Origin: Cyanobium sp. PCC 7001
Lineage (GTDB): Bacteria; Cyanobacteriota; Cyanobacteriia; PCC-6307; Cyanobiaceae
Direction of reading: 5' to 3'
NCBI RefSeq assembly: GCF_000155635.1
Contig: NZ_DS990556.1
Location: 248,001 to 312,000 of the forward strand
Length of the DNA stretch: 64,000 nt
The position numbers were made by a program, and so were the translations under genes. The number at the start of each line of letters is the position of its first letter. Positions within the stretch are counted from its first letter, which is position 1. The notes beneath the pieces are model-generated. The model was not told the DNA's origin and ran no database searches. It saw nothing but the letters and a program-made list of their open reading frames with translations. Shown here one piece after another: positions 1 through 64,000 of the stretch.

Positions 1-935
1 CTGATGCCCGCCGGGCTCCAGGTGGCCCCGGAGGTGGTGGGTGGCGCCGCCAGCCGCCGGTAGCTGTTCACCGTGGGGTTGGTGAGGGCGCAGAGGGCCG
101 GGGCGTGCTCCAGCAGCCCCGCCAGGAACTGATAGGCCAGGGCGGAGAGGCCCAGCTCACCGGCGGGGTCGTGGAACAGGTTGATGCCGGCGCTGGCGGT
201 GCCCGGCGCTCCCCACAGCGACAGATGGGTGTGGCAGCCGTTGCCGGTGCGTTCGGCGAAGGGCTTGGCCATGAAGCTGGCCTTGAGCCCCTGCTGCTCC
301 GCCAGGGTCTTCACCATCACCTTGAAGAAGGCGTGCCGGTCCGCGGTGGTGAGGGCATCCGCGAACGTCCAGTTGACCTCGAACTGGCCGTTGGCGTCCT
401 CGTGGTCGGCCTGGTAGGGCCCCCATCCCAGCCCCTCCATCGCCTCCAGCAACAGACCGATCAGTCCGTAGCGGCGCATCAGGGCCAGCTGGTCGTAGCA
501 GGGTTTCTCCTGGTGGTCGGCCGGATCGGCGATGCCGCCGCCATCGGCGTCCAGCAGGAAAAACTCGGCCTCCACCCCGCTGCGCAGCTCGTAGCCCAGC
601 CCTGCGGCCCGCTCCAGCTGCCGGCGCAGCAGGCGGCGCGGGCACTGGGCCATCGGCGCCCCCTCCAGCACCAGCTCGGCCGCCACCCAGCCCACCTCCG
701 GTTGCCAGGGCAGGGGGGTGAGGCTGGCGGGATCGGGAATCGCCATCACGTCCCCATCGGCCGGGGAGAGATCCAGCCAGGCCGCGAAGCCGGCGAATCC
801 CGCCCCGTCGCGGGCCATGGTCGGGATCGCCGCGGCGGGCACGAGCTTGGCCCGCTGGATGCCGAACAGATCCGTGAACGAGATCAGCAGGAACTTGAGC
901 TGCAGGTCACGGGCCTGGCTGGTGAGATCGGACAT
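1..935 (-). CDS. GlnT-type (type III) glutamine synthetase homologue, 3' end cut by window edge
   Basis: The gene is read from an ATG at 933-935 and runs off the left edge; 311 codons are visible with no stop. Family features are the N-terminal beta-grasp start LLISFTDLFGIQRAKLVP, the metal-binding VEAEFF, the DHEDANGQFEV segment and NPTVNSYRR. It is a paralogue of the glutamine synthetase homologue at 7925-9310. Members of this family ligate ammonia or small amines to glutamate using ATP, so the exact amine cannot be read from sequence. It lies 35 bases after an alpha/beta hydrolase gene on the same strand and is probably the third gene of a desaturase-hydrolase-ligase unit. It may be a gamma-glutamyl-amine ligase rather than a true glutamine synthetase. 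Confidence 0.88.
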   Translation of the reverse strand, partial: MSDLTSQARDLQLKFLLISFTDLFGIQRAKLVPAAAIPTMARDGAGFAGFAAWLDLSPADGDVMAIPDPASLTPLPWQPEVGWVAAELVLEGAPMAQCPRRLLRRQLERAAGLGYELRSGVEAEFFLLDADGGGIADPADHQEKPCYDQLALMRRYGLIGLLLEAMEGLGWGPYQADHEDANGQFEVNWTFADALTTADRHAFFKVMVKTLAEQQGLKASFMAKPFAERTGNGCHTHLSLWGAPGTASAGINLFHDPAGELGLSALAYQFLAGLLEHAPALCALTNPTVNSYRRLAAPPTTSGATWSPAGI

Positions 936-970
936 GGAGACGGGTATCGAGGGGATCGGGGCTGGAGGGT

Positions 971-1960
971 TCAGGAGGCCAGCAGGCCATCCACGATGCG
1001 GCGCAGCTCCCGTTGCTCGGGCGCGCTGCTGTGGGGGTTGCCTGCCCGGTGGCCGAGCAGGGAGCGGATCAGGTGGAAGTCAGCGCCCGGGATCCGCTCG
1101 GCGTCGGCGGCCATGTCCTCCGGCGTGAAGTAGAGGTCGTGGTCGGCCGCCACCACGGCCGTGCGCGCCTGGATTCCGGCCAGGGTGGCGTCCAGATCGC
1201 CGCCCGCCGCCACGTCGTGGGCCAGCCAGGTGTCGAGCATGGCGATCAGATCGCGCGGATCGTGGCGGCGGTAGTGGGGCAGCCACTGCTCCTCCACGTG
1301 CTGCTCCACCGGCACATCCAGGCTTCGAAAGAAGGGCTGGCTGGCGGCCCAGCTCGCGTAGATCAGGGCATAGGTGCGCAGCCCCTGCTCCGGCGGCGCG
1401 TCGAAGCCCGCGCCGTTCCAGTGGCGATCGGCCGTGAGGGCCTGGCGCAGGCTGATCAGGAACAGGCGGTTGTGGGGCGAGGTGCGGGTAGTGCCGCACA
1501 CGCAGCAGATCCGCTCCACCCGTTCGGGGCTCTGCACCGCCCACTGGTAGGCCTGCTGGGCCCCCATCGACCAGCCGTGGATCAGGGCCGGCCGCTCCAC
1601 GCCGAACACCTCCGCCAGCAGCCGCTGCTGGGCGATCACGTTGTCGTGGTGCTGCACCACCCAGCCCTGTTCGGCCAGGCCCATGGCGCCGTGGCTGGGG
1701 CTGGAGGAGGCGCCGTTGCCGAACATGCCGGCGATAACTACCAGCCATCGGTCGGGATCGAAGATCGGACCCACCATCCAGGCCAGATCGGCCGGCCGGG
1801 CCCCGTAGGAGGTGGGCACAAGGATCAGGTTGGAGCGCTCAACGTTGAGCCGGCCGACGGCGGCATAGCGCAGCCGTGCCTCGGGAATCACCTGGCCGCA
1901 GGCCAGGGGAAAGGATCCCAGGGCCAAGTCCGCCTCGACCCTGGAGGCCGTGCTGGTCAT
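971..1960 (-). CDS. alpha/beta hydrolase, homoserine O-acetyltransferase-like
   Basis: A protein of 329 residues with the MetX-like alpha/beta hydrolase fold. The nucleophile elbow is HGWSMGAQQAYQWAV (GxSxG), the acid is in ADHDLYFTPED near residue 275 and the histidine is in LLGHRAGNP near residue 300. I start it at the ATG at 1958-1960, which overlaps the stop of the upstream desaturase by 4 bases (ATGA); a longer in-frame extension would lie entirely inside the desaturase gene. Substrate is unknown. Sequence alone does not separate an acyltransferase from a hydrolase, and nothing nearby points to methionine synthesis. The tight coupling suggests it works on the same compound as the desaturase and the following GlnT homologue. 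Confidence 0.85.
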   Translation of the reverse strand: MTSTASRVEADLALGSFPLACGQVIPEARLRYAAVGRLNVERSNLILVPTSYGARPADLAWMVGPIFDPDRWLVVIAGMFGNGASSSPSHGAMGLAEQGWVVQHHDNVIAQQRLLAEVFGVERPALIHGWSMGAQQAYQWAVQSPERVERICCVCGTTRTSPHNRLFLISLRQALTADRHWNGAGFDAPPEQGLRTYALIYASWAASQPFFRSLDVPVEQHVEEQWLPHYRRHDPRDLIAMLDTWLAHDVAAGGDLDATLAGIQARTAVVAADHDLYFTPEDMAADAERIPGADFHLIRSLLGHRAGNPHSSAPEQRELRRIVDGLLAS

Positions 1961-2874
1961 GCCGGCAGGGCCAGGGCCGGCAGGTCGCGCAGCAGCACGC
2001 GATGCACGGCGAGGTAGCCCGGGGCCAGGTGGCGCAGGTGGGGGGCGATCCGGCCGTGCGCCGCCGGCAGGGCGTGGAAGGGCAGCGACGGATAGAGATG
2101 GTGCTCGGCGTGGAAGGGCATGTTCCACATCAGCCAGCGCACTGGGGCCACCGTGAGGGTCGTGCGGGTGTTGGCCGTGCCGTCGCTGCTGAAGCTGCAG
2201 CCGCTGTGCTCCGCCAGCAGCACGAAGCGCAGGAAGGGCTGGCCCACCGCCAGGGGCAGCAGCCAGCTCCAGAACAGAAAGCCGTTGGCGTGGATGCAGG
2301 AGAGGAGCAGCACCACCCCGTACACCAGGAATTGCAGCCGCACCGAGCGGCGCACCTGGGGAATCACCTCGGGACTGAGGTAGGGCAGGTCGCTGAGGTC
2401 TCCCCAGAGCAACCGTGCGTAGCCCCGCAGCTTGCCGCTCCACCAGTTCCAGCCGCTGAGTTCGAGCAGGTAGCCCCCGAGGGAGGTGGGCACCGGATCC
2501 TCCAGCTCAGGATCGCGTCCGGGCTGGTGGGTGAAGCGGTGGTGCCACTGGTGGTAGCGCCGGTAGAAGGTGGCGTTGTAGAAGCTCAGCAGCCCCGCCA
2601 GCCAGGCCACCGCATCGTTGAGCGCCTTGCTGCGAAACGCCGTGCGGTGGCAGCACTCGTGCAGCGGAGCGAAGCAGGTGGCCAGGGCGATGCCGCTGAT
2701 CAGCAGACCGGTGAGACGCGCCGCCCAAGGCAGCCCGGGCTGGCGCCAGATCAGCCCCGCCAGCACGAGCGTGAGCAGATGGCTGAGGAGCCGCACCACG
2801 GCGGGGGCGGTGCTGAGGGTGTTGAGTTCGGCGAGGGCTGGGCGGTCGATCAGCCCGGTGCTGGAGGTGGCCAT
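1957..2874 (-). CDS. membrane-bound fatty acid desaturase family protein
   Basis: A 305-residue membrane di-iron enzyme. The three histidine boxes are visible: HECCH at 72-76, HQWHH at 108-112 and HAEHH at 255-259, with further likely ligands in AEHSGC. Hydrophobic segments lie near residues 30-48, 52-70, 88-100 and 183-212. The family uses O2 and reduced ferredoxin to desaturate or hydroxylate acyl chains or carotenoids. I chose the ATG at 2872-2874, giving a typical N-terminus; an in-frame ATG at 2931 would add 19 atypical residues. It is the first gene of a unit with the overlapping hydrolase gene. The substrate is not evident, and it is not obviously one of the standard DesA/B/C lipid desaturases. 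Confidence 0.85.
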   Translation of the reverse strand: MATSSTGLIDRPALAELNTLSTAPAVVRLLSHLLTLVLAGLIWRQPGLPWAARLTGLLISGIALATCFAPLHECCHRTAFRSKALNDAVAWLAGLLSFYNATFYRRYHQWHHRFTHQPGRDPELEDPVPTSLGGYLLELSGWNWWSGKLRGYARLLWGDLSDLPYLSPEVIPQVRRSVRLQFLVYGVVLLLSCIHANGFLFWSWLLPLAVGQPFLRFVLLAEHSGCSFSSDGTANTRTTLTVAPVRWLMWNMPFHAEHHLYPSLPFHALPAAHGRIAPHLRHLAPGYLAVHRVLLRDLPALALPA

Positions 2875-2963
2875 GGCAAGAGTCCAGCAGTCCGGAGGGC
2901 CGCCCTGCGGTAGGGGTTGAAACCACCCCATGGCGAGGGGCTGTGCAGGCGCACCGCCCTCCC

Positions 2964-2969
2964 TACAAT
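2964..2969 (+). promoter_or_regulatory. possible -10 element
   Basis: TACAAT, one mismatch from TATAAT, 28 bases before the ATG of the small gene at 2998. No convincing -35 is visible. It lies in the divergent gap between the desaturase and the small gene. Confidence 0.35.
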
Positions 2970-2997
2970 CAGAGTGTCCACAGTGAACACAATCCCC

Positions 2998-3198
2998 ATG
3001 GTCTGCGCCGAACAGGTTGCGCTCGACTCCCGGGCCGCCCAGGGCGGTGCCGATGTGCGCCGTCAGGTGCTGGTGGAGTCCCTGCGCCGCCGCTATGCCG
3101 ATGCCGTGGGCCGCGGCGATGCCGCCGCCAAGCAGGCCCTCTTCCAGGAAGGCGTGTACCTGAACGTTCCTCCCGAGCAGTTCGTGGACGCCAACTGA
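2998..3198 (+). CDS. small hypothetical protein (66 aa)
   Basis: A 66-residue soluble protein starting at the ATG at 2998-3000. It is charged and probably helical, with a segment rich in arginine and alanine (LVESLRRRYADAVGRGDAA) and a C-terminus ending in EQFVDAN. No motif that I recognise. It stands alone between the divergent desaturase and the TIM-barrel gene, with a plausible -10 box upstream, which favours a real gene over chance. No function can be assigned. Confidence 0.55.
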   Translation: MVCAEQVALDSRAAQGGADVRRQVLVESLRRRYADAVGRGDAAAKQALFQEGVYLNVPPEQFVDAN

Positions 3199-3295
3199 AC
3201 CGGCTCAGATCCCGGTTCCAAAGCCGGCTCCGGCCCTGGCTGCCCCAACGGTTCCACCTCCCCTGAGCGTCCTGCCATCCCAGCCTTCCGCTGCC

Positions 3296-4144
3296 GTGCT
3301 GCTGCACAGCCTCTGGGGGTTTCCTGGCGACCTGCAGCAGGCGATCCAGCGGGCGTCCACCGCTGGCTTCCACGGGCTTGAGGCCAACCTCCGGCATCCC
3401 GCCCTGGCGGGCCTGGAGCCCCCGGCCGTGGCCGCAGCCCTGGCCGCTTCGGCCATGCCCCTGGTGCTCGAGCTGGTCACCGGTGGCGACTACGTGCCCC
3501 GGCTTGCGCTGGGGCCGGAGGATCACCTCCACGAGCTGGAGCGGCTGCTGGCTGCATGCCCGGCCTTCGCCCCGCTCAAGGTGACCGTGATCACGGGCTG
3601 CGATGCCTGGAGCTGGCCGCAGCAGGAGTGGTTCTGGAGCAGGGCCGTCCCCCTGGCCGAGGCCTCCGGGCTGGCGGTGAGCTTCGAAACCCACCGTTCC
3701 CGCAGCCTCCACAACCCCTGGACCATCCAGCGCTTCCTGGATGCCTTCCCCGGCCTGCGGCTCACGGCGGACCTGAGCCACTGGTGCGTGGTGGCCGAGC
3801 GGCTGATGACGCCCGATCTGGCGCCCGTGGCGGCCATGGCCGGCCGGGTGGACCACATCCATGCCCGGGTGGGCCATCCCCAGGGCCCCTCGGTGGGCCA
3901 TCCCTTCGCGCCGGAGTGGGCCGAAGCCCTGGAGGCCCATCGCCGCTGCTGGCGGCTGTTCCGTTCCAGCCGCACCAACGGCGTCCTGCCTTTCACGATC
4001 ACGCCCGAATTCGGGCCGGATGGCTACCTGCCCGAACGCCCCTTCAGCCGCGAGCCGGTGGCCGATCTGCTGGAGATCAACACGGCCATGGCCCGTTGGA
4101 TCCAGGCGGGTGCTCTCGATGCAGAGGATGGGGATCAGCCGTGA
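3296..4144 (+). CDS. TIM-barrel sugar phosphate isomerase/epimerase family protein
   Basis: A 282-residue protein of the xylose-isomerase-like TIM-barrel family. Typical strand ends are LLHSLWGFPGDLQ at the start, GFHGLEANLR, SFETHRSRSLHNP, RLTADLSHWC and VDHIHARVGHPQG, which carry the His/Glu/Asp metal ligands of this family. The start is the GTG at 3296, the first codon in frame that allows the first beta strand; upstream codons offer no better choice. Substrate is unknown. Its last 68 bases overlap the 3' end of the Rieske oxygenase gene on the other strand. It sits between the two amine-related gene groups but is transcribed the other way, so a shared pathway is only possible. Confidence 0.8.
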   Translation: MLLHSLWGFPGDLQQAIQRASTAGFHGLEANLRHPALAGLEPPAVAAALAASAMPLVLELVTGGDYVPRLALGPEDHLHELERLLAACPAFAPLKVTVITGCDAWSWPQQEWFWSRAVPLAEASGLAVSFETHRSRSLHNPWTIQRFLDAFPGLRLTADLSHWCVVAERLMTPDLAPVAAMAGRVDHIHARVGHPQGPSVGHPFAPEWAEALEAHRRCWRLFRSSRTNGVLPFTITPEFGPDGYLPERPFSREPVADLLEINTAMARWIQAGALDAEDGDQP

Positions 4145-5165
4145 GGCCCATCACCGCGGCGTAGAGGCGCTGGTGCTGCAGCAGGCGCTGCTCCAACCGG
4201 TGCGGCGGGCCCGGCACCAGGCCGCTGCGGTAGCCCCGCTGGGCCGACTCCACCAGCCGGCGATCCTCCTCCAGGAACAGGAGCATGCTCTCCAGCCACT
4301 CGGCGGCCAGCGGTGCCTGCGCGGCCGTGCCCAGCAGCCACAGCTGCATGGCGCAGCGCTCGAGGGTGAGGGGCGGGAAGCTGATTACTGCCAGCCGGCC
4401 ATCGGGCCACACCAGCAGATGGGTCCAGGGGGCGAGCCCGAAGGTGAGGAAGTCGCCGCCCTCCATCGGGGTGGCCAGCAGGGAGCCGTGGCGGCTGAGG
4501 GCATGGCGGTAGTGCCGCACCGGTCCCTGCTCGCGGTGGAGCGTGCGGGGATGGGCGATGGCCACGTGGTAGTCGTCGAGGGTGTTGTCGTGGGCGATCT
4601 TCCAGTTGCAGGCCAGTTCGCGGCTGGTCTGGCCCAGCAGCTGCAGAGGCCGGGCCAGGGCTTCCCCCGCCTCCTGGAGCACCAGATCCAGCTGCTGCTC
4701 CAGGGGCAGGGGATCGGCGCCGATCGCCACCCAGATCAGCGGCCCGCTCGCGTGGCAGGCCAGCGGTTGGAGCGGCCAGTCGGCGCGGCAGAAGGGCTCG
4801 AGGAACTCCCCTTCCCGGGCCGCCGCCCGCAGCTGGCCGTCGAGGCCGTAGGTCCAGCCGTGATACGGGCACACCAGGCGCCGGCTGGGCTGGGCCGACC
4901 CGGCGGGATCCTGCAGGGCCACGCCGCGGTGCGGGCAGCGGTTGAGGAAGGCCCTCACCCCTTCACCGGGCGCATGGGTGAGCAGCACCGGCAGGTCCAG
5001 CAGCTCCAGCGCCAGGCTGTGGCCCTCCGGCAGGGCCGCCAGCGGCGCCACCGGATGCCAGAACCGTGGGGCGTAGCGCTCCCGCTCCTGCCGGGCGGTG
5101 GCAGCGCACGTGTAGAGGTGGGCCGGCAGGAAGCTGGCCGCGGCGGCCGCCGGGATGGGGCTCAT
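4077..5165 (-). CDS. Rieske non-heme iron oxygenase, alpha subunit type
   Basis: A 362-residue oxygenase. The Rieske 2Fe-2S ligands are C77-x-H79 in NRCPHRG and C99-x2-H102 in LVCPYHGW. The catalytic iron triad is H200 and H205 in DDYHVAIAH with D301 in LEEDRRLVESAQRG. The enzyme should hydroxylate or N/O-dealkylate a small substrate using O2 and ferredoxin electrons; no dedicated reductase is present here. The ATG at 5163-5165 overlaps the stop of the ABC ATPase gene (ATGA), making it the last gene of the guanidine operon. I infer, without proof, that it could act on an alkylated guanidine or amine delivered by the importer. Its 3' end overlaps the convergent TIM-barrel gene by 68 bases. Confidence 0.88.
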   Translation of the reverse strand: MSPIPAAAAASFLPAHLYTCAATARQERERYAPRFWHPVAPLAALPEGHSLALELLDLPVLLTHAPGEGVRAFLNRCPHRGVALQDPAGSAQPSRRLVCPYHGWTYGLDGQLRAAAREGEFLEPFCRADWPLQPLACHASGPLIWVAIGADPLPLEQQLDLVLQEAGEALARPLQLLGQTSRELACNWKIAHDNTLDDYHVAIAHPRTLHREQGPVRHYRHALSRHGSLLATPMEGGDFLTFGLAPWTHLLVWPDGRLAVISFPPLTLERCAMQLWLLGTAAQAPLAAEWLESMLLFLEEDRRLVESAQRGYRSGLVPGPPHRLEQRLLQHQRLYAAVMGLTADPHPLHREHPPGSNGPWPC

Positions 5166-5932
5166 GCCGCCAGGGACGGCTCGAGGCTGCGCAGGCACTG
5201 GGCCAGCTCCTCGCGCAGGGTCAGGAATTCGGGAGACACCCGCAGGTGGCCCATGTTGGAGTGGTCCAGATCCACCTGAACGCTGCGCACGATCCGCCCC
5301 GGACGCGGCGCCATGATGTGCACCCTCTGGGCCAGCAGCAGCGCCTCCTCCAGATCGTGGGTGATCAGCAGGGCCGAGAGGCCGGTGCGTTGCCAGAGCT
5401 TGTGCAGGAATTCCTGCATCGATTCACGGATCTGGAGGTCGAGGGCGCCGAAGGGTTCATCCAGCAGCAGCACCTTGGGCTGGGCCGCCAGGGCCCGGGC
5501 GATGGCCACCCGCTGCTGCATGCCGCCCGAGAGCTCCCGCGGCAGGCGCCGGGCCGCGTCGCCCAGGCCCACCACATCGAGGAAATAGCTGGTGCGCTCG
5601 CGGATCTCCCGCTTGGCCAGCCCCTGCAGCTCCATGCCGAAGGCCACGTTCTGGGCGGCGGTGAGCCACGGGTAGAGGCTGTACTTCTGGAACACCATGC
5701 CCCGATCGGAGCCCGGGCCCTTCACGCTATGGCCGTCCACGCTGATGGAGCCCAGCGTGGGCCGCTCCAGGCCGGCCACCAGCCGCATCACCGTGGATTT
5801 CCCCGAGCCTGAGCTGCCCACCAGGGCCACGAATTCACCGGTGTTCACCTCGAAGCTGATGCCCTCGAGCACGCACTTGGCGTTGCGGCCCACCCCGAAG
5901 ACCTTGGTGACGTTGTCGACGCTGAGATGCAT
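5162..5932 (-). CDS. ABC importer ATP-binding protein, nitrate/taurine (NrtD/SsuB) type
   Basis: A 256-residue ATPase with Walker A (GSSGSGKST), Q-loop (MVFQKYSLYPW), signature LSGGMQQR, Walker B (VLLLDEP) and switch histidine (LLITHDLEEAL). It energises the permease encoded 12 bases upstream. The gene order hydrolase, nickel chaperones, importer resembles the Synechocystis sll1077-sll1082 cluster, where the importer is linked to guanidine uptake; the substrate here is inferred from that context and from the upstream riboswitch. It overlaps the Rieske gene by 4 bases. Confidence 0.92.
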   Translation of the reverse strand: MHLSVDNVTKVFGVGRNAKCVLEGISFEVNTGEFVALVGSSGSGKSTVMRLVAGLERPTLGSISVDGHSVKGPGSDRGMVFQKYSLYPWLTAAQNVAFGMELQGLAKREIRERTSYFLDVVGLGDAARRLPRELSGGMQQRVAIARALAAQPKVLLLDEPFGALDLQIRESMQEFLHKLWQRTGLSALLITHDLEEALLLAQRVHIMAPRPGRIVRSVQVDLDHSNMGHLRVSPEFLTLREELAQCLRSLEPSLAA

Positions 5933-5944
5933 GGGAGTGAGGAG

Positions 5945-6772
5945 TCAGTTGGCCCAGCGGCAGGTGCGCCGCATCAGCAGGCGGAAGCCCAGATCGATCA
6001 GCAGGCCGATCAGCCCGATCACGATCAGGCCGAGGAAGATCTCATCGGTGCGCAGGAAGCGCTGGGCCAGGCTGATGCGCTTGCCGAGGCCTTCATTGGC
6101 CGCCACCAGTTCGGCCACGATCACCAGATTCCAGGCGGAGGCCATGTTGATCCGGTAGGTGTCGATCACCTGGGGGGTGATGCACGGGGTGATGACCCGC
6201 AGCAGCACCTGGGAGGTGCGGCCCCCCAGGGTGAGGGCCGTCTCTACCAGTTCGTTCGGCACGAACTTCACGGCATCCATGATCATCAGGGTGTTGAAGA
6301 ACAGGGTGCCGATGAAGATCAGCAGGATCTTCGGCAGTTCGCCCAGGCCGAAGTAGATGATCAGCAGCGGAATGAAGGCCGGCGCCGGCATGTAGCGGAT
6401 CAGGGCCATCAATGGCTCCAGCAGCCGGCAGATCACCGTGCTGGTGCCCATGGCGATGCCCAGAGGCAGGGCCACGGCGGCCGAGAGGGCAAAGCCCGCG
6501 AACACCCGGCCCACGCTGGCCACCAGGTCAGCCCAGAGCACCCCCTGGGCCGCCTGGCTCTGGCCGGCGGCGATCACCCCGGAGGGGCTGGGCAGGAAGA
6601 GCGGATCCACCAGGCCGGCGCTGGTGACCGCTGTCCAGAACACCACCACGGCGAGAACTCCCGCCAGCCCCAGCACCCAGGGGTGCTGGCCCAGGCGCTT
6701 CAGCCGCTCCGTTGCCGGGGCGGCGGCGGGCTGGGGCTCGATCGGTGGAGCCTTGCTGGCGGGAGAGGTCAT
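5945..6772 (-). CDS. ABC importer permease, nitrate/taurine (NrtB/SsuC) type
   Basis: A 275-residue inner-membrane protein with about six hydrophobic segments after a cytoplasmic N-terminus. The family EAA-like coupling segment is visible around ETALTLGGRTSQVLLRVITP. It sits 20 bases after the binding-protein gene and 12 bases before the ATPase gene, so the three form one importer. Guanidine or a guanidine derivative is the inferred cargo because the operon is headed by a guanidine-I riboswitch. Confidence 0.92.
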   Translation of the reverse strand: MTSPASKAPPIEPQPAAAPATERLKRLGQHPWVLGLAGVLAVVVFWTAVTSAGLVDPLFLPSPSGVIAAGQSQAAQGVLWADLVASVGRVFAGFALSAAVALPLGIAMGTSTVICRLLEPLMALIRYMPAPAFIPLLIIYFGLGELPKILLIFIGTLFFNTLMIMDAVKFVPNELVETALTLGGRTSQVLLRVITPCITPQVIDTYRINMASAWNLVIVAELVAANEGLGKRISLAQRFLRTDEIFLGLIVIGLIGLLIDLGFRLLMRRTCRWAN

Positions 6773-6792
6773 GGTGGTGGGTGTCCCTCAGC

Positions 6793-7812
6793 TCACTTCG
6801 CCGCTTTGACGAAGGTGTCCACGAACAGCCCGTCCAGCTTTGGTGGCGTCTTGGCGAGACCCACGTTCTGCAGGAAGGCGCTGATCTCGCCGGCCGCGTA
6901 GGGCAGTGAGGACATCGTGGTGCCCGGCTCCAGCGCCTTGATGTTGTCCTCGAGGCTGAAGATCGTGGTGCCGGCGTTGTACTCCTTGTACTCCTCCTCG
7001 CTCACTCCGGCCCGCTGGCTCATGATCGCCAGCGAGGGGCCTGGATTCGCCTCGATCTCGCCCAGGGTGGCGAACCAGGCATCCACGAGTTTCTGCACCT
7101 TCTCGGGGTTCTCGGCCACGAAGTCGGTGCGGCACACCAGGTGGTCGCTGATGGCGCCCGGGAATTCCTTCGAGGAGAAGAGGGTGGCGCTGCCGGGGCG
7201 CTTGAGGGCCTGGGTGGTGAAGGGGGCGAACACACCCACCGCATCCACCTGACCGGCCACGAAAGCCGCCGCTGCGGCGCCGGTTTCCAGGGGCACGAAG
7301 GTGATGTCATCGGCGGTGAGGCCGGCCTGCCTCAGGCCCAGCAGCAGCAGGTAGTGATCCACCGTGCCCTCCTCGGCGGCCACCTTCTTGCCCTTCAGAT
7401 CGGCAATGCTGGTGATGCCTTCAGCGGCGATGATCTGGTCATTGCCGGTGGAGTTGTCGTTGGTGAGCACCACCTGCAGATCGGCGCCACCGGCGATCGA
7501 GCTGATGGTGTCGTTGAGGGTCTGGCTGTTGCAGTCCAGCTGGCCGGCGTTGAGGGCGTTGATCGAATCGAGATAGCCGTCGAACCACTGCAGGGTCACC
7601 GGGATGCCGAACAGGCCCTTCTCCTCGGTGACCTTCCAGGGGATCCAGCCCGGCCAGGCGCTGTAGCCGACGCGCACGGGCGTGTCGGAGCCTCCGCCAC
7701 CCTGCTGGCCGCAGGCGGAGAGGATGCCGGCGCCCAGGCCCAGCAGCAGCAGGCTGGCCAGCAGGCGCTGGCGTTGACGGGGCTTTCGGGGAGTGGTTCG
7801 GGGTGTGGTCAT
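6793..7812 (-). CDS. ABC importer substrate-binding lipoprotein (likely guanidine)
   Basis: A 339-residue periplasmic binding protein of the NMT1/SsuA-like family. The N-terminus has a basic stretch, a leucine-rich core and the lipobox LSAC with the lipidated Cys at residue 34, followed by a Gly-rich linker. The mature part begins TPVRVGYSAWPGWIPW, typical of nitrate/taurine-like binding proteins. The start is the ATG at 7810-7812; the longer open frame has no signal peptide. The preceding 112-base gap (7813-7924) is GC-rich, with a GCCGG/CCGGC hairpin that might tune expression between the enzyme and transporter parts of the operon. Guanidine as ligand is inferred from context. Confidence 0.92.
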   Translation of the reverse strand: MTTPRTTPRKPRQRQRLLASLLLLGLGAGILSACGQQGGGGSDTPVRVGYSAWPGWIPWKVTEEKGLFGIPVTLQWFDGYLDSINALNAGQLDCNSQTLNDTISSIAGGADLQVVLTNDNSTGNDQIIAAEGITSIADLKGKKVAAEEGTVDHYLLLLGLRQAGLTADDITFVPLETGAAAAAFVAGQVDAVGVFAPFTTQALKRPGSATLFSSKEFPGAISDHLVCRTDFVAENPEKVQKLVDAWFATLGEIEANPGPSLAIMSQRAGVSEEEYKEYNAGTTIFSLEDNIKALEPGTTMSSLPYAAGEISAFLQNVGLAKTPPKLDGLFVDTFVKAAK

Positions 7813-7924
7813 GGAAGGGTTCGGTGGGTGAAGAGGTGGATGGCGATCCGGCCACGCCGGGGGGGCCGGCGCAGCCGCAGGGGGCTCAGGGGGGGATGGA
7901 GCGCCGGATGGGGTGGTCCATGGT

Positions 7925-9310
7925 TCAGAACAGCTCCAGGTAGCGCTCGGTCTCCCAGCTGGAGATGGCGCTGTGGTAGCTGGCCCACTCCTCCCGCTTG
8001 AAGCTGATGAAGGCGTCGGCCATGGCCTCGCCGAACACCTCCCGGCCGAGGGGATCGGCCGCGAAGGCCTCGATCGCTTCGCCGAGGGTGCGCGGCAGGG
8101 TGGTGAGCCCGCGCCGGGCCCGCTCCTCGGGGCTGAGCCGGTAGGCATTCACCAGGTTGGGCTCGCCGGGGTCGAGGCCCTCGCGGATCCCCTCGAGACC
8201 GGCGGCGAGCAACAGCGCCGCGGCCAGGTAGGGGTTGCAGGCACTGTCCGTGGCGCGGCACTCCACCCGGCTGCCGGCACCGGGGATGCGCAGCATGTTG
8301 GTGCGGTTGTTGTTGCCGTAGCAGATGAACACCGGCGCCCAGGTGAAGCCGCTCATGCTTCCCTGCACCACCAGCCGCTTGTAGCTGTTCACAGTGGGGG
8401 CGATCACGGCGCAGATCGCCGGGGCATGGCGCAGGATGCCGGCGATGAACTGGCGCCCCAGCGGGCTCACCCAGCTGCCGGTGCCATCCGGCGGGGTGAA
8501 CAGATTGGTGCCGCTCTCCAGATCGGCCAGCGACATGTTGAAGTGGGCGCCGCTCCCGGTGCGATCGGCGAATGGCTTGGGCATGAAGCTGGCGATCAGC
8601 CCGTGCTTGCGGGTGATCTCCCGGGCCATCAGCCGGAAGAACGTGACCCGGTCCGCCGTGATCAGGGCATCGGCGTAGCCGAAGTCAGTTTCGAACTGGC
8701 CGTTGCCGTCCTCGTGGTCGAAGGAGTACACGCCCCAGCCCAGGGCGTTCATGGCCTGCACCAGCTCATCGAGCCAGTCGAGGTTGTCCAGCAGCCCGCG
8801 CAGGTCGTAGCAGGGCTTGCCCAGGGTGTCGGCGCTGCTGGCCGGACCGAGGGAACCGTCGGCGCCGCGCCGCAGCACGAAGAACTCGGTTTCCACGCCG
8901 AGGTTGAAGCGCAGACCCATCCGGGCCGCCTGCTCCCGCACGCGGCAGAGGATGGCGCGGCTACAGGCCTCGAAGGGCTGGCCATGGAGGTGCAGGGTGC
9001 TGGCCATCCACACCGTGTCGGGCCGCCAGGGCAGCACGGTGGCGGAGCTCAGGTCCGGCACGGCGGCCACCTCGTCGTCGCTCACGTCCTGGGGCACGCC
9101 GTCGAGGGCGGCGCCGGTGAACAGCTCCGATCCCGCCAGCATCGCCGGCAGGTGGTGCAGGGGCACGGCCTTGGCCTTGCACACCCCATGCAGGTCCACG
9201 AAGCTGGCCAGGGCGTAATGCACGCCCTGCTCTTCCAGCCCGGTGCGGGCGTCCTCAGCAGTCACTCCGCTGGCGCTCACACCGCCGGCGGTCAAGCCGC
9301 TGGCGCTCAT
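7925..9310 (-). CDS. GlnT-type (type III) glutamine synthetase homologue
   Basis: A 461-residue enzyme of the glutamine synthetase superfamily. Visible landmarks are [15 protein letters not shown] at the start, the metal-binding [21 protein letters not shown], the ATP-site [10 protein letters not shown] and [10 protein letters not shown], then [10 protein letters not shown] and the Arg-rich [15 protein letters not shown]. The start ATG at 9308-9310 overlaps the stop of the HypB-like gene (ATGA). Relatives annotated GlnT or gamma-glutamylmethylamide synthetase ligate ammonia or alkylamines to glutamate. In this operon it could capture ammonia released by guanidine hydrolysis, or a small amine; sequence cannot decide. 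The first residues after the start repeat the words ASGLTAGG / ASGVTAE. Confidence 0.9.
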
Positions 9311-10020
9311 GGGCTCACCAGGGCAGGAGTGGCTGCCACGGCCTGATGCTGCAGGGCCCGTTGCTGACTCACCCAAGCGTGCCAGGCATCCAGACCCTCG
9401 CCGCTGCTGGCGGACACCCGGATCACGGCACAACGGGGATTCACCTGGCGGATGTGGGCTTCGATGCGCTCCACATCCACCGCCAGGTGGGGCAGCAGAT
9501 CCGTCTTGGTGATCAGCACGCAGTCGGCTTCACGGAACATCACCGGGTACTTGAGCGGCTTGTCGTCGCCTTCGGTGACACTCAGCAGGGCCACCTTGCG
9601 GTGTTCGCCCACCTCGAATTCGGCGGGGCACACCAGGTTGCCCACGTTCTCCACCCAGAGAATGTCGAGGCTGGAGGGATCCAGCCGCTGACGCAGCAGC
9701 TTCAGGCCCCCCGCCACCATGGCCGCATCGAGATGACAGGCGCGGCCGGTGGTGATCGGCACCACGGGCACGCCCACGGCTTCCAGCCGCTGGGCATCGA
9801 GGTGGGTGGTCATGTCCCCTTCCAGCACCGCCATGGCATGGCGGCCGGCGAGCTGGGCGAGGGACCGCTCGAGCAGGGAGGTCTTGCCCGCTCCCGGGCT
9901 GCTCATCACGTTCAGACAGAGCAGGTTCCAGCCATCGAAGTGCTCGCGGTTGTGCTCGGCCTGGTGCTGGTTGGCCGCCAGCAGATTGAGACCGAGGGTG
10001 TCTTCCAGAGGCATGTGCAT
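9307..10020 (-). CDS. ghaB: HypB-like GTPase, nickel insertion accessory for guanidine hydrolase
   Basis: A 237-residue P-loop GTPase. The P-loop [10 protein letters not shown] lies at residues 41-50, followed by [12 protein letters not shown], the metal-site region [10 protein letters not shown] and the [12 protein letters not shown] segment typical of HypB, then the guanine-specificity TKTD. It lacks the His-rich N-terminus of some HypB proteins. It delivers Ni to a client enzyme together with HypA. No [NiFe] hydrogenase gene is seen; the client is evidently the Ni-dependent guanidine hydrolase two genes upstream, as for the paired chaperones described for Synechocystis GdmH. I start at the first of two in-frame ATGs (10018-10020), 5 bases after the HypA-like stop. 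Confidence 0.9.
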
Positions 10021-10025
10021 GGCGA

Positions 10026-10424
10026 TCAGGCGGTGGTGAGCAGGGATGGCGAAGCGCTGGCCACAGGCGGCTGGAAGGTGTAATCCACCGAGCGGATCTT
10101 GAGTTCGCGGCCGCTCACGATCTCCTCCATCGGGTGCTGGCAGCAGGGGGACCGGTAGCCCTCCTCTGGTGAGGGGGTGTAGGTGCCGTTGCAGCGAACG
10201 CAGCGGCCCTGGAGGGGCACGGTTTCGATCGCCAGCGCGGTGCCCTCGAGCCAGCTGCCGGTCACGGCGGCGTTCCAGGTGAACACCAGCTGATCCGGTT
10301 CCACGCAGGTGAAGTCCCCCACCAGCAGATGCACCGTGGACACCCGGGGTTCGGCGGGAGCGTGCTGCTGCTTCCACTCCTGCATGGCCAGCAGCAGGCA
10401 CTTGGTCATGTCGACTTCATGCAT
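10026..10424 (-). CDS. ghaA: HypA-like nickel metallochaperone for guanidine hydrolase
   Basis: A 132-residue HypA family protein. It begins MHEVDMTK, with His2 as the conserved Ni ligand, and has a zinc-finger region with CVRC and SPCCQHP around residues 75-97. The C-terminal tail beyond the core is Ser/Ala-rich. It begins 4 bases after the gdmH stop and ends 5 bases before the HypB-like start, so the chaperone pair is co-expressed with the enzyme. Role: hands Ni2+ to the guanidine hydrolase apoenzyme in the cytoplasm. A hydrogenase role is unlikely given the context. Confidence 0.9.
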
Positions 10425-10428
10425 CCGC

Positions 10429-11619
10429 TCACCTCCAGGCCTGATCGACGTGCATGTTGCAGATGTCGCTGATCCAGCCCGGCTTCGCCTTCCTCGGCAG
10501 CTGGCCGCTCACCACCAGGTGGGCCATCGTGTCGCAGATCACCCGGGTGGCCATCAGGGAGGTCATGTCACTGATGTCGTAGGGAGGGGACACCTCCACC
10601 ACCTCGAGGCCGCAGACCGGCACATTGCGCACGATCAGTTCCAGCAGCTTGAGGGCCTCCCGCGGCAGCAGGCCGCCCGGCTCGGGCCAGCCGGTGCCGG
10701 GCACGAAGCCGGCGTCGATGCAGTCGATGTCGAAGGAGATGTACACGCAGTCGGTGCCGTCGGTGGCGCGTTCGATCGCGAACTTCGCCGCCGCCTCCAG
10801 GCCCATCTCGCAGATGTCGGTGACGGTGAGCACGTTGGTGCCCCGCTCCCGGCACACCTTCACCCCCTCGCGCGGCACCTGCCAGCCGCCGATGCCGAGC
10901 TGCACCAGGTTCTGCGCTGGTGCATTGGCCATGTTCGTGGCATGGAACCACGGGCAGGTGTGCATCCGCTCGTCCAGATCGATCTCCTGGGTGTCCACAT
11001 GGCGATCGAAGTGGATGATCCCCACCTTCTTGTCACCCAGATGGCGGCAGACGCCGCGCACGGTGGGGAAGCCGATCGAGTGATCGCCGCCCAGGATGAT
11101 CGGGAAGGCTCCGCTGCTGAACACATGAGCCACACCCTTGGAGATCTGGTCGAAGCTCTTTTCGTTGTTGGCGGGAATGGTGAAGATGTCCCCCACATCG
11201 CAGAGCTTGATCTGTTCGCGCAGATCCACCCCCATCTCGTAGTTGTAGGGGGTGTAGAGCGCCGAGATGCGGCGGATGCCCTGGGGGCCGAAGCGGGTGC
11301 CGGGCCGGTAGGTGGTGCCGGAATCGTGGGGCACGCCGAGGACGGCCACGTCGAACTCACCGACGCGGTTCACATCCTCGATGTACGGGGCCTTCATGAA
11401 GGTGTTGATGCCCGCGTAGTGGGGCAGTTCACCGCGGGAGAAGGTGGAGATGCGCCGATCGATGATGCTTTCGGCGGCCTCCAGGCCGAAGCGATGGGCC
11501 TGGTCCACCTCCTGCTGCCAGCCGGTGAGGGGAAGCTGGCGTTCCTTCTCGAGGGCGCGGAAGCCTTCGCCGGGATGCTGCCGGTCAAAGGCGCCTTCAG
11601 CGCCTGACGGTGAAACCAT
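10429..11619 (-). CDS. gdmH: guanidine hydrolase (Ni-dependent ureohydrolase family)
   Basis: A 396-residue member of the arginase/agmatinase superfamily with the long N-terminal extension (about 85 residues) typical of guanidine hydrolases. Metal ligands are H180 in GGDHSIGF, D205/H207/D209 in FDRHVDTQ, and D297/D299 in SFDIDCID. The C-terminal GTGWPEPGG replaces the usual GTGTPEPGG. It hydrolyses guanidine to urea and ammonia. An older annotation would be agmatinase (SpeB), but the HypA/HypB pair, the importer and especially the guanidine-I riboswitch immediately upstream make guanidine the substrate. The start ATG at 11617-11619 has no Shine-Dalgarno sequence; the preceding bases are a C-run. 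It is the first gene of a probable eight-gene operon extending to 4077. Confidence 0.93.
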   Translation of the reverse strand: MVSPSGAEGAFDRQHPGEGFRALEKERQLPLTGWQQEVDQAHRFGLEAAESIIDRRISTFSRGELPHYAGINTFMKAPYIEDVNRVGEFDVAVLGVPHDSGTTYRPGTRFGPQGIRRISALYTPYNYEMGVDLREQIKLCDVGDIFTIPANNEKSFDQISKGVAHVFSSGAFPIILGGDHSIGFPTVRGVCRHLGDKKVGIIHFDRHVDTQEIDLDERMHTCPWFHATNMANAPAQNLVQLGIGGWQVPREGVKVCRERGTNVLTVTDICEMGLEAAAKFAIERATDGTDCVYISFDIDCIDAGFVPGTGWPEPGGLLPREALKLLELIVRNVPVCGLEVVEVSPPYDISDMTSLMATRVICDTMAHLVVSGQLPRKAKPGWISDICNMHVDQAWR

Positions 11620-11645
11620 GGGGGGACGGGAGAGGGGAATGGGGC

Positions 11646-11758
11646 GGTCTCCCGGGCTTTTGTCCCTCCGTGCACCGGCGCCGCCGGTGTAGTTCTCTCG
11701 GACCAGACGCTGCTGAGGGGCCCTGAAGATCAGGAACCAACGCAGCCGGAACCCTAGA
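11646..11758 (-). promoter_or_regulatory. guanidine-I (ykkC) riboswitch
   Basis: On the minus strand the leader carries the conserved ykkC elements in order: CTAGGGTTCCG (11747-11757), GGTCCGAGAG (11695-11704), a GC hairpin ACCGGC-GGC-GCCGGT (11674-11688), then CACGGAGGGACAAAAGCCCG, continuing GGAGA (11648-11672 as a whole). These match the guanidine-I aptamer closely. It ends 28 bases before the gdmH start. The 3' aptamer strand CGGGAGA (11648-11654) is complementary to TCTCCCG at 11627-11633, giving an alternative hairpin that stops 7 bases before the ATG. No U-run follows, so control may act at translation rather than termination. Guanidine is expected to switch the operon on. Confidence 0.95.
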
Positions 11759-11774
11759 ACCTGTCCGCCAGTGG

Positions 11775-11780
11775 AGTCTG
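11775..11780 (-). promoter_or_regulatory. -10 element of NtcA-activated promoter for the guanidine operon
   Basis: CAGACT on the minus strand, matching the second A and final T of TAN3T, 22 bases after the NtcA box. This is the spacing of class II NtcA promoters, which lack a -35. Transcription would start around 11765-11768, just ahead of the riboswitch aptamer. Confidence 0.6.
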
Positions 11781-11802
11781 GGGGAAGCGCAGGGTCGGCT
11801 CA

Positions 11803-11816
11803 GTACCGATCACTAC
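11803..11816 (-). promoter_or_regulatory. NtcA-binding site, GTA-N8-TAC
   Basis: The minus strand reads GTAGTGATCGGTAC, a perfect GTA-N8-TAC palindrome, located 22 bases upstream of the -10 element and about 45 bases upstream of the guanidine-I aptamer. NtcA is the cyanobacterial CRP-family activator of nitrogen-scavenging genes. The position and distance predict activation of the gdmH operon under nitrogen limitation. Confidence 0.8.
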
Positions 11817-11900
11817 CAATGGGCTGATCATGGGCTGATCCCGTTGCTCCGATCCCGCGGGGCGGATCCCGGTGAGGGTTGTTCGGTCGCTGGGGGCCGT

Positions 11901-11965
11901 GGCTGTGTTCTGCGGCTGTGCTCTGCGGCTGTGTTCTGCAGGTGTGTTCAGTGGCTGTGGTCGTG
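11901..11965. repeat. 13-base tandem repeat, about 4-5 copies
   Basis: Units GGCTGTGTTCTGC (11901-11913), GGCTGTGCTCTGC (11914-11926) and GGCTGTGTTCTGC (11927-11939), followed by two decayed units to about 11965. It lies between the NtcA box and the small His-rich gene, overlapping that gene's last codons. Confidence 0.75.
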
Positions 11966-12133
11966 TTGGTGGTGAGGCTGCCCATGCTGCTGTCCGCCGG
12001 CGTTGCTGCCCTGCTGGGTGGGCTGGTGGTGGTCCGGGTGGGCCAGGGAAGGCAGGCCGAGCAGCAGCAGCGATCCCGCCGCCAGAACACGGGCTCCCCG
12101 CTGGGCCAGGGGCATCAGGGAGAACCGCGTCAT
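11948..12133 (-). CDS. small His-rich exported peptide, probable metal binder
   Basis: A 61-residue open frame starting at the ATG at 12131-12133. Residues 1-31 form a clear signal peptide: basic start (MTRF...QRGAR), hydrophobic core (AAGSLLLLGLP) and a signal peptidase I site at SLA. The predicted 30-residue mature peptide begins HPDHHQP and ends QPHHQHDHSH, with 9 histidines and no cysteine. Such a composition suggests periplasmic binding of Ni, Zn or Cu. It lies upstream of, and on the same strand as, the Ni-dependent guanidine hydrolase operon, so nickel buffering is an attractive inference. No clear ribosome-binding site is visible and the region contains repeats, so a chance frame remains possible. 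Confidence 0.5.
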   Translation of the reverse strand: MTRFSLMPLAQRGARVLAAGSLLLLGLPSLAHPDHHQPTQQGSNAGGQQHGQPHHQHDHSH

Positions 12134-12261
12134 CGAGAAGCTGCAGAAGGAGATGGGCGGACCGTATCCAGCGGCAGGGCGCAGGCCGGTAACGGACGAC
12201 ACCAATCCCGCCCCAGGGACCTGCATCGCGGGAGACCCGGTGCAGGAGCCCTGGCGGGGGC

Positions 12262-13671
12262 TCAGGGCCGGCCCCCGGCCGCCAGCATCTGCTCCGGCTG
12301 TACCCACTGGTCGAACTCCTCGGCACTCAGTTCGCCCAGCACCAGCGCCGCTTCCCGCAGGCTGAGCTTGTGCTGGTGGGCGTGCTTGGCGATGGCGCAG
12401 GCCCGGTCGTAGCCGATGGCCGGCGTGAGGGCCGTGACCAGCATCAGGCTCTGGTCGAGCAGGGTGGCGATCCGGGCCTCGTCGGCCACCAGACCCTCGA
12501 TGCAGTGGGCGCGGAAGCCCTCACAGGCCCCGGCCAGCAGCGCGATGCTCTCCAGCACGTTGTGGGCGAGCAGGGGCTTGAACACGTTGAGTTCGAAGTT
12601 GCCCTGGCTGGCGGCCATCTGCACCGCCGCGTTGTTGCCCATCACCTGCACGGCCACCATGGTGAGGCTCTCGCACTGGGTGGGATTCACCTTGCCGGGC
12701 ATGATCGAGGAGCCCGGTTCGTTCTCCGGCAGCACCAGTTCGCCCAGGCCGCAGCGGGGGCCGCTGGCCAGCCAGCGGATGTCGTTGCCGATCTTCATCA
12801 GCGAGCCCGCCAGCACCGTGAGCGCCCCGTGCACCGCCGCCAGGGGTTCATGGCCGGCCAGGGCCTGGAACTTGTTGGGGGCGCTGGTGAACGGCAGGCC
12901 CAGGCGCTCCGACAGCCGCGTGGCCACGGCCTCGCCGAACCCCTGGGGTGCATTCAGGCCCGTGCCCACGGCGGTGCCGCCGATCGCCAGCTGGTGCAGC
13001 TGGGGCAGGGCGGCCCTCAGGGTGTCCAGCCCCAGCTGGAGCTGAGCCCCGTAGCCGCTAAATTCCTGCCCCAGGCTGAGGGGCACCGCGTCCTGCAGGT
13101 GGGTGCGGCCGATCTTCACCACACGGCTGTAGGCCGTGGCCTTGACCTCCAGGGCCGCCTTGAGCGCTTCCACGGATGGAACCAGCTGGTGGTGCAGCTC
13201 CAGGGCCACCGCGACATGCAGGGCGGCTGGAAAGGTGTCGTTGCTCGACTGGCTGAGGTTGACGTGGTCGTTGGGGTGCACCGGCTGCTTCGAGCCCAGC
13301 ACCCCTCCCGCCGCCTCGATGGCGCGGTTGGCGATCACCTCGTTCACGTTCATGTTGGTCTGGGTGCCGGAGCCCGTCTGCCACACCTTCAGGGGGAATT
13401 CCGCGTCCAGCTCCCCTCTGGCCACCTCCTCGGCCGCCGCCACGACCAGCTCCGCCAGCTGGGGATCGAGCCTGCCCTTGTCCCGGTTCACCTCGGCGCA
13501 GGCCGCCTTGAGCTGGCCGAAGGCCCGCACCACGGGCAGCGGCATCGGCTGACCGAACGGGAAGAACCGCAGCGAGCGCTGGGTCTGGGCGCCCCAGTAG
13601 CGGTTGGCGGGCACCGCGATCGGGCCCATGCTGTCGGTCTCGATCCGGGTCGGGGGGCTGGCGGCGGTCAT
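12262..13671 (-). CDS. fumC: fumarate hydratase, class II
   Basis: A 469-residue homotetrameric TCA-cycle enzyme interconverting fumarate and malate. The family signature [15 protein letters not shown] is present near residue 316, with [14 protein letters not shown] near 99, the [14 protein letters not shown] segment and [10 protein letters not shown]. Length is normal for class II fumarases (about 460). The ATG at 13669-13671 overlaps the stop of the upstream thylakoid protein gene by 4 bases. No metal cofactor is needed. Aspartase or argininosuccinate lyase are excluded by the full signature set. Confidence 0.96.
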
Positions 13672-14294
13672 CGGCTGCCGATCACCTCGGTGTTCAGCTC
13701 GTTGAAGCTCATGCTGCCGCTGCTCTGGAAGGAGTCCGGCAGGGGGATGCCGGTGGCCTGACTCACGGCGGGGTTGATGCGATCCACCGACACGGGGCCC
13801 TCGGCATCGAGCAGCACCCGGCCTTCGCCATCGAGCACCACCACCTGGGGGATGTGGCCGTGCCAGTAGTGGGCCGGGTCGCCGGCGCCGGTCTCGGGCC
13901 GGTTCTGGAGGGGATCGGTCACCAGGGGAATCAGCTCGATGCTGTTGCCCCAGAGCCGTTGCAGCTCCGATACCACCGGCGAGAACTGCTTGCTGGCGGC
14001 ATCATCGTCGAGATAGAAGACCAGCACCGCCGGCCGGTGCTCCTGCAGGGTCTGGGCCAGGCTGCTGCGCGGCGGCACCAGGGAACCGTTGCCGGCGTAG
14101 AGGGCGTAGATGTTGCCGTCGTAGGTGTTGTTGGTGAGGGAAGCGAGGGCAGGGTTGACCCCGCAGAGGATCACGGCCAGGGTCAGCAGCGGCGCCAGCA
14201 CCGCCCCCATCACGGCCGCCAGCCCGTTCTCCAGCAGGCCCTGACTCCACGGCCTCGTGTCGTGCTCCGGCTTCCGCAACGCCCTGGTCCCCAT
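13668..14294 (-). CDS. thylakoid thioredoxin-like protein, photosystem I accumulation factor family
   Basis: A 208-residue protein with an N-terminal membrane segment ([20 protein letters not shown], near residues 27-46) and a thioredoxin-like domain beginning [19 protein letters not shown], with the cis-Pro region [17 protein letters not shown]. There is no CxxC, so it is not a redox-active thioredoxin. Cyanobacterial relatives (Slr1796-like, as I recall) are needed for normal photosystem I levels. The ATG at 14292-14294 is chosen because a longer frame would overlap the next gene. It is translationally coupled to fumC by an ATGA overlap, though no functional link is obvious. Confidence 0.7.
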
Positions 14295-14328
14295 GGAATG
14301 GGGCCATTGTGGAGGGTTGGCCCTCCCC

Positions 14329-15969
14329 CTAGGGGCGGCCGGTGCGCCGGCCCATGCCCTGCACGATGCCCCGTCCCACCAGACCGATCGCCCGGCCCAC
14401 CACCTCGGTGAGCAGCACCACCACCAGGTTGCCGAGACTCTGCACCAGCTGCCGCAGCTGGGGCGCCACCGCATCGCGGGTTTCCAGGGCCAGGGTCACC
14501 AGCTGCTGGAGCGGGCCCAGGCGCTGCAGCTCACCGTCCCTGGGCTCCAGCAGGTTCACGGCGCCGATGCGTCCGCTGTCCACGCACAGCAGCTGGCGCC
14601 GGCTTTCGTAGATGGCGATCGGCCGCTCGAACAGGTCGCCCCAGCGCTGCTGCGCGTTGAGCTGGTTCCGCAGCCGCTCGAGATTGCGGGTGGCCAGCAG
14701 GTCGGAGCGCAGCAGGTAGCGCCGCAGCTCGGGCCAGCTGCCGCAGCAGGCCAGCACATCGGCCGCGAGCAGTTCGGCGGTGCGCACCAGCCAGTTGGCC
14801 ACCAGGCGCTCCAGGTGCAGTACGGCCCGCAGTTCATCGGCGGGCACCAGCTGGCCATCCACCAGCAGCGGCTGGGCCAGCACCAGCGTCGCCAGCATCG
14901 GCTGCAGATCGGGCAGTTCCGGGTCGATCACCGTGAGGTCGCTGGAGGCGATCAGGGTGCGAGACACCGGCTCCAGCATCCCCTGGCGCGGCAGCTGCAC
15001 GTAAGGGCTGGCCATGGCCCGCAGCGCCTGTTCACGCAGCTGGGGCTGGCAGGCCAGCCACCGTTCCAGCAGCGCATCGGCTCCTTCCGCGTCGGCGGCC
15101 AGCTGGCCCCGCAGGCTCTCCAGCTGGTCCAGCAGCGCCAGCAGCAGGTCGCGGCAGCGCTCCGGATGGAGGCCCTCGATGGCGAGCAGCTGCCCGCTCC
15201 GGTTCTCGAGCCCGGTGGCGATGGCCGCCTCCAGCCGCTGACGCACGGCCTGCCAGATGCCGGCCGCATTGCGCTGCTGGAGGGTGAGGATGCCGCCACG
15301 GCTCTCGGCCCCGGGTCCGGGGGTCACCGAAGCTGAAGCCGAAGCGGGAGCCCCGGACTCCGGCAGCTCCCAGGCCAGGCTCAGGGGGCCCCACAGCAGC
15401 AGCAGCAGCTGCCTGGCGCAGGCCAGCTCCCGCAGGCGGCCCTCCAGGGCCCAGCGCTGCAGGGGCTGGCTGGGCGGGGGATCCAGCAGCCGCTGGCAGA
15501 GGGCACGGGTGGCCTCGATCTGCTCCAGCCCGCTCACCAGCAGATGCTGGCCCAGCCCAAGCGGCTGGGGGGCCTCCCCCTCCGGCCGCAGCGCTGCGCC
15601 GGTCTGGAGCTGCAGCACCCGCCCGCCGGCCCGCAGGGTGCGGATGGCCTCCAGCAGCTCCTCCGGGCTTGGCGCTTCCAGCAGGCCATGGGCGGAGAGC
15701 TCCAGCAGGGTGGAGGCCGCCACGCCGTGGCCCGGCGGCAGCAGCACCAGCAGGGGCGCCGGGCGCCAGCGCTCCCGCAGCAGCAGGGTTTCGCGCCGCA
15801 GACTTTCGCCCGTGGTGCCGGCGGCGGGCCGCCATAGCACCAGGGTCGGAGCCCCCTTCAGCAGGGAGGGGTCGTCGACCGTCTCCAGATCGTCGAAGTG
15901 CTCGGCCAGCAGCCGCAGCAGCCCCGATGCCACCAGGGGTTCAGCGAACAGCAGGAGCTGCGGACTCAC
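14329..15969 (-). CDS. Ycf55-like (DUF3685) protein with pseudo-receiver N-terminus
   Basis: A 546-residue cyanobacterial/plastid-type protein. Residues 1-110 look like a response-regulator receiver fold (LLLFAEPLVASGLLRLLAEHF, then TLVLWRP, LLVLLPPGHG) but lack the phosphorylatable Asp pocket. The long remainder is helical and Leu-rich, and the C-terminal part (PIAIYESRRQLLCVDSGRIG onward) resembles the Ycf55/DUF3685 region. No enzymatic motif is visible and the function is unknown. It ends 34 bases before the thylakoid protein gene, so the two may be co-transcribed. The family assignment is from memory of conserved C-terminal features and is less sure than the gene itself. Confidence 0.7.
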   Translation of the reverse strand: MSPQLLLFAEPLVASGLLRLLAEHFDDLETVDDPSLLKGAPTLVLWRPAAGTTGESLRRETLLLRERWRPAPLLVLLPPGHGVAASTLLELSAHGLLEAPSPEELLEAIRTLRAGGRVLQLQTGAALRPEGEAPQPLGLGQHLLVSGLEQIEATRALCQRLLDPPPSQPLQRWALEGRLRELACARQLLLLLWGPLSLAWELPESGAPASASASVTPGPGAESRGGILTLQQRNAAGIWQAVRQRLEAAIATGLENRSGQLLAIEGLHPERCRDLLLALLDQLESLRGQLAADAEGADALLERWLACQPQLREQALRAMASPYVQLPRQGMLEPVSRTLIASSDLTVIDPELPDLQPMLATLVLAQPLLVDGQLVPADELRAVLHLERLVANWLVRTAELLAADVLACCGSWPELRRYLLRSDLLATRNLERLRNQLNAQQRWGDLFERPIAIYESRRQLLCVDSGRIGAVNLLEPRDGELQRLGPLQQLVTLALETRDAVAPQLRQLVQSLGNLVVVLLTEVVGRAIGLVGRGIVQGMGRRTGRP

Positions 15970-16005
15970 GCACCAGGGCCGAGTTGATGGCCCAAGGTAA
16001 CGAGC

Positions 16006-16461
16006 TCAGGGCTGTTTCTCCAGCGGCCGCCGGCAGCGCCTGCCGGTGAGGTTGAGGGTGTACGACTCGATGCGGAAGCCCGTGCGCTCCTCGATCTGGC
16101 GCAGCAGGTCGGGCGGGAGTTCCACATCGAGATCCTCGATCGCTCCGGATTCGAGGCAGGTGATGTGGCTGTGGGGATCGCTGCGGTAGCCGTAGAGCCT
16201 GCCGTTGGCCCGGTCGAGGCATTCGATCACCCCGGCGGACTGGAGCGCCTCCAGGTTCTGGTACACGGAGGTGTGGCCGATGTTGCGGCCCAGGTCGTTC
16301 AGCTTCTCGAAGATGTCGCGAGCGCTGAGGTGGCTTTTCTCGGCCCAGAGCAGATCGAGCACCATGCGCCGCTGACGGCTCAGGCGCATGCCGAGATCAC
16401 GGCAGCGTCGGTAGACCGCTTCCACACTGGTGGGGAGGGTCGCGGGGGCCGACGTGGTCAA
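16006..16461 (-). CDS. Fur-family transcriptional regulator
   Basis: A 151-residue protein with a Fur winged-helix domain (RLSRQRRMVLDLLW, HTSVYQNLEALQSAGVIE) and a C-terminal dimerisation/metal domain (SDPHSHITCLESG). It differs from classic Fur, Zur and PerR because neither structural CxxC pair is present; one lone Cys lies in each position. Metal sensing may rest on the HxH and downstream acidic residues. Whether it senses iron, zinc or peroxide cannot be told. A plausible -10 (TATAAC) lies 29 bases upstream. It is not clearly in an operon with its neighbours. Confidence 0.88.
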   Translation of the reverse strand: MTTSAPATLPTSVEAVYRRCRDLGMRLSRQRRMVLDLLWAEKSHLSARDIFEKLNDLGRNIGHTSVYQNLEALQSAGVIECLDRANGRLYGYRSDPHSHITCLESGAIEDLDVELPPDLLRQIEERTGFRIESYTLNLTGRRCRRPLEKQP

Positions 16462-16489
16462 TCCGGATCATCACAGCAGGACTTTTTCT

Positions 16490-16495
16490 GTTATA
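16490..16495 (-). promoter_or_regulatory. possible -10 element of the Fur-family gene
   Basis: TATAAC on the minus strand, one mismatch from TATAAT, 29 bases upstream of the start codon. No good -35 is seen. An A-rich stretch (CAGAAAAAGT) follows it. Confidence 0.4.
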
Positions 16496-16581
16496 GAGCA
16501 GGCCACAAGCGTTCCGTGTACGGGTTGCCAGGACCGGTCGCCGAGGCCGGCTCCTGGGGCGGGCAGCTTGGGCCCGGCTCT

Positions 16582-17355
16582 TCAGGCGATGGCGGCGCTC
16601 CCCGGCGGGTCGCCGCAGTCCTGCAGCCGCCCCTCACCCACGGCTTCGATGGCTTCGGCCAGGTCCACGGAGCCGTCGTAGAGGGCCCGTCCCACGATCA
16701 CCCCTTCCACCCCGAGGGGCGCGAGGCTCAGCAGCGAGAGCAGGTGTTCGAGGCAGCCCACGCCCCCGGAGGCGATCACCGGCACCGCGCTGGCCGTGGC
16801 CATCGCCCGCAGTGCTTCGAGGTTGGGGCCGGCGAGGGTGCCGTCGGTGGCGATGTCGGTGCTGATGATGGCGGCCACGCCGCTGCGGCTGAAACGGCCG
16901 GCCAGGGCTGTGGCTTCGGTGCTGCTGGCGCTCACCCAGCCCCGGGTGGCCACCATGCCGTCGCGGGCGTCGATGCCCACCACGATGCGGCCGGGGTGGC
17001 GGGCGGCCAGGGTGTCCACCAGCTCCGGTTGCTCCACCGCCACGGTGCCGAGGATCACCCGATCGAGCCCGCAGGCCAGCAGCTCCTCGGCCCGCTCCTC
17101 ACTGCGCACGCCGCCGCCCAGCTGCACCGGAATGGAGAGCGCCGCCGTGATCGCCTTCACCACGGCATCGTTCACCGGCAGTCCGGTGCGGGCGCCATCG
17201 AGGTCCACCAGGTGCAAGCGGGTGGCCCCCTGGGCCTGCCAGGCCAGGGCCTGGGCCACGGGATCCTCGGAGAAGCGGGTCACCTGGCCGTAGTCGCCCT
17301 GATGCAGTCGCACGCACTGCCCCTCCAGCAGGTCGATGGCGGGGATGATCTGCAT
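16582..17355 (-). CDS. hisA: ProFAR isomerase (histidine biosynthesis)
   Basis: A 257-residue (beta/alpha)8 barrel that isomerises the aminoaldose ProFAR to PRFAR in step 4 of histidine synthesis. It starts MQIIPAIDLLEGQCVRL, with the first catalytic Asp in AIDL, LGGGVRS as the first phosphate site, the second catalytic Asp in STDIATDG, and the second phosphate site in ASGGVG near residue 200. Length is normal. The ATG at 17353-17355 matches the family start exactly, although the frame stays open for about 84 codons upstream. Confidence 0.95.
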   Translation of the reverse strand: MQIIPAIDLLEGQCVRLHQGDYGQVTRFSEDPVAQALAWQAQGATRLHLVDLDGARTGLPVNDAVVKAITAALSIPVQLGGGVRSEERAEELLACGLDRVILGTVAVEQPELVDTLAARHPGRIVVGIDARDGMVATRGWVSASSTEATALAGRFSRSGVAAIISTDIATDGTLAGPNLEALRAMATASAVPVIASGGVGCLEHLLSLLSLAPLGVEGVIVGRALYDGSVDLAEAIEAVGEGRLQDCGDPPGSAAIA

Positions 17356-17632
17356 GGAGCGGCGCAGTGGCTGCCAGCCAGGCTGCCAGAGCCTCCTGTC
17401 CCGCAGCTCGGGCAGGGGCACCAGCAGCCGCAGGCTCGGATCCAGCACGGCGGCCAGTTCGGCGGCCCGGTCGCGCCGCCCCCCGCGCTCCCCCACGAGC
17501 GTGAAGTGGCGATGCCCCCGGGTGCGTTCCAGCACGCCGGCCTGGGCCGTGTAGGCCGGACTCAGACGCATGGGGCCGGACTGACTGGCGTCATCCTGAA
17601 GCGTCATCGTGGGCCGGTGGCGCGGAGCCGGC
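17356..17632. other. gap between divergent hisA and AEC permease with open frame fused to hisA
   Basis: 277 bases. On the minus strand the hisA frame remains open up to an ATG at 17605-17607, encoding about 84 residues with coding-like composition (for example AQAGVLERTRGHRHFTLVG). It has no domain I recognise. It could be a leader peptide, an N-terminal extension of HisA or a gene remnant. No other feature was seen. Confidence 0.4.
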
Positions 17633-18541
17633 ATGGCGTTTCTGCTGGAGCTGGTGCCTGCGCTGCTGGTCGGCCTGGGGCTGGCGCGCCGCTGGCCCCA
17701 TCTCTCCACCCGCCTGGCGCCCTTGCTGGTGCACTGGGGCGTGCCGTTCAGCGTGATGGGGCTGCTGCTGCGCACCGGCGTGGACGCCCGCTTCCTGGAC
17801 GTGCTGCTGATCACCCTGGTGGCGGTGGCCTCGACCCTGCTGCTGGTGCGCGGGCTGCCGGCGCTGCGGCGACGGCTGCCCGGGCCCGTGGAGCAGTGGG
17901 GGGCCGTGGTGGGGAACACGGCCTACTTCGGCATCCCCGCCGCCCTGGCCCTGCTGCCGCCGGAGGCGGTGGCCTACAGCGTGAGTTACGACCTCGCCGC
18001 CACCCTCTTCACCTGGAGCCTGGGGCCCCTGCTGTTCACGGGCCAGCGGGCCGCGCCCCGGGCCCTGCTGCTGGGCCTGGCGGGCAGTCCGGCTCTGCGC
18101 GGCGTGGGGGCGGCCCTGCTGGTTCAACTGACGCCCTGGCGGGAGACGCTGGCCGGGGCGCTGTGGTGGCCGGCCCGGCTGGTGCTGCTGTTGTCGTTGC
18201 TGGTGGTGGGCATGCGCATGGGCGGGGCCCTGGGGGAACCTCTGCCCCGGCGGCTGTGGTGGCCGCTGGGGATCAAGCTGCTGATCTTCCCCGCCGGCAT
18301 GCTGCTGCTCACGAGCCTGCTGGCCCTGCCGGCCCTGGTGCGGGCCGCCCTGGTGCTCCAGGCGGCCACGCCCACCGCCGTGTCGGTGCTGCTGCTGGCG
18401 GAGGTGCGGCCCTTGCAGGCGGCCGTTCCCGAGGCCGGGGTGGGGCATGCCGATGGCGAGCAGGCGGCGTCCCTGGTGCTGTGGAGCACCCTGCTGGGGC
18501 TGGCCACGGTGCCCGTCTGGGCCAGGCTGCTGATGGCCTGA
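17633..18541 (+). CDS. AEC (auxin efflux carrier) family transporter
   Basis: A 302-residue integral membrane protein with about ten hydrophobic segments. The family core GNTAYFGIPAALALLP and the C-terminal LQAATPTAVSVLLLAE (equivalent to the usual mP.a.n...A motif) are visible. AEC carriers export or import small organic anions; the substrate is unknown. The start ATG at 17633-17635 (MAFLLELVPALL) places the first membrane helix at the N-terminus; an in-frame ATG 24 bases earlier is less likely. It is followed by a strong GC hairpin. Confidence 0.85.
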   Translation: MAFLLELVPALLVGLGLARRWPHLSTRLAPLLVHWGVPFSVMGLLLRTGVDARFLDVLLITLVAVASTLLLVRGLPALRRRLPGPVEQWGAVVGNTAYFGIPAALALLPPEAVAYSVSYDLAATLFTWSLGPLLFTGQRAAPRALLLGLAGSPALRGVGAALLVQLTPWRETLAGALWWPARLVLLLSLLVVGMRMGGALGEPLPRRLWWPLGIKLLIFPAGMLLLTSLLALPALVRAALVLQAATPTAVSVLLLAEVRPLQAAVPEAGVGHADGEQAASLVLWSTLLGLATVPVWARLLMA

Positions 18542-18551
18542 GGGCCGTACA

Positions 18552-18566
18552 GGCCGGATTCCGGCC
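18552..18566 (+). terminator. GC hairpin after the AEC gene
   Basis: GGCCGG-ATT-CCGGCC, a perfect 6-base-pair stem with a 3-base loop, 10 bases after the stop codon. No T-run follows, so it may act as an mRNA 3' stabiliser rather than an intrinsic terminator. Confidence 0.45.
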
Positions 18567-18679
18567 GTGGCTGGTGGGGCAGTCGGTCCGCTGGCGAAGG
18601 GTGGCTGGCGAGGTGCCGTTTCCTGGGGTTTCCTTGGGCAGGTGGTGCATGAACCCCACGTCGCCCTGTCTGCCTTGAC

Positions 18680-19561
18680 TTGCGTGCCTTGAGCCTCTCC
18701 ACGTCGTCCGGAGCAACACCGCGGGATCGGCGCCCTTTCGCTCAGGCCGGGGTTGTCGCCCTGGCCTCGGTGCCGGCCTCGCTGCGGCGGCTCCATGCCC
18801 TGCGTTGTCTGCACCGGCTGGTGCCCGAGGGCCTGCTCGAACCCCATGTGCAGCCCATCGTGGATCTCCACACCGGGGAGATCGCGGCCCTGGAGGTGCT
18901 GCTGCGGGTTCGCGGCGGGGCTGGCCTGCCGGACCTTCCCCCCGAGCACTGGATCGCCCTGGCGGAGGAGGAGGGCTGCATCGAGTCCATCGGTCTGGCG
19001 ATGTTTCGGGCCGGCTGCGAGCTGCTGGCGCAACCCGCCCTGCGCCGCTGCCCCATCGGGGTGAATGTGAATCTCTCGGTGCTGCAGCTGCGCTCCCCCC
19101 AGCTGCTGGATCAGCTGCGTGGTCTGGCCGAGGCCTCCGCTGTCGACTGCGCGGCCATCTGCCTGGAACTCACCGAGAGCCACCAGCTGGGCGACGATCC
19201 GGAGCTGCTTCAGCGGCTGGACCGCCTGGCTGCCTGTGGTTTCAATCTGGCCCTCGATGACTTCGGCACCGGCTACGCCTCCCTGGCGGTGCTCCGCAGC
19301 TTTCCCTTCTCCCATGTGAAGGTGGATCGCTCCTTCGTGGCGGATCTGCCCCACTCCTCCCGCTCCAGAGCCCTCTGCCAGGTGATGCTGCAGATGGGTG
19401 AAGCCTGCGGCCTCACCGTGACTGCCGAGGGGGTGGAGACGGCCGAGCAGCTCGCCCTGCTCCAGGCGATGGGCTTCTCGCGGCTCCAGGGCTATCTCTT
19501 CGGCCGTCCCAGCCCGGCGGCTGACGTCGAGCTGCTCCTGACCGCGCCGCTGGCCCTCTGA
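18680..19561 (+). CDS. EAL-domain cyclic-di-GMP phosphodiesterase
   Basis: About 293 residues, nearly all a single EAL domain. The EAL motif is EVL (ALEVLLRVR), keeping the metal-binding Glu. Other catalytic elements are intact: NVNLS, LELTESH, DDFGTGYASL, HVKVDRSF, TAEGVET and the end motif QGYLFGRP. It should hydrolyse c-di-GMP to pGpG. No sensory or membrane domain is present, only about 40 unassigned N-terminal residues. The start is uncertain (TTG at 18680 used; no good ATG exists before the domain). It pairs with the GGDEF protein at 25244-27217 as potential c-di-GMP turnover enzymes. Confidence 0.88.
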   Translation: MRALSLSTSSGATPRDRRPFAQAGVVALASVPASLRRLHALRCLHRLVPEGLLEPHVQPIVDLHTGEIAALEVLLRVRGGAGLPDLPPEHWIALAEEEGCIESIGLAMFRAGCELLAQPALRRCPIGVNVNLSVLQLRSPQLLDQLRGLAEASAVDCAAICLELTESHQLGDDPELLQRLDRLAACGFNLALDDFGTGYASLAVLRSFPFSHVKVDRSFVADLPHSSRSRALCQVMLQMGEACGLTVTAEGVETAEQLALLQAMGFSRLQGYLFGRPSPAADVELLLTAPLAL

Positions 19562-19638
19562 GTTCCGCCGGAGCCGCCCGGTGGCATCCGGGCGACGGGT
19601 CAACCGGGAGAATGGCCGCGCCCCTGCGCCGCCGAGCC

Positions 19639-20565
19639 ATGCAGATCCTCGTGATGGGTGGAACCCGCTTCGTGGGCAAGCCCCTGGTGGAGCAGCTGCT
19701 GGCGGCGGGGCATGGGCTGACGCTGTTCACCCGCGGCCGCAACCCCGTGCCCGCCGGTGTGGAGCACCTGGTGGGCGATCGCTCCGCCCCAGAGGATCTG
19801 GCGCCGCTCGCCGGTCGCCGCTTCGCCGTGATCGTGGACAGCTCCGGGCGCACCCTGGCGGACTCGCGGGCCGTGCTGGAGCGCACCGGCGCGCCGGAGC
19901 ACCGGTTCGTCTACGTGAGCTCCGCCGGGGTGTACGCCGATTCGGAGCTGTGGCCCCTCGACGAGGACAGCCCCACCGATCCGGCCAGCCGCCATGCGGG
20001 CAAGGCCGAAACCGAAACCTGGCTGCGCCAGCAGGGCATCCCCTTCACCAGTTTCCGGCCTACCTACATCGTGGGGCCCGGCAACTACAACCCGGTGGAA
20101 CGCTGGTTCTTCGACCGGATCCTGCATGGCCGCCCCGTGCCGCTTCCCGGCGACGGCAGCACCATCACCCAGCTGGGGCATGTGAGGGACCTGGCCACCG
20201 CCATGGCCCGCTGCATCGAGGTGGAGGCCTCCGCGAACCGCATCTACAACTGTACTGGAACCAAGGGCGTCACCTTCCGTGGCCTGGTGGAGGCGGCTGC
20301 CCGGGCCTGTGGCCAGGATCCGGCGGCGGTGGAGGTGCGCAGCTTCGACCCGGGCGGCCTCGACAAGAAGGCCCGCAAGGCCTTCCCGCTGCGGCTGGCC
20401 CACTTCCTCACCGACACCACGCGGGTGCGGCGGGAGCTGGCGTGGGAGCCGGCCTTCGATCTCGATGCCATCCTGCGGGACAGCTACGTGCATGACTACG
20501 CCCTGCGCGCCCCGGTGACGCCGGACTTCTCCACCGATGACGCTCTGCTGGCCGCAGGAGCCTGA
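19639..20565 (+). CDS. CSP41-like NAD-dependent epimerase/dehydratase
   Basis: A 308-residue atypical short-chain dehydrogenase. The Rossmann motif is GGTRFVGKPLVEQL at the N-terminus. The YxxxK catalytic pair of true epimerases is not well kept (SSAGVYADS and HAGKAE). The FRPTYIVGPGNYNPVERWF segment matches the chloroplast stem-loop-binding protein CSP41 group, whose members bind RNA in chloroplasts. So an RNA-related or structural role is possible instead of sugar epimerisation. The start is the ATG at 19639-19641, where the first beta strand begins (MQILVMGG). Confidence 0.82.
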   Translation: MQILVMGGTRFVGKPLVEQLLAAGHGLTLFTRGRNPVPAGVEHLVGDRSAPEDLAPLAGRRFAVIVDSSGRTLADSRAVLERTGAPEHRFVYVSSAGVYADSELWPLDEDSPTDPASRHAGKAETETWLRQQGIPFTSFRPTYIVGPGNYNPVERWFFDRILHGRPVPLPGDGSTITQLGHVRDLATAMARCIEVEASANRIYNCTGTKGVTFRGLVEAAARACGQDPAAVEVRSFDPGGLDKKARKAFPLRLAHFLTDTTRVRRELAWEPAFDLDAILRDSYVHDYALRAPVTPDFSTDDALLAAGA

Positions 20566-20582
20566 CGGCGCCCTGGCAACGC

Positions 20583-21083
20583 TCAGGTGGAGCGCAGGTA
20601 GCCCCAGGCGGAACTGAGGGCCAGCAGCAGGGAGGGCCAGAACAGCCACCAGCCCACGCTCGCTAGCAGCCCTGCTCCCCCCCAGGGCCAGAGCAGCAGC
20701 AGCAGGCTGACGAACTGCAGCACCGTCTTGAGCTTTCCTGCCGGAGAGGCCGGTCCACCGCTGCCCTGGCCGGCCCGCCAGCCGGAGATCAGCAGCTCCC
20801 GGGCCAGCAGCAGCCACACCGCCAGCAGCGGCAGGATCCCCCGGGCCCCCAGCCAGAGCAGCGGCGCGCTGATCAGGATCTTGTCGGTGAGGGGATCCAG
20901 CCGGGCGCCCCAGCTCGTGCCCCCGCCGGCGCGCCGGGCCAGCACCCCATCGGCCCAGTCGCTGAGGCCACCGACCAGGAGCAGCACCCAGGCCAGCCCC
21001 CGCTGATCGGTGACCAGGGCCAGCAGCAGGGGCAGCCCCAGAAGGGCCCGCAGCACGGTGAGCCCGTCGGCCAGGCGTCGCAT
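20583..21083 (-). CDS. pgsA: CDP-alcohol phosphatidyltransferase, PgsA-like
   Basis: A 166-residue membrane enzyme with the CDP-alcohol phosphotransferase motif: DWADGVLARR followed by GARLDPLTDK, giving the required D-x2-DG-x2-AR-x8-G-x3-D-x3-D pattern. Several hydrophobic helices follow. The likely product is phosphatidylglycerol-phosphate, the precursor of phosphatidylglycerol needed in thylakoids. The start is the ATG at 21081-21083; an alternative ATG at 21096-21098 adds five residues. It is convergent with the CSP41-like gene and divergent from the CBS gene. Confidence 0.85.
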   Translation of the reverse strand: MRRLADGLTVLRALLGLPLLLALVTDQRGLAWVLLLVGGLSDWADGVLARRAGGGTSWGARLDPLTDKILISAPLLWLGARGILPLLAVWLLLARELLISGWRAGQGSGGPASPAGKLKTVLQFVSLLLLLWPWGGAGLLASVGWWLFWPSLLLALSSAWGYLRST

Positions 21084-21147
21084 CGTGTGGCCCCCCATCG
21101 ACCTTCCACCCACGGGCTCAGAATGCCTGCAAGCCGTTCCCGATGCC

Positions 21148-21612
21148 GTGGTTGCCCAGTCCGTCTCTGCCGTGATGACCAGCCCGGTGCTGAGCGTGGG
21201 CGTGGACACCCCCCTGCAGGAGGCGGTGAAGCTGATGAGCGAGCACCACATCGGCGGCATGCCAGTGCTGGACCAAGCGGGCTCCCTGGTGGGTGAACTC
21301 ACCGAGCAGGACCTGATGGTGCGCGAGAGCGGCTTCGACGCCGGCCCCTACGTGATGCTGCTCGATGCGGTGATCTACCTGCGCAACCCCCTGCAGTGGG
21401 ACAGGCAGGTGCACCAGGTGCTGGGCAGCACCGTGGGTGAGGTGATGCGCAAGGGGTCCCACACCTGCAGCGCTGACCTGCCCCTGCCGGCGGCGGCCCG
21501 CCAGCTGCACGAGAGCGCCACCCAGCGCCTGTTCGTGGTGGATGGCGACGGGCGTCCTGTCGGGGTGCTGACCCGGGGGGATGTGGTGCGGGCCCTGGCC
21601 AGCGAGAGCTGA
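21148..21612 (+). CDS. two-CBS-domain protein
   Basis: A 154-residue protein made of two CBS motifs: VMTSPVLSVGVDTPLQEAV...GGMPVLDQAGSLVGELTEQDL and EVMRKGSHTCSADLPL...LFVVDGDGRPVGVLTRGDV. Such stand-alone CBS pairs bind adenosine nucleotides and regulate partner proteins. The start is taken as the GTG at 21148, since an ATG start at 21175 would cut into the first CBS strand. The target is unknown. Confidence 0.86.
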   Translation: MVAQSVSAVMTSPVLSVGVDTPLQEAVKLMSEHHIGGMPVLDQAGSLVGELTEQDLMVRESGFDAGPYVMLLDAVIYLRNPLQWDRQVHQVLGSTVGEVMRKGSHTCSADLPLPAAARQLHESATQRLFVVDGDGRPVGVLTRGDVVRALASES

Positions 21613-21644
21613 GCGCACCTGGGCTGAGTGGCCTCGCTGGGATT

Positions 21645-22292
21645 TCAGTCCCCCCAGGCCTGCACGGTTCCTTCCACCACCAGCCACTGCCGTTCTCCAC
21701 TCCCAAGCGGATGGCCGCCGGTGAGGGCTCCGAACGCCGGCAGGGCCAGCCGTTGCTGCTGCGGGCTGTAGCTGAAGCAGGGCAGCCGCAGCCGGTCATG
21801 TCCCCGCCCCACCAGGGCCACCGGATGGAGATGGCCGCAGAGGTTGAGCAGGCCCTGCCGGGGCTCCGGTTCATGGCTCAGCCACCAGGGCCCGAGGGCG
21901 TGGGACGGTTCCTGGGGCAGGGCCGCGATCCAGCTGCCCCGCTCGTGGTTGCCACCGATCAGGCGCAGGGGACAGCCCAGCAGCCCCGGCAGGGCCGCCA
22001 GCTTGCTCCGCAGCTCCTGGGTGAGACCCAGGCGGCTGTGGATCAGGTCGCCCAGCACCACCACCTGTCGGGGCTGCAGGCGATGGGCCAGGTCCAGAAG
22101 GGCATTGAGGGTGGCGGCATCGCCGTCGCTGGGCAGGGGAATCCCATGGCTCTGGAACGTTTCGGCCTTGCCCAGGTGCAGGTCGGCCACCAGCAGGGCG
22201 CCGTGCACGGGATCCCAGATGGCACGATCAGCCAGCAGGGTGAGGGGATGGTCGCGCCACAGGAAGGTGGCGGATGCGGCACCGGTGGCCAA
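21645..22292 (-). CDS. pdeM: ligase-associated DNA damage response endonuclease PdeM
   Basis: A 215-residue metallophosphoesterase. Metal ligands are in VADLHLGKAETF, VVLGDLIHSR, GGNHERGS and LCGHLHPVALVGRG. The combination with the short C-terminal strand block is that of PdeM, the nuclease associated with a bacterial ATP-dependent DNA ligase, a DEXH helicase and a beta-lactamase-fold exonuclease. The ligase (33535-35280) and helicase (27264-29747) partners are in this window on the same strand but several genes away; the exonuclease is not seen. The start is the ATG at 22290-22292. Confidence 0.87.
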   Translation of the reverse strand: MATGAASATFLWRDHPLTLLADRAIWDPVHGALLVADLHLGKAETFQSHGIPLPSDGDAATLNALLDLAHRLQPRQVVVLGDLIHSRLGLTQELRSKLAALPGLLGCPLRLIGGNHERGSWIAALPQEPSHALGPWWLSHEPEPRQGLLNLCGHLHPVALVGRGHDRLRLPCFSYSPQQQRLALPAFGALTGGHPLGSGERQWLVVEGTVQAWGD

Positions 22293-22503
22293 GGGCTGGC
22301 GAGGACATGGGGAGGAAGCCCCGATCCTGAGCCCTGGAGGCCCTCCGCCGCGGAACCGCGGAGCTGTGTGCCCGTGCGGCCGATCCAGGGCCAGATCGGA
22401 GGAGGAAACGGAACGGCGGGGCTGACGCGGCAGGGACGTCTTCCTGCCGAGGGGGCATCCAGTCCGTCAGTCGGCTCTGCCGTCATCGCGGATCTGCCGT
22501 CAC

Positions 22504-22522
22504 CGGTCCTGTCCCGGGACCG
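22504..22522 (+). repeat. inverted repeat upstream of the Fe-S fusion gene
   Basis: CGGTCC-TGTCCCG-GGACCG, 6-base arms with a 7-base spacer, 31 bases upstream of the start codon at 22554. It could be an operator or leader hairpin. The rest of the 261-base gap from 22293 shows other GC palindromes (near 22343-22363) but no clear promoter. Confidence 0.4.
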
Positions 22523-22553
22523 CTCCGGTGGCTGTCTCCCAGACTGACTGGCC

Positions 22554-24698
22554 ATGGCTGGCCCCAACGCAGTGTCGTCTGAACCCAACGACCGTCTCCT
22601 GCGTCTGGCGCCCCACCTGGTGGGGCGCTCCCGCAGAGGTGTCGTCGGCAGCAGCCGCTATGCCCGCCGCCTACGGGACAGGATCCGCACGGCGGCGGCT
22701 GATCCGGAGCAGAGCCCCCTGTTGATCAGCGGCGAGCCCGGCCTCGAGAAGGACAACATCGCCGCCCTGATCCATTTCGGCTCCCGCCAGCGGCGTGAGC
22801 TGATGCTGAGGCTGGACGGTGCCACCCTCAAGGCCGACGGCTCGACCCTGTTCGGCAGCAGCGGATCCGATGGTGTCGACTCGCTGCTGGATTGCCTCGG
22901 TTCGGGGTCTCTGTTGATCGACAAGGTGGATCAGGCGCCCGAGGTGTTGCTGCCGGCGCTGCTGGAGCTGGCCGCCACCGGCCAATGGCGCGCCCCTGGA
23001 CCCGACAGCAGCGAGCGCCGCTTCCCGGGCCGGGTGTTCTTCACGGCCGAGCGGGCCCTGCCCCGGTTCGACCGTGTCTGCACCCTGATCCGGGTGCCGC
23101 CGCTGCGGGTGCGGCGCCAGGACCTGGGGGAATGGCTGCGGTACGTGGTGCGCCTGCGGGCCCGCAAACTGGGCTGGTCGCCGGCTCCGACGGTGAGCGA
23201 GGCGGCCGTGAAGCGCCTGCAGAACTACGACTTCCCCAACAACCTGCGGGAACTCGATGAACTGGTGAACCGTGCCCTGCAGCAGTGCCGCCGCGAGGGC
23301 ACCGAGCAGGCCATGCAGGGGCATGGCGCTTCCCAGGTGCTGCCCGACGACGTGTTCTGGACCCCATCGCGACCGGCCCGGTTGCGGTTCGATCTCTGGC
23401 GCTGGAAACCGGGGCTCCGGTACCGGATGCGCGCGCCGGAGCTGTGGAACACCCTGCTGTTCGGCCTGGTGAGCTGGCTGTTCGTGCTGGTGAACCTGTG
23501 GCTCTGGCAGGGCCCCCAGGACCGGGCCCACAACGGGGGCCTCAACCTGTTCTGGGCCTGGTGGTGGCCCCTGATCCTGCTGGGCTATCCCCTGGTGGGC
23601 CGCCTGTGGTGTTCGTTCTGTCCCTTCATGGTGTGGGGGGAGATCGTCCAGCGCCTGGCCCGCACCCTGGGCTGGCGGCCGCGGCCCTGGCCCCGCGGCG
23701 ACACCGACCGCTGGGGGGCGCCCGCCCTGGCCGCTGGATTCGCGGCGATCCTGCTCTGGGAGGAACTGGCCGATCTGGAGAACACGGCCTGGCTCAGCAG
23801 CTGTCTGCTGTTGCTGATTACCGCGGGCGCCGTGGTTGGGTCACTGGCCTTCGAGAAGCGGTTCTGGTGCCGCTACCTCTGTCCGGTGGGCGGCATGAAC
23901 GGCCTGTTCGCCAAGCTCTCGATCCTCGAACTGCGGGCCCAGGGGGGCACCTGCAGCGGCAGCTGCAGCAGCTACGCCTGCTTCAAGGGAGGCCCTGCCG
24001 AGGGGGAAGGCCTGGCCACGGCGGGCTGCCCGCTCGGCACCCACCCCGCCCATCTGGAGGACAACCGCAACTGCGTGCTCTGCCTCACCTGCGCCCAGGC
24101 CTGTCCCCACCGCTCGGTGCAGCTGCGGCTGCGGCCCCCCGCCGCCGATCTCCAGCGCGACATGGCCCCGCCCTGGGGCGAGACCGGCCTGATCCTCGTG
24201 CTGGCCGGCGGCGTGTGCCTGCACAACTGGCAGCGGCTGCTGGGCTGGTGGAGCCTGGCGCCGGCGTCGCTGCAGGCCGGCCCCCTGCTGCCCCGGCTGG
24301 CCTTCGGCGGCCTGGCCCTGGCCGTGCCATCCCTGCTCTTCCTCGGCCTGCGGCCCTGGCTGCCGCGGCACCAGGCGCGGCTGCTGCTCTACGCCCTGCT
24401 GCCCCTGCTCTGGGGGGTGCTGCTGGCCCGTCATCTCCCCGTGGGCATGGAGGAAGCGGGCCTGCTGCTGCCCGTGAGCCTGGGCGGCGTGGACGGGACC
24501 TTCGCCCTGCCGCTGCCCAGCTGGAGCGCCGACGGCCATGTGGTGGCGTTCTGCCAGAGCGCGGCGGTGGGCCTGGGCGCTCTGGGATCGCTGGTGCTGC
24601 TGCTGCGCGTTCTGCTCGATCGCGGGCCGCGCCTGCTGCTCGGAACCGGCCTGGTGCTGGCGCTGGCCGGCCTGGGCCGTTGGCTGGTGGCGGCGTAG
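22554..24698 (+). CDS. fusion of degenerate NtrC-like AAA+ domain and polyferredoxin membrane protein
   Basis: A 714-residue protein in two halves. Residues about 25-260 look like the AAA+ domain of sigma-54 activators: a P-loop remnant GEPGLEKD at 60-67, a Walker B remnant LLIDKVDQ and the sensor-2 region FPNNLRELDELVNRAL. The Lys-Ser/Thr of Walker A and the Walker B Glu are lost and no GAFTGA loop is visible, so ATP hydrolysis and sigma-54 contact are unlikely. Residues about 285-714 have many membrane helices and NapH/NosR-like Cys motifs: CSFCP, RYLCPVGG, CSGSC and CVLCLTCAQACP (4Fe-4S). It probably moves electrons at a membrane under control of the soluble pseudo-AAA+ part. Function is unknown. 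Confidence 0.85.
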   Translation: MAGPNAVSSEPNDRLLRLAPHLVGRSRRGVVGSSRYARRLRDRIRTAAADPEQSPLLISGEPGLEKDNIAALIHFGSRQRRELMLRLDGATLKADGSTLFGSSGSDGVDSLLDCLGSGSLLIDKVDQAPEVLLPALLELAATGQWRAPGPDSSERRFPGRVFFTAERALPRFDRVCTLIRVPPLRVRRQDLGEWLRYVVRLRARKLGWSPAPTVSEAAVKRLQNYDFPNNLRELDELVNRALQQCRREGTEQAMQGHGASQVLPDDVFWTPSRPARLRFDLWRWKPGLRYRMRAPELWNTLLFGLVSWLFVLVNLWLWQGPQDRAHNGGLNLFWAWWWPLILLGYPLVGRLWCSFCPFMVWGEIVQRLARTLGWRPRPWPRGDTDRWGAPALAAGFAAILLWEELADLENTAWLSSCLLLLITAGAVVGSLAFEKRFWCRYLCPVGGMNGLFAKLSILELRAQGGTCSGSCSSYACFKGGPAEGEGLATAGCPLGTHPAHLEDNRNCVLCLTCAQACPHRSVQLRLRPPAADLQRDMAPPWGETGLILVLAGGVCLHNWQRLLGWWSLAPASLQAGPLLPRLAFGGLALAVPSLLFLGLRPWLPRHQARLLLYALLPLLWGVLLARHLPVGMEEAGLLLPVSLGGVDGTFALPLPSWSADGHVVAFCQSAAVGLGALGSLVLLLRVLLDRGPRLLLGTGLVLALAGLGRWLVAA

Positions 24699-24706
24699 GC
24701 CCGGTG

Positions 24707-25102
24707 TCAGGCGTTGGCCCGCTTTGGCTCGGCCCTGCCCGGTCGCTGCCAGCGGCCGCTGGCAATGCGGGGCGAGTGGCGCACCTGATGGGGCCTGCCG
24801 AGGTACACCCAGGCCCGACCGCCGCAGCGGAGGGGCAGCCAGTGACGTTCGAACAGCCGGGGGGCGCCCTCCAGGCGGTCCAGAGCTTCCAGCGTGGCGG
24901 CCCGCACCGTGAACAGCTCGCCGTGGACGAGCGATGGGTCTGTGGGGAGGGGCGCCAGCACCGCCATGGGGAAGGGGCCCAGGTCGTAGAGGCAGGCCCC
25001 GGGCAGCGCCGTATCGGCCAGGTAGCGCTCCTCCCGCAGCCAGCTGTGGTTGGCCATGCCCCGCTTGAGGGTGCCGTAGACGAACACCGGCTGCCCGTTC
25101 AC
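24707..25102 (-). CDS. gamma-glutamylcyclotransferase-like (AIG2 family) protein
   Basis: A 131-residue protein with the GGCT-like fold: FVYGTLKRGMANH binds the gamma-glutamyl group, and the catalytic Glu is in ALDRLEGAPRLFERH. Family members cyclise gamma-glutamyl amines or amino acids to 5-oxoproline. In an organism with two GlnT-type gamma-glutamyl ligases such an activity could recycle gamma-glutamyl amines, but the gene is far from them. The basic C-terminal tail (GRWQRPGRAEPKRANA) is unusual. Confidence 0.82.
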   Translation of the reverse strand: MNGQPVFVYGTLKRGMANHSWLREERYLADTALPGACLYDLGPFPMAVLAPLPTDPSLVHGELFTVRAATLEALDRLEGAPRLFERHWLPLRCGGRAWVYLGRPHQVRHSPRIASGRWQRPGRAEPKRANA

Positions 25103-25144
25103 GCCACCCTGCCTCGATAATGGCTCCAGTGTGCTTGCGCTGTG

Positions 25145-25225
25145 ATGACCCTGGCCCTGTTGCTGGCGCTGGCCGGATCGCTCGGGCTGATGGCCTACAT
25201 CGTGCGGAGGCTGGAGAAGGCCTGA
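25145..25225 (+). CDS. possible 26-residue single-span membrane peptide
   Basis: ATG at 25145 gives 26 codons encoding a hydrophobic helix (LALLLALAGSLGLMAYIV) followed by a basic/acidic tail (RRLEKA). This is the shape of small cyanobacterial photosynthetic or NDH-1 subunits, but I do not recognise it as a known one. It fits neatly between two divergent and convergent genes. It is too short for certainty. Confidence 0.4.
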   Translation: MTLALLLALAGSLGLMAYIVRRLEKA

Positions 25226-25243
25226 GCGGCGCCGAGGACCCGC

Positions 25244-27217
25244 TCAGCTGGAGCTGCGTGGGCTGGGCTCCGCCAGGTGCACCTGCTCACCGGGGGTGCG
25301 TTTGGCCACGTACATGGCGTTGTCGGCGGCCACCAGCAGGGCATCGATGGTGTGACCGTGATCGGGGAAACGGGCGATGCCCACACTCGCCGAGAGCGCG
25401 ATCCCCGAGCCCAGATCCCCGAGGGAGCTGCCGCACACCTCCGCCAGCTTGGTGGCGAGGGTGACCAGTTCATTCAGGCTGCCGGCATCGGGCACCAGCA
25501 CCACGAACTCATCGCCCCCCTGGCGGCAGAGCAGGTCGCTCTGGCGCAACACCTCCTGCAGCCGCTGCCCCACCAGCTGCAGCACCCGGTCGCCCACGGC
25601 ATGGCCGTAGCGGTCGTTCACCTCCTTGAACCCATCGAGATCGAGGTAGAGCAGGCCGATGGCGCGTCCGTAGCGTTTGGCCAGCGCCAGATCCCGCTCC
25701 AGCTGCTGCATCAACTGGGCCCGGTTGGCCAGGCCGGTTAGGGGGTCATGCAGCGCCTGGTGCCGCACCATCTCCTCGGCGGCGTGGCGTTCGGTGATGT
25801 CCTGCAGGAAACCCACCAGGTAGCGGGGCCTGAGGGCCTCGTCGCGCACGGTGGAGATCGCCAGGTGATGGCGGCGGATCTCGCCGCTGCGCACCCGGTT
25901 CCAGAGGTCACCCTGCCAGTGCCCGCGCTGCAGCACCGCCTGCCAGAGCTCGTGGTAGAACTCCGGCCCGTGGCGGCCTGATTTGAGCAGGTCGGCCCTC
26001 TGCGCCTGGATCTCCGAGAGGCGATAGCCCGTGAGCTGGGTGAAGGCGTTGTTGGCCATCAGGATCCGGCCCTCCGGGTCGGTCACCACGATGCCCTGGT
26101 CACTGGCGTCGAACACCGTGCTGGCCAGGGCCCGCTCCTTGGCCGCCTCCTCGCTCACGGCCAGGGCTTCGCGGGTGGTGCGCTGGTTGATGGCCAGCAG
26201 GTGGGCGGCCATGGCGGCCACCAGGCTGGCGCTTGCGCCACAGATCAGCACGGCCCAGAAGGTGGGGCTGAGGCCATAGCGGTTTCCCTGCCCTGACCCG
26301 AGGCTCACCTGCACCCCCCAGCGCCTGCCGGCCAGCTCCAGGGTCTCCTCGGCGTCGGTGGGTCGCTCCCAGATGTCACGCCCCTGTTTCGCTGTGGTGT
26401 AGAGCAGCGAGGCCGGCTCGCCACTGGTGCGGTCGATGACGCGGACCGTGGCCCCGGCCAGCGCGGCCTGGTTCACCGTGGCCAGCACCCCATCGAACAG
26501 GTCCTTGAGCGCCATCGGGGCGTAGGCCCACCCCTGCAAGGCGTCGCCGTTCTTCTGGATCGGCATGAACAGCACCACGCCGGGGGGGTCGTCGGCCAGA
26601 GGGCGCTGCTCCAGCCCCAGCTTCACCTTCCCCGAGAGGGTGGCGGATCCGGTCCGGTCCGCCGTCTGCATGGCCCGTTGCAGCATCGGCCTGGTGGCCA
26701 TGTCGAAGCCCAGGGCCTGCCGATTGACCACGTTCTCGGGCTCCAGAAATTCGATCGCGCTGTAGGTGGGCCTCGGCCCGGGGGGCTTCACCCGGAAGTC
26801 CGCAAAACCCTCGGTGCGCATCCGGGCCTCAAACGGGGCCACCTGGGCGGGGGTGAGGAGGCGGGCGAAACCGAGCCCCTGCAGGCCACCGTTCGCATCC
26901 CGGCCGCTCGAGGGGATGGCGAGCGTGGCATAGAAGCGACCAAATTCCGCCCGGGTGACCGTGCTGGAGGCCTGGAACAGGGCCACCACGGAGGCGAGGG
27001 CGGCGGCGTTCACCTCCAGCCTGGCGTGGATCGCATCACTCACCTGGGTGAGCAAGCTGCTTTCCTGCCTGGCGTACTGCGCCACGCCGAAGCGGCGGGT
27101 GAGCTCGCTGATGGCGGCCGTGGCCACGAGCCCACTCAGCAGCACGGCCGCGGCCAGGCGCTCGATGTGCCAGGACCTGACAGCATCCAGCCAGGCTCTG
27201 GGGGCCGGATCCGGCAT
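25244..27217 (-). CDS. CHASE-PAS-GGDEF diguanylate cyclase
   Basis: A 657-residue membrane sensor. A first transmembrane helix lies near residues 20-38, then a periplasmic CHASE-like domain (about 45-310, with GLQGLGFARLL), a second helix near 325-345, a PAS domain (VFDASDQGIVVTDPEGRIL) with PAC (YLVGFLQDITERHAAEE), and a GGDEF domain. The active site GGDEF is intact (CRQGGDEFVVL), with an inhibitory I-site RQSD five residues before it. It should synthesise c-di-GMP in response to an extracytoplasmic ligand. No EAL domain is attached; the stand-alone EAL protein at 18680-19561 could be a counterpart. Confidence 0.92.
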   Translation of the reverse strand: MPDPAPRAWLDAVRSWHIERLAAAVLLSGLVATAAISELTRRFGVAQYARQESSLLTQVSDAIHARLEVNAAALASVVALFQASSTVTRAEFGRFYATLAIPSSGRDANGGLQGLGFARLLTPAQVAPFEARMRTEGFADFRVKPPGPRPTYSAIEFLEPENVVNRQALGFDMATRPMLQRAMQTADRTGSATLSGKVKLGLEQRPLADDPPGVVLFMPIQKNGDALQGWAYAPMALKDLFDGVLATVNQAALAGATVRVIDRTSGEPASLLYTTAKQGRDIWERPTDAEETLELAGRRWGVQVSLGSGQGNRYGLSPTFWAVLICGASASLVAAMAAHLLAINQRTTREALAVSEEAAKERALASTVFDASDQGIVVTDPEGRILMANNAFTQLTGYRLSEIQAQRADLLKSGRHGPEFYHELWQAVLQRGHWQGDLWNRVRSGEIRRHHLAISTVRDEALRPRYLVGFLQDITERHAAEEMVRHQALHDPLTGLANRAQLMQQLERDLALAKRYGRAIGLLYLDLDGFKEVNDRYGHAVGDRVLQLVGQRLQEVLRQSDLLCRQGGDEFVVLVPDAGSLNELVTLATKLAEVCGSSLGDLGSGIALSASVGIARFPDHGHTIDALLVAADNAMYVAKRTPGEQVHLAEPSPRSSS

Positions 27218-27263
27218 GGTGGGGATCGGAATGGGCAGCGGTCCACCCTGTAGCAGTCAATAG

Positions 27264-29747
27264 CTAGCAGCCTTCCTGCCGTTCGGCTTGCTCCCGCAGC
27301 CGTTGCAGCCGTGCCAGCAGGGATTCATTGCTCATCCGGTTGTTCAGCCGCTCCGCCAGCAACGGGAAGGCCAGCGGTCCGGGCCGGGGGGTGCGTTGCA
27401 GCAGCAGCCGGCAGCCCATCAGCCGTTGCAGGGCCTCGGCGATGCGGGGCAGCTCCAGCTGCTCCCCCAGCACCTCGGCGCGGGCCTGGGCCAGCAGCAG
27501 ATTGCCGGGCTCGTGCCGCTGGAACACATCGAACAGCAGGGCGGCGCTGATCTGGAGCTGACCGCCCGTGCGGGCCTGTCCGGGGTAGCCGTTGACCACC
27601 AGGCCGCTGATCTGGGCGATGGCCCGGAAGCGCCGCCGGCTCAGCTCCGACACGTTGATGGCCTGCTCCAGGTGGGCCTCCAGCTCGCTGGTGTCGAGCA
27701 GGGCATCGGCATGCTCCTCGAACAGCGCCTCGAAGCGGTAGCCCCGCGGTGCCAGCAGCTCGAAGCCGTAATCGTTCACCGACACGGTGATGGTGGTGGG
27801 GGCGTGGCGGGCCAGCCGCCAGGCCCAGAGAAAGCCGATCCCCTCGTGCACGAACCGGCCCTCGAAGGGGTAGGCATAGAGGTGGCTGCCTTCCCGGCTG
27901 CTGCACAGCTCCACCAGGAATTCCGTGCTGCGGGGCAGGGCCGAGAGCTCGGCCTGGCGGCGGAGCAGGGGCTCGAGGGCCTGGAGTTCCGGTGTGTCCA
28001 GGGCGGTGGTGTCCTCCGCGGCCAGGGCCCGGGCGGCCCGGTCCACCTCCTGGCGCAGGTGGTGGCTGAGCAGGTCGGAGAGGGCCATCTGGCCGCCGGC
28101 CCAGGCGGGCACGGCCTGGCTCTTGCGGGTGGTGGCCTTCACCTGGGCCGTCATCTCCCGCAGCCGCACGAATTCCAGCTGCCGCCCGGCGAAGAAGAAC
28201 ACATCGCCCGGCTTGAGCCGGCTGATGAAGGTCTCCTCCACATGGCCCAGCACTGCCCCGCGCACCACCCGCACCGTGACGGCACGATCGGCGGTGATCG
28301 TGCCGATGTTGACCCGGTGCAGCCGGGCGATGGCCGGTTCGCTCACCACCAGCCGCTCCGCCTGGCCCTGCTCCACCCGCCTGAGCTTGCGGTAGCGGGG
28401 ATAGGCGCCCAGGCAGTCGCCCCCCTGTTCAAGAAACCGTAGGCACCAGCGCCAGCTGGCCTCAGGGAGGTGGCGGTAGCTCCAGGCGCTGCGCACCGTG
28501 GCCAGCTCCTCCTCGGGATGGAAGCCGGGGCCGCAGGCCAGGCTGGTGAGGTGCTGGAGCAGCACGTCGATCGGGGCCTGCGGCGGGCGACGCTCCTCCA
28601 CCAGGCCCTCGGCCAGGCCGCGCCGCATGGCGCTCACCTCCAGCAGCTCGAGGGCGTTGGTGGGCATGAACAGCACCTGGGAGGTGCCGCCGGGGAGATG
28701 GGCGCTGCGGCCGGCCCGCTGCAGCAGCCGCGCCAGGTTCTTGGCGCTGCCGATCTGCACCACCCGCTCCACCGGCTGGAAGTCCACGCCCAGGTCCAGG
28801 GAGCTGGTGCACACCACCCAGCGCAGGCCGCCGGCCTTCACGCCGGCCTCGATCGCCTCCCGCTCGGCCCGGTCGATGGCGCTGTGGTGCAGCGCCAGGG
28901 CCCCCTCCATCTCCGGGCAGGCGTAGCGCAGGCACTGGTGCCAGCGCTCAGCCTGGTTGCGGGTGTTGGTGAACAGCAGCGTGGACACGCTGGGCTCGAG
29001 GGCCGCCACCAGCTCCTCGTACATGCGCAGCCCCAGATGCCCGGCCCAGGGGAAGCCGTCGATCCGCTCCGGCACCAGGCTGCGGATGGCGGTATCGCGC
29101 CGCAGCCTGGCCGTGATCAGCACGGGGTCGGGGCCATCGCCCACGGCCGCCCGTGCCGCCGTTTCGAGGTTGCCGATCGTGGCGCTGATGGCCCAGGTGC
29201 GCAGCCCGGGGCACTGCCGCCGCAGCCAGCTCAGGGCCAGCTCGCACTGGGAGCCCCGCTTGCCGCCCATCAGTTCGTGCCATTCATCCAGCACCACCGC
29301 CTCCAGGCCGCCGAACAGCTCCTCGGCCCTGGGGTTGGCCAGCAGCAGGCAGAGGGATTCCGGGGTGGTGATCAGGATCTCGGGCGGGCGCCGCAGCTGC
29401 CGGGTGCGTTCACTGCCGGGGGTGTCGCCATTGCGGACCCCCAGCCGCAGCGGCCAGCCCATGGCGTTGATCGGTGCCTGGATCGCCGCCGCCAGGTCGC
29501 GGCTCAGGGCCCGCAGGGGGGTGAGGTAGAGCAGGCGAAGGCCGGGCCGGGGATCCGCCAGCATCCGGGCGATCGGCCCCATCACCGCCGCGTAGGTCTT
29601 GCCGGAGCCGGTGGGCACCTGGATCAGGCCCGACTGCCCCTGCAGGTAGGCCTTCCAGCACTGGCGCTGGAACGGCATCGGCCGCCAGCCCTGCCGGCGG
29701 AACCACTCCTCGACGGGCGCCAGCTGCGCCTGGATGGATGGCCTCAC
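27264..29747 (-). CDS. ligase-associated DNA damage response DEXH-box helicase (Lhr-like)
   Basis: An 827-residue superfamily 2 helicase. Motif I is VPTGSGKTYA (residues about 41-50), motif II is LDEWHE (DEXH), motif III is AISATIG, with LFTNTRNQAE, then CTSSLDLGVDF and QRAGRSAHLPGG as motifs V and VI, followed by the long winged-helix/Lhr core C-terminal region. Length and domain order match the DEXH helicase of the ligase-associated repair set, whose ligase (33535-35280) and PdeM (21645-22292) are encoded nearby. Likely role: ATP-driven strand separation or translocation during repair of DNA damage. Confidence 0.9.
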   Translation of the reverse strand: MRPSIQAQLAPVEEWFRRQGWRPMPFQRQCWKAYLQGQSGLIQVPTGSGKTYAAVMGPIARMLADPRPGLRLLYLTPLRALSRDLAAAIQAPINAMGWPLRLGVRNGDTPGSERTRQLRRPPEILITTPESLCLLLANPRAEELFGGLEAVVLDEWHELMGGKRGSQCELALSWLRRQCPGLRTWAISATIGNLETAARAAVGDGPDPVLITARLRRDTAIRSLVPERIDGFPWAGHLGLRMYEELVAALEPSVSTLLFTNTRNQAERWHQCLRYACPEMEGALALHHSAIDRAEREAIEAGVKAGGLRWVVCTSSLDLGVDFQPVERVVQIGSAKNLARLLQRAGRSAHLPGGTSQVLFMPTNALELLEVSAMRRGLAEGLVEERRPPQAPIDVLLQHLTSLACGPGFHPEEELATVRSAWSYRHLPEASWRWCLRFLEQGGDCLGAYPRYRKLRRVEQGQAERLVVSEPAIARLHRVNIGTITADRAVTVRVVRGAVLGHVEETFISRLKPGDVFFFAGRQLEFVRLREMTAQVKATTRKSQAVPAWAGGQMALSDLLSHHLRQEVDRAARALAAEDTTALDTPELQALEPLLRRQAELSALPRSTEFLVELCSSREGSHLYAYPFEGRFVHEGIGFLWAWRLARHAPTTITVSVNDYGFELLAPRGYRFEALFEEHADALLDTSELEAHLEQAINVSELSRRRFRAIAQISGLVVNGYPGQARTGGQLQISAALLFDVFQRHEPGNLLLAQARAEVLGEQLELPRIAEALQRLMGCRLLLQRTPRPGPLAFPLLAERLNNRMSNESLLARLQRLREQAERQEGC

Positions 29748-29760
29748 CCCGGGCGGCGCC

Positions 29761-29970
29761 TCAGGTGGCGATCACGGTGACCACCACCGCCGCCACGGCC
29801 AGAATCACGGCAGCCAGCACCAGGCCGGCGGCCACGTTGCCCTGGCGGATCTCGGCGCGGTAGTCGATCGGGGCGAGCCGGTCGAACAGCACGATGCCGG
29901 CGTAGATGAGCACAACGCCCACCACGGTCCACCCCACGGTGAAAAGCAGCTGGAGGAGGGGACGGGTCAT
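29761..29970 (-). CDS. DUF350 family small membrane protein
   Basis: A 69-residue protein with two membrane helices (LLFTVGWTVVGVVLIYAGIV and the C-terminal AAVILAVAAVVVTVIAT), joined by the DUF350-type loop FDRLAPIDYRAEIRQGNVAAGL. It is a single two-helix unit, half the size of the usual four-helix DUF350 protein. It is divergently placed, 75 bases from a plus-strand group with an aminopropyltransferase-like gene and a DUF4178 gene, a neighbourhood recurring in bacteria. Molecular function is unknown. Confidence 0.8.
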   Translation of the reverse strand: MTRPLLQLLFTVGWTVVGVVLIYAGIVLFDRLAPIDYRAEIRQGNVAAGLVLAAVILAVAAVVVTVIAT

Positions 29971-30045
29971 CGGTGGGGACAGGTGCGGTGAAGCGCGGCA
30001 CCACCCCTAGGGTACGCAGGTCCGCCCGACCGGCCCTGCCGCGCG

Positions 30046-31095
30046 ATGCCGCCGCCCGTCACCCCCAGTGCCGTGGTGCGCTGGCCTCAGCTGGCGGTGC
30101 TGCTGCCCCTGCTGCCGCTGCTGGTGCTGCTGGCCTCGCTGCTCACCCCCCGCCAGCGGCAGCTGCTGATCCTCGATGACGCCGTGCCGGTGCTGAGCCA
30201 GCCGTTCCGGCTGGAGGCCGGCTGGCTGGGCAGCCCGCGGCTGGATCTGCGGGCCGAGCTTCCCCCCAACAGCGCCATGGCGCTGGCGGTGGATCTTCTC
30301 GATGGGGCCGGCCGGCCGGTGCTGCAGCTGAGCAAGGAGGGCTGGCGGGAACTCGGCACCTGGCGGGAGGACGGCGAGAGCGGCACCTACGACGAGCAGG
30401 ACGCCGACTTGGTGCTGACGCTGCGGCCTCCCGCCAGCGGTGCCTACCGATTGCAGCTGGTGCGGGAGGAGCTGGAGGGCGCCACGGGTGTGGAGGTGCC
30501 CGGACCGTTGCGGGTATGGCTCCATGTGCGCAACCACAGCGTGGACCGGGGCCTGCTGCTGATCACGGCCTTCTGCAGTGCCCTGGTGGCCAGGATGCTG
30601 TGGGCGGCGGTGTATGGCGACTGCCGTCTGCGCCGGCGGGTGCGCGGTGACGACGCCACCCTGGCGCTTCGTGAGGTGCTCGGCGGTGCGGGCCTGCTGC
30701 GGGTGGTGGTGCGCGCCCGCTACGAGGAGCCCTTTCACCCGCCGCTCCCCCGCCGGCCTCCGCCGGCCGAGGTACCCCTGGAGCTCCGCGTCACCGATGC
30801 CCGGGGCCGGGTGCTGCTCCAGGAGACACGCACCGCGTGTCTCCGGCACTGGAGCGGGGAGGACGACAGCTGGTGGACCGTGACCAGCCGCTGGCATCTG
30901 CACCTGGCCGAACCCGGGAGCGTGCGGGTCTGGACCGCCCTGCCGGCGGAGCTGGCCGGGGGTGGGCTGGAGCTCGAATGGATCGATCTGCTGCTGGAGG
31001 ACGGAGTGGTCACCCCCTGGCTGGTGCCGGCCACGGCGCTGGCCGCTCCCGGGCTGCAGGCCGGCGTGGAAGGGACGGCCGCTGCGGGGAGCTAG
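30046..31095 (+). CDS. membrane-anchored protein of the DUF350/DUF4178 locus, unknown function
   Basis: A 349-residue protein with a strong N-terminal hydrophobic helix (LAVLLPLLPLLVLLASLL), an extracytoplasmic beta-rich domain of about 140 residues (FRLEAGWLGSPRLDLRAELP onward), a second helix near 180-195 (GLLLITAFCSALVARMLWA) and a C-terminal beta-rich part. It is the first plus-strand gene of a unit that continues with a small protein, an aminopropyltransferase-like protein and a DUF4178 protein. No known catalytic motif is seen. I do not recognise the family. Confidence 0.75.
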   Translation: MPPPVTPSAVVRWPQLAVLLPLLPLLVLLASLLTPRQRQLLILDDAVPVLSQPFRLEAGWLGSPRLDLRAELPPNSAMALAVDLLDGAGRPVLQLSKEGWRELGTWREDGESGTYDEQDADLVLTLRPPASGAYRLQLVREELEGATGVEVPGPLRVWLHVRNHSVDRGLLLITAFCSALVARMLWAAVYGDCRLRRRVRGDDATLALREVLGGAGLLRVVVRARYEEPFHPPLPRRPPPAEVPLELRVTDARGRVLLQETRTACLRHWSGEDDSWWTVTSRWHLHLAEPGSVRVWTALPAELAGGGLELEWIDLLLEDGVVTPWLVPATALAAPGLQAGVEGTAAAGS

Positions 31096-31101
31096 ATCTC
31101 G

Positions 31102-31335
31102 GTGGTGGAACGCTCCCTGATCCTCGGCCTGCTGCTGGCCTCGGTGCTGATCGGCACCGGGCTCGCCATCACCCGGCCCCTGCTGTACCGGCTGGGGCAG
31201 GAGGGGGCTCCCCGGGCCAGTTCCTCCAGCGGCGTGAACTACCGGGGCCGCTACCGCGGTGGGCTCTGGACGGCCACGCCCCGCCGCCGTGACTGGGGAG
31301 GATTCCAGGGCCGCGGGCCCGGCGGCGCCAAGTGA
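31102..31335 (+). CDS. small single-span membrane protein
   Basis: A 77-residue product from a GTG at 31102, 6 bases after the previous gene. One hydrophobic helix (LILGLLLASVLIGTGLAI) is followed by a low-complexity tail rich in Gly, Arg and Ser (GVNYRGRYRGGLW, FQGRGPGGAK). Its stop overlaps the start of the next gene, supporting a real coupled gene. Function is unknown; it resembles small membrane proteins seen beside DUF350 and aminopropyltransferase genes. Confidence 0.65.
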   Translation: MVERSLILGLLLASVLIGTGLAITRPLLYRLGQEGAPRASSSSGVNYRGRYRGGLWTATPRRRDWGGFQGRGPGGAK

Positions 31336-32924
31336 ACCCCGGGGCTGGGACACCCCCGCAGGACAGGCCCCAGGCGCAGGCACGGGCGCAGGCCCGGGTG
31401 CTCACCCCCGTTCAGGTGAGGCTGCTGCTGGTGAGCGCCGCCCTCTCCTCGGCCGTGGGGCTGGTGCTGCAGCTGCTGCTGGTGACCCAGGCCAGCTACC
31501 TGGCCGGCGATGCGGCCCTGGCCACCGGGGTGGTGGTGGGCACCTTCCTGGCGGCGATGGGGCTGGGGGCGTGGCTCAGCCAGTTCGTGGCGGCGGGGGC
31601 CGGAGCGCAGGCCTCCCTGCTGCGGGCCTTCGTGCTGGTGGAGCTGTGTCTGAGCCCGCTCTGCCTGTTCGGCCCGCTGGCCCTGTTCAGCCTGTTCGCC
31701 GCCGATGGACCGCTGTGGCTGGCCCTGGTGCTGCTCACCCTGGCGGTGGGGGGGCTCGGCGGCATGGAGCTCCCGCTGCTCACCCGCCTGCTGGAGGGCC
31801 AGGAGCAGCTGCGCCGGGCCCTGGCCCAGGTGCTGGCTCTCGACTACCTCGGCGCCCTGCTCGGCTCCCTCGCCTTCCCGCTGCTGCTGCTGCCCTGGCT
31901 CGGCCTGTTGCCCACCGCAGCTCTGCTGGCCCTGGTGCCCCTGCTCTGCAGCGGCGCCCTCTGCTGGGGATTCCCCGGCCTGCGCCGTTGGCGCTGGCCC
32001 GTGGCCGCGGCCCTGCCGCTGGCCGGCGTGGCGGCCCTGCTGGTGGCACCGCTGGGCGACCGGGTGGAGGACGGGCTCTACGACGATCCGGTGATCGGCC
32101 GGCTGCAGACCCGCCACCAGCGCATCGTGCTCACCCGCCGCCGGGACGATCTGCGGCTCTATCTCGATGGCAACCTGCAGTTCTCCAGCCTCGATGAATA
32201 CCGCTATCACGAGGCGCTGGTGCATCCCGCCATGGCGCTGCACGGCCGGCCACGGCGCGTGCTGCTGCTGGGGGCGGGGGATGGCCTGGCGCTGCGGGAG
32301 ATCCTGCGCTGGCCGGACCTGGAGCGGGTGGACCTGGTGGAACTGGATCCGGCGATGCTGCGCCTGGCCCGTCGCCACCCGCTGCTGCGACGGCTCAACG
32401 GCTCCAGCCTCGACGATCCCCGGGTGCATGTGCACCTGGGCGATGCCCTGGCCCTGGTGCCCGGCCTGGCGGGCCGCTACGACGTGATCATCGCCGACTT
32501 CCCCGATCCGGCCACCCCGGCACTGGCCAGGCTCTACAGCCTCGGCTTCTACGGCCGCCTGCTGGGGCGGCTGGCACCCGGCGGGCTGGTGGTGACCCAG
32601 GCCTCCACGCCCTTCTTCACCCCGCGGGTGCTGGCCTCGATCCAGGCTACCTTCGAGGCCCTGGGCCTCGACACCCGCCCCTACAGCGTGACGGTGCCGA
32701 GCTTCGGCCCCTGGGGCTTCGTGCTCGCCCACCGGCCCACGCTGACCCTCGCCGCCGGCGACCTGCCGTTCCAGGCCCGCTGGCTCGACCGGGCCCAGCT
32801 ACGGCACCTGTTCGACCTTCCCCGGGATCTCAGGCCCGGCCCCGGGGAGCGGGTGGAGCCCAACCGGCTGGTGCGGCCCGTGCTGGTGGACTACCAGCGC
32901 CAGAGCCGCTGGCGCTCCAACTGA
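31332..32924 (+). CDS. membrane-embedded spermidine synthase-like aminopropyltransferase
   Basis: A 530-residue two-part protein. The first 230 residues form about seven membrane helices. The second part is a spermidine-synthase fold: LQFSSLDEYRYHEALVHPAM, nucleotide-binding LLLGAGDGLALREIL, the acidic VELDPAML, VHLGDAL and the catalytic region IIADFPDPATPALARLYS. The usual catalytic Asp of SpeE (in DSTDP) is matched by D in ADFPDP. It presumably transfers aminopropyl or a related group from a SAM derivative at the membrane, possibly to a polyamine or peptide. The ATGA overlap with the preceding gene ties it to the DUF350/DUF4178 locus. Confidence 0.87.
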   Translation: MNPGAGTPPQDRPQAQARAQARVLTPVQVRLLLVSAALSSAVGLVLQLLLVTQASYLAGDAALATGVVVGTFLAAMGLGAWLSQFVAAGAGAQASLLRAFVLVELCLSPLCLFGPLALFSLFAADGPLWLALVLLTLAVGGLGGMELPLLTRLLEGQEQLRRALAQVLALDYLGALLGSLAFPLLLLPWLGLLPTAALLALVPLLCSGALCWGFPGLRRWRWPVAAALPLAGVAALLVAPLGDRVEDGLYDDPVIGRLQTRHQRIVLTRRRDDLRLYLDGNLQFSSLDEYRYHEALVHPAMALHGRPRRVLLLGAGDGLALREILRWPDLERVDLVELDPAMLRLARRHPLLRRLNGSSLDDPRVHVHLGDALALVPGLAGRYDVIIADFPDPATPALARLYSLGFYGRLLGRLAPGGLVVTQASTPFFTPRVLASIQATFEALGLDTRPYSVTVPSFGPWGFVLAHRPTLTLAAGDLPFQARWLDRAQLRHLFDLPRDLRPGPGERVEPNRLVRPVLVDYQRQSRWRSN

Positions 32925-32990
32925 GCGCCGCCCCTGGGGTGCTGCCGTCTCCGGGGCGCCGATAGTGTGCGGTGACGATGCCCTGGGGCG

Positions 32991-33575
32991 ATGGCCGTGC
33001 TGGTGCTTCTGGTGCTGGTGGCCGCAGCCGGGCTGCTGCTGGCGCTGCAGCGCTTCCGCCGGCTGCGTGGTCGCCGCCGCCGTGCCGCCGTGCGGGAGCG
33101 CACCCTCTTCGATCTGCAGCTGGGCGACATCGTGCAGGCCGACGGCCGGGACTGGGTGGTGGAAGACCGCCTGCTCTACGAGGAAGAGGGATTCCAGTGG
33201 CTCGAGTACCTCCTGCGCGACGGCGACGAAGGCCGCTGGCTGGTGGTGAACGAGGACGACTGGCTGGAGGTGAGCTGGCTGGAGACGGTGCCGTTCACAC
33301 CCCCTCGGCCCCTGCCCAGGCAGCTGGAGTGGGAGGGGGAGGCGCTGACGCTCCGGGAGCAGGGCCAGGCCACGGTGACCGCCCGGCTGCGCACCCTCAA
33401 CAAGCGCCCCGGCCAGTGCCGCTACGCCGACTACGTGGGCAGCGGGGGCCGGATGCTCTGCGTGGAGCTCTGGGGCAGCGGCGAGGATCAGGAGGCGGAG
33501 GTGACCGCCGGCCACCGGATCGAACCCACCAGCCTCACCCTGCTGCCGGGCGACGGTCGCTCGGTGTATCGCTGA
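32991..33575 (+). CDS. DUF4178 protein with N-terminal membrane anchor
   Basis: A 194-residue protein. The N-terminus is a membrane helix (LVLLVLVAAAGLLLALQ) followed by a very basic stretch (RRLRGRRRRAAVRER). The rest is a DUF4178 domain: LQLGDIVQADGRDWVVEDRL, EEGFQWLEYLL, GRWLVVNEDDW. DUF4178 proteins are small beta-barrel modules of unknown role that co-occur with DUF350, aminopropyltransferase and PspA-type genes. The gene lies 66 bases after the aminopropyltransferase-like gene, and its 3' end overlaps the convergent ligase gene by 41 bases. Confidence 0.85.
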   Translation: MAVLVLLVLVAAAGLLLALQRFRRLRGRRRRAAVRERTLFDLQLGDIVQADGRDWVVEDRLLYEEEGFQWLEYLLRDGDEGRWLVVNEDDWLEVSWLETVPFTPPRPLPRQLEWEGEALTLREQGQATVTARLRTLNKRPGQCRYADYVGSGGRMLCVELWGSGEDQEAEVTAGHRIEPTSLTLLPGDGRSVYR

Positions 33576-35280
33576 GGGGCTCGGCTTCCAGCAGCGCGAG
33601 CGCGTTGGCCAGGGTGTCGGCCTCTGCGGCGGGCTTGTCCTGGCGCCAGCGGCTGATGCGGGGGAAGCGCACGGCGATGCCGCTCCGGTGGCGCCGGGAA
33701 GCCTGCAGTCCCTCGAAGGCCAGCTCGAACACCTGCGCGGGCTCCACGGCCCGCACTGGCCCGAACCGTTCGGTGGTGTGGCTGCGGATCCAGCGGTCGA
33801 GGGCGTTGATCTCCCGGTCGTTGAGGCCGGAATAGGCCTTGGCGAAGGTCACCAGGCGACGCTCGCCATCCTGCTTACCGCCGTCCCGATCCCATAGCCC
33901 GAAGGTGTAGTCGGTGAAGAGGTTGGCGCGGCGGCCGCTGCCCGCCTGGGCATAGAGCAGCACCGCATCGAGCCGGTAGGGCTCCAGCTTGTGCTTCCAC
34001 CAGTGGCCCCGCCTGCGGCCGGCCAGGTAGGGGGAGCCGGCGGCCTTGAGCATCAGCCCTTCGGCGCCCACCGGGCGGGCCCGCTGGCGCAGGGCTTCGA
34101 GCTCCTCCCAGCCGGCGAGCGCGAGGGTGGGGGAGAGGCGCAGGGGCCCGGCCGAGGACGCCCCTGCCGCCGGCGGCAGCTGCCGCTGCAGCGATTCCAG
34201 GGCGGCCCGGCGCAGGCGCAGGGGCTGGGGGCGCAGGTCCCGGCCCTCCTGTTCCAGCAGGTCATAGGCCAGGAACACGGCTGGACATTCCCCGAGCAGC
34301 TTCGGTCCGGGCGCGCGGCGGCCCAGGCGGCGCTGCAGGGCCGCGAAGGGGGCAGGGCGCGGCGCCTCCGCCGGCCACACGATCACTTCCCCGTCGAGCA
34401 CGGTGCCGTCGGGGAGTCTGTCGGCCAGGGCGATCAGCTCCGGGAAGGCGGGATTGATCAGCTCCTCTCCCCGGCTCCAGAGCAGGCTGGCGCCGGCGCG
34501 ACGGATCAGCTGGCCGCGGATGCCGTCCCATTTCCACTCGATCTGCCAGTCGTCCACGCTGCCTGCCAGGGGGGCGGCGCCGGGATCGGCGGGCAGCTCC
34601 AGGGGGGAGGCCAGGAAGAAGGGATAGGGCCGGCTGCTGCGCGCCTCGTCGCCCTGCCCGGCGGCCAGCAGACCTGCCCAGGCCGCCGGGGTGGGGGTGA
34701 AGCCCCCCATCAGCCGGTGGGCCAGCAGCGACTCCTCCAGGCCGCTCATCCCGGCCAGGGCCAGCAGCACCAGGCCCTGGGCCACGCCGATCCGGAAGCC
34801 GCCGCTCAGCAGCTTGTTCATCACCAGCAGCTCCATGCCCGCGAGCCGGCTCCAGAGGGCCCGCACCGCCTCGGCCTGGGCCTCGCCCTCCAGGCCGGCC
34901 ACGCCCGGCAGCACCTCCTCCATCCAGGTGTGGAGCGGAGCGTCTGGCGCTGGGGCGGCGACGGGCGCGGGGGCAGAGGCTGGGGTGCCCGCCTCCGTTC
35001 CCACCTGGCGCCAGAGCAGGGCGATGGTTTCGGCCGTGTCGCCCACCTGGGCGTAGCAGTCGTCGAACAGCCACTCCGGCAGCCCCGCCTGCTCCAGGCA
35101 GATCTGGCGCAGACGGCGCGCCGTGATCAGCCGGCGGCGCTGCTTGCCCAGCAGGCAGTGCAGGGCCCAGGCGGCATCGGCGGCCGGTTCCGCGGCCAGC
35201 CACCGCTGCAGCACGGCCACCTTGGCGGCGGTGCCGCTGGTGTGGTCGAGCTGCTCGATCAGCGCGGCGAAGCGGCGCAT
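33535..35280 (-). CDS. ligase-associated (cisplatin-response type) ATP-dependent DNA ligase
   Basis: A 581-residue ligase. The nucleotidyl-transfer motif I is EWKWDGIRGQLIRR, with the adenylated Lys at about residue 243; motif III is in FLAYDLLEQEGRD; motifs IV and V lie around EGLMLKAAGSPYLAGRRRGHWWKHK. An N-terminal helical DNA-binding domain (1-200) and a C-terminal OB fold are in the expected places. It seals nicks using ATP, unlike the NAD-dependent LigA, and belongs to the repair set with PdeM and the DEXH helicase in this window. The start ATG lies 10 bases after the DUF547 stop. The beta-lactamase-fold exonuclease partner is not in view. Confidence 0.92.
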   Translation of the reverse strand: MRRFAALIEQLDHTSGTAAKVAVLQRWLAAEPAADAAWALHCLLGKQRRRLITARRLRQICLEQAGLPEWLFDDCYAQVGDTAETIALLWRQVGTEAGTPASAPAPVAAPAPDAPLHTWMEEVLPGVAGLEGEAQAEAVRALWSRLAGMELLVMNKLLSGGFRIGVAQGLVLLALAGMSGLEESLLAHRLMGGFTPTPAAWAGLLAAGQGDEARSSRPYPFFLASPLELPADPGAAPLAGSVDDWQIEWKWDGIRGQLIRRAGASLLWSRGEELINPAFPELIALADRLPDGTVLDGEVIVWPAEAPRPAPFAALQRRLGRRAPGPKLLGECPAVFLAYDLLEQEGRDLRPQPLRLRRAALESLQRQLPPAAGASSAGPLRLSPTLALAGWEELEALRQRARPVGAEGLMLKAAGSPYLAGRRRGHWWKHKLEPYRLDAVLLYAQAGSGRRANLFTDYTFGLWDRDGGKQDGERRLVTFAKAYSGLNDREINALDRWIRSHTTERFGPVRAVEPAQVFELAFEGLQASRRHRSGIAVRFPRISRWRQDKPAAEADTLANALALLEAEPLSDTPSDRRPAAG

Positions 35281-35290
35281 GGCTGGGCCC

Positions 35291-36160
35291 CTACTGCTGG
35301 TTCAGCGACCAGTCGTACTGGAGATGGGTGAGGCGGTAGTCGCCGTTGCGCAGGAAGGCCTGGTCCGCCGGGCTCACGTAGCCGCTGATGTAGTTCAGGA
35401 TGGCGCGCTGGCCTTCGTGGTCGCCGAAGCGTTCGCTGGTGGCGTAGCGGCGTTTCCAGTCGTCGCCGAACCACTGGAAGATCTGCGAGATGGCCACGCT
35501 GCCGGGTTCCCCCTGGGCGCCGCGGCCGATCACCAGTCCCTGGGGGCTGCTGAGCCAGAGGCGCGACTGATCATCCAGCTGGGTGTCGAGCGCCGGCCCG
35601 GTGTAGGGCTCGCGGCGCAGGGGCGGGCAGCTGATGGCGGCGCACACCAGGGCGGCATGGATGCGGGGCTCGTCGTAGCGCTTGCGCAGGATGCCGTGCT
35701 CGATGTGGTCGAGGGTCATCCCCTCCCCCGCCACCGTGTGGCGCCGCAGCTTCCACACCCCGGGGATGTCGCGGATGCTGGCGCGGATCGGCTCCTGCTC
35801 GATGATCGAGGCCAGGGTGAGGGCGTTGTAGGCGTTGAGCAGGAAGGCGATCTGCTCGCTGGGATGCCAGCTGGCGAAGCGGTCGGGCTCCACCGCGGTG
35901 ATGGCGGCCACGTAGGCCTCCAGATCCCGGGGCTCCTGCTGCAGACCCCGGTAATCCACCAGACCCTGCCGGTCCACGAAGCGCTCCAGCACCCGGGCAT
36001 AGGCGCTGTGGTCCAGGGGCGGCCGGGGCGCCGGGCGCGTGGGGGTTCCGTTGGCTTGCTGCTGGGGCGTGCTGTTGGCCCGATCCGCCAGGGAGGGGCC
36101 GCCGCGGCAGCCGGCCAGCAGCAGCACGCCGGCCAACAGGAGCAGGGAGCGGAAGGTCAT
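35291..36160 (-). CDS. DUF547 lipoprotein
   Basis: A 289-residue protein with a lipoprotein signal (SLLLLAGVLLLAGC, Cys at residue 18), a Pro/Gln/Thr-rich linker and a DUF547 domain (VDYRGLQQEP, QIAFLLNAYNALTLASI, HAALVCAAISCPPLRREPY). The conserved Cys-His-type cluster in the last motif suggests a transglutaminase-like fold, but no activity is established. It is upstream of and close to the ATP-dependent ligase gene; no functional link is evident. Confidence 0.87.
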   Translation of the reverse strand: MTFRSLLLLAGVLLLAGCRGGPSLADRANSTPQQQANGTPTRPAPRPPLDHSAYARVLERFVDRQGLVDYRGLQQEPRDLEAYVAAITAVEPDRFASWHPSEQIAFLLNAYNALTLASIIEQEPIRASIRDIPGVWKLRRHTVAGEGMTLDHIEHGILRKRYDEPRIHAALVCAAISCPPLRREPYTGPALDTQLDDQSRLWLSSPQGLVIGRGAQGEPGSVAISQIFQWFGDDWKRRYATSERFGDHEGQRAILNYISGYVSPADQAFLRNGDYRLTHLQYDWSLNQQ

Positions 36161-36167
36161 GGGAGGG

Positions 36168-37478
36168 TCATGGTTCAGATGGACGGTGGCGAGCGAACGC
36201 GGGGAGCAGGGGGCGGCGCGAGGCCAGGGCCTCCAGCCCCAGGCCCAGCAGCAGCGGCGCCCAGAACAGCAGCCGCTCCGGCTCGCTGAGGCGCCAGTCC
36301 GGCAGGCGGGCGGGCAGCACCCAGTACACGAAGCCCGACAGGCTCACCAGGCGGGCGCCCCAGGCGCGGGTGGGCACGGCGAAGGGCAGGTACCAGCTCA
36401 CGTACCAGAGGTGCACGATCGGCGACACCATGAGCAGGGCCAGCAGGTAGCGGCGGCTGAAGCGGCCCAGATCCGTGCTGATGACCAGCAGCAGCAGGCT
36501 GAGGAAGGCCAGCAGTGCCAGAAACAGGCTGTTGTGGGCCAGCGTCCAGGGCCAGAGCCGCCCCACCAGAGCCGGCACCAGCTCGGCGCTGCGGCCGAAC
36601 CGCACGAAGCCGGATTCCACCGGAATCAGGGGGCAGACGCCGGAGCTGCAGAAGGGCACCGCCGCCACGGCCAGGGGGAGCAGGCCAAGGGCTGCCAGGG
36701 CGGCGCCGTGGCGCCATTGCCGCCGCCCCAGGGCTTGCCCAACCAGCAGCGCCAGCATCGGCAGGGAGATCCACTTGATCGCCGCGCTGAGCCCCAGCAG
36801 CAGGGCGGCCAGCCGCTGGCGGCCCGGGGTGGGCGCGGGCTCCAGCAGCAGCCAGGCCGCCACCAGGGGCAGCAGGAACCAGCTGTCGAAATGGCCGCCG
36901 CCGGCCAGGCACACCAGCACCAGCGGATTCCAGGCCACCAGCAGGGCGGCCCGATGGCCGAAGCGGCGGGCCAGCAGCCCGCACACCGCCAGATCGGCCG
37001 CCACCACGCTCAGCTTGAGCAGTGCCACGCTGGGCCCGGCCAGAGCCAGCAGCCGGAACAGCAGCTGGCTGAGGGGCGGGTAGATCGCCGTGACATCCGG
37101 ATGGTTGATCTGCCCCCACCAGGGGGGGCGCAGGGCCTCCAGCGCCGGGTGATCCGGTGGCAGCAGGAACGGGTTGAAACCCTCCAGCTGGATCCTCCCC
37201 TCCCAGAGGTAGCGCCAGACGTCGTCGCTGGGCTCCATCGGCAGCAGCAGCAGCCGGGCGGCCAGCGCCACCCCCCAGAAGGCGGCGGCGGGCACCACGG
37301 CCAGCCGCCAGGACAGGGCAAACCCCAGCCCCATCACCACAGCGCCCGGCCAGAACCGCTGCAGCACCAGGGGATCGCGGAACTGCCCGTAGGGACTCAC
37401 CAGCGCGGCGCCGGCCACCAGCAGCACGCCGCTGGCGATCAGCAGTCCCTGCTGGGCTCGGGAGGCGGGCTGGCTCAT
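36168..37478 (-). CDS. polytopic glycosyltransferase (mannosyltransferase-like, GT87/GT-C type)
   Basis: A 436-residue membrane protein with about 10-12 hydrophobic helices. The first loop has the acidic GT-C motif (EPSDDVWRYLWEGRI), followed by NPFLLPPDHPALE and NHPDVTAIYPPLSQ, as seen in polyprenyl-phosphate-sugar dependent mannosyl/glucosyltransferases. The start ATG at 37476-37478 overlaps the stop of the GT2 gene (ATGA). The adjacent GT2 probably makes the lipid-linked sugar donor this enzyme uses. The acceptor is unknown; envelope glycans or glycolipids are likely. Confidence 0.85.
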   Translation of the reverse strand: MSQPASRAQQGLLIASGVLLVAGAALVSPYGQFRDPLVLQRFWPGAVVMGLGFALSWRLAVVPAAAFWGVALAARLLLLPMEPSDDVWRYLWEGRIQLEGFNPFLLPPDHPALEALRPPWWGQINHPDVTAIYPPLSQLLFRLLALAGPSVALLKLSVVAADLAVCGLLARRFGHRAALLVAWNPLVLVCLAGGGHFDSWFLLPLVAAWLLLEPAPTPGRQRLAALLLGLSAAIKWISLPMLALLVGQALGRRQWRHGAALAALGLLPLAVAAVPFCSSGVCPLIPVESGFVRFGRSAELVPALVGRLWPWTLAHNSLFLALLAFLSLLLLVISTDLGRFSRRYLLALLMVSPIVHLWYVSWYLPFAVPTRAWGARLVSLSGFVYWVLPARLPDWRLSEPERLLFWAPLLLGLGLEALASRRPLLPAFARHRPSEP

Positions 37479-38188
37479 GGCAGCAGCCCCAGCCGCCGCC
37501 CGTAGAGCCGGCCCACGGTGGAGAGGATGCCCAGGCCCGCTCCCACGCTGCCCCGGAGCGTGCCCGAGATCTTGGAGCGGCCACCGCGCCGGGGGTGCTG
37601 CTGCACGTCGCACTCCACGATCCGCAGGCCCGCCTCGACCGCCTTCACCTGCATCTCGATCGTCCAGCCGAAGCCCCGATCGGCCATGGCCATCGCCTCG
37701 AGGGCCTCCCGCCGGATCAGCCGCAGCGGGCCCAGATCGGCGTAGGCATGGCCCCAGCCCAGCCGGATCAGACTGGTGGCCAGCCGGTTGCCGAAGCGCT
37801 GCACCGGCGTGAGCCGGGCCCGGCCTTCGGCCGTGGCACAGCGGTTGCCGAGGATGAGATCGGCCCCGTCCATCAGGGGGCGCCAGGCGGCCACGGCGGC
37901 CAGGTCGTCGCTGCCGTCGCCATCGCAGAACAGGATCCAGCGCACCGGATCGGGCAGGAACTGCAGCCCGCTCCAGCAGGCCCGGCCGTAGCCGGCCCGC
38001 GGCTCCCGCACCACCTCCGCCCCCGCTGCCCGGGCCAGGGCCGCGCTGGCGTCGGTGCTGCCGTTGTCCACCACCCGGATCGCCCCCACCCCCAGCCCCC
38101 GCAGCCGCGCCACCACCGCGCCGATGGTGGCGGCCTCATCGCGCACCGGGATGATCGCCATCACCCTGGCCAGGCTGCTCATGGACAT
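37475..38188 (-). CDS. GT2 glycosyltransferase, polyprenyl-phosphate glycosyltransferase type
   Basis: A 237-residue GT-A enzyme. It starts VMAIIPVRDEAATIGAVVARL, the nucleotide-sugar part is RVVDNGSTDAS, the metal motif is FCDGDGSDD (DxD), and the acceptor region includes RFGNRLATSLIRLGWG and YADLGPLRLIRRE, resembling DPM1-type dolichyl-phosphate mannosyltransferases. It likely transfers a sugar to a lipid phosphate for the polytopic transferase encoded immediately downstream. I start at the ATG at 38186-38188; a longer frame from 38227 would overlap the next gene. Confidence 0.87.
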   Translation of the reverse strand: MSMSSLARVMAIIPVRDEAATIGAVVARLRGLGVGAIRVVDNGSTDASAALARAAGAEVVREPRAGYGRACWSGLQFLPDPVRWILFCDGDGSDDLAAVAAWRPLMDGADLILGNRCATAEGRARLTPVQRFGNRLATSLIRLGWGHAYADLGPLRLIRREALEAMAMADRGFGWTIEMQVKAVEAGLRIVECDVQQHPRRGGRSKISGTLRGSVGAGLGILSTVGRLYGRRLGLLP

Positions 38189-38207
38189 GGGGGCCTGCTG
38201 GGGACTT

Positions 38208-39635
38208 CTACCGGTGAGCGCTGCCATCGGATGGCGCTGCCTGCTCCAGGGGCTCCCCCTGCTCCAGCCCCACCGGCACGTCCATGTGCTGGTTGATCCG
38301 GCCGGTGATCAACAGGGAGCCCCGCTGGTTGGTGGCGATCGCCCACAGCCAGCGGGTGAGCAGGGTGAGGCGGTTCTCGGCGGCGGGCATGAACGCCAGG
38401 TGGGCCAGGCCCCAGAGCAGCCAGCCCAGGACGCCACTCACCCGCAGGCCGCGCAGGTCGGCCACGGCACTGAGGGGGCCGATCACCGCCATGCTGCCGA
38501 GATCGGTCCAACGGAACGGCGCCATACGCCGGCCCTGCAGTGTCGCCAGCAGGTCGAGGGCCACCCAGCCCCCCATCTGCACGGCGGGGCCGGCCATGCC
38601 CGGCAGGGGCCGGGTGTCGGGGGTGTGGCTGTAGGCGCACAGGTCGCCCACCACGCGGATCTCCGGGTGATCGGGCACGGAGAAATCGGGCTGCACGATC
38701 ACGCGGCCGCCGCGATCGAGCCCGCAGCCGGTGAGGTCCGCCAGCCGCCTGCCGAGATGGGAGGCCCGCACGCCGGCCGTCCAGCACACGGTGGCGGCCT
38801 CGATCCGCCGCTCCGAGGGGGGGGCGCCCGCCTGCGGCCCCGGCTGGGTGAGGGTCACGGCGTCAGCCTCGATCGCCACCACCCGGCCGCCGAGAACCAC
38901 CTCCACCCCACGGCCGCGCAGGGACCGCTCGGCCGCTTCCGAGAGTGTGGGATGCATGGCCCTCAGCAGCCGCTCGCCGGGGTCCACCAGGATCACGCGG
39001 TTGTGCTCCGGCCGCAGCTGGCGGAAATCCCGCTCCACCGTGTGGGCCAGCAGCTCATGCAGGGAGCCGGCCAGCTCGCAGCCGGAGGGGCCGCCCCCCA
39101 CCACCAGCACCGACTGGAGCCGCCGCCGCCGCTCGGGGTCGGCGCATTGCTCGGCCTCCTCCAGGGCCGTGAGCACACGCCGACGGATCTCGTCGGCGTG
39201 CTCCAGGATCTTCATCGGCGGCGCCAGCGGCCGCCAGCGCTCATGGCCGAAGTAGGAGCTGCCTGAACCCGCGGCCAGGATCAGATGGTCGTAGGCCAGG
39301 CGGCGCCCGTTGAACACCACCGCCCGGCCGGCCGGATCGAGGTCCTCCACCTCCCCGAGCAGCACCTGCACGTTCGCCGCCTTCGCCAGCAGGCGGCGCA
39401 GGGGCGTGGCCACGTCGGCCTCCGGCACCAGCCCCGTGGCCACCTGGTAGAGCAGGGGCTGGAACAGGTTGAAGTTGCGCTTGTCGATCAGGCTCACGCG
39501 CACGGGCTGGTTCATCAGCCGCCGGGCCGCCTGAAGGCCGGCGAAGCCGCCGCCCACGATCACCACCCGGGGCCAGGCAGGGTCCACGCCGGCGGCAGGG
39601 TCCAGTTCCAGGAAGAACCGTTCCCGCGCCATCAC
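38208..39635 (-). CDS. type II NADH dehydrogenase-like FAD oxidoreductase
   Basis: A 475-residue flavoprotein. The FAD motif is VVIVGGGFAGLQAARRL near residue 24, the NAD(P) motif is VLVVGGGPSGCELAGSL near 178, and the ATTVCWTAGVR-like region and VVGDLCAY complete the FAD site. The C-terminal segments (LWGLAHLAFMPAAENRLTLL) resemble the membrane-associating tail of NDH-2. It would oxidise NAD(P)H and reduce quinone without proton pumping; in cyanobacteria such proteins may also act in redox signalling. It is divergent from the methyltransferase-led polyketide cassette. Confidence 0.88.
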   Translation of the reverse strand: MMARERFFLELDPAAGVDPAWPRVVIVGGGFAGLQAARRLMNQPVRVSLIDKRNFNLFQPLLYQVATGLVPEADVATPLRRLLAKAANVQVLLGEVEDLDPAGRAVVFNGRRLAYDHLILAAGSGSSYFGHERWRPLAPPMKILEHADEIRRRVLTALEEAEQCADPERRRRLQSVLVVGGGPSGCELAGSLHELLAHTVERDFRQLRPEHNRVILVDPGERLLRAMHPTLSEAAERSLRGRGVEVVLGGRVVAIEADAVTLTQPGPQAGAPPSERRIEAATVCWTAGVRASHLGRRLADLTGCGLDRGGRVIVQPDFSVPDHPEIRVVGDLCAYSHTPDTRPLPGMAGPAVQMGGWVALDLLATLQGRRMAPFRWTDLGSMAVIGPLSAVADLRGLRVSGVLGWLLWGLAHLAFMPAAENRLTLLTRWLWAIATNQRGSLLITGRINQHMDVPVGLEQGEPLEQAAPSDGSAHR

Positions 39636-39719
39636 CGCCGAGCCGATGGCCGCACCCTAGGCAGGGCCCCCCGCGATGGTCTCTGCTGCCTAGGGTTGGC
39701 GGGCGATGGGGATCAGGCG

Positions 39720-40562
39720 TTGCGGGCTGAATCCGCCGAACTGGTCCGGTCCCTTTCCGTTCCCCTGCCCACGCTCTGGGCCGGGCTGGAGCGCCGCACA
39801 CTTCGGCCCGAGGTGATGGATCAGCCCGGGCTCGATGCCGCCGCCCACCAGGCGGCGCTGCGGGGTCTGGCCAGGATCAATGCCCTCACCCGCACCATCG
39901 GCTGCTTCGCCCCCGCCGTGCGCCGTCTCGCCCGCCGCCTCCCCGGCAGGCCGTTGCGGGTGCTGGATGTGGCCTGCGGTGGTGGCGACACCGTGCGTGA
40001 GCTGGTGAGGCTGGGACGGCGGGAGGGTCTCGTTCTGGAGGTGCACGGCTGTGACCTCAGCCCGGAGGCCGTCGCCCTGGCCAGCCGCACGGCGCGGGCC
40101 GAGGGGCTGGCGGCGGAGTTCTTCCAGGCCGACGCCCTCGGCGCCCCCCTCCCCGGCGGATACCAGCTGATCACCTGCTCCCTGTTCCTGCACCACCTCG
40201 GCACGGCGGAGGCGGAAACGCTGCTGCGGCGGATGGCCGCAGCCACCGAGGCCCAGCTGCTCGTGCACGATCTGGTGCGCAGCCGCCTCGACCTGCTGCT
40301 CACCTGGGCCGGCACGCGGCTCCTGAGCCGATCGCCGGTGGTGCACGTGGACGGTCCCCTGTCGGTGGGTGGGGCATTCCGGATCGAGGAGGTGCGGGCG
40401 CTGGCGGCGGCGGCCGGCCTGGAGGGGGCCGAGCTGCGCCGCTTCTGGCCCGAACGCTTCCTGCTCTCCTGGTGCCGGCCCGACCGAGGTGCAGCCGAAG
40501 GCCTGGCAGCGGCCCTGCAGGGGGCAGCGGGCCATCACGGGGAGGACTCCCTTGCCGGTTGA
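39720..40562 (+). CDS. class I SAM methyltransferase of the type III PKS cassette
   Basis: About 280 residues. The SAM site is RVLDVACGGGDTVREL, with the acidic HGCDLSPEAVALA and LITCSLFLHHLG further along. The segment ERRTLRPEVMDQPGLDAA before the core looks conserved and argues for a start before the ATG at 39816; I use the TTG at 39720, but the true start is uncertain. It overlaps the following FAD oxidoreductase gene by 11 bases. In Streptomyces and Bacillus cassettes the methyltransferase O-methylates the type III polyketide product, which is the likely role here. Confidence 0.83.
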   Translation: MRAESAELVRSLSVPLPTLWAGLERRTLRPEVMDQPGLDAAAHQAALRGLARINALTRTIGCFAPAVRRLARRLPGRPLRVLDVACGGGDTVRELVRLGRREGLVLEVHGCDLSPEAVALASRTARAEGLAAEFFQADALGAPLPGGYQLITCSLFLHHLGTAEAETLLRRMAAATEAQLLVHDLVRSRLDLLLTWAGTRLLSRSPVVHVDGPLSVGGAFRIEEVRALAAAAGLEGAELRRFWPERFLLSWCRPDRGAAEGLAAALQGAAGHHGEDSLAG

Positions 40563-41697
40563 TGGCGATGCACCGCTCTGGGACGTGGTGGTGGTGGGGG
40601 CGGGTCCCGCCGGCTCGGCCGCGGCCCTGGCCCTCGCGCGCCGCGGGGTGAAGGTGCTGCTGGTGGAGCAACGGCGCTTTCCGCGCTGGAAGGTGTGTGG
40701 TGCCTGCCTGAGCCCCCAGGCGATCGCGGCTCTGGGGGCCCTCGGCCTGGAGCAGCTGGTGGAGCGGGGTGTGCCGCTGCGCGAGCTCCAGCTGGGGGTG
40801 GCCGGTGCCACCCTGCCGGTGCCCCTGGGCCGGAGCCGGGCCGTTTCCAGGCCATGCCTGGATCAGGCGCTGCTGCAGACGGCTGCGGCGGCCGGTGCCG
40901 AGGTGCGGCTCGGCACGCGTGCCGTGCTGGCGGAGGGGCCGGGACCCTGGCGCCGGCTGCTCCTGCAGCGCCGGGGCGGCCAGCAGCAGCTGCAGGCGCG
41001 CCTGGTGCTCGCGGCCTCGGGCCTGGTGCCGGGCGCGCTCGGAGCCCGGCCGGCCTGGCGGAGCCACGCCGCCCCGGACAGCCGCGTGGGAGCGGGCTGC
41101 GTGCTGCCGCAAGCCCCTGCCAGCTACGGGACGGGCACGATCGCGATGGCCGTGGGCCGTGGGGGGTATGTGGGCCTGGTGCGGGTGGAGGACGGCAGCC
41201 TCAACCTCGCCGCGGCCCTCGATCCGGAGCTGATCCGGGCCGGGGGCGGTGTGGCCGGAGCCTGTGACGCGGTGGTGCGGGAAGCGGGTTTCGACCCCCT
41301 GCCCGCCCTCGCCACAGCCCGCTGGCAGCGCACGCCGCCCCTCAGCCGCCGCAGCGTGCCGCTGGCGGGCGAGCGGCTGCTGCTGCTGGGGGATGCGGCC
41401 GGCTACGTGGAGCCCTTCACGGGCGAGGGCATGGGCTGGGCCCTCACCTCCGCCCTGGCCGTGGTGCCCCTGGCGCTGCGCGCTGTGGAGGGGTGGGACG
41501 AGGCGATCGCCGCCGAGTGGCCGCGGCAGCACCTGCGCTGGGTGGGTCGCCACCAGCGTTTCTGCCGTCAGGTGGCCTGGACCCTGCGGCATCCGACGTT
41601 CTGCCGCACCCTGCATCGGCTCGGGGCTGGGATGCCCGCCGTTGCGGGCGCGCTGGCCGGCGCCCTGCAGCACACGGAGCTGCCGCCATGGGTCTGA
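40552..41697 (+). CDS. FAD-dependent oxidoreductase of the type III PKS cassette (geranylgeranyl reductase/monooxygenase-like)
   Basis: A 381-residue flavoprotein from a TTG at 40552. The dinucleotide motif is VVVVGAGPAGSAAALALARRG, followed by RFPRWKVCGACLSP, typical of the geranylgeranyl reductase-like group, and the second FAD motif is LLLLGDAAGYVEPFTGEGM. It overlaps both neighbours (11 bases with the methyltransferase, 10 with the PKS), indicating one operon. It may hydroxylate or reduce the polyketide, comparable in position to the monooxygenase of alkylresorcinol/alkylquinone operons. Confidence 0.86.
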   Translation: MPVDGDAPLWDVVVVGAGPAGSAAALALARRGVKVLLVEQRRFPRWKVCGACLSPQAIAALGALGLEQLVERGVPLRELQLGVAGATLPVPLGRSRAVSRPCLDQALLQTAAAAGAEVRLGTRAVLAEGPGPWRRLLLQRRGGQQQLQARLVLAASGLVPGALGARPAWRSHAAPDSRVGAGCVLPQAPASYGTGTIAMAVGRGGYVGLVRVEDGSLNLAAALDPELIRAGGGVAGACDAVVREAGFDPLPALATARWQRTPPLSRRSVPLAGERLLLLGDAAGYVEPFTGEGMGWALTSALAVVPLALRAVEGWDEAIAAEWPRQHLRWVGRHQRFCRQVAWTLRHPTFCRTLHRLGAGMPAVAGALAGALQHTELPPWV

Positions 41698-42758
41698 TCC
41701 TGCGGGGCCTCGGCACCGCGGTGCCGGAACGGCGGCTGAGCCAGGAGCAGACCCTGGACCTTGCTCCCCAGATGGCGGCCGCCACCCTGCGCCAGCAGCG
41801 GCTGCTGCGCCGCATCTACCTGCGCTCCGGTGTGGACGGCCGCCACTGCGTGCCCCTCCTGGCCGCCACCAACCCCTCCACCGCGGAGCGGATGCGCCAC
41901 TACCGCACTGAAGCGGTGCCCCTCGCCCTGCAGGCCTGCCGCCGGGCGCTGGAGGACGCCGCCATCGCACCGGATGCGATCACCCATCTGGTCACCGTGT
42001 CCTGCACAGGGTTTTCGGCCCCGGGAGTGGACCTGGCCCTGATCGAGGCCGTGCCGCTGCGGCCGGATGTGGCTCGCACCCACGTGGGCTTCATGGGCTG
42101 CCATGGGGCCCTCAATGGTCTGCGGGTGGCCCAGGCCTTCGTGGAGGCCGATCCCCGGGCCTGCGTGCTGCTCTGCGCCGTGGAGCTGTGCAGCCTCCAT
42201 CTGCAGGAGGGCTGGAATCCGGACCACATCGTGGCCAATGCCCTCTTCGCCGATGGGGCGGGTGCCGTGGTGGCGGTGGCCGCCCGACCGGAGGCCGGGC
42301 GCCTGCGCCTGCGGGCCTGTGGGTCCACCGTGGTGCCGGCCAGCGCCGATGCGATGGCGTGGATCATCGAGGACCACGGCTTTTCCATGGCCCTCTCGGC
42401 CCGGGTGCCCGGGCTGATCGCGGCCCGGCTGCGCCCCTGGCTCGAGGCCTGGCTGGCCGGCCACGGCCTGAGCCTCCCAGCCATTCAGCACTGGGCCGTG
42501 CATCCCGGGGGACCCCGCATTCTTTCCGCGGTGCTGGAGAGCGCCGGACTGGAGCCCGGCCGGCTGGATGGCTCCCGGGAGGTTCTCCGGCAGTACGGAA
42601 ACATGTCCTCAGCCACCGTGCTGTTCATCCTCCAGCGGCTCCTGGGCCCTGCCGCGGCGCCGGGCGCGCCGGGTGCCGGTGCGGCTTCCGGCCCATGCCT
42701 GGCGCTCGGATTCGGCCCAGGCCTCACCGTGGAAGCGGCGTTGCTCGAGCTGCCGTGA
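41688..42758 (+). CDS. type III polyketide synthase (chalcone synthase-like)
   Basis: A 356-residue thiolase-fold homodimeric enzyme. The catalytic Cys138 is in GFMGCHGALNGL, the His is in WAVHPGGPRIL near residue 268 and the Asn is in QYGNMSSATVLF near 303, completing the Cys-His-Asn triad. It condenses malonyl-CoA units onto an acyl starter to give alkylresorcinols, alkylpyrones or phloroglucinol-type products. A substrate cannot be read from sequence. The start ATG at 41688 overlaps the FAD gene by 10 bases and its TGA shares a base with the start of the next gene. Confidence 0.92.
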   Translation: MGLILRGLGTAVPERRLSQEQTLDLAPQMAAATLRQQRLLRRIYLRSGVDGRHCVPLLAATNPSTAERMRHYRTEAVPLALQACRRALEDAAIAPDAITHLVTVSCTGFSAPGVDLALIEAVPLRPDVARTHVGFMGCHGALNGLRVAQAFVEADPRACVLLCAVELCSLHLQEGWNPDHIVANALFADGAGAVVAVAARPEAGRLRLRACGSTVVPASADAMAWIIEDHGFSMALSARVPGLIAARLRPWLEAWLAGHGLSLPAIQHWAVHPGGPRILSAVLESAGLEPGRLDGSREVLRQYGNMSSATVLFILQRLLGPAAAPGAPGAGAASGPCLALGFGPGLTVEAALLELP

Positions 42759-43378
42759 TGCCTCAGAGCCGCTCCGGGCGATCCAGCCGTGGCCACTCCA
42801 GCCGCGCCGCGCAGCGGGCCACCGCCTTCGTCACGGTGGCCGTGGCGGGCCTGCTCTGCTACGCGATGTTCGTTCAGATCGCCGCCGAGCAGAATCTCAG
42901 CCCCTATCCCACGGCCCTGTTCGTGGCCATGGCCGCGGTGGTGGGATCGGTTCTCAATCAACCATTCCGAGAAGATCCGCTGGCCTCGGATGGGGGCTCC
43001 CCCTGGCTGTATCTGGTCTGGAAAGCGTCCGTGGCGGTGGCCTTCGCCTGCCTGCTCTACCTGATGTTCATGGGCCAGGTGCTCACGGGCGGCATCTTTC
43101 CCAAGTTCTGCGGTGACACGGCAGGCTTCACCGATGTGCGTGGCTTTGTGGCAGACGTGCACCCCGCCAGCAATGCCGACTTCGCCAAGCTGCTGGTGTG
43201 GGCCTTCGTGGCTGGATTCTCGGAGAAGTTCGTGCCCAACCTGATCACCCAGATCACCGGATCCGGGCGGCCCGGATCCGGCACCGGCGACGCCATGGGC
43301 GGCACCAGTGGCCGGGCCGGTGAACGCCCAGGGCTGGATCCAGGGCAGGACTCAGGAGGGCCTGATGGAGACCCCTGA
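42758..43378 (+). CDS. membrane protein coupled to the type III PKS cassette, unknown
   Basis: A 206-residue protein with a basic N-terminus (RSGRSSRGHSSRAAQR), three hydrophobic helices (about 23-42, 50-65 and 84-110), a conserved-looking FAKLLVWAFVAGFSEKFVPN segment and a Gly/Pro-rich tail. Its ATG overlaps the PKS stop (TGATG), so it is likely co-translated. No known family is recognised; the SEKFVPN motif recalls proteins of unknown function in cyanobacteria. It could localise or export the polyketide product, which is speculation. Confidence 0.75.
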   Translation: MPQSRSGRSSRGHSSRAAQRATAFVTVAVAGLLCYAMFVQIAAEQNLSPYPTALFVAMAAVVGSVLNQPFREDPLASDGGSPWLYLVWKASVAVAFACLLYLMFMGQVLTGGIFPKFCGDTAGFTDVRGFVADVHPASNADFAKLLVWAFVAGFSEKFVPNLITQITGSGRPGSGTGDAMGGTSGRAGERPGLDPGQDSGGPDGDP

Positions 43379-43931
43379 TCGCCAGCAGCTGCTCACCCTG
43401 CTGCGGGAGCAGCCCCGAGGCCGTGCCAACCGTCACGACCAGGCCGTGCGGCAGGCGTTCGCGGCCCTGGAAGCCTCCCAGCCCGCCGATCTCAGCGCCG
43501 ATGGGGCTGCGGAGCTGCTGGAGGGGGTGTGGGAGCTGCGCTGGAGCAGCAGCCGCCAGCCCTATCTGCAGGCCACCCCCTGGCTGGAGAACCTGCAGCT
43601 GCTGGCTCCATCCCTGGGCCGGGCCATGAATCTGCTGCGGGCCGCTGGACCGCTGGGGCCGCTCGGAGGCATCGCCCTGGAGGCCCGGATCACGATCGCC
43701 ACGGCCCAGCGGGTGGAGGTGCGCTTCCAGCGGGGCGGCTGGCTCGGGCCCCCGATCGGCCCGGAGCGGCTGCGGCTGTTGCGGCAGGTCAGCGCCGCCA
43801 CCCCGGCCTGGCTCGACATCACCGTGCTCGATCAGGAGCTGCGCCTCTGCCGCGGCAATGCCGGCACGCTCTTCGCCCTGTTGCGGCGCGATGATCTCCG
43901 CGTCGAGGACCTCCTGCCGCCTGCTGCTTGA
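43365..43931 (+). CDS. fibrillin / plastid lipid-associated protein family
   Basis: A 188-residue lipocalin-like protein. The fibrillin pattern is visible: LLEGVWELRWSSSRQPYLQATPW near the start and ITVLDQELRLCRGNAGTLFAL at the end (the usual DxxLRixRgn..nlfvL motif). Fibrillins bind hydrophobic molecules in thylakoid plastoglobules. It overlaps the previous gene by 14 bases and may belong to the same unit, where it could carry the hydrophobic polyketide product. That link is an inference. Confidence 0.85.
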   Translation: METPDRQQLLTLLREQPRGRANRHDQAVRQAFAALEASQPADLSADGAAELLEGVWELRWSSSRQPYLQATPWLENLQLLAPSLGRAMNLLRAAGPLGPLGGIALEARITIATAQRVEVRFQRGGWLGPPIGPERLRLLRQVSAATPAWLDITVLDQELRLCRGNAGTLFALLRRDDLRVEDLLPPAA

Positions 43932-43974
43932 AGGCCCGGGGGTGTGCTCGGGCGCGGTGCTGCCGTGCCGGTGC

Positions 43975-45600
43975 TCAGGGCCGATCGCGTCGCTGCAGGG
44001 TGCCCATGCCCTCCACGTTGAGGTTGTCGATCACCACCGCCTCGCTGCGGCCGCCGGCGCCGATCCGGAAGGTCACGGCACTGGGCCCTCCGGCGTTCTC
44101 CCCCACAGGCAGGTAGGAGAAACGGTGCTCGCCCAGGGAGGTGAGCGGGGCGCTGCGCCGCTCGGGTCCGAGGCGCATCACCAGAGAATCCCCTTCCAGG
44201 GTCACAGTCACATCCCCGAGGTAGGCGTTGGCGTAGGTGCCGGCGTAGCGCTCCAGGGGAAGCGCCGGTGCACCCGCTGCGGCCGTCACGATCGGGTAGT
44301 CAGGCTGCATCATCTGCGCAAAGACGGGGGCCAGCAGGGCGGCGTAATCGCGCTGCACCCGGCCCAGCTCCACCAGATCGAGGAACGCCGCGATCACCTC
44401 CTCCGGCACCCCCATCGGGCTGCCGTTGGTGAGCACCGCGATGCCCAGCCCCTGGGAGGGGATGAGGCTCACGGCCGTGGCGGCCCCGAGGGCGAAGGCC
44501 CCCGAGTGGCTCAGGCGCACCTGATCGGGGGGCGTGAACCCCACGTTCCAGCCCAGGCCATAGGTGCGGGCCGGATCGCGGGCCGGATCGGCCGGGGGCA
44601 CGCTGATCATCTGGGGCCGGTGGGTTTCCCCCAGTGCCGCTGCCGCCACCAGCTGGCGGCCCTCGATGCTGCCGCCGTTGAGCTGGAGCCGCATCCAGCG
44701 GGCCAGATCCCGGGCCGAGGCGCTCACCCCGCCCGCCGGCGCCTGGGCATCGGGCTGGCGGCCGCCGCTCAGCTGCCAGCGGCCATTGCGCTGCTGGTGC
44801 AGATCGGCGCGGTTGCTCCTGCCCAGATAGTCGGCATGGCGGGAGCTGGTGCTGGTCATGCCGAGCGGCCCGTAGAGCCGCTCGGCCGAGAGGTCCTCCC
44901 AGCTGCGGCCGGCGGCGCGGGCCGCAGCTTCGCCGGCGGCGGTGAAGCCGAAGTTGGTGTAGGCGTAGGCCGCCCGGAAACGGTTACCGGTGTCCAGCAG
45001 GCTCAGGCGTCCCAGCACCGTGGCGCGATCGAAGCCCAGGTCCTCCAGGTCATCGCCCGCATGGTCCGGCAGGCCGCTGCGGTGGGCGAGCAGATCCCGC
45101 AGGGTCACCCGCGCTCCGAGGCTGCGGCCGCCGATCACCACCTCCGGCAGCTGGTCCATCACCGGGGTGTCCCAGCTCACGATGCCATCGCCCACCAGGG
45201 AGGCGATCACCGTGGAGGCGATCGGCTTGGAGAGGGAGGCGAGCTGGAACACCGTGTCGCCATCCACCGGCAGCCCGCTGCCGAGCCGTCGCGTGCCATA
45301 GCCCTGCAACACCACGGTGGCGTCGTCGTGCACCACCACCACCGCCAACCCCGGCACACCGCTGCGGGCCATGGCGGCCTTGATCAGGCCCGGCAGCTTC
45401 TCCAGGGCCATCGCCAGCCGCTTGGCCTCCTCGTCCTTGGCGGTTGCCGTGGCGTCACCGGCCTGGCTGCTGGCCAGGGCCGCGACGCGCTGGTCTGCTG
45501 CGGTGTGCTCAGCGGCCAGAGAGCCCCCGGAGGCCATCACCAGTGTCAGGCCAAGGGCCAGCGGCCAGGGCAGGGCGCGCCGCAGGCCTGATGGTTTCAC
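43975..45600 (-). CDS. secreted serine hydrolase, class C beta-lactamase/esterase fold
   Basis: A 541-residue exported protein from a GTG at 45598-45600, with a signal peptide (PWPLALGLTLVMASGGSLAA). The SxxK motif is QLASLSKPIA, the YxN motif is AYAYTNFG and the third motif is RLSHSGAFA. These fit the penicillin-binding/esterase family (EstB, PBP4*). The last 120 residues form a beta-rich domain (LERYAGTYANAYLGDVTV) of the DUF3471 type. It likely cleaves peptides or esters in the periplasm. It is divergent from bicA. Confidence 0.88.
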   Translation of the reverse strand: MKPSGLRRALPWPLALGLTLVMASGGSLAAEHTAADQRVAALASSQAGDATATAKDEEAKRLAMALEKLPGLIKAAMARSGVPGLAVVVVHDDATVVLQGYGTRRLGSGLPVDGDTVFQLASLSKPIASTVIASLVGDGIVSWDTPVMDQLPEVVIGGRSLGARVTLRDLLAHRSGLPDHAGDDLEDLGFDRATVLGRLSLLDTGNRFRAAYAYTNFGFTAAGEAAARAAGRSWEDLSAERLYGPLGMTSTSSRHADYLGRSNRADLHQQRNGRWQLSGGRQPDAQAPAGGVSASARDLARWMRLQLNGGSIEGRQLVAAAALGETHRPQMISVPPADPARDPARTYGLGWNVGFTPPDQVRLSHSGAFALGAATAVSLIPSQGLGIAVLTNGSPMGVPEEVIAAFLDLVELGRVQRDYAALLAPVFAQMMQPDYPIVTAAAGAPALPLERYAGTYANAYLGDVTVTLEGDSLVMRLGPERRSAPLTSLGEHRFSYLPVGENAGGPSAVTFRIGAGGRSEAVVIDNLNVEGMGTLQRRDRP

Positions 45601-45786
45601 CTGCCCTGCCGGCTTCCCTGCCGGCTGGGACGTCAGCTGACACCCGCATTTGCTTCCGGCCTGGTGCGCTCTGGCCTGGTGCGCTTCAGCCTGTTCCACG
45701 GGCAGGAGTCTTCCAGCTCTCACCATGGCGGGGCTGGCGGCGGCGTCAACATCCCCTGCCTGGTGTTCCGTGGGATTCATCTGTAG

Positions 45787-45799
45787 GTTCCCCTGGAAC
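45787..45799 (+). promoter_or_regulatory. small palindrome upstream of bicA
   Basis: GTTCC-CCT-GGAAC, a perfect inverted repeat 16 bases before the bicA ATG. It lies where a regulator or mRNA hairpin could affect initiation. It does not match the CcmR/NdhR consensus. The rest of the 214-base divergent gap holds short direct repeats (CTGCCGGCT, CTGGTGCGCT) and no clear promoter. Confidence 0.3.
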
Positions 45800-45814
45800 A
45801 TTCGCAGCCTGTTG

Positions 45815-47509
45815 ATGACGGCAAGCCCTCCGCCCCCTGCGTCGATGGCACCCAAGGCCGGCCGGATCCTGAACCACATCGGCCGCCACAACATCCGCGG
45901 GGATTTCTTCGGAGGGCTCACCGCCGCCGTGATCGCGCTGCCGATGGCGCTGGCCTTCGGTGTGGCCTCCGGCGCAGGAGCGGCGGCGGGTCTGTGGTCA
46001 GCGGCGATCATCGGCCTGGTCACGGCGCTGTTCGGCGGCACGCCGGCTCTGATCTCCGAACCCACCGGCCCGATGACGGTGGTGTTCACCGCCGTGCTGG
46101 CCAGCCTCACCACCCGGTTGGACAACCCCGCCGAAGCCCTGGCGGTGGCTTTCACCGTGGTGATGCTCTCGGGGGTGTTCCAGATCCTCTACGGGGTGTT
46201 CCGGCTGGGCCGTTACATCACCCAGATGCCGTACACGGTGATCTCGGGCTTCATGAGCGGCATCGGCACCATCCTGATCGTGCTGCAGATCGGCCCCCTG
46301 CTGGGCCAGGCGCCACCCCCCGGCGGAGTGCTCGGCACGCTCCAGAACGTGCCCCAGTTGCTGCAGGGGATCCGGCCGATGGAATCGGCCCTGGCCCTGA
46401 TCACCCTGGTGGTGCTGTGGTTCACACCGGAACGGGTCAAGCGGCTCATCCCTTCGCAGCTCTTCGCCCTGATCGTGGGCACGATCCTGTCCCTGGTGGC
46501 CTTTCAGGGTGTGGAGCTGCGCCGCATCGGTGCCATCTCCAGCAGCCTGCCCCAGCTCACCCTGCCCTCCCTCTCGCCGGAGGTGCTGCAGCTGGTGCTG
46601 ATCAATGCGGCCCTGCTGGGCATGCTCGGCTCGATCGACTGTCTGCTCACCTGTCTGGTGTCCGACAGCCTCACCCGCACCGAGCACAAGTCGAACAAGG
46701 AGCTGGTGGGCCAGGGGGTGGCCAACATCGCCGCCGGTCTGTTCGGTGCCCTGCCCGGATCCGGCGCCACCACCGCCACCGTGGTGAACATCCAGGCGGG
46801 GGGGCGCACCGGGCTCTCCGGGGTGCTGCGGGCGGTGATCCTGGCCCTGCTGATCCTGGCCGGGTCAGGGCTGGCGGCCCAGATCCCCCTCGCCGTGCTG
46901 GCGGCGATCGTGTTCAAGGTGGGCATCGACATCGTGGACTGGGGCTTCCTGGCGCGGGTGCCCCAGCTCTCCGGCAAAGGGGCCCTGATTACCTACGTGG
47001 TGATCGCGCTCACGGTGCTGGTGGATCTGATGGTGGCCGTGGGGGTGGGCATCTTCATCGCCAACATCATCACGATCGACAAGATGAGCGCGATGCAGAC
47101 CCGGGGCGTGCGGCTGGTGAGCACCGGCGACGACGCGGGGGAACTCAGTGATCCGGAGCGGGAGCTCCTCAATGCCGGCGCCGGCCAGGTGCTGCTGTTC
47201 CAGCTCAACGGCTCGATGATCTTCGGGGTGGCCAAGGCGATCAACCGGGAGCACAACGCCATCGGCGACTGCAAGGCGGTGATCTTCGATCTCAGCGAAG
47301 TGGTGCATCTGGGCCTCACGGCGGCCCTGGCGATCGAGAACGCCGTGGAGGAAGCGGTGGAAGCCGGCCGCAACGTCTATGTGGTGGGGGCCCGGGGCAC
47401 CACCCTGCGGCGGCTGGAGCAGCTCAAGCTCTACGAACAGCTGCCGCGCGATCACATCGACCTCACCCGGCACCAGGCCCTGATCCATGCCGTGGGTACC
47501 CTGGCCTGA
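45815..47509 (+). CDS. bicA: sodium-dependent bicarbonate transporter BicA (SulP family)
   Basis: A 564-residue SulP transporter, nearly the length of Synechococcus PCC 7002 BicA. Signature stretches are NIRGDFFGGLTAAVIALPMA, ALFGGTPALISEPTGPMTVV, TLQNVPQLL and SDSLTRTEHKSNKELVGQG, all very close to BicA. The C-terminal STAS domain starts near residue 440 (VLLFQLNGSMIFGVAKAINR). BicA imports HCO3- at the plasma membrane with low affinity and high flux for the CO2-concentrating mechanism. The start is the ATG at 45815-45817, preceded in frame by TTG. A sulfate transporter is less likely given the close motif match. Confidence 0.93.
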   Translation: MTASPPPPASMAPKAGRILNHIGRHNIRGDFFGGLTAAVIALPMALAFGVASGAGAAAGLWSAAIIGLVTALFGGTPALISEPTGPMTVVFTAVLASLTTRLDNPAEALAVAFTVVMLSGVFQILYGVFRLGRYITQMPYTVISGFMSGIGTILIVLQIGPLLGQAPPPGGVLGTLQNVPQLLQGIRPMESALALITLVVLWFTPERVKRLIPSQLFALIVGTILSLVAFQGVELRRIGAISSSLPQLTLPSLSPEVLQLVLINAALLGMLGSIDCLLTCLVSDSLTRTEHKSNKELVGQGVANIAAGLFGALPGSGATTATVVNIQAGGRTGLSGVLRAVILALLILAGSGLAAQIPLAVLAAIVFKVGIDIVDWGFLARVPQLSGKGALITYVVIALTVLVDLMVAVGVGIFIANIITIDKMSAMQTRGVRLVSTGDDAGELSDPERELLNAGAGQVLLFQLNGSMIFGVAKAINREHNAIGDCKAVIFDLSEVVHLGLTAALAIENAVEEAVEAGRNVYVVGARGTTLRRLEQLKLYEQLPRDHIDLTRHQALIHAVGTLA

Positions 47510-47515
47510 GGGCCC

Positions 47516-47962
47516 TCAGCGGTTGAGCCGCTGCATCCGCCAGGTCACGAAGGTGCCCACCGGGCTCCAGAGCAGGTAGGGGATCAGCAGCAGCCAGGCC
47601 GGCTGGGAGTGGGATGCCACCAGCACCGCGAGGGCCACCCCCCACACCCAGCCGGCGAAACCCACTGCCGTGCCGTTGGCCAGGTTGCGGGTGCGGCAGA
47701 TCACCCAGGTGTAGCTCTGCACCAGCACCAGCAGCACCAGGTAGCCGGCCATCAGCCAGCCGCTGCGGCTCCCATTCCAGCTCAGCAGGGCCGAGGCGTA
47801 GAAGCAGGCGTAGATCGCCATCCAGATGAAGGGGATCAGCGGCTCGAAGGTGAGCCAGGCCGGCCGCCGCAGACGCAGGAACACGGCGAAGTCCTCCCGG
47901 CCGGGGTTAAGGGCGGCCACCACGGCGGCCATGGCGAGCAGGATCAGCAGGGCGGCGGTCAT
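47516..47962 (-). CDS. TspO/MBR family membrane protein
   Basis: A 148-residue five-helix membrane protein. The family pattern is visible in RRPAWLTFEPLIPFIWMAIY (Pro/Trp-rich first loop), the central Trp/Tyr-rich helices and the C-terminal LLIPYLLWSPVGTFVTWRM. TspO proteins bind porphyrins and take part in tetrapyrrole or stress responses. It converges with bicA 6 bases away. Confidence 0.82.
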   Translation of the reverse strand: MTAALLILLAMAAVVAALNPGREDFAVFLRLRRPAWLTFEPLIPFIWMAIYACFYASALLSWNGSRSGWLMAGYLVLLVLVQSYTWVICRTRNLANGTAVGFAGWVWGVALAVLVASHSQPAWLLLIPYLLWSPVGTFVTWRMQRLNR

Positions 47963-48048
47963 GGCTGCGGATCCCCGCGGCTTCCCATCACTGTGGCAGC
48001 CGCCACGGCGGCCAGCATGGATCTCCGCAGATCCGGAGGCCGGCCCCC

Positions 48049-48810
48049 ATGCTTCCTGCCGCCCTGTTCCTCGACCTCAACGGTGTGCTCTACGACCAGC
48101 CCGGCACTCCCTTGCCGGGGGCCGTGACCACGGTGAGCTGGGCTCGGCAGCGAGGGCTGCCGCTGCGGTTCGTGACCAACACGGCCACCCGCCACCACCA
48201 CCGGATCCTGCGGGACCTGGCGGCCCTCGGCGTCCGGGTGGAGCCGGGCGAACTGTTCACCGCCCCCCTGGCGGCCCGGGCCTGGATCCGGGAGCGGGGG
48301 CTCACGCCCCACTGCCTGGTGCATCCGGCGATCCGCAGCGTGTTCGCGGATCTCGAGGGCCAGAGCCCGGACTGCGTGCTGCTGGGGGACGCCCGCGGGG
48401 AGCTCACCTACGCCGCCCTGAACCGGGCCTTCCGGCTCCTGCTGGACGGTGCTCCCCTGATCGGTCTGGGCATGAACCGCCGCTTCCGCGAGGGTGGGCA
48501 GTGGATGTTGGATGCGGGGGCGTTCATTCAGGGCCTCGCCTGGGCGGCGGAGGTGGAGCCGGTCGTGATGGGGAAGCCCTCGGCCGCGTTCTTCGCCCAG
48601 CTGGTGGCGGATGTGGGGCTGCCGGCGGAGCAGTGCCTGATGGTGGGGGACGACGCGGAAGCCGATGTGGCCGCGGCCCTGGTGGCGGGGCTGCGCGGCT
48701 GTCTGGTGCGCACGGGGAAGTACCGGCCGGGAGACGAGCGCCGATGCGCGCCACAGGCTCTGGTGATCCCCAGCCTTGCCGAGCTGCCCGGAGCGCTGGA
48801 GCGCGGCTGA
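48049..48810 (+). CDS. HAD-IIA phosphatase-like protein (NagD/HDHD2 group)
   Basis: A 253-residue HAD-superfamily protein. Motif I is FLDLNGVLYD, with the second Asp replaced by Asn as in the HDHD2 subgroup, motif II is FVTNTATRHH and motif III/IV are EPVVMGKPSAAFF and MVGDDAEADVAAAL. The C2 cap lies in the middle. The substrate is a phosphorylated small molecule, unknown. The Asp-to-Asn change may alter or reduce phosphatase activity. Confidence 0.85.
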   Translation: MLPAALFLDLNGVLYDQPGTPLPGAVTTVSWARQRGLPLRFVTNTATRHHHRILRDLAALGVRVEPGELFTAPLAARAWIRERGLTPHCLVHPAIRSVFADLEGQSPDCVLLGDARGELTYAALNRAFRLLLDGAPLIGLGMNRRFREGGQWMLDAGAFIQGLAWAAEVEPVVMGKPSAAFFAQLVADVGLPAEQCLMVGDDAEADVAAALVAGLRGCLVRTGKYRPGDERRCAPQALVIPSLAELPGALERG

Positions 48811-48821
48811 GGAGCCGGGGC

Positions 48822-49079
48822 TCAGCGCCCCTCGCAGTGCTCCACGGCCCGCAGGTAGAGCAGCTTGCCCGGCCCTTCCTGGCCGGTGAGGTTGGCGGCG
48901 CGGCGCAGCTGGATCTGGGCGTCGACACAGCGGTTGTAGCGGTGGTCGCGCACGGCCGAGGGGATCTGCAGCACGGCGATCGCCACCAGGCTGAGGCTGG
49001 CGATCGCCGCCAGCACCGGGTAGGCGTGGGCGCGCACCATCGCGCGCGGGCTGAGCTGCTGTCCTTCGTGGTCGGCCAT
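48822..49079 (-). CDS. small single-span membrane protein, hypothetical
   Basis: An 85-residue protein with one hydrophobic helix (YPVLAAIASLSLVAIAVLQI) after a polar N-terminus, and a C-terminal domain with two cysteines (NRCVDAQIQLRR and the terminal VEHCEGR) that could form a disulfide. The start is the ATG at 49077-49079. It is convergent with the HAD gene. No known family is recognised. Confidence 0.68.
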   Translation of the reverse strand: MADHEGQQLSPRAMVRAHAYPVLAAIASLSLVAIAVLQIPSAVRDHRYNRCVDAQIQLRRAANLTGQEGPGKLLYLRAVEHCEGR

Positions 49080-49221
49080 CGCGGCGGGGCTGGTGCCTCC
49101 ATCCTGCCCAGTGCCTCTCCGCCGGGGCCCGCCAGAATCACCCTGGCCGGACCGTGAGCGCCGGCGGCATCCAGACTCCTGGGATGGCCTGGATTCACCT
49201 GCCTCTGCCGGGAGTTTGAGG

Positions 49222-51660
<2,439 letters not shown>

Positions 51661-51674
51661 CCGGCATCCACCCC

Positions 51675-52355
51675 ATGGAGCTCCACGTCGATCGAACCCA
51701 GCGCGTGGCGCTTGACACCAACGCCCTGGCCTGGACCCCTTCACCGCTGCCCGGGGTGGAGCGGCGCATGCTCGAACGCCTCGGTGGGGAAGTGGCCCGC
51801 GCCACCTCGATCGTGCGCTACGCCCCGGGCAGCCGGTTTGATCGGCACACCCATGGCGGCGGCGAGGAGATCCTGGTGCTGGAGGGCACCTTCTCCGACG
51901 AGCAGGGGGACCATCCGGCCGGCACCTACCTGCGCAACCCGGTCGGCAGTTCCCATGCCCCGTTCAGCAGGGCGGGCTGCACGCTCCTGGTGAAGCTGCA
52001 CCAGATGCACCCCGCCGATCAGCAGCAGCTGGCGATCGACACCACGCGGGGCACCTGGGTGCCGGGGCTGGTGCCCGGCCTGAGTGTGATGCCCCTGCAT
52101 GCCTTCGGTTCGGAGCATGTGGCCCTGGTGCGCTGGGCGCCCGGCACCGTGTTCCAGCCCCATGGCCACCCCGGCGGCGAGGAGATCCTGGTGCTGGAAG
52201 GGGTGTTTCAGGATGACCAGGGCACCTATCCGGCCGGCAGCTGGCTGCGCAATCCCCCCGGCAGTGCCCACCGCCCGTGGAGTGAGGCGGGCTGCACCAT
52301 CTGGGTGAAGACCGGCCACCTGCCCGACACCCTGCCAGCGGTGCTCATTCGCTGA
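51675..52355 (+). CDS. tandem ChrR-like cupin protein
   Basis: A 226-residue protein made of two related cupin domains, each with a metal motif: DRHTHGGGEEILVLEGTFSD...YLRNPVGSSH and FQPHGHPGGEEILVLEGVFQ...WLRNPPGSAH. These match the ChrR-type anti-sigma cupin, but the N-terminal sigma-binding zinc domain is absent. Each site probably binds Zn or Fe. The start is the ATG at 51675; a GTG at 51657 would overlap the ATPase stop. It may sense reactive oxygen or organic peroxides, by analogy only. Confidence 0.85.
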   Translation: MELHVDRTQRVALDTNALAWTPSPLPGVERRMLERLGGEVARATSIVRYAPGSRFDRHTHGGGEEILVLEGTFSDEQGDHPAGTYLRNPVGSSHAPFSRAGCTLLVKLHQMHPADQQQLAIDTTRGTWVPGLVPGLSVMPLHAFGSEHVALVRWAPGTVFQPHGHPGGEEILVLEGVFQDDQGTYPAGSWLRNPPGSAHRPWSEAGCTIWVKTGHLPDTLPAVLIR

Positions 52356-52466
52356 CAGTGATGACCAGGTTGTGACCGGCTGTCAAGTTGCCGAAATAGT
52401 CCTTTACGTTGATGGAGGTTTGATGCCTGCCCCACGGCTGACTCCTTTTCCTCTGCGGTTTCTGCC

Positions 52467-52652
52467 ATGAACCTTCAACAAGGTCAGATCGTTCAGCTCT
52501 CCACCAACCCCGACCAGACCTACCAGGTGCTCAGCATCGACCAGGACGGCGACTGCTGCTGGCTGCGTCGCTGGCCCCTCTCCCGCCATGGCTCCCCCGC
52601 CTTCGCCGCACCGCTGAGCCAGGTGGCCTGCAAGGAGCTGGCGCCCTCCTGA
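52467..52652 (+). CDS. small hypothetical protein with SH3-like composition
   Basis: A 61-residue protein (MNLQQGQIVQLSTNPDQTYQ at the start, then VLSIDQDGDCCWLRRWPLS). The alternating beta-strand pattern suggests a small SH3-like barrel. It has clean boundaries and is followed 15 bases later by another small gene. Function is unknown. Confidence 0.65.
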   Translation: MNLQQGQIVQLSTNPDQTYQVLSIDQDGDCCWLRRWPLSRHGSPAFAAPLSQVACKELAPS

Positions 52653-52667
52653 TCCCGAGGCCAGGCC

Positions 52668-52793
52668 ATGATTCCGATGCGCTTTCTGGTGGCGAACCGC
52701 CTGCTCCACTGGGCGGGTTTGGCGGCACTGGGTGCTGCTGGGCTGGCCTTCCTCACCGAGCTGCTGGTGCTGGCTGCCGCCTCAGGGGGCTGA
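52668..52793 (+). CDS. possible 41-residue single-span membrane peptide
   Basis: ATG at 52668 opens 41 codons: a basic start (MRFLVANRLLHW) and a long hydrophobic helix rich in Ala, Leu and Gly ending in AAASGG. It is next to the previous small gene and overlaps the 3' end of the GAF/GGDEF gene on the other strand by 12 bases. A small thylakoid or plasma membrane subunit is possible. Confidence 0.45.
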   Translation: MIPMRFLVANRLLHWAGLAALGAAGLAFLTELLVLAAASGG

Positions 52794-53876
52794 TGCCGGG
52801 TCGGGGTCATCACCCCGCCGCCCATGGCCGCTCTGGCCGGAAAGGAGAGCCGGCTCCGCGCTCGCGCTCTGCATCGGGCCCGGCATGGTCTCGTGCACGA
52901 GCCGGGCGATCTGATGCGGCTGCCCACTGCTCTGGGCCAGCAGCAGGGCCTGCCCTGCCCGGGCCAGCAGATCCTCGATGCGCTGATCGGAGGGGCTCAG
53001 CTCCGTCAGCCCCCCGCTCACCTGCAGACCGGGCCCGCCGCTGAGGGTGCCCTGAAGATCCGCGATGCCGCAGCGGATCGCTTCGGAGCGCTCCAGGGCG
53101 GCGTCCTGGCCGGTGTCGACCATCAGGATCGCGAAGGCGTCGTCCCGCATGCGGCCCACCAGATCCCGCGGCCGCCGTTGGGAGCGGCACACCTCCGCCA
53201 CGGCGTTCAGCAGTTCGTCGCCGGTCTGGTGGCCCCAGCGGTTGTTGATGGTGCTGAACTGATCGATGTCGATCAGCAGCAGGGCCATGGGGTCGCCATC
53301 GCGAAGGGCCCGGTCCAGCTCGCGTTGTCCCTGCTCCAGAAAACTCATCCGGTTGGCGAGCCCCGTGAGCGGGCAGAGACTCGTCTGCCGGCGAAGCTCC
53401 AATTCACGCACCACCAGGTCGGCCAGATCCTGCAGCAGCTTCACCTGGGCCGCACTCAGCCGGCGCGGTTGCCGATCGATCACACAGAGGCTGCCCAGGT
53501 TGTGGCCATCAGGAGAGGCCAGCGGAGCGCCGGCATAGAACCGGACGCCCGGCTCGCCCAGCACGAGGGGATTGCTGCAGAACCGGGGATCGGTGCGCGC
53601 ATCAGGCACCACCAGCGGTTCGCCCTCAGTGATGGTGTGGGCGCAGAACGCCTGCTCACGCGGAGTTTCTGTGATATCGAGCCCATGGCGGGCCAGGAAC
53701 CACTGGCGGTTCTTGTCGATCAGGGAGATCAGGGCGATCGGCGTCTCCAGCACAGTGGAGGCCAGGCGCACCAGCCGATCGAAGTGGGTGTCGTCGGGGC
53801 TGTCGAGCACCCCGTAGCGCTCGAGGTCCCGTTGCCGGTCGGGCTCGTCTGCAGGCAGGGGGTAGTCGGGATACAT
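52782..53876 (-). CDS. GAF protein with degenerate GGDEF domain
   Basis: A 364-residue soluble protein. Residues about 15-160 form a GAF domain (DRLVRLASTVLETPIALISL, SLCVIDRQPRRLSAAQ). The remainder has a GGDEF fold (LCPLTGLANRMSFLEQGQRE, LLLIDIDQFSTINN), but the active loop reads RMRDDAFAIL in place of GGDEF, so cyclase activity is probably lost. It may bind c-di-GMP or GTP, or act by protein contact. The start is the ATG at 53874-53876; a GTG 12 bases earlier is an alternative. Confidence 0.85.
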   Translation of the reverse strand: MYPDYPLPADEPDRQRDLERYGVLDSPDDTHFDRLVRLASTVLETPIALISLIDKNRQWFLARHGLDITETPREQAFCAHTITEGEPLVVPDARTDPRFCSNPLVLGEPGVRFYAGAPLASPDGHNLGSLCVIDRQPRRLSAAQVKLLQDLADLVVRELELRRQTSLCPLTGLANRMSFLEQGQRELDRALRDGDPMALLLIDIDQFSTINNRWGHQTGDELLNAVAEVCRSQRRPRDLVGRMRDDAFAILMVDTGQDAALERSEAIRCGIADLQGTLSGGPGLQVSGGLTELSPSDQRIEDLLARAGQALLLAQSSGQPHQIARLVHETMPGPMQSASAEPALLSGQSGHGRRGDDPDPASAP

Positions 53877-53977
53877 CGTGCTCCTCACCTGCTGGCATCA
53901 CCTTAGGAACATGGCCCGGCCCCCAGAAGCGGACCCCATAGGTTGAAGACACGACTGCCCGTGCTGGTCCACCGCCG

Positions 53978-56112
<2,135 letters not shown>

Positions 56113-56116
<4 letters not shown>

Positions 56117-56583
56117 CCTGCCTGCTTGCCGCCGCCCTCCCCTTGGCCGAGCCGCTCTGGCGCTCGATCCACCAGCCCCTGGCCCTGCGGCTGGCCGTGG
56201 CCGCCGCCGGCCTGGCCCTGATCGCGGCGGAGCTCTGGTGGTTCCTGGGCCGCCACGGCGATGCCGCCCTGGCCACGGCCGCGGCGGGCGGCTGGCAGGA
56301 GGTGACCATCACTGTGGATGGGGGCTATGTTCCGGCGCGGGTACGCCTGCAGGCCGGGCGGCCGGTGCGGCTCACCTTCCACCGGCTCGATCCCAGCAGC
56401 TGCGTGGCCCGGGTGATCGTGCCGGACTTCCAGCGCAGCCTCGATCTGCCCCTCAACGCCCGCACCAGCCTGGAGCTGCCGCCGCTGGAGCCCGGCATCT
56501 ACCCCTTCCACTGCGGCATGGCCATGGTGCGGGGCTCCCTGGAGGTGGTGCCGGATCAGTCGAGGGCGATGCGCTCCAGGTAG
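56113..56583 (+). CDS. membrane-anchored cupredoxin
   Basis: A 156-residue protein with an N-terminal hydrophobic region (RLAVAAAGLALIAAELWWFL) and a cupredoxin domain: VTITVDGGYVPARVRLQAGR, LTFHRLDPSSCVARVIVPDF, LPLNARTSLELPP, and IYPFHCGMAMVRGSLEV. The Cys in SSC and the His-Cys-Met set near the end can form a copper site. It starts within the ATPase stop (ATGA). It most likely accepts Cu+ from, or hands it to, the adjacent pump on the outer face of the membrane. Confidence 0.85.
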
Positions 56584-56789
56584 CGGGGCGTGGCCGTGAG
56601 CGACGGCCCCAGAGACGGGCTGAGTTGATCGATCAGCAGCAGGGCCGGCGCCATCAGAATCACGCCCGCCACCACGGTGGTGATCAGCTGAACCAGCGCC
56701 GCATCGTCGGTGGAATCCCAGCGCTGGCGGGAGGGAGAGGGTCCCCAGCCGCCCCGTCCGGCCGGATGCTCGTGCCGCTGCTGGTTCAT
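56556..56789 (-). CDS. possible small single-span membrane protein
   Basis: A 77-residue frame from the ATG at 56787-56789: a polar N-terminus with HEHPAGRGG, one hydrophobic helix (LITTVVAGVILMAPALLLI) and a short tail ending YLERIALD. Its 3' end overlaps the cupredoxin gene by 28 bases. The helix and start are plausible but no family is recognised. Confidence 0.5.
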   Translation of the reverse strand: MNQQRHEHPAGRGGWGPSPSRQRWDSTDDAALVQLITTVVAGVILMAPALLLIDQLSPSLGPSLTATPRYLERIALD

Positions 56790-56827
56790 GGCGATCGGGA
56801 TCACCCGTGTGTCGTCACACGGCACTG

Positions 56828-56852
56828 CGGTTCAGACCCTAAAAGTGAACCG
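56828..56852. promoter_or_regulatory. operator-like palindrome between divergent genes
   Basis: CGGTTCA-N11-TGAACCG, perfect 7-base arms around an 11-base spacer containing CCTAAAAG. It lies 39 bases upstream of the small membrane gene and 107 bases upstream of the NTF2-like gene. This is the layout of a dimeric repressor or activator site. Confidence 0.5.
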
Positions 56853-56958
56853 GAGGAGCAACACAGGGGTCTGGGCCATTCGTCGCCTCCCGTTTCATTG
56901 CTTAAGAAGAGCACACACTGGAGGCCTGTTCAGCCCCCACTCCCGCACCACCGCCTCC

Positions 56959-57378
56959 ATGGATGAAGCCAGCCTGCGCACCCTGTTCACCAAGCACTAC
57001 GGCTCCCCCGCGCCCTCGGAGGACCTGTGGCGCTCCCACTACGCCGAGGACGTGCACTTTCAGGATCCGACCCAGGAGCGCCAGGGCCTGCAGGCCTACA
57101 TCGAGGCCCAGGAGGGTCTGGTGAAACGCTGCGACGATGTGATGCTGAAGCCAGCAGCGATCGCGATCGACGGCACCACCGCGTTCATCGAGTGGGAGAT
57201 GGGCCTGAAGATCAGGGGCATCACATTCACCTATCCCGGCACGACCCGCCTGCTGCTCAACGACGCCGGCCAGATCGTGGACCATCGCGACTACTTCGAC
57301 TTCGTGGGGCCCACCTTTGCGCCGGTGCCCGTGGTGGGAGGGTTCGTGCGCTGGCTCTACAAGCGTTTCGTGGACTGA
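56959..57378 (+). CDS. NTF2-like (SnoaL-fold) protein
   Basis: A 139-residue protein with an NTF2-like cone fold: SEDLWRSHYAEDVHFQDPTQ, a conserved acidic/aromatic core (TTAFIEWEMGLKIRG) and VDHRDYFDF near the end. Such domains bind or isomerise small hydrophobic ligands or mediate dimerisation. The start is the ATG at 56959-56961. The last 22 bases overlap the convergent hydrolase gene. Confidence 0.82.
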   Translation: MDEASLRTLFTKHYGSPAPSEDLWRSHYAEDVHFQDPTQERQGLQAYIEAQEGLVKRCDDVMLKPAAIAIDGTTAFIEWEMGLKIRGITFTYPGTTRLLLNDAGQIVDHRDYFDFVGPTFAPVPVVGGFVRWLYKRFVD

Positions 57379-58160
57379 ACCTCCCAGTCCTGCAGGGTCT
57401 CCAGCGTGAGCTCCGCCAACTCGGGCCAGCCGGCATCGATCGTGAGCACATGGCCGCCCCCCTCGAGCCAGTGGAAGCGGCAAAGGGCCGGATCGAGCCA
57501 GCGCTGCAGCAGGGCCATGGACCGCTCCGCCCGCACCACCCGGTCCCGATGGCTCAGCACCACCAGGGCCCGCAGCGGCAGGCCGTTCCGGCGCAGCTGC
57601 CGGCGGACCCGGGCGATCAGCCGCAGCACCTCCAGGCTGGTGGCCACCGGGTAGCGCGCGTAGCCCCAGAACCTCCCGCCGGCGGCGGGGTCCACGAAAT
57701 CCTCCGCCGGCTTCGGCAGGGTGCGCACCAGCAGCCGCAGCAGCGGTGCCAGGAAACGGCGCCGGTCCCGCACGCTGATCGGCGGGGAGTAGAGCAGCAG
57801 GCCTTCCAGCTGGGGATCCTCCAGGCCCAGCTGCAAGGCCAGGATGGACCCCAGCGACAGGCCCCCCACCACCACCCGCTCGCCCCGCCGCCGCAGGTGC
57901 GCCACCTCCTGGGCCACCTGCTCGCGCCAGTCGCCCGCCCTCACCGCCTCGAGATCCTCCACGCGGGTGCCGTGGCCCCTCAGCAGCGGCACCTCCACGC
58001 TGTAGCCGGCGCGATGCAGCCGCTGAGCCAGGGGCTTCATCTCGGCGGGCGAGCCGGTGAAGCCATGCAGCAGCAGCACGGCCACGCCGCGCTGGCCACG
58101 AAGGGAGAGCGGAGCGGGGTCGGCCGCCGCTGGGGTGGGGATGGAGGGCTCCGCGCTCAC
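57357..58160 (-). CDS. alpha/beta hydrolase (carboxylesterase/lipase type)
   Basis: A 267-residue hydrolase. The oxyanion loop is LLLHGFTGSPAEM, the nucleophile elbow GGLSLGSILAL, the acid in VVLSHRDRVVRAE and the catalytic His in LEGGGHVLTIDAGW, resembling monoacylglycerol lipases and Est30-type esterases. It starts with a GTG at 58158-58160 that overlaps the stop of the AraC-type gene (GTGA), so the regulator and hydrolase form a unit. The substrate is unknown. Confidence 0.86.
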   Translation of the reverse strand: MSAEPSIPTPAAADPAPLSLRGQRGVAVLLLHGFTGSPAEMKPLAQRLHRAGYSVEVPLLRGHGTRVEDLEAVRAGDWREQVAQEVAHLRRRGERVVVGGLSLGSILALQLGLEDPQLEGLLLYSPPISVRDRRRFLAPLLRLLVRTLPKPAEDFVDPAAGGRFWGYARYPVATSLEVLRLIARVRRQLRRNGLPLRALVVLSHRDRVVRAERSMALLQRWLDPALCRFHWLEGGGHVLTIDAGWPELAELTLETLQDWEVQSTKRL

Positions 58161-59221
58161 CAGACCTCCGGGGGCAGGGAGGATCGCGCCTCCCGCAGCA
58201 GCTGGGAGGGTTTCACGTGGAAGCGCTGCTGAAACTCCACGCTGAACAGGCTGAGGGAGCGGTAGCCGCAGCGGGCGGCGATGCTGGCGATCGTGTCGCC
58301 GGGGGACGGGTGCTGCAGGTGCTGGCGGGCCAGATCGAGCCGCTGGCTGCGGATCCACTGGGTGGCGGTGCAGCCGAGCCGTTCCCGGAAGGCGTACTGC
58401 AGCGTGCGGCGCGAGTAGTGGCTGTGCTCCTCCAGCATCGTGAGGCTGAGCGGCTCGGAGAGGTTGAGGCGGATGAAGTCGATCAGCTCATCGAAGGCGT
58501 CGCGTCCCTGGCGATGCTTCTGCGTGAGGCGGTCGAGCGGGCCCTCCTCGCGCACCTCCGGCAGCAGCATCGCCGCCATCAGCCGGTAGATCCGGTCGTC
58601 CACCTGCAGCCGGTCCGCCAGCCCGTCGCCGTAGGCCGCCAGCCGGTCCGCCAGCGCCATCTCCTGGCGCAGCAGGGCCTGCAGGGGAGCCCCGTTCGCC
58701 GCGGTGGCCGGTGGCCAGTCATGGGGGCGCTGGAGCAGGGCTCGCCAGGGGTGGGGGGACTGCCCCAGGCCCGCCATGGCGCTGGCCGTCTGCAGCAGGC
58801 GTTCCGGTTCGAGCCGGAACACCAGCAGGCTCACCAGGGTGCCCTCCCAGCTGAAGCTGTCGCCCGGCACCATCAGGCACCCCTCCGCCGGGCATGACCA
58901 GCGGCGCGAGGCCTGGCGGATCTGCTGATCGCCGCCATAGCCCAGGAACACCGTGAGCCGGCGCTGATCGGCGCTGACCATCTGGGCGGGCGGCAGGATC
59001 CCGGCCACCACCACCACGCTCCCCAGCCAGGTGTTGACGCCGTAGTGCCACCAGGGTTCGCCGGGCTGGGCGGCGCGGAACTCCCGCAGGGGCAGCACGG
59101 TGCCCAGCAGTTCCCTGCTGGATTGGAGATCCTCGAGCAGAACCAGACGGCGCCGGAAGGGGTTGTCGAGCGCCTCGGCCTGCGGGTGACCAGCGGCCGG
59201 AGGGACCGGCTCAGGGCCCAT
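58157..59221 (-). CDS. AraC-family transcriptional regulator
   Basis: A 354-residue regulator with an N-terminal effector domain and a C-terminal AraC double helix-turn-helix (LNLSEPLSLTMLEEHSHYSR, AFRERLGCTATQWIRSQRLD, SIAARCGYRSLSLFSVEFQQ). It is co-transcribed with the alpha/beta hydrolase gene, its most likely target. The start ATG at 59219-59221 is close to the divergent chemotaxis-like gene. Confidence 0.9.
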   Translation of the reverse strand: MGPEPVPPAAGHPQAEALDNPFRRRLVLLEDLQSSRELLGTVLPLREFRAAQPGEPWWHYGVNTWLGSVVVVAGILPPAQMVSADQRRLTVFLGYGGDQQIRQASRRWSCPAEGCLMVPGDSFSWEGTLVSLLVFRLEPERLLQTASAMAGLGQSPHPWRALLQRPHDWPPATAANGAPLQALLRQEMALADRLAAYGDGLADRLQVDDRIYRLMAAMLLPEVREEGPLDRLTQKHRQGRDAFDELIDFIRLNLSEPLSLTMLEEHSHYSRRTLQYAFRERLGCTATQWIRSQRLDLARQHLQHPSPGDTIASIAARCGYRSLSLFSVEFQQRFHVKPSQLLREARSSLPPEVW

Positions 59222-59258
59222 GGGATTGGCTGCGGAGGCTGCTGCTCACCCCCGGATC

Positions 59259-62200
59259 ATGGTCCGCCGGCTTCGAACCAGGGCACCGGCTGTGTCTAAT
59301 TTGAGCTTCGGACACCACGCGAGGTTCGCCGTGCGGCGACGTCGGACCAGCAAGGGCGTGGCAGGCCAGGGCACGCCAGGCCAGGACACGGCAGGCCAGG
59401 ACGCAGCAGGCCCGCCCGGCACGGTGACCCATGTGGTGGGCATCGGAGCTTCGGCCGGTGGCCTCGAAGCGCTGCAGGAGCTGGCCGGTAGCCTGGTGGC
59501 TGGCGCCGGCCTGGCCTACGTGGTGGCCCAGCACCTGGCCCCGGAACACCGCAGCCTGATCGTGGAGCTGGTGGCCCATGCCACCACGCTGCCGGTGGTC
59601 ACGGCGGTCGACGGGGCGGCGCTCCAGGCCGACGTGATCGCCATCGCCCCGCCCAACCACGACCTCACGGTGGACGGCGAACGGCTGCGGCTGAGCGATC
59701 CGGTTCCCCGCTTCGGGCCCAGCCCCTGCATCGACCTGCTGTTCGATTCGATCGCCGACCACTGGGGGGAGCGCGGCGTTGCGGTGGTGCTTTCCGGCAC
59801 CGGGGCCGATGGCGCCCGCGGCGTGCGGGCCCTGCGGGTCGCGGGCGGGCTCACCCTGGCCCAGACACCCGAGAGCGCCAAGTTCGATGCGATGCCCCGG
59901 GCTGCCATCAGCCTCGGGGGTGTGGACCTGGTGCTGGCCCCGGGGGCCATCGGCCCCCGCCTGGCCGAGCTCACCGCGGCGGGAAGGTCCGGGGTGGCGG
60001 AGGGCCAGCCGGCTGCGGAGCCGCTGCAGCTCGACGCCGTGACGGCGCAGCTCAAGCACGCCTGCGGCATCGATTTCTCCGAGTACAAGGCGTCCACCCT
60101 GCGCCGGCAGGTGCAGCGCCGGATGGCGATCCGTCAGGTGAGCCGGCTGGAGGAGTATCTCCCCCTGCTCACGGCGGAGGGTGAGGAGGCCCAGAGGCTG
60201 GTGCACAACCTGCTGGTCGCCGTCACGGCCTTCTTCCGGGATCCGCTGGTCTACGAGGCGCTCGAGCAGCGGCTGGGCGACTACGTGGCCAGGAGGACCT
60301 CGCCGGAACGCCTGCGGGTGTGGGTGCCCGGCTGTGCCTCGGGGGAGGAGGTGTATTCCATCGCAATGGTGATCAGTGCGGTGCTGGGCCATCCCGCCGA
60401 CCTCGCCGCCAATCTCAAGATCTTCGCCACCGATCTCGAGGAACAGAGCCTGGCGATCGCCCGCCGCGCCCGCTACCCGCTCGCGGCGGCCAAGCCCATC
60501 CCCGCTGCGCTGCGCCAGCGGTTCGTGATCGAACACGGCAGTGAGATCGAGATCAGTGAGGGCCTGCGGGCCTGCGCCGTCTTCGCCCGCCACGACGTGG
60601 GCGAGGACCCGCCCTTCCCCAGCCTCGACCTGATCTCCTGCCGCAACACGCTCATCTACTTCACCGCGCCGATGCAGGAGCGGGTGATCGACCGCTTCCG
60701 TTTCGGCCTGCTCCCCGGTGGTCTGCTGCTGCTGGGCAGCTCCGAATCCCTCGGCAGCAGGACGGCCGGCTTCGCCGTGGCCGACGCCGAACACGGCCTC
60801 TACAGCCGCACGCCGCAGGGGGCCCGGCGCCCCCGCCCCGCCCTGGTGCCGCTGGTGCAGAGGACCGCCAAGGGTCCGCCCTCGGGGGGGCGGATCGCCG
60901 TGCTGCGCGAGACAGTGCCCGAGCAGCATATGGCCCTGCTCGAAGCGCTCACCCGCGCCCTCTGTCCGGCGGCCCTGGTGCTGGATGAGAACCACGACCT
61001 GGTGGAGGTGCTGGGCGATGTGACCCCCTTCTGCCGTCTGCCCGAAGGCCGGATGACCACCTCGGCCCACGCCTTCCTCCGGCCGGGTCTGCAGGCGGAG
61101 GCCCGGGCCCTGCTGGTGCTCGCCCGCGCTGACGGCCTGGCCGCCAGCAGTCAGCCGCTGCAGCTGGAGGGCCTGGAGGGGGCGGTGCGCCTGGAGGCCC
61201 GCCAGATGTGGGTGGGGGAGCGCCAGCTCACCGTGCTCACCTTTCAGCCGCTGCCTCCGGGGGGCCGGGAGCCGCTGCCCGGCCCCCCGGAGGCCCGGGA
61301 CGCCGCCTTCGACCGGGAGATCGAGCGGCTGGAGCACGAGCTGCTGGCCAGCCAGGACACCCTTCGGCGCTCCCTGGCGGAACTCGAGCAGACCAACGAG
61401 GAGCTGGAGGCCTCCTCGGAGGAGCTGCTGGCCTCCTCCGAGGAGCTGCAGTCGTCGAACGAGGAACTGGAGGCCTCCAACGAGGAGCTCCAGGCCACCA
61501 ACGAGGAGCTCGCCACCCTGAACCAGCAGCTGGGGTCCCGCAGTGAGGAACTCGAGCAGCTCAATGTCGAACTGGAGAACATCCAGACCTCCCTGAGCCA
61601 GGGCATGGTGATCGTGGATCGCCACCTCCGCGTCACCCGCTTCTCCCCGCTGGCGGTGCGGGTGTTCGGCCTGGTGGACACGGACATCGGCCAGCCGTTG
61701 CGGGCTGTGCCCACCACCGTTCCCCTGCCAGGTCTGGAGGAGGCCCTCAAGACCGTCCTCGACGGGGGGCCGCGACAGAGCTTCGAGGCCAGCAGCGAGG
61801 ACGTGGCCTACCTGATCCAGGTGGTTCCCTATCTCGAGCGGGACGGGCGCCGGCGGGGCGCCATCGTGACCCTCACCGACGTGTCGGAACTGGTGGCCGT
61901 GCGCCAGGCGGCGGAAGCGGCCCTCAATGAATTCTCCACCCTCACCGATGCCCTCGATGAGGTGGTGTGGAAGTGGGACCACACCGGCACCCGGTTGCTC
62001 TACGCCAGCCAGCGGATCCAGGCCCTGACAGGCTGGACCCCCGCGGAGGTGTGCGAACGGCCGGAGCTGCTCGAGGAGGCGATCGCCCCGGCCGACCGCG
62101 CCAGGGTCCGGGCCGCCCGCGACCCCCTGCAGAGCCACTGGTCGATCACCTATCCCTTCACCACCCGTGACGGCCGCCAGCTCTGGATGAAGGAGTCGGC

Positions 62201-62645
62201 CCGGGTGGTCCGCAATGGCGAGGAGCGCTTCGTGGTCGGCACCCTGGCCGACGTCACCGACGTGCACGGCCTGCAGGAACGGGCCGATGAACTCGCGGCG
62301 ATCTTTGAATCCGTGTTCCAGAACGCCAGCTTCGGCGTGGCCGTGCTCGACGGGCAACAGCGCGTCGTGATGGCCAATGGGGTGTTCTGCGCTGCCGTGG
62401 GCTTCGACCCGGGCTCGATCACGGGGGTGAGCGCGGCGATGCTCTGCCCGCAGGAGGAGCTGGAGGCCCTGATCCGGGAGGCCCGGGAGCGGGGCGATGG
62501 CGATGGGGGGCCGCCCTCCGCTCGACCCGTGCTTTCCCTCAGAAACCGTGAGGGAGCGCTCCAGCCTGTGGCGGTGGAGCTGCGCCTGCCCCGGCAATCC
62601 CTCGCCAGGGAGTGGATCACGCTGCTGGTGCATCCCCCTGCCTGA
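59259..62645 (+). CDS. CheB-CheR-PAS multidomain signalling protein
   Basis: About 1128 residues. The CheB methylesterase part comes first (HVVGIGASAGGLEAL, AQHLAPEH, LSGTGADGARG). A CheR methyltransferase domain follows (FFRDPLVYEAL, VPGCASGEEVYSIAM, ISCRNTLIYF), then a long Glu-rich coiled coil of heptads (ELEASSEELLASSEELQSS) and two or three PAS domains. No phospho-receiver or kinase is attached. Residues after the start include repeats of GQ-TPGQ-TAGQ type. The start is uncertain; I use the ATG at 59259. It lies 152 bases upstream of a sigma factor gene, and its targets are unknown. Confidence 0.9.
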   Translation: MVRRLRTRAPAVSNLSFGHHARFAVRRRRTSKGVAGQGTPGQDTAGQDAAGPPGTVTHVVGIGASAGGLEALQELAGSLVAGAGLAYVVAQHLAPEHRSLIVELVAHATTLPVVTAVDGAALQADVIAIAPPNHDLTVDGERLRLSDPVPRFGPSPCIDLLFDSIADHWGERGVAVVLSGTGADGARGVRALRVAGGLTLAQTPESAKFDAMPRAAISLGGVDLVLAPGAIGPRLAELTAAGRSGVAEGQPAAEPLQLDAVTAQLKHACGIDFSEYKASTLRRQVQRRMAIRQVSRLEEYLPLLTAEGEEAQRLVHNLLVAVTAFFRDPLVYEALEQRLGDYVARRTSPERLRVWVPGCASGEEVYSIAMVISAVLGHPADLAANLKIFATDLEEQSLAIARRARYPLAAAKPIPAALRQRFVIEHGSEIEISEGLRACAVFARHDVGEDPPFPSLDLISCRNTLIYFTAPMQERVIDRFRFGLLPGGLLLLGSSESLGSRTAGFAVADAEHGLYSRTPQGARRPRPALVPLVQRTAKGPPSGGRIAVLRETVPEQHMALLEALTRALCPAALVLDENHDLVEVLGDVTPFCRLPEGRMTTSAHAFLRPGLQAEARALLVLARADGLAASSQPLQLEGLEGAVRLEARQMWVGERQLTVLTFQPLPPGGREPLPGPPEARDAAFDREIERLEHELLASQDTLRRSLAELEQTNEELEASSEELLASSEELQSSNEELEASNEELQATNEELATLNQQLGSRSEELEQLNVELENIQTSLSQGMVIVDRHLRVTRFSPLAVRVFGLVDTDIGQPLRAVPTTVPLPGLEEALKTVLDGGPRQSFEASSEDVAYLIQVVPYLERDGRRRGAIVTLTDVSELVAVRQAAEAALNEFSTLTDALDEVVWKWDHTGTRLLYASQRIQALTGWTPAEVCERPELLEEAIAPADRARVRAARDPLQSHWSITYPFTTRDGRQLWMKESARVVRNGEERFVVGTLADVTDVHGLQERADELAAIFESVFQNASFGVAVLDGQQRVVMANGVFCAAVGFDPGSITGVSAAMLCPQEELEALIREARERGDGDGGPPSARPVLSLRNREGALQPVAVELRLPRQSLAREWITLLVHPPA

Positions 62646-62696
62646 CGCGGAGACATCCGGCAGCCGGTCGGCAGGGCTGTGCTTTATCGCAAAGGT

Positions 62697-62720
62697 GCTG
62701 CATTGGCGCACAGGTGCAGC
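62697..62720 (+). repeat. inverted repeat in sigma-factor leader
   Basis: GCTGCA-N12-TGCAGC, 6-base arms, 77 bases before the start of the sigma-factor gene. It could be an operator or a leader hairpin. A purine-rich GAGAGAGGAAAG lies about 17 bases before the start codon. Confidence 0.35.
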
Positions 62721-62797
62721 GTTCGGGATGGCCCCAGTGGGGGGCCGGAATTATCCCCTTACGGTGAAGCCACGAGAGAGGAAAGCAGGGATCGGCC

Positions 62798-63805
62798 ATG
62801 GTCTACAACCCGGTACAGGATCGATTCCACGCAGCAGCGCCGCAGAGCGAGCAGGAACCGGCACGGCAGGGGGACCAGGACCAGGAGATCGATCCTCCGG
62901 ATCCTGTTCCGAAGGCATCGCGCGATGCCCGCCTGGCCCCCGCCCATCCCCGCTTCCGCGGCGGCGATGGCCTCAGTGACTATCTGCGCCTGATCGCGCG
63001 CGTTCCCCTGCTCACGCCCGCCGAGGAGCTGCACCTCGCCGGCACCGTGCAGGAGTGGCTGCAGCATCCGGATCCGCCGCTGTCACTGCGGCGTCGGGGA
63101 ACCAGGGCCCGCAATCGCATGGTCACCGCCAATCTGCGCCTGGTAGTGATGGTGTGCCGGCGCTATCGCGGCCGGATCGGCAATCTTCAGCTCGAGATGC
63201 TGGATCTCTACCAGGCCGGAAACATCGGCCTGATGCGTGCGGTTGAACTGTTCGATCCTTCGCGGGGTTACCGCTTGTCCACCTACGCCTTTTCCTGGAT
63301 TCACCAGGCCGTTCAGCGCTGCATGACGGCCACCGGCAACGGCATTCGCATTCCCACCGCACTGCGCAACATCGCCTACCGCGCCCAGCTGCTGGAAGCC
63401 TGCGCGGAGCAGCCCCTCTCCATCGGCGCCATAGCCGCGCTCCTCGGGGAGAAGGAGCAGCGCCTGCAGACCGCCCTCACCGTGGTGCGCCAATGCAGCA
63501 CCACATCGCTGGACAAGCCCTCAGCAAGCATGGGGGAGGACACAACCCTGATCGAGGTGATCCCGGATCGGCGCGGCAACGTGCCGCACGATGACTACCG
63601 CTGGCTGCATGAGCATCTGGACGCTCTCGATCTGCGCGACCGGCAGGTGCTCCAGCTTCGCTACGGCGACGATGAGTCCCGCTCCTGCTCCAAGACAGCG
63701 CGCGTACTGGGGGTGAGCAAGAGCTGTGTCCAGAGTGTCGAGCGCCGCACCCTGAAGAACCTGCGCCGCCGGTTGGGTCCGGTTCTCGATCCCAGGGGGG
63801 GCTGA
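62798..63805 (+). CDS. RNA polymerase sigma-70 family factor (group 2/3 type)
   Basis: A 335-residue sigma factor. Region 2 is clear (NRMVTANLRLVVMVCRRYRG, LYQAGNIGLMRAVELFDPSR, STYAFSWIHQAVQRCM), region 3 is shorter (PLSIGAIAALLGEKEQRLQT) and region 4 is LDLRDRQVLQLRYGDDESRS with the helix-turn-helix KTARVLGVSKSCVQSVERR. Region 1.1 is absent and the N-terminus is an acidic, low-complexity tail. It is a non-essential, alternative factor. A KaiB-like gene starts 3 bases downstream, suggesting joint control. Confidence 0.92.
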   Translation: MVYNPVQDRFHAAAPQSEQEPARQGDQDQEIDPPDPVPKASRDARLAPAHPRFRGGDGLSDYLRLIARVPLLTPAEELHLAGTVQEWLQHPDPPLSLRRRGTRARNRMVTANLRLVVMVCRRYRGRIGNLQLEMLDLYQAGNIGLMRAVELFDPSRGYRLSTYAFSWIHQAVQRCMTATGNGIRIPTALRNIAYRAQLLEACAEQPLSIGAIAALLGEKEQRLQTALTVVRQCSTTSLDKPSASMGEDTTLIEVIPDRRGNVPHDDYRWLHEHLDALDLRDRQVLQLRYGDDESRSCSKTARVLGVSKSCVQSVERRTLKNLRRRLGPVLDPRGG

Positions 63806-63808
63806 GGC

Positions 63809-64000
63809 GTGCCCAGCACCGACTGCGCCCCCGTGCCGGCGACGACGATCCCGGCCCACGACGTCCCCTGGATCTGGACGCTGTTCATCTGCGGCGGCGC
63901 ACCGGCCTCGGCCGCAGCGCTGTGCCGGTTGCGTCACCTCTGCGATCAGGAGGGAAGCACCCGGGTGGAGCTCCGGGTGGTGGATGTGTCCAGCGACCCC
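63809..64000 (+). CDS. KaiB-like protein, 3' end cut by window edge
   Basis: The frame opens at a GTG at 63809, 3 bases after the sigma-factor stop, and is open to the right edge (64 codons). The stretch WTLFICGGAPASAAALCRLR followed by VELRVVDVSSDP fits the thioredoxin-like KaiB family. The true clock KaiB has an N-terminus without the leading 20 residues seen here, so it is probably a KaiB paralogue rather than the core oscillator. A KaiC-like gene may follow outside the window. Confidence 0.75.
   Translation, partial: MPSTDCAPVPATTIPAHDVPWIWTLFICGGAPASAAALCRLRHLCDQEGSTRVELRVVDVSSDP

Follow-up and report, generated by a model that had tools for sequence, protein, structure and literature searches.

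Is the use of guanidine in Cyanobium sp. PCC 7001 controlled by one signal or by two? The question is raised by an eight-gene locus in the 64,000-nt stretch of DNA analyzed here (the window; contig NZ_DS990556.1, positions 248,001-312,000 of the forward strand, assembly GCF_000155635.1), where a box typical of NtcA, the cyanobacterial 2-oxoglutarate-responsive nitrogen regulator, precedes a guanidine-I riboswitch and the gdmH gene. We consider it likely that the operon is under two-step control, by an NtcA promoter and then by the riboswitch. The following features were revealed (window coordinates; "family" denotes the picocyanobacterial family of the window).

11803..11816, minus strand: perfect NtcA-type box GTA-N8-TAC, GTAGTGATCGGTAC; an equivalent box in 110/110 family loci
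11775..11780, minus strand: -10-like hexamer CAGACT, 22 nt 3' of the box; A2 in 99% and T6 in 91% of 110 family loci
11764..11768, minus strand: conserved GCGGA just past the -10 (columns +35 to +39, 85-98% conserved)
11647..11768, minus strand: guanidine-I (ykkC) riboswitch aptamer (Rfam RF00442, 75.1 bits, E 1.6e-11)
11620..11646, minus strand: 27-nt C-rich leader from aptamer to start codon, without terminator; possible CGGGAGA/TCTCCCG hairpin with the aptamer 3' end
10429..11619, minus strand: gdmH, Ni-dependent guanidine hydrolase (Pfam Arginase; PDB 7esr/7oi1, 762.5 bits, 323/383 identical)
10026..10424, minus strand: hypA-like Ni chaperone, ghaA (PF01155, 85.7 bits)
9307..10020, minus strand: hypB-like Ni chaperone, ghaB (TIGR00073, 282.6 bits; start codon position checked)
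7925..9310, minus strand: type-III glutamate-ammonia ligase (TIGR03105, 568.4 bits against a cut-off of 469.6; start checked)
6793..7812, minus strand: SsuA-family substrate-binding lipoprotein of an ABC importer (TIGR01728, 212.3 bits; start checked)
5945..6772, minus strand: ABC permease (PF00528, 83.2 bits)
5162..5932, minus strand: ABC ATPase (PF00005, 119.3 bits)
4077..5165, minus strand: Rieske/ring-hydroxylating oxygenase alpha subunit (PF00355, PF00848)

The coordinates of the eight genes and the gaps between them (4, 5, -4, 112, 20, 12 and -4 nt), as given in a previous sequence-only reading of this DNA, proved to be correct. GdmH is an arginase-family protein nearer to the solved GdmH of Synechocystis (the 7esr/7oi1 match listed above) than to agmatinases; proclavaminate amidinohydrolase, the closest of the clearly different groups, reached 172 bits. 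The top solved-structure match of the type-III ligase is glutamate-methylamine ligase (9qur, 387.9 bits), and the nearest solved structure to the Rieske protein is carnitine monooxygenase (81.6 bits). Ni chaperone genes of the hypA/hypB type are present in the gdmH operon in 85 out of 87 family loci with sufficient downstream sequence.

The operon and its riboswitch have already been published. In Synechocystis PCC 6803 the same gdmH, two Ni chaperone genes and importer (sll1077-sll1082; GdmH, GhaA, GhaB, ABC importer) are located behind a guanidine-I riboswitch, while Cyanobium differs in three respects: hypB and the importer genes are separated by a glutamine-synthetase-like gene, a Rieske gene follows the importer, and only 27 nt lie between aptamer and start codon. 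The speB2 cluster of marine Synechococcus and Prochlorococcus (Pro-eCAG_004, Syn-eCAG_001) is described as comprising the same genes, including hypA, hypB, a Tau-like ABC importer and a Rieske gene, with a ykkC riboswitch directly upstream, as in Cyanobium (PMC10119275). The word NtcA occurs nowhere in that paper, and its passages devoted to the cluster mention neither the box nor the -10 nor the type-III synthetase. No earlier report of the NtcA half of the control was found in our literature search, whose coverage excluded the key 2025 PNAS paper on guanidine assimilation.

The box and the hexamer 22 nt downstream of it (11780-11775) lie where the sequence-only reading had placed them. The box is the sole perfect GTAN8TAC of the window (expected 0.16; at least one in 16 out of 100 shuffles) and, taken by itself, is only mildly unusual. 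Since 42 perfect sites occur in the 2.83-Mb genome, a lone box proves little and the comparison of genomes has to decide;.A...T at exactly 22 nt follows only one of the 41 other sites. It should be mentioned that perfect boxes were also tried as markers of nitrogen genes in this genome, and no known nitrogen gene was found among the ten ORFs scanned beside the other perfect sites. For this reason the single-genome argument was given up for conservation.

The count of 42 sites and the shuffles of the window are what speaks for a chance match, a reading that conservation in effect refutes and that we regard as practically dismissed. Each of the family's 110 guanidine-I loci carries a box 44-51 nt upstream of the aptamer core; it is perfect in 17 loci and has a single mismatch in the other 93, and 60 representatives under 75% identity have the same box profile as the full set. 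The relaxed box followed by N22-23 and.A...T is present in 108 of the 110 loci, against a mean of 0.54 and a maximum of 3 in 200 shuffles. Being conserved at one position, the box thus exceeds chance. The relaxed box/-10 pattern was not found upstream of the internal genes of the family loci (0/103 hypA, 0/101 hypB, 0/61 GS, 0/96 SBP, 0/91 permease, 0/96 ATPase and 0/65 Rieske), and a second NtcA promoter in the 112-nt gap before the importer genes was detected neither in the window nor in any of 97 family loci. As a separate observation, an NtcA-like pattern precedes the convergent TIM-barrel gene in 12 out of 50 cases, all twelve closely alike, with no such match in the window.

Among 44 aptamers examined from 20 other cyanobacterial families, 33 are preceded by a perfect box (shuffled mean 1.45); all but one of these families are represented among the 33. 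The 44, including one locus (G659) that scores under the Rfam cut-off, were selected before inspection from 55 matches of the same class, the other 11 being mostly near duplicates by genus. Perfect boxes were found in 25 out of 30 loci with gdmH first after the aptamer (shuffled 1.03), in five out of six with DUF1989 or SSF genes (shuffled 0.15) and in only three out of eight transporter-first loci; four of the 44 aptamers lack even a relaxed box, and only 25 combine a perfect box with.A...T at N21-24. In the sister lineage, where the aptamers precede SMR exporters, perfect boxes are not over chance (2/23, shuffled 0.77; 37 of the 60 genomes with matches yielded no loci and were left out). NtcA scored over its family cut-off in all 26 cyanobacterial genomes tested and in none of 14 sister-lineage genomes. 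By its conservation the box stands out from the shuffled sequences, from the genes inside the operon and from the exporter lineage. The pairing of box and aptamer is not special to this window or genome, as might have been supposed, and an NtcA-type promoter with a guanidine-I leader seems to be the norm among cyanobacteria.

From these sequence comparisons we infer that NtcA is the protein bound at the box; its gene in this genome scores 372.9 bits with TIGR03697 (cut-off 244.95). Another CRP-family activator recognizing GTA-N8-(T/C)AC would make the first input something other than nitrogen, such as carbon or phosphate status. The CAC half-site form is common to other CRP-family sites, and 66% of the proximal half-sites in the 110 family loci read CAC and 17% TAC, the single deviation of the 93 imperfect boxes being mostly a change from TAC to CAC. 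Moreover, a second, distant CRP-family protein is encoded in this genome (79.5 bits) and in three other family genomes tested. We nevertheless find such an activator improbable, since 99% of the family loci have GTA and not GTG as their first half-site, the box of the window itself is perfect, as are most boxes of the other families, NtcA occurs in every cyanobacterial genome tested, and the spacing equals that of the urtA promoters. The urea ABC importer gene urtA is reported to be under NtcA control (PMC6737895), and its promoters have the same geometry of box, 21-23 nt and -10 in 25 out of 26 family loci including this genome, as a raw count. The two promoters differ in detail: in urtA the distal half-site varies while TAC is kept and the -10 is a better TA...T, whereas before gdmH it is GTA that stays constant, with TAC drifting to CAC.

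NtcA-activated promoters have a -10 of the form TA-N3-T about 20-24 nt past the box. CAGACT, at a spacing of 22, contains A2 and T6 of this form and lacks T1; it agrees with TATAAT at only three out of six positions. The conserved GCGGA probably represents the 5' end region of the transcript. A start at about 11767-11769, 6-8 nt past the -10, would put the entire guanidine-I aptamer at the extreme 5' terminus of the transcript. As regards the aptamer, scoring against the Rfam guanidine-I model, which had been proposed as a check, gave 75.1 bits against a gathering score of 63, with model positions 1-107 covered. The element had thus been correctly recognized as a ykkC aptamer before gdmH; of the bounds first assigned to it (11646-11758), the 3' end was right within 1 nt while the first 10 nt had been missed.

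The proposal that guanidine releases the leader has to be modified. No intrinsic terminator was found between the aptamer and gdmH on the minus strand here or in any of 108 family gdmH leaders (in two further loci, G393 and G399, the aptamer is not followed by gdmH, and these were omitted). Release from termination is therefore the less likely mode, and the riboswitch read-out is probably translational. We considered, and do not claim, an anti-aptamer hairpin immediately upstream of gdmH as a general feature: the longest complement averaged 5.02 (shuffled sequences 4.67, sd 0.14, max 5.01), and the mean duplex energy showed no gain (-13.53 against -13.88). Leader-aptamer complementarity across the family is at best marginal and not clearly over chance, and the whole-leader fold has z = -0.33.

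Thus, there is strong support for the two-element architecture, in which an NtcA-type promoter drives a guanidine-I leader: it is conserved, its geometry is shared with urtA, and the exporter lineage serves as a negative control. When nitrogen is short, NtcA would bind the box and recruit RNA polymerase to the weak -10, and the aptamer would hold gdmH translation low until guanidine is bound; imported guanidine would be hydrolyzed by Ni-GdmH to urea and ammonium. Most of the cyanobacterial families examined have the same pair upstream of their guanidine genes. This suggests that the machinery is produced only under nitrogen shortage with guanidine at hand, and we infer AND logic for the two inputs. 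The box could be real with no such gate, if the promoter were active enough without NtcA, so that guanidine decides, or if the riboswitch were leaky, so that nitrogen decides. The weak -10, the degenerate box of most relatives and the failure of the complementarity test to find the expression platform of the RNA point in this direction. Yet a weak -10 is expected of an activator-dependent promoter, and box and aptamer are kept together in 110/110 family loci. Separate reports on Synechocystis describe both responses: expression of the guanidine operon decreases when ammonium is in excess (PMC10094980), and strains that produce guanidine contain higher levels of the operon's proteins (PMC8390497). 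The ammonium effect reportedly depended on Slr1821, with NtcA explaining only part of the ammonium response (PMC10094980). On balance, the absence of an AND gate appears unlikely.

A precedent for the pairing is gifB with its glutamine riboswitch, where, according to a review (PMC6316151), NtcA at the promoter is likewise combined with a riboswitch for a nitrogen compound in the 5' UTR of one gene. There NtcA represses and glutamine switches the RNA on, both signaling plenty, whereas in the guanidine operon NtcA should activate under hunger and guanidine is a substrate signal. If the two-step model is true, guanidine is a last-choice nitrogen source for cyanobacteria, and enzyme, Ni chaperones and importer are made only with nitrogen short and substrate at hand, which suits the cost of nickel and ABC import. 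One protein site and one RNA would then form a clear two-input gate of use in engineering, and riboswitch-only reporters would omit half of the native control.

It can further be hypothesized, with about even chances of being right, that the serial NtcA promoter and guanidine-I riboswitch form an old, cyanobacteria-wide hunger-AND-substrate gate whose parts were exchanged separately. The terminator read-out of some other families would have given way to a compact, probably translational one in the family of the window, with the promoter fixed relative to the aptamer. In RCC307-type strains the aptamer would have decayed with a perfect box kept (no Rfam riboswitch match was found in their leaders at E up to 1), and in Prochlorococcus the riboswitch before gdmH would be gone, with a perfect NtcA box upstream of the cluster's importer genes. 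This would provide a set of natural stages (two layers, box alone, relocated box) in which to study how control layers are lost and moved in small marine genomes. In close Synechocystis relatives (97.65% GdmH identity), the operon is preceded by GTA-N8-CAC, N22 and TAGGGT.

All the elements claimed by the sequence-only reading, namely the box, the -10, the guanidine-I aptamer and eight same-strand genes, were found at 11816-4077 in this 2.83 Mb picocyanobacterial genome:

11816 to 4077, minus strand: GTA-N8-TAC box, weak -10, guanidine-I aptamer and eight genes, in this order
The eight genes, minus strand, in order: gdmH, hypA, hypB, a type-III glutamine-synthetase-like gene (7925-9310), a three-gene ABC importer and a Rieske oxygenase gene

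The aptamer passed the covariance-model check (75.1 bits against the Rfam cut-off of 63), and GdmH matched the solved Synechocystis GdmH with 762.5 bits (323 of 383 residues identical). The close relatives of gdmH that bear names belong to Vulcanococcus, Cyanobium and Synechococcus. The glutamine-synthetase-like gene is present in 59 of the 87 operons with enough sequence in the same family (Cyanobiaceae); the best solved match of its product is glutamate-methylamine ligase 9qur (387.9 bits), followed by a type-III ligase (342.1), and the Rieske product is nearest, among solved structures, to carnitine monooxygenase. These two genes hint at a possible branch for methylguanidine or methylamine.

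Within the window genome alone, the case for the box being more than chance is weak. This genome contains 42 perfect GTAN8TAC sites, a perfect box occurred in 16 of 100 shuffled windows, and no known nitrogen gene was found among ten ORFs adjoining other perfect sites; just one of the 41 other sites has the hexamer.A...T at exactly 22 nt. Therefore, relatives were compared. A hit to the riboswitch model RF00442 turned up in 110 of the 400 family genomes, and the remaining 109 loci were fetched for comparison with the window. In all 110 the box deviates by no more than one base (perfect in 17, a single mismatch in 93) and lies 44-51 nt upstream of the aptamer core CTAGGGTTCCG (CCAGGGTTCCG in one locus); the distance is 47 nt in 68 loci and 48 nt in 22. 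In the box-aligned loci G1, T2, A3, A13 and C14 are conserved at 99-100%, position 12 carries C in 66% of them and T in 17%, and the hexamer after the fixed spacer has A in 99% and T in 91%. Between the -10 and the aptamer, GCGGA at the aptamer 5' end (11764-11768) is 85-98% conserved per base. Sixty family representatives with less than 75% identity gave the same box/-10 profile. A relaxed box followed by.A...T at 22-23 nt was revealed in 108 of 110 loci (shuffles: mean 0.54, maximum 3) and in none of the regions upstream of the seven other operon genes (61-103 regions per set). Thus compared, the predicted box is real, with good support.

The comparison was extended to 44 of the 55 aptamers from 20 other cyanobacterial families. 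A perfect box was found before 33 (1.45 expected), a relaxed box before 40 (9.0 expected), and a perfect box with.A...T at 21-24 nt before 25 (0.48 expected). By first gene, perfect boxes precede gdmH in 25 of 30 cases, a transporter in three of eight, and DUF1989 or a sodium-solute symporter in five of six. Aptamers of the sister lineage f31 precede SMR exporters (recognised by signature in 19 of 23 cases and by Pfam in the remaining four), and perfect boxes there are not above chance (2/23 against 0.77). NtcA, the 2-oxoglutarate-responsive nitrogen regulator, scored above cut-off in 26 of 26 cyanobacterial and 0 of 14 f31 genomes tested. Thus, the box appears to track guanidine use in NtcA-bearing organisms and not the aptamer per se, in a control that confounds lineage with gene type. 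A similar box lies 20-24 nt (mostly 21-23) before.A...T in 25 of 26 family urtA loci, the window genome included (raw count). Two observations speak against a clean assignment to NtcA: within the window's own family the proximal half-site has drifted to CAC, and the window genome encodes a second, distant member of the CRP family (79.5 bits). Taken together, the comparisons indicate that the pairing of this NtcA-type promoter with the riboswitch is real, widespread and well supported.

It should be mentioned that urtA of the window genome (G000:C1:1908872-1909959; loci L288 and L289) looks broken, in two pieces in different frames with a TAG, and that the NtcA-type promoter is still present before it.

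The 22 nt between box and -10 would place the transcription start at about 11767-11769, so that the aptamer would open the mRNA at its very 5' start. No terminator was found in the 27 nt separating the aptamer from the ATG, nor in any of 108 family gdmH leaders, where the median gap from aptamer to matched protein start is 30 nt; the riboswitch read-out is therefore probably translational. Leaders of other families have a median gap of 128 nt and a terminator-like hairpin in 10 of 38 cases. A CGGGAGA/TCTCCCG hairpin is possible before the window start codon; such leader-aptamer pairing is not clearly enriched across the family.

Both inputs are separately supported by published work on Synechocystis: sll1077-1082 was lowered by ammonium in a Slr1821-dependent manner (PMC10094980), and guanidine operon products were up in guanidine-producing strains (PMC8390497). 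Close relatives of the Synechocystis strain (GdmH identity 97.65%) carry GTA-N8-CAC, N22 and TAGGGT. For marine picocyanobacteria, the operon has already been described together with its riboswitch, chaperone genes, importer and Rieske gene (PMC10119275), and gifB is known as one gene under both NtcA and a riboswitch (PMC6316151), with the opposite sign. Our literature search, incomplete and with key papers outside it, found no report of an NtcA-type promoter on a guanidine/ykkC operon, so the NtcA half can be called new only provisionally. Two-layer control is an expectation for a nitrogen-scavenging operon and of moderate interest; the two-layer design is instructive, and its layers show apparent loss and relocation.

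The gdmH gene is present in 126 of 400 family genomes. In two RCC307-type loci (L244, L245) the perfect box GTATCGCCTGTTAC is retained upstream of gdmH. The leader there matches nothing in Rfam, even with the E threshold relaxed to 1, and has an aptamer-like 3' part that still reads GGAACAAAAGCCTGGGAGACC; it is probably a guanidine leader that has decayed or changed greatly. Two further riboswitch-less gdmH loci have neither box nor aptamer. In all 16 named Prochlorococcus loci (L357-L372), neither an Rfam match nor a relaxed box with -10 was found within 300 nt of gdmH, and the importer genes of the guanidine cluster are preceded by a perfect box, followed 22-23 nt on by.A...T (16 of 16; close relatives, raw count). 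The box kept without aptamer in RCC307-type loci and that before the Prochlorococcus importer suggest that nitrogen control may be the more durable layer, able to move.

In two Prochlorococcus-like genomes (locus L095 in G393, L115 in G399) a guanidine-I aptamer with a perfect NtcA box lies on a contig separate from gdmH, followed by a different ABC transporter in G393 and a 200-residue reading frame in G399. In the window, a TIM-barrel gene (3296-4144, plus strand) is convergent with the Rieske gene and overlaps it. The TIM-barrel gene is present in 50 of 87 family loci, and a box-like pattern is present upstream of 12 of the 50 copies, all twelve much alike.
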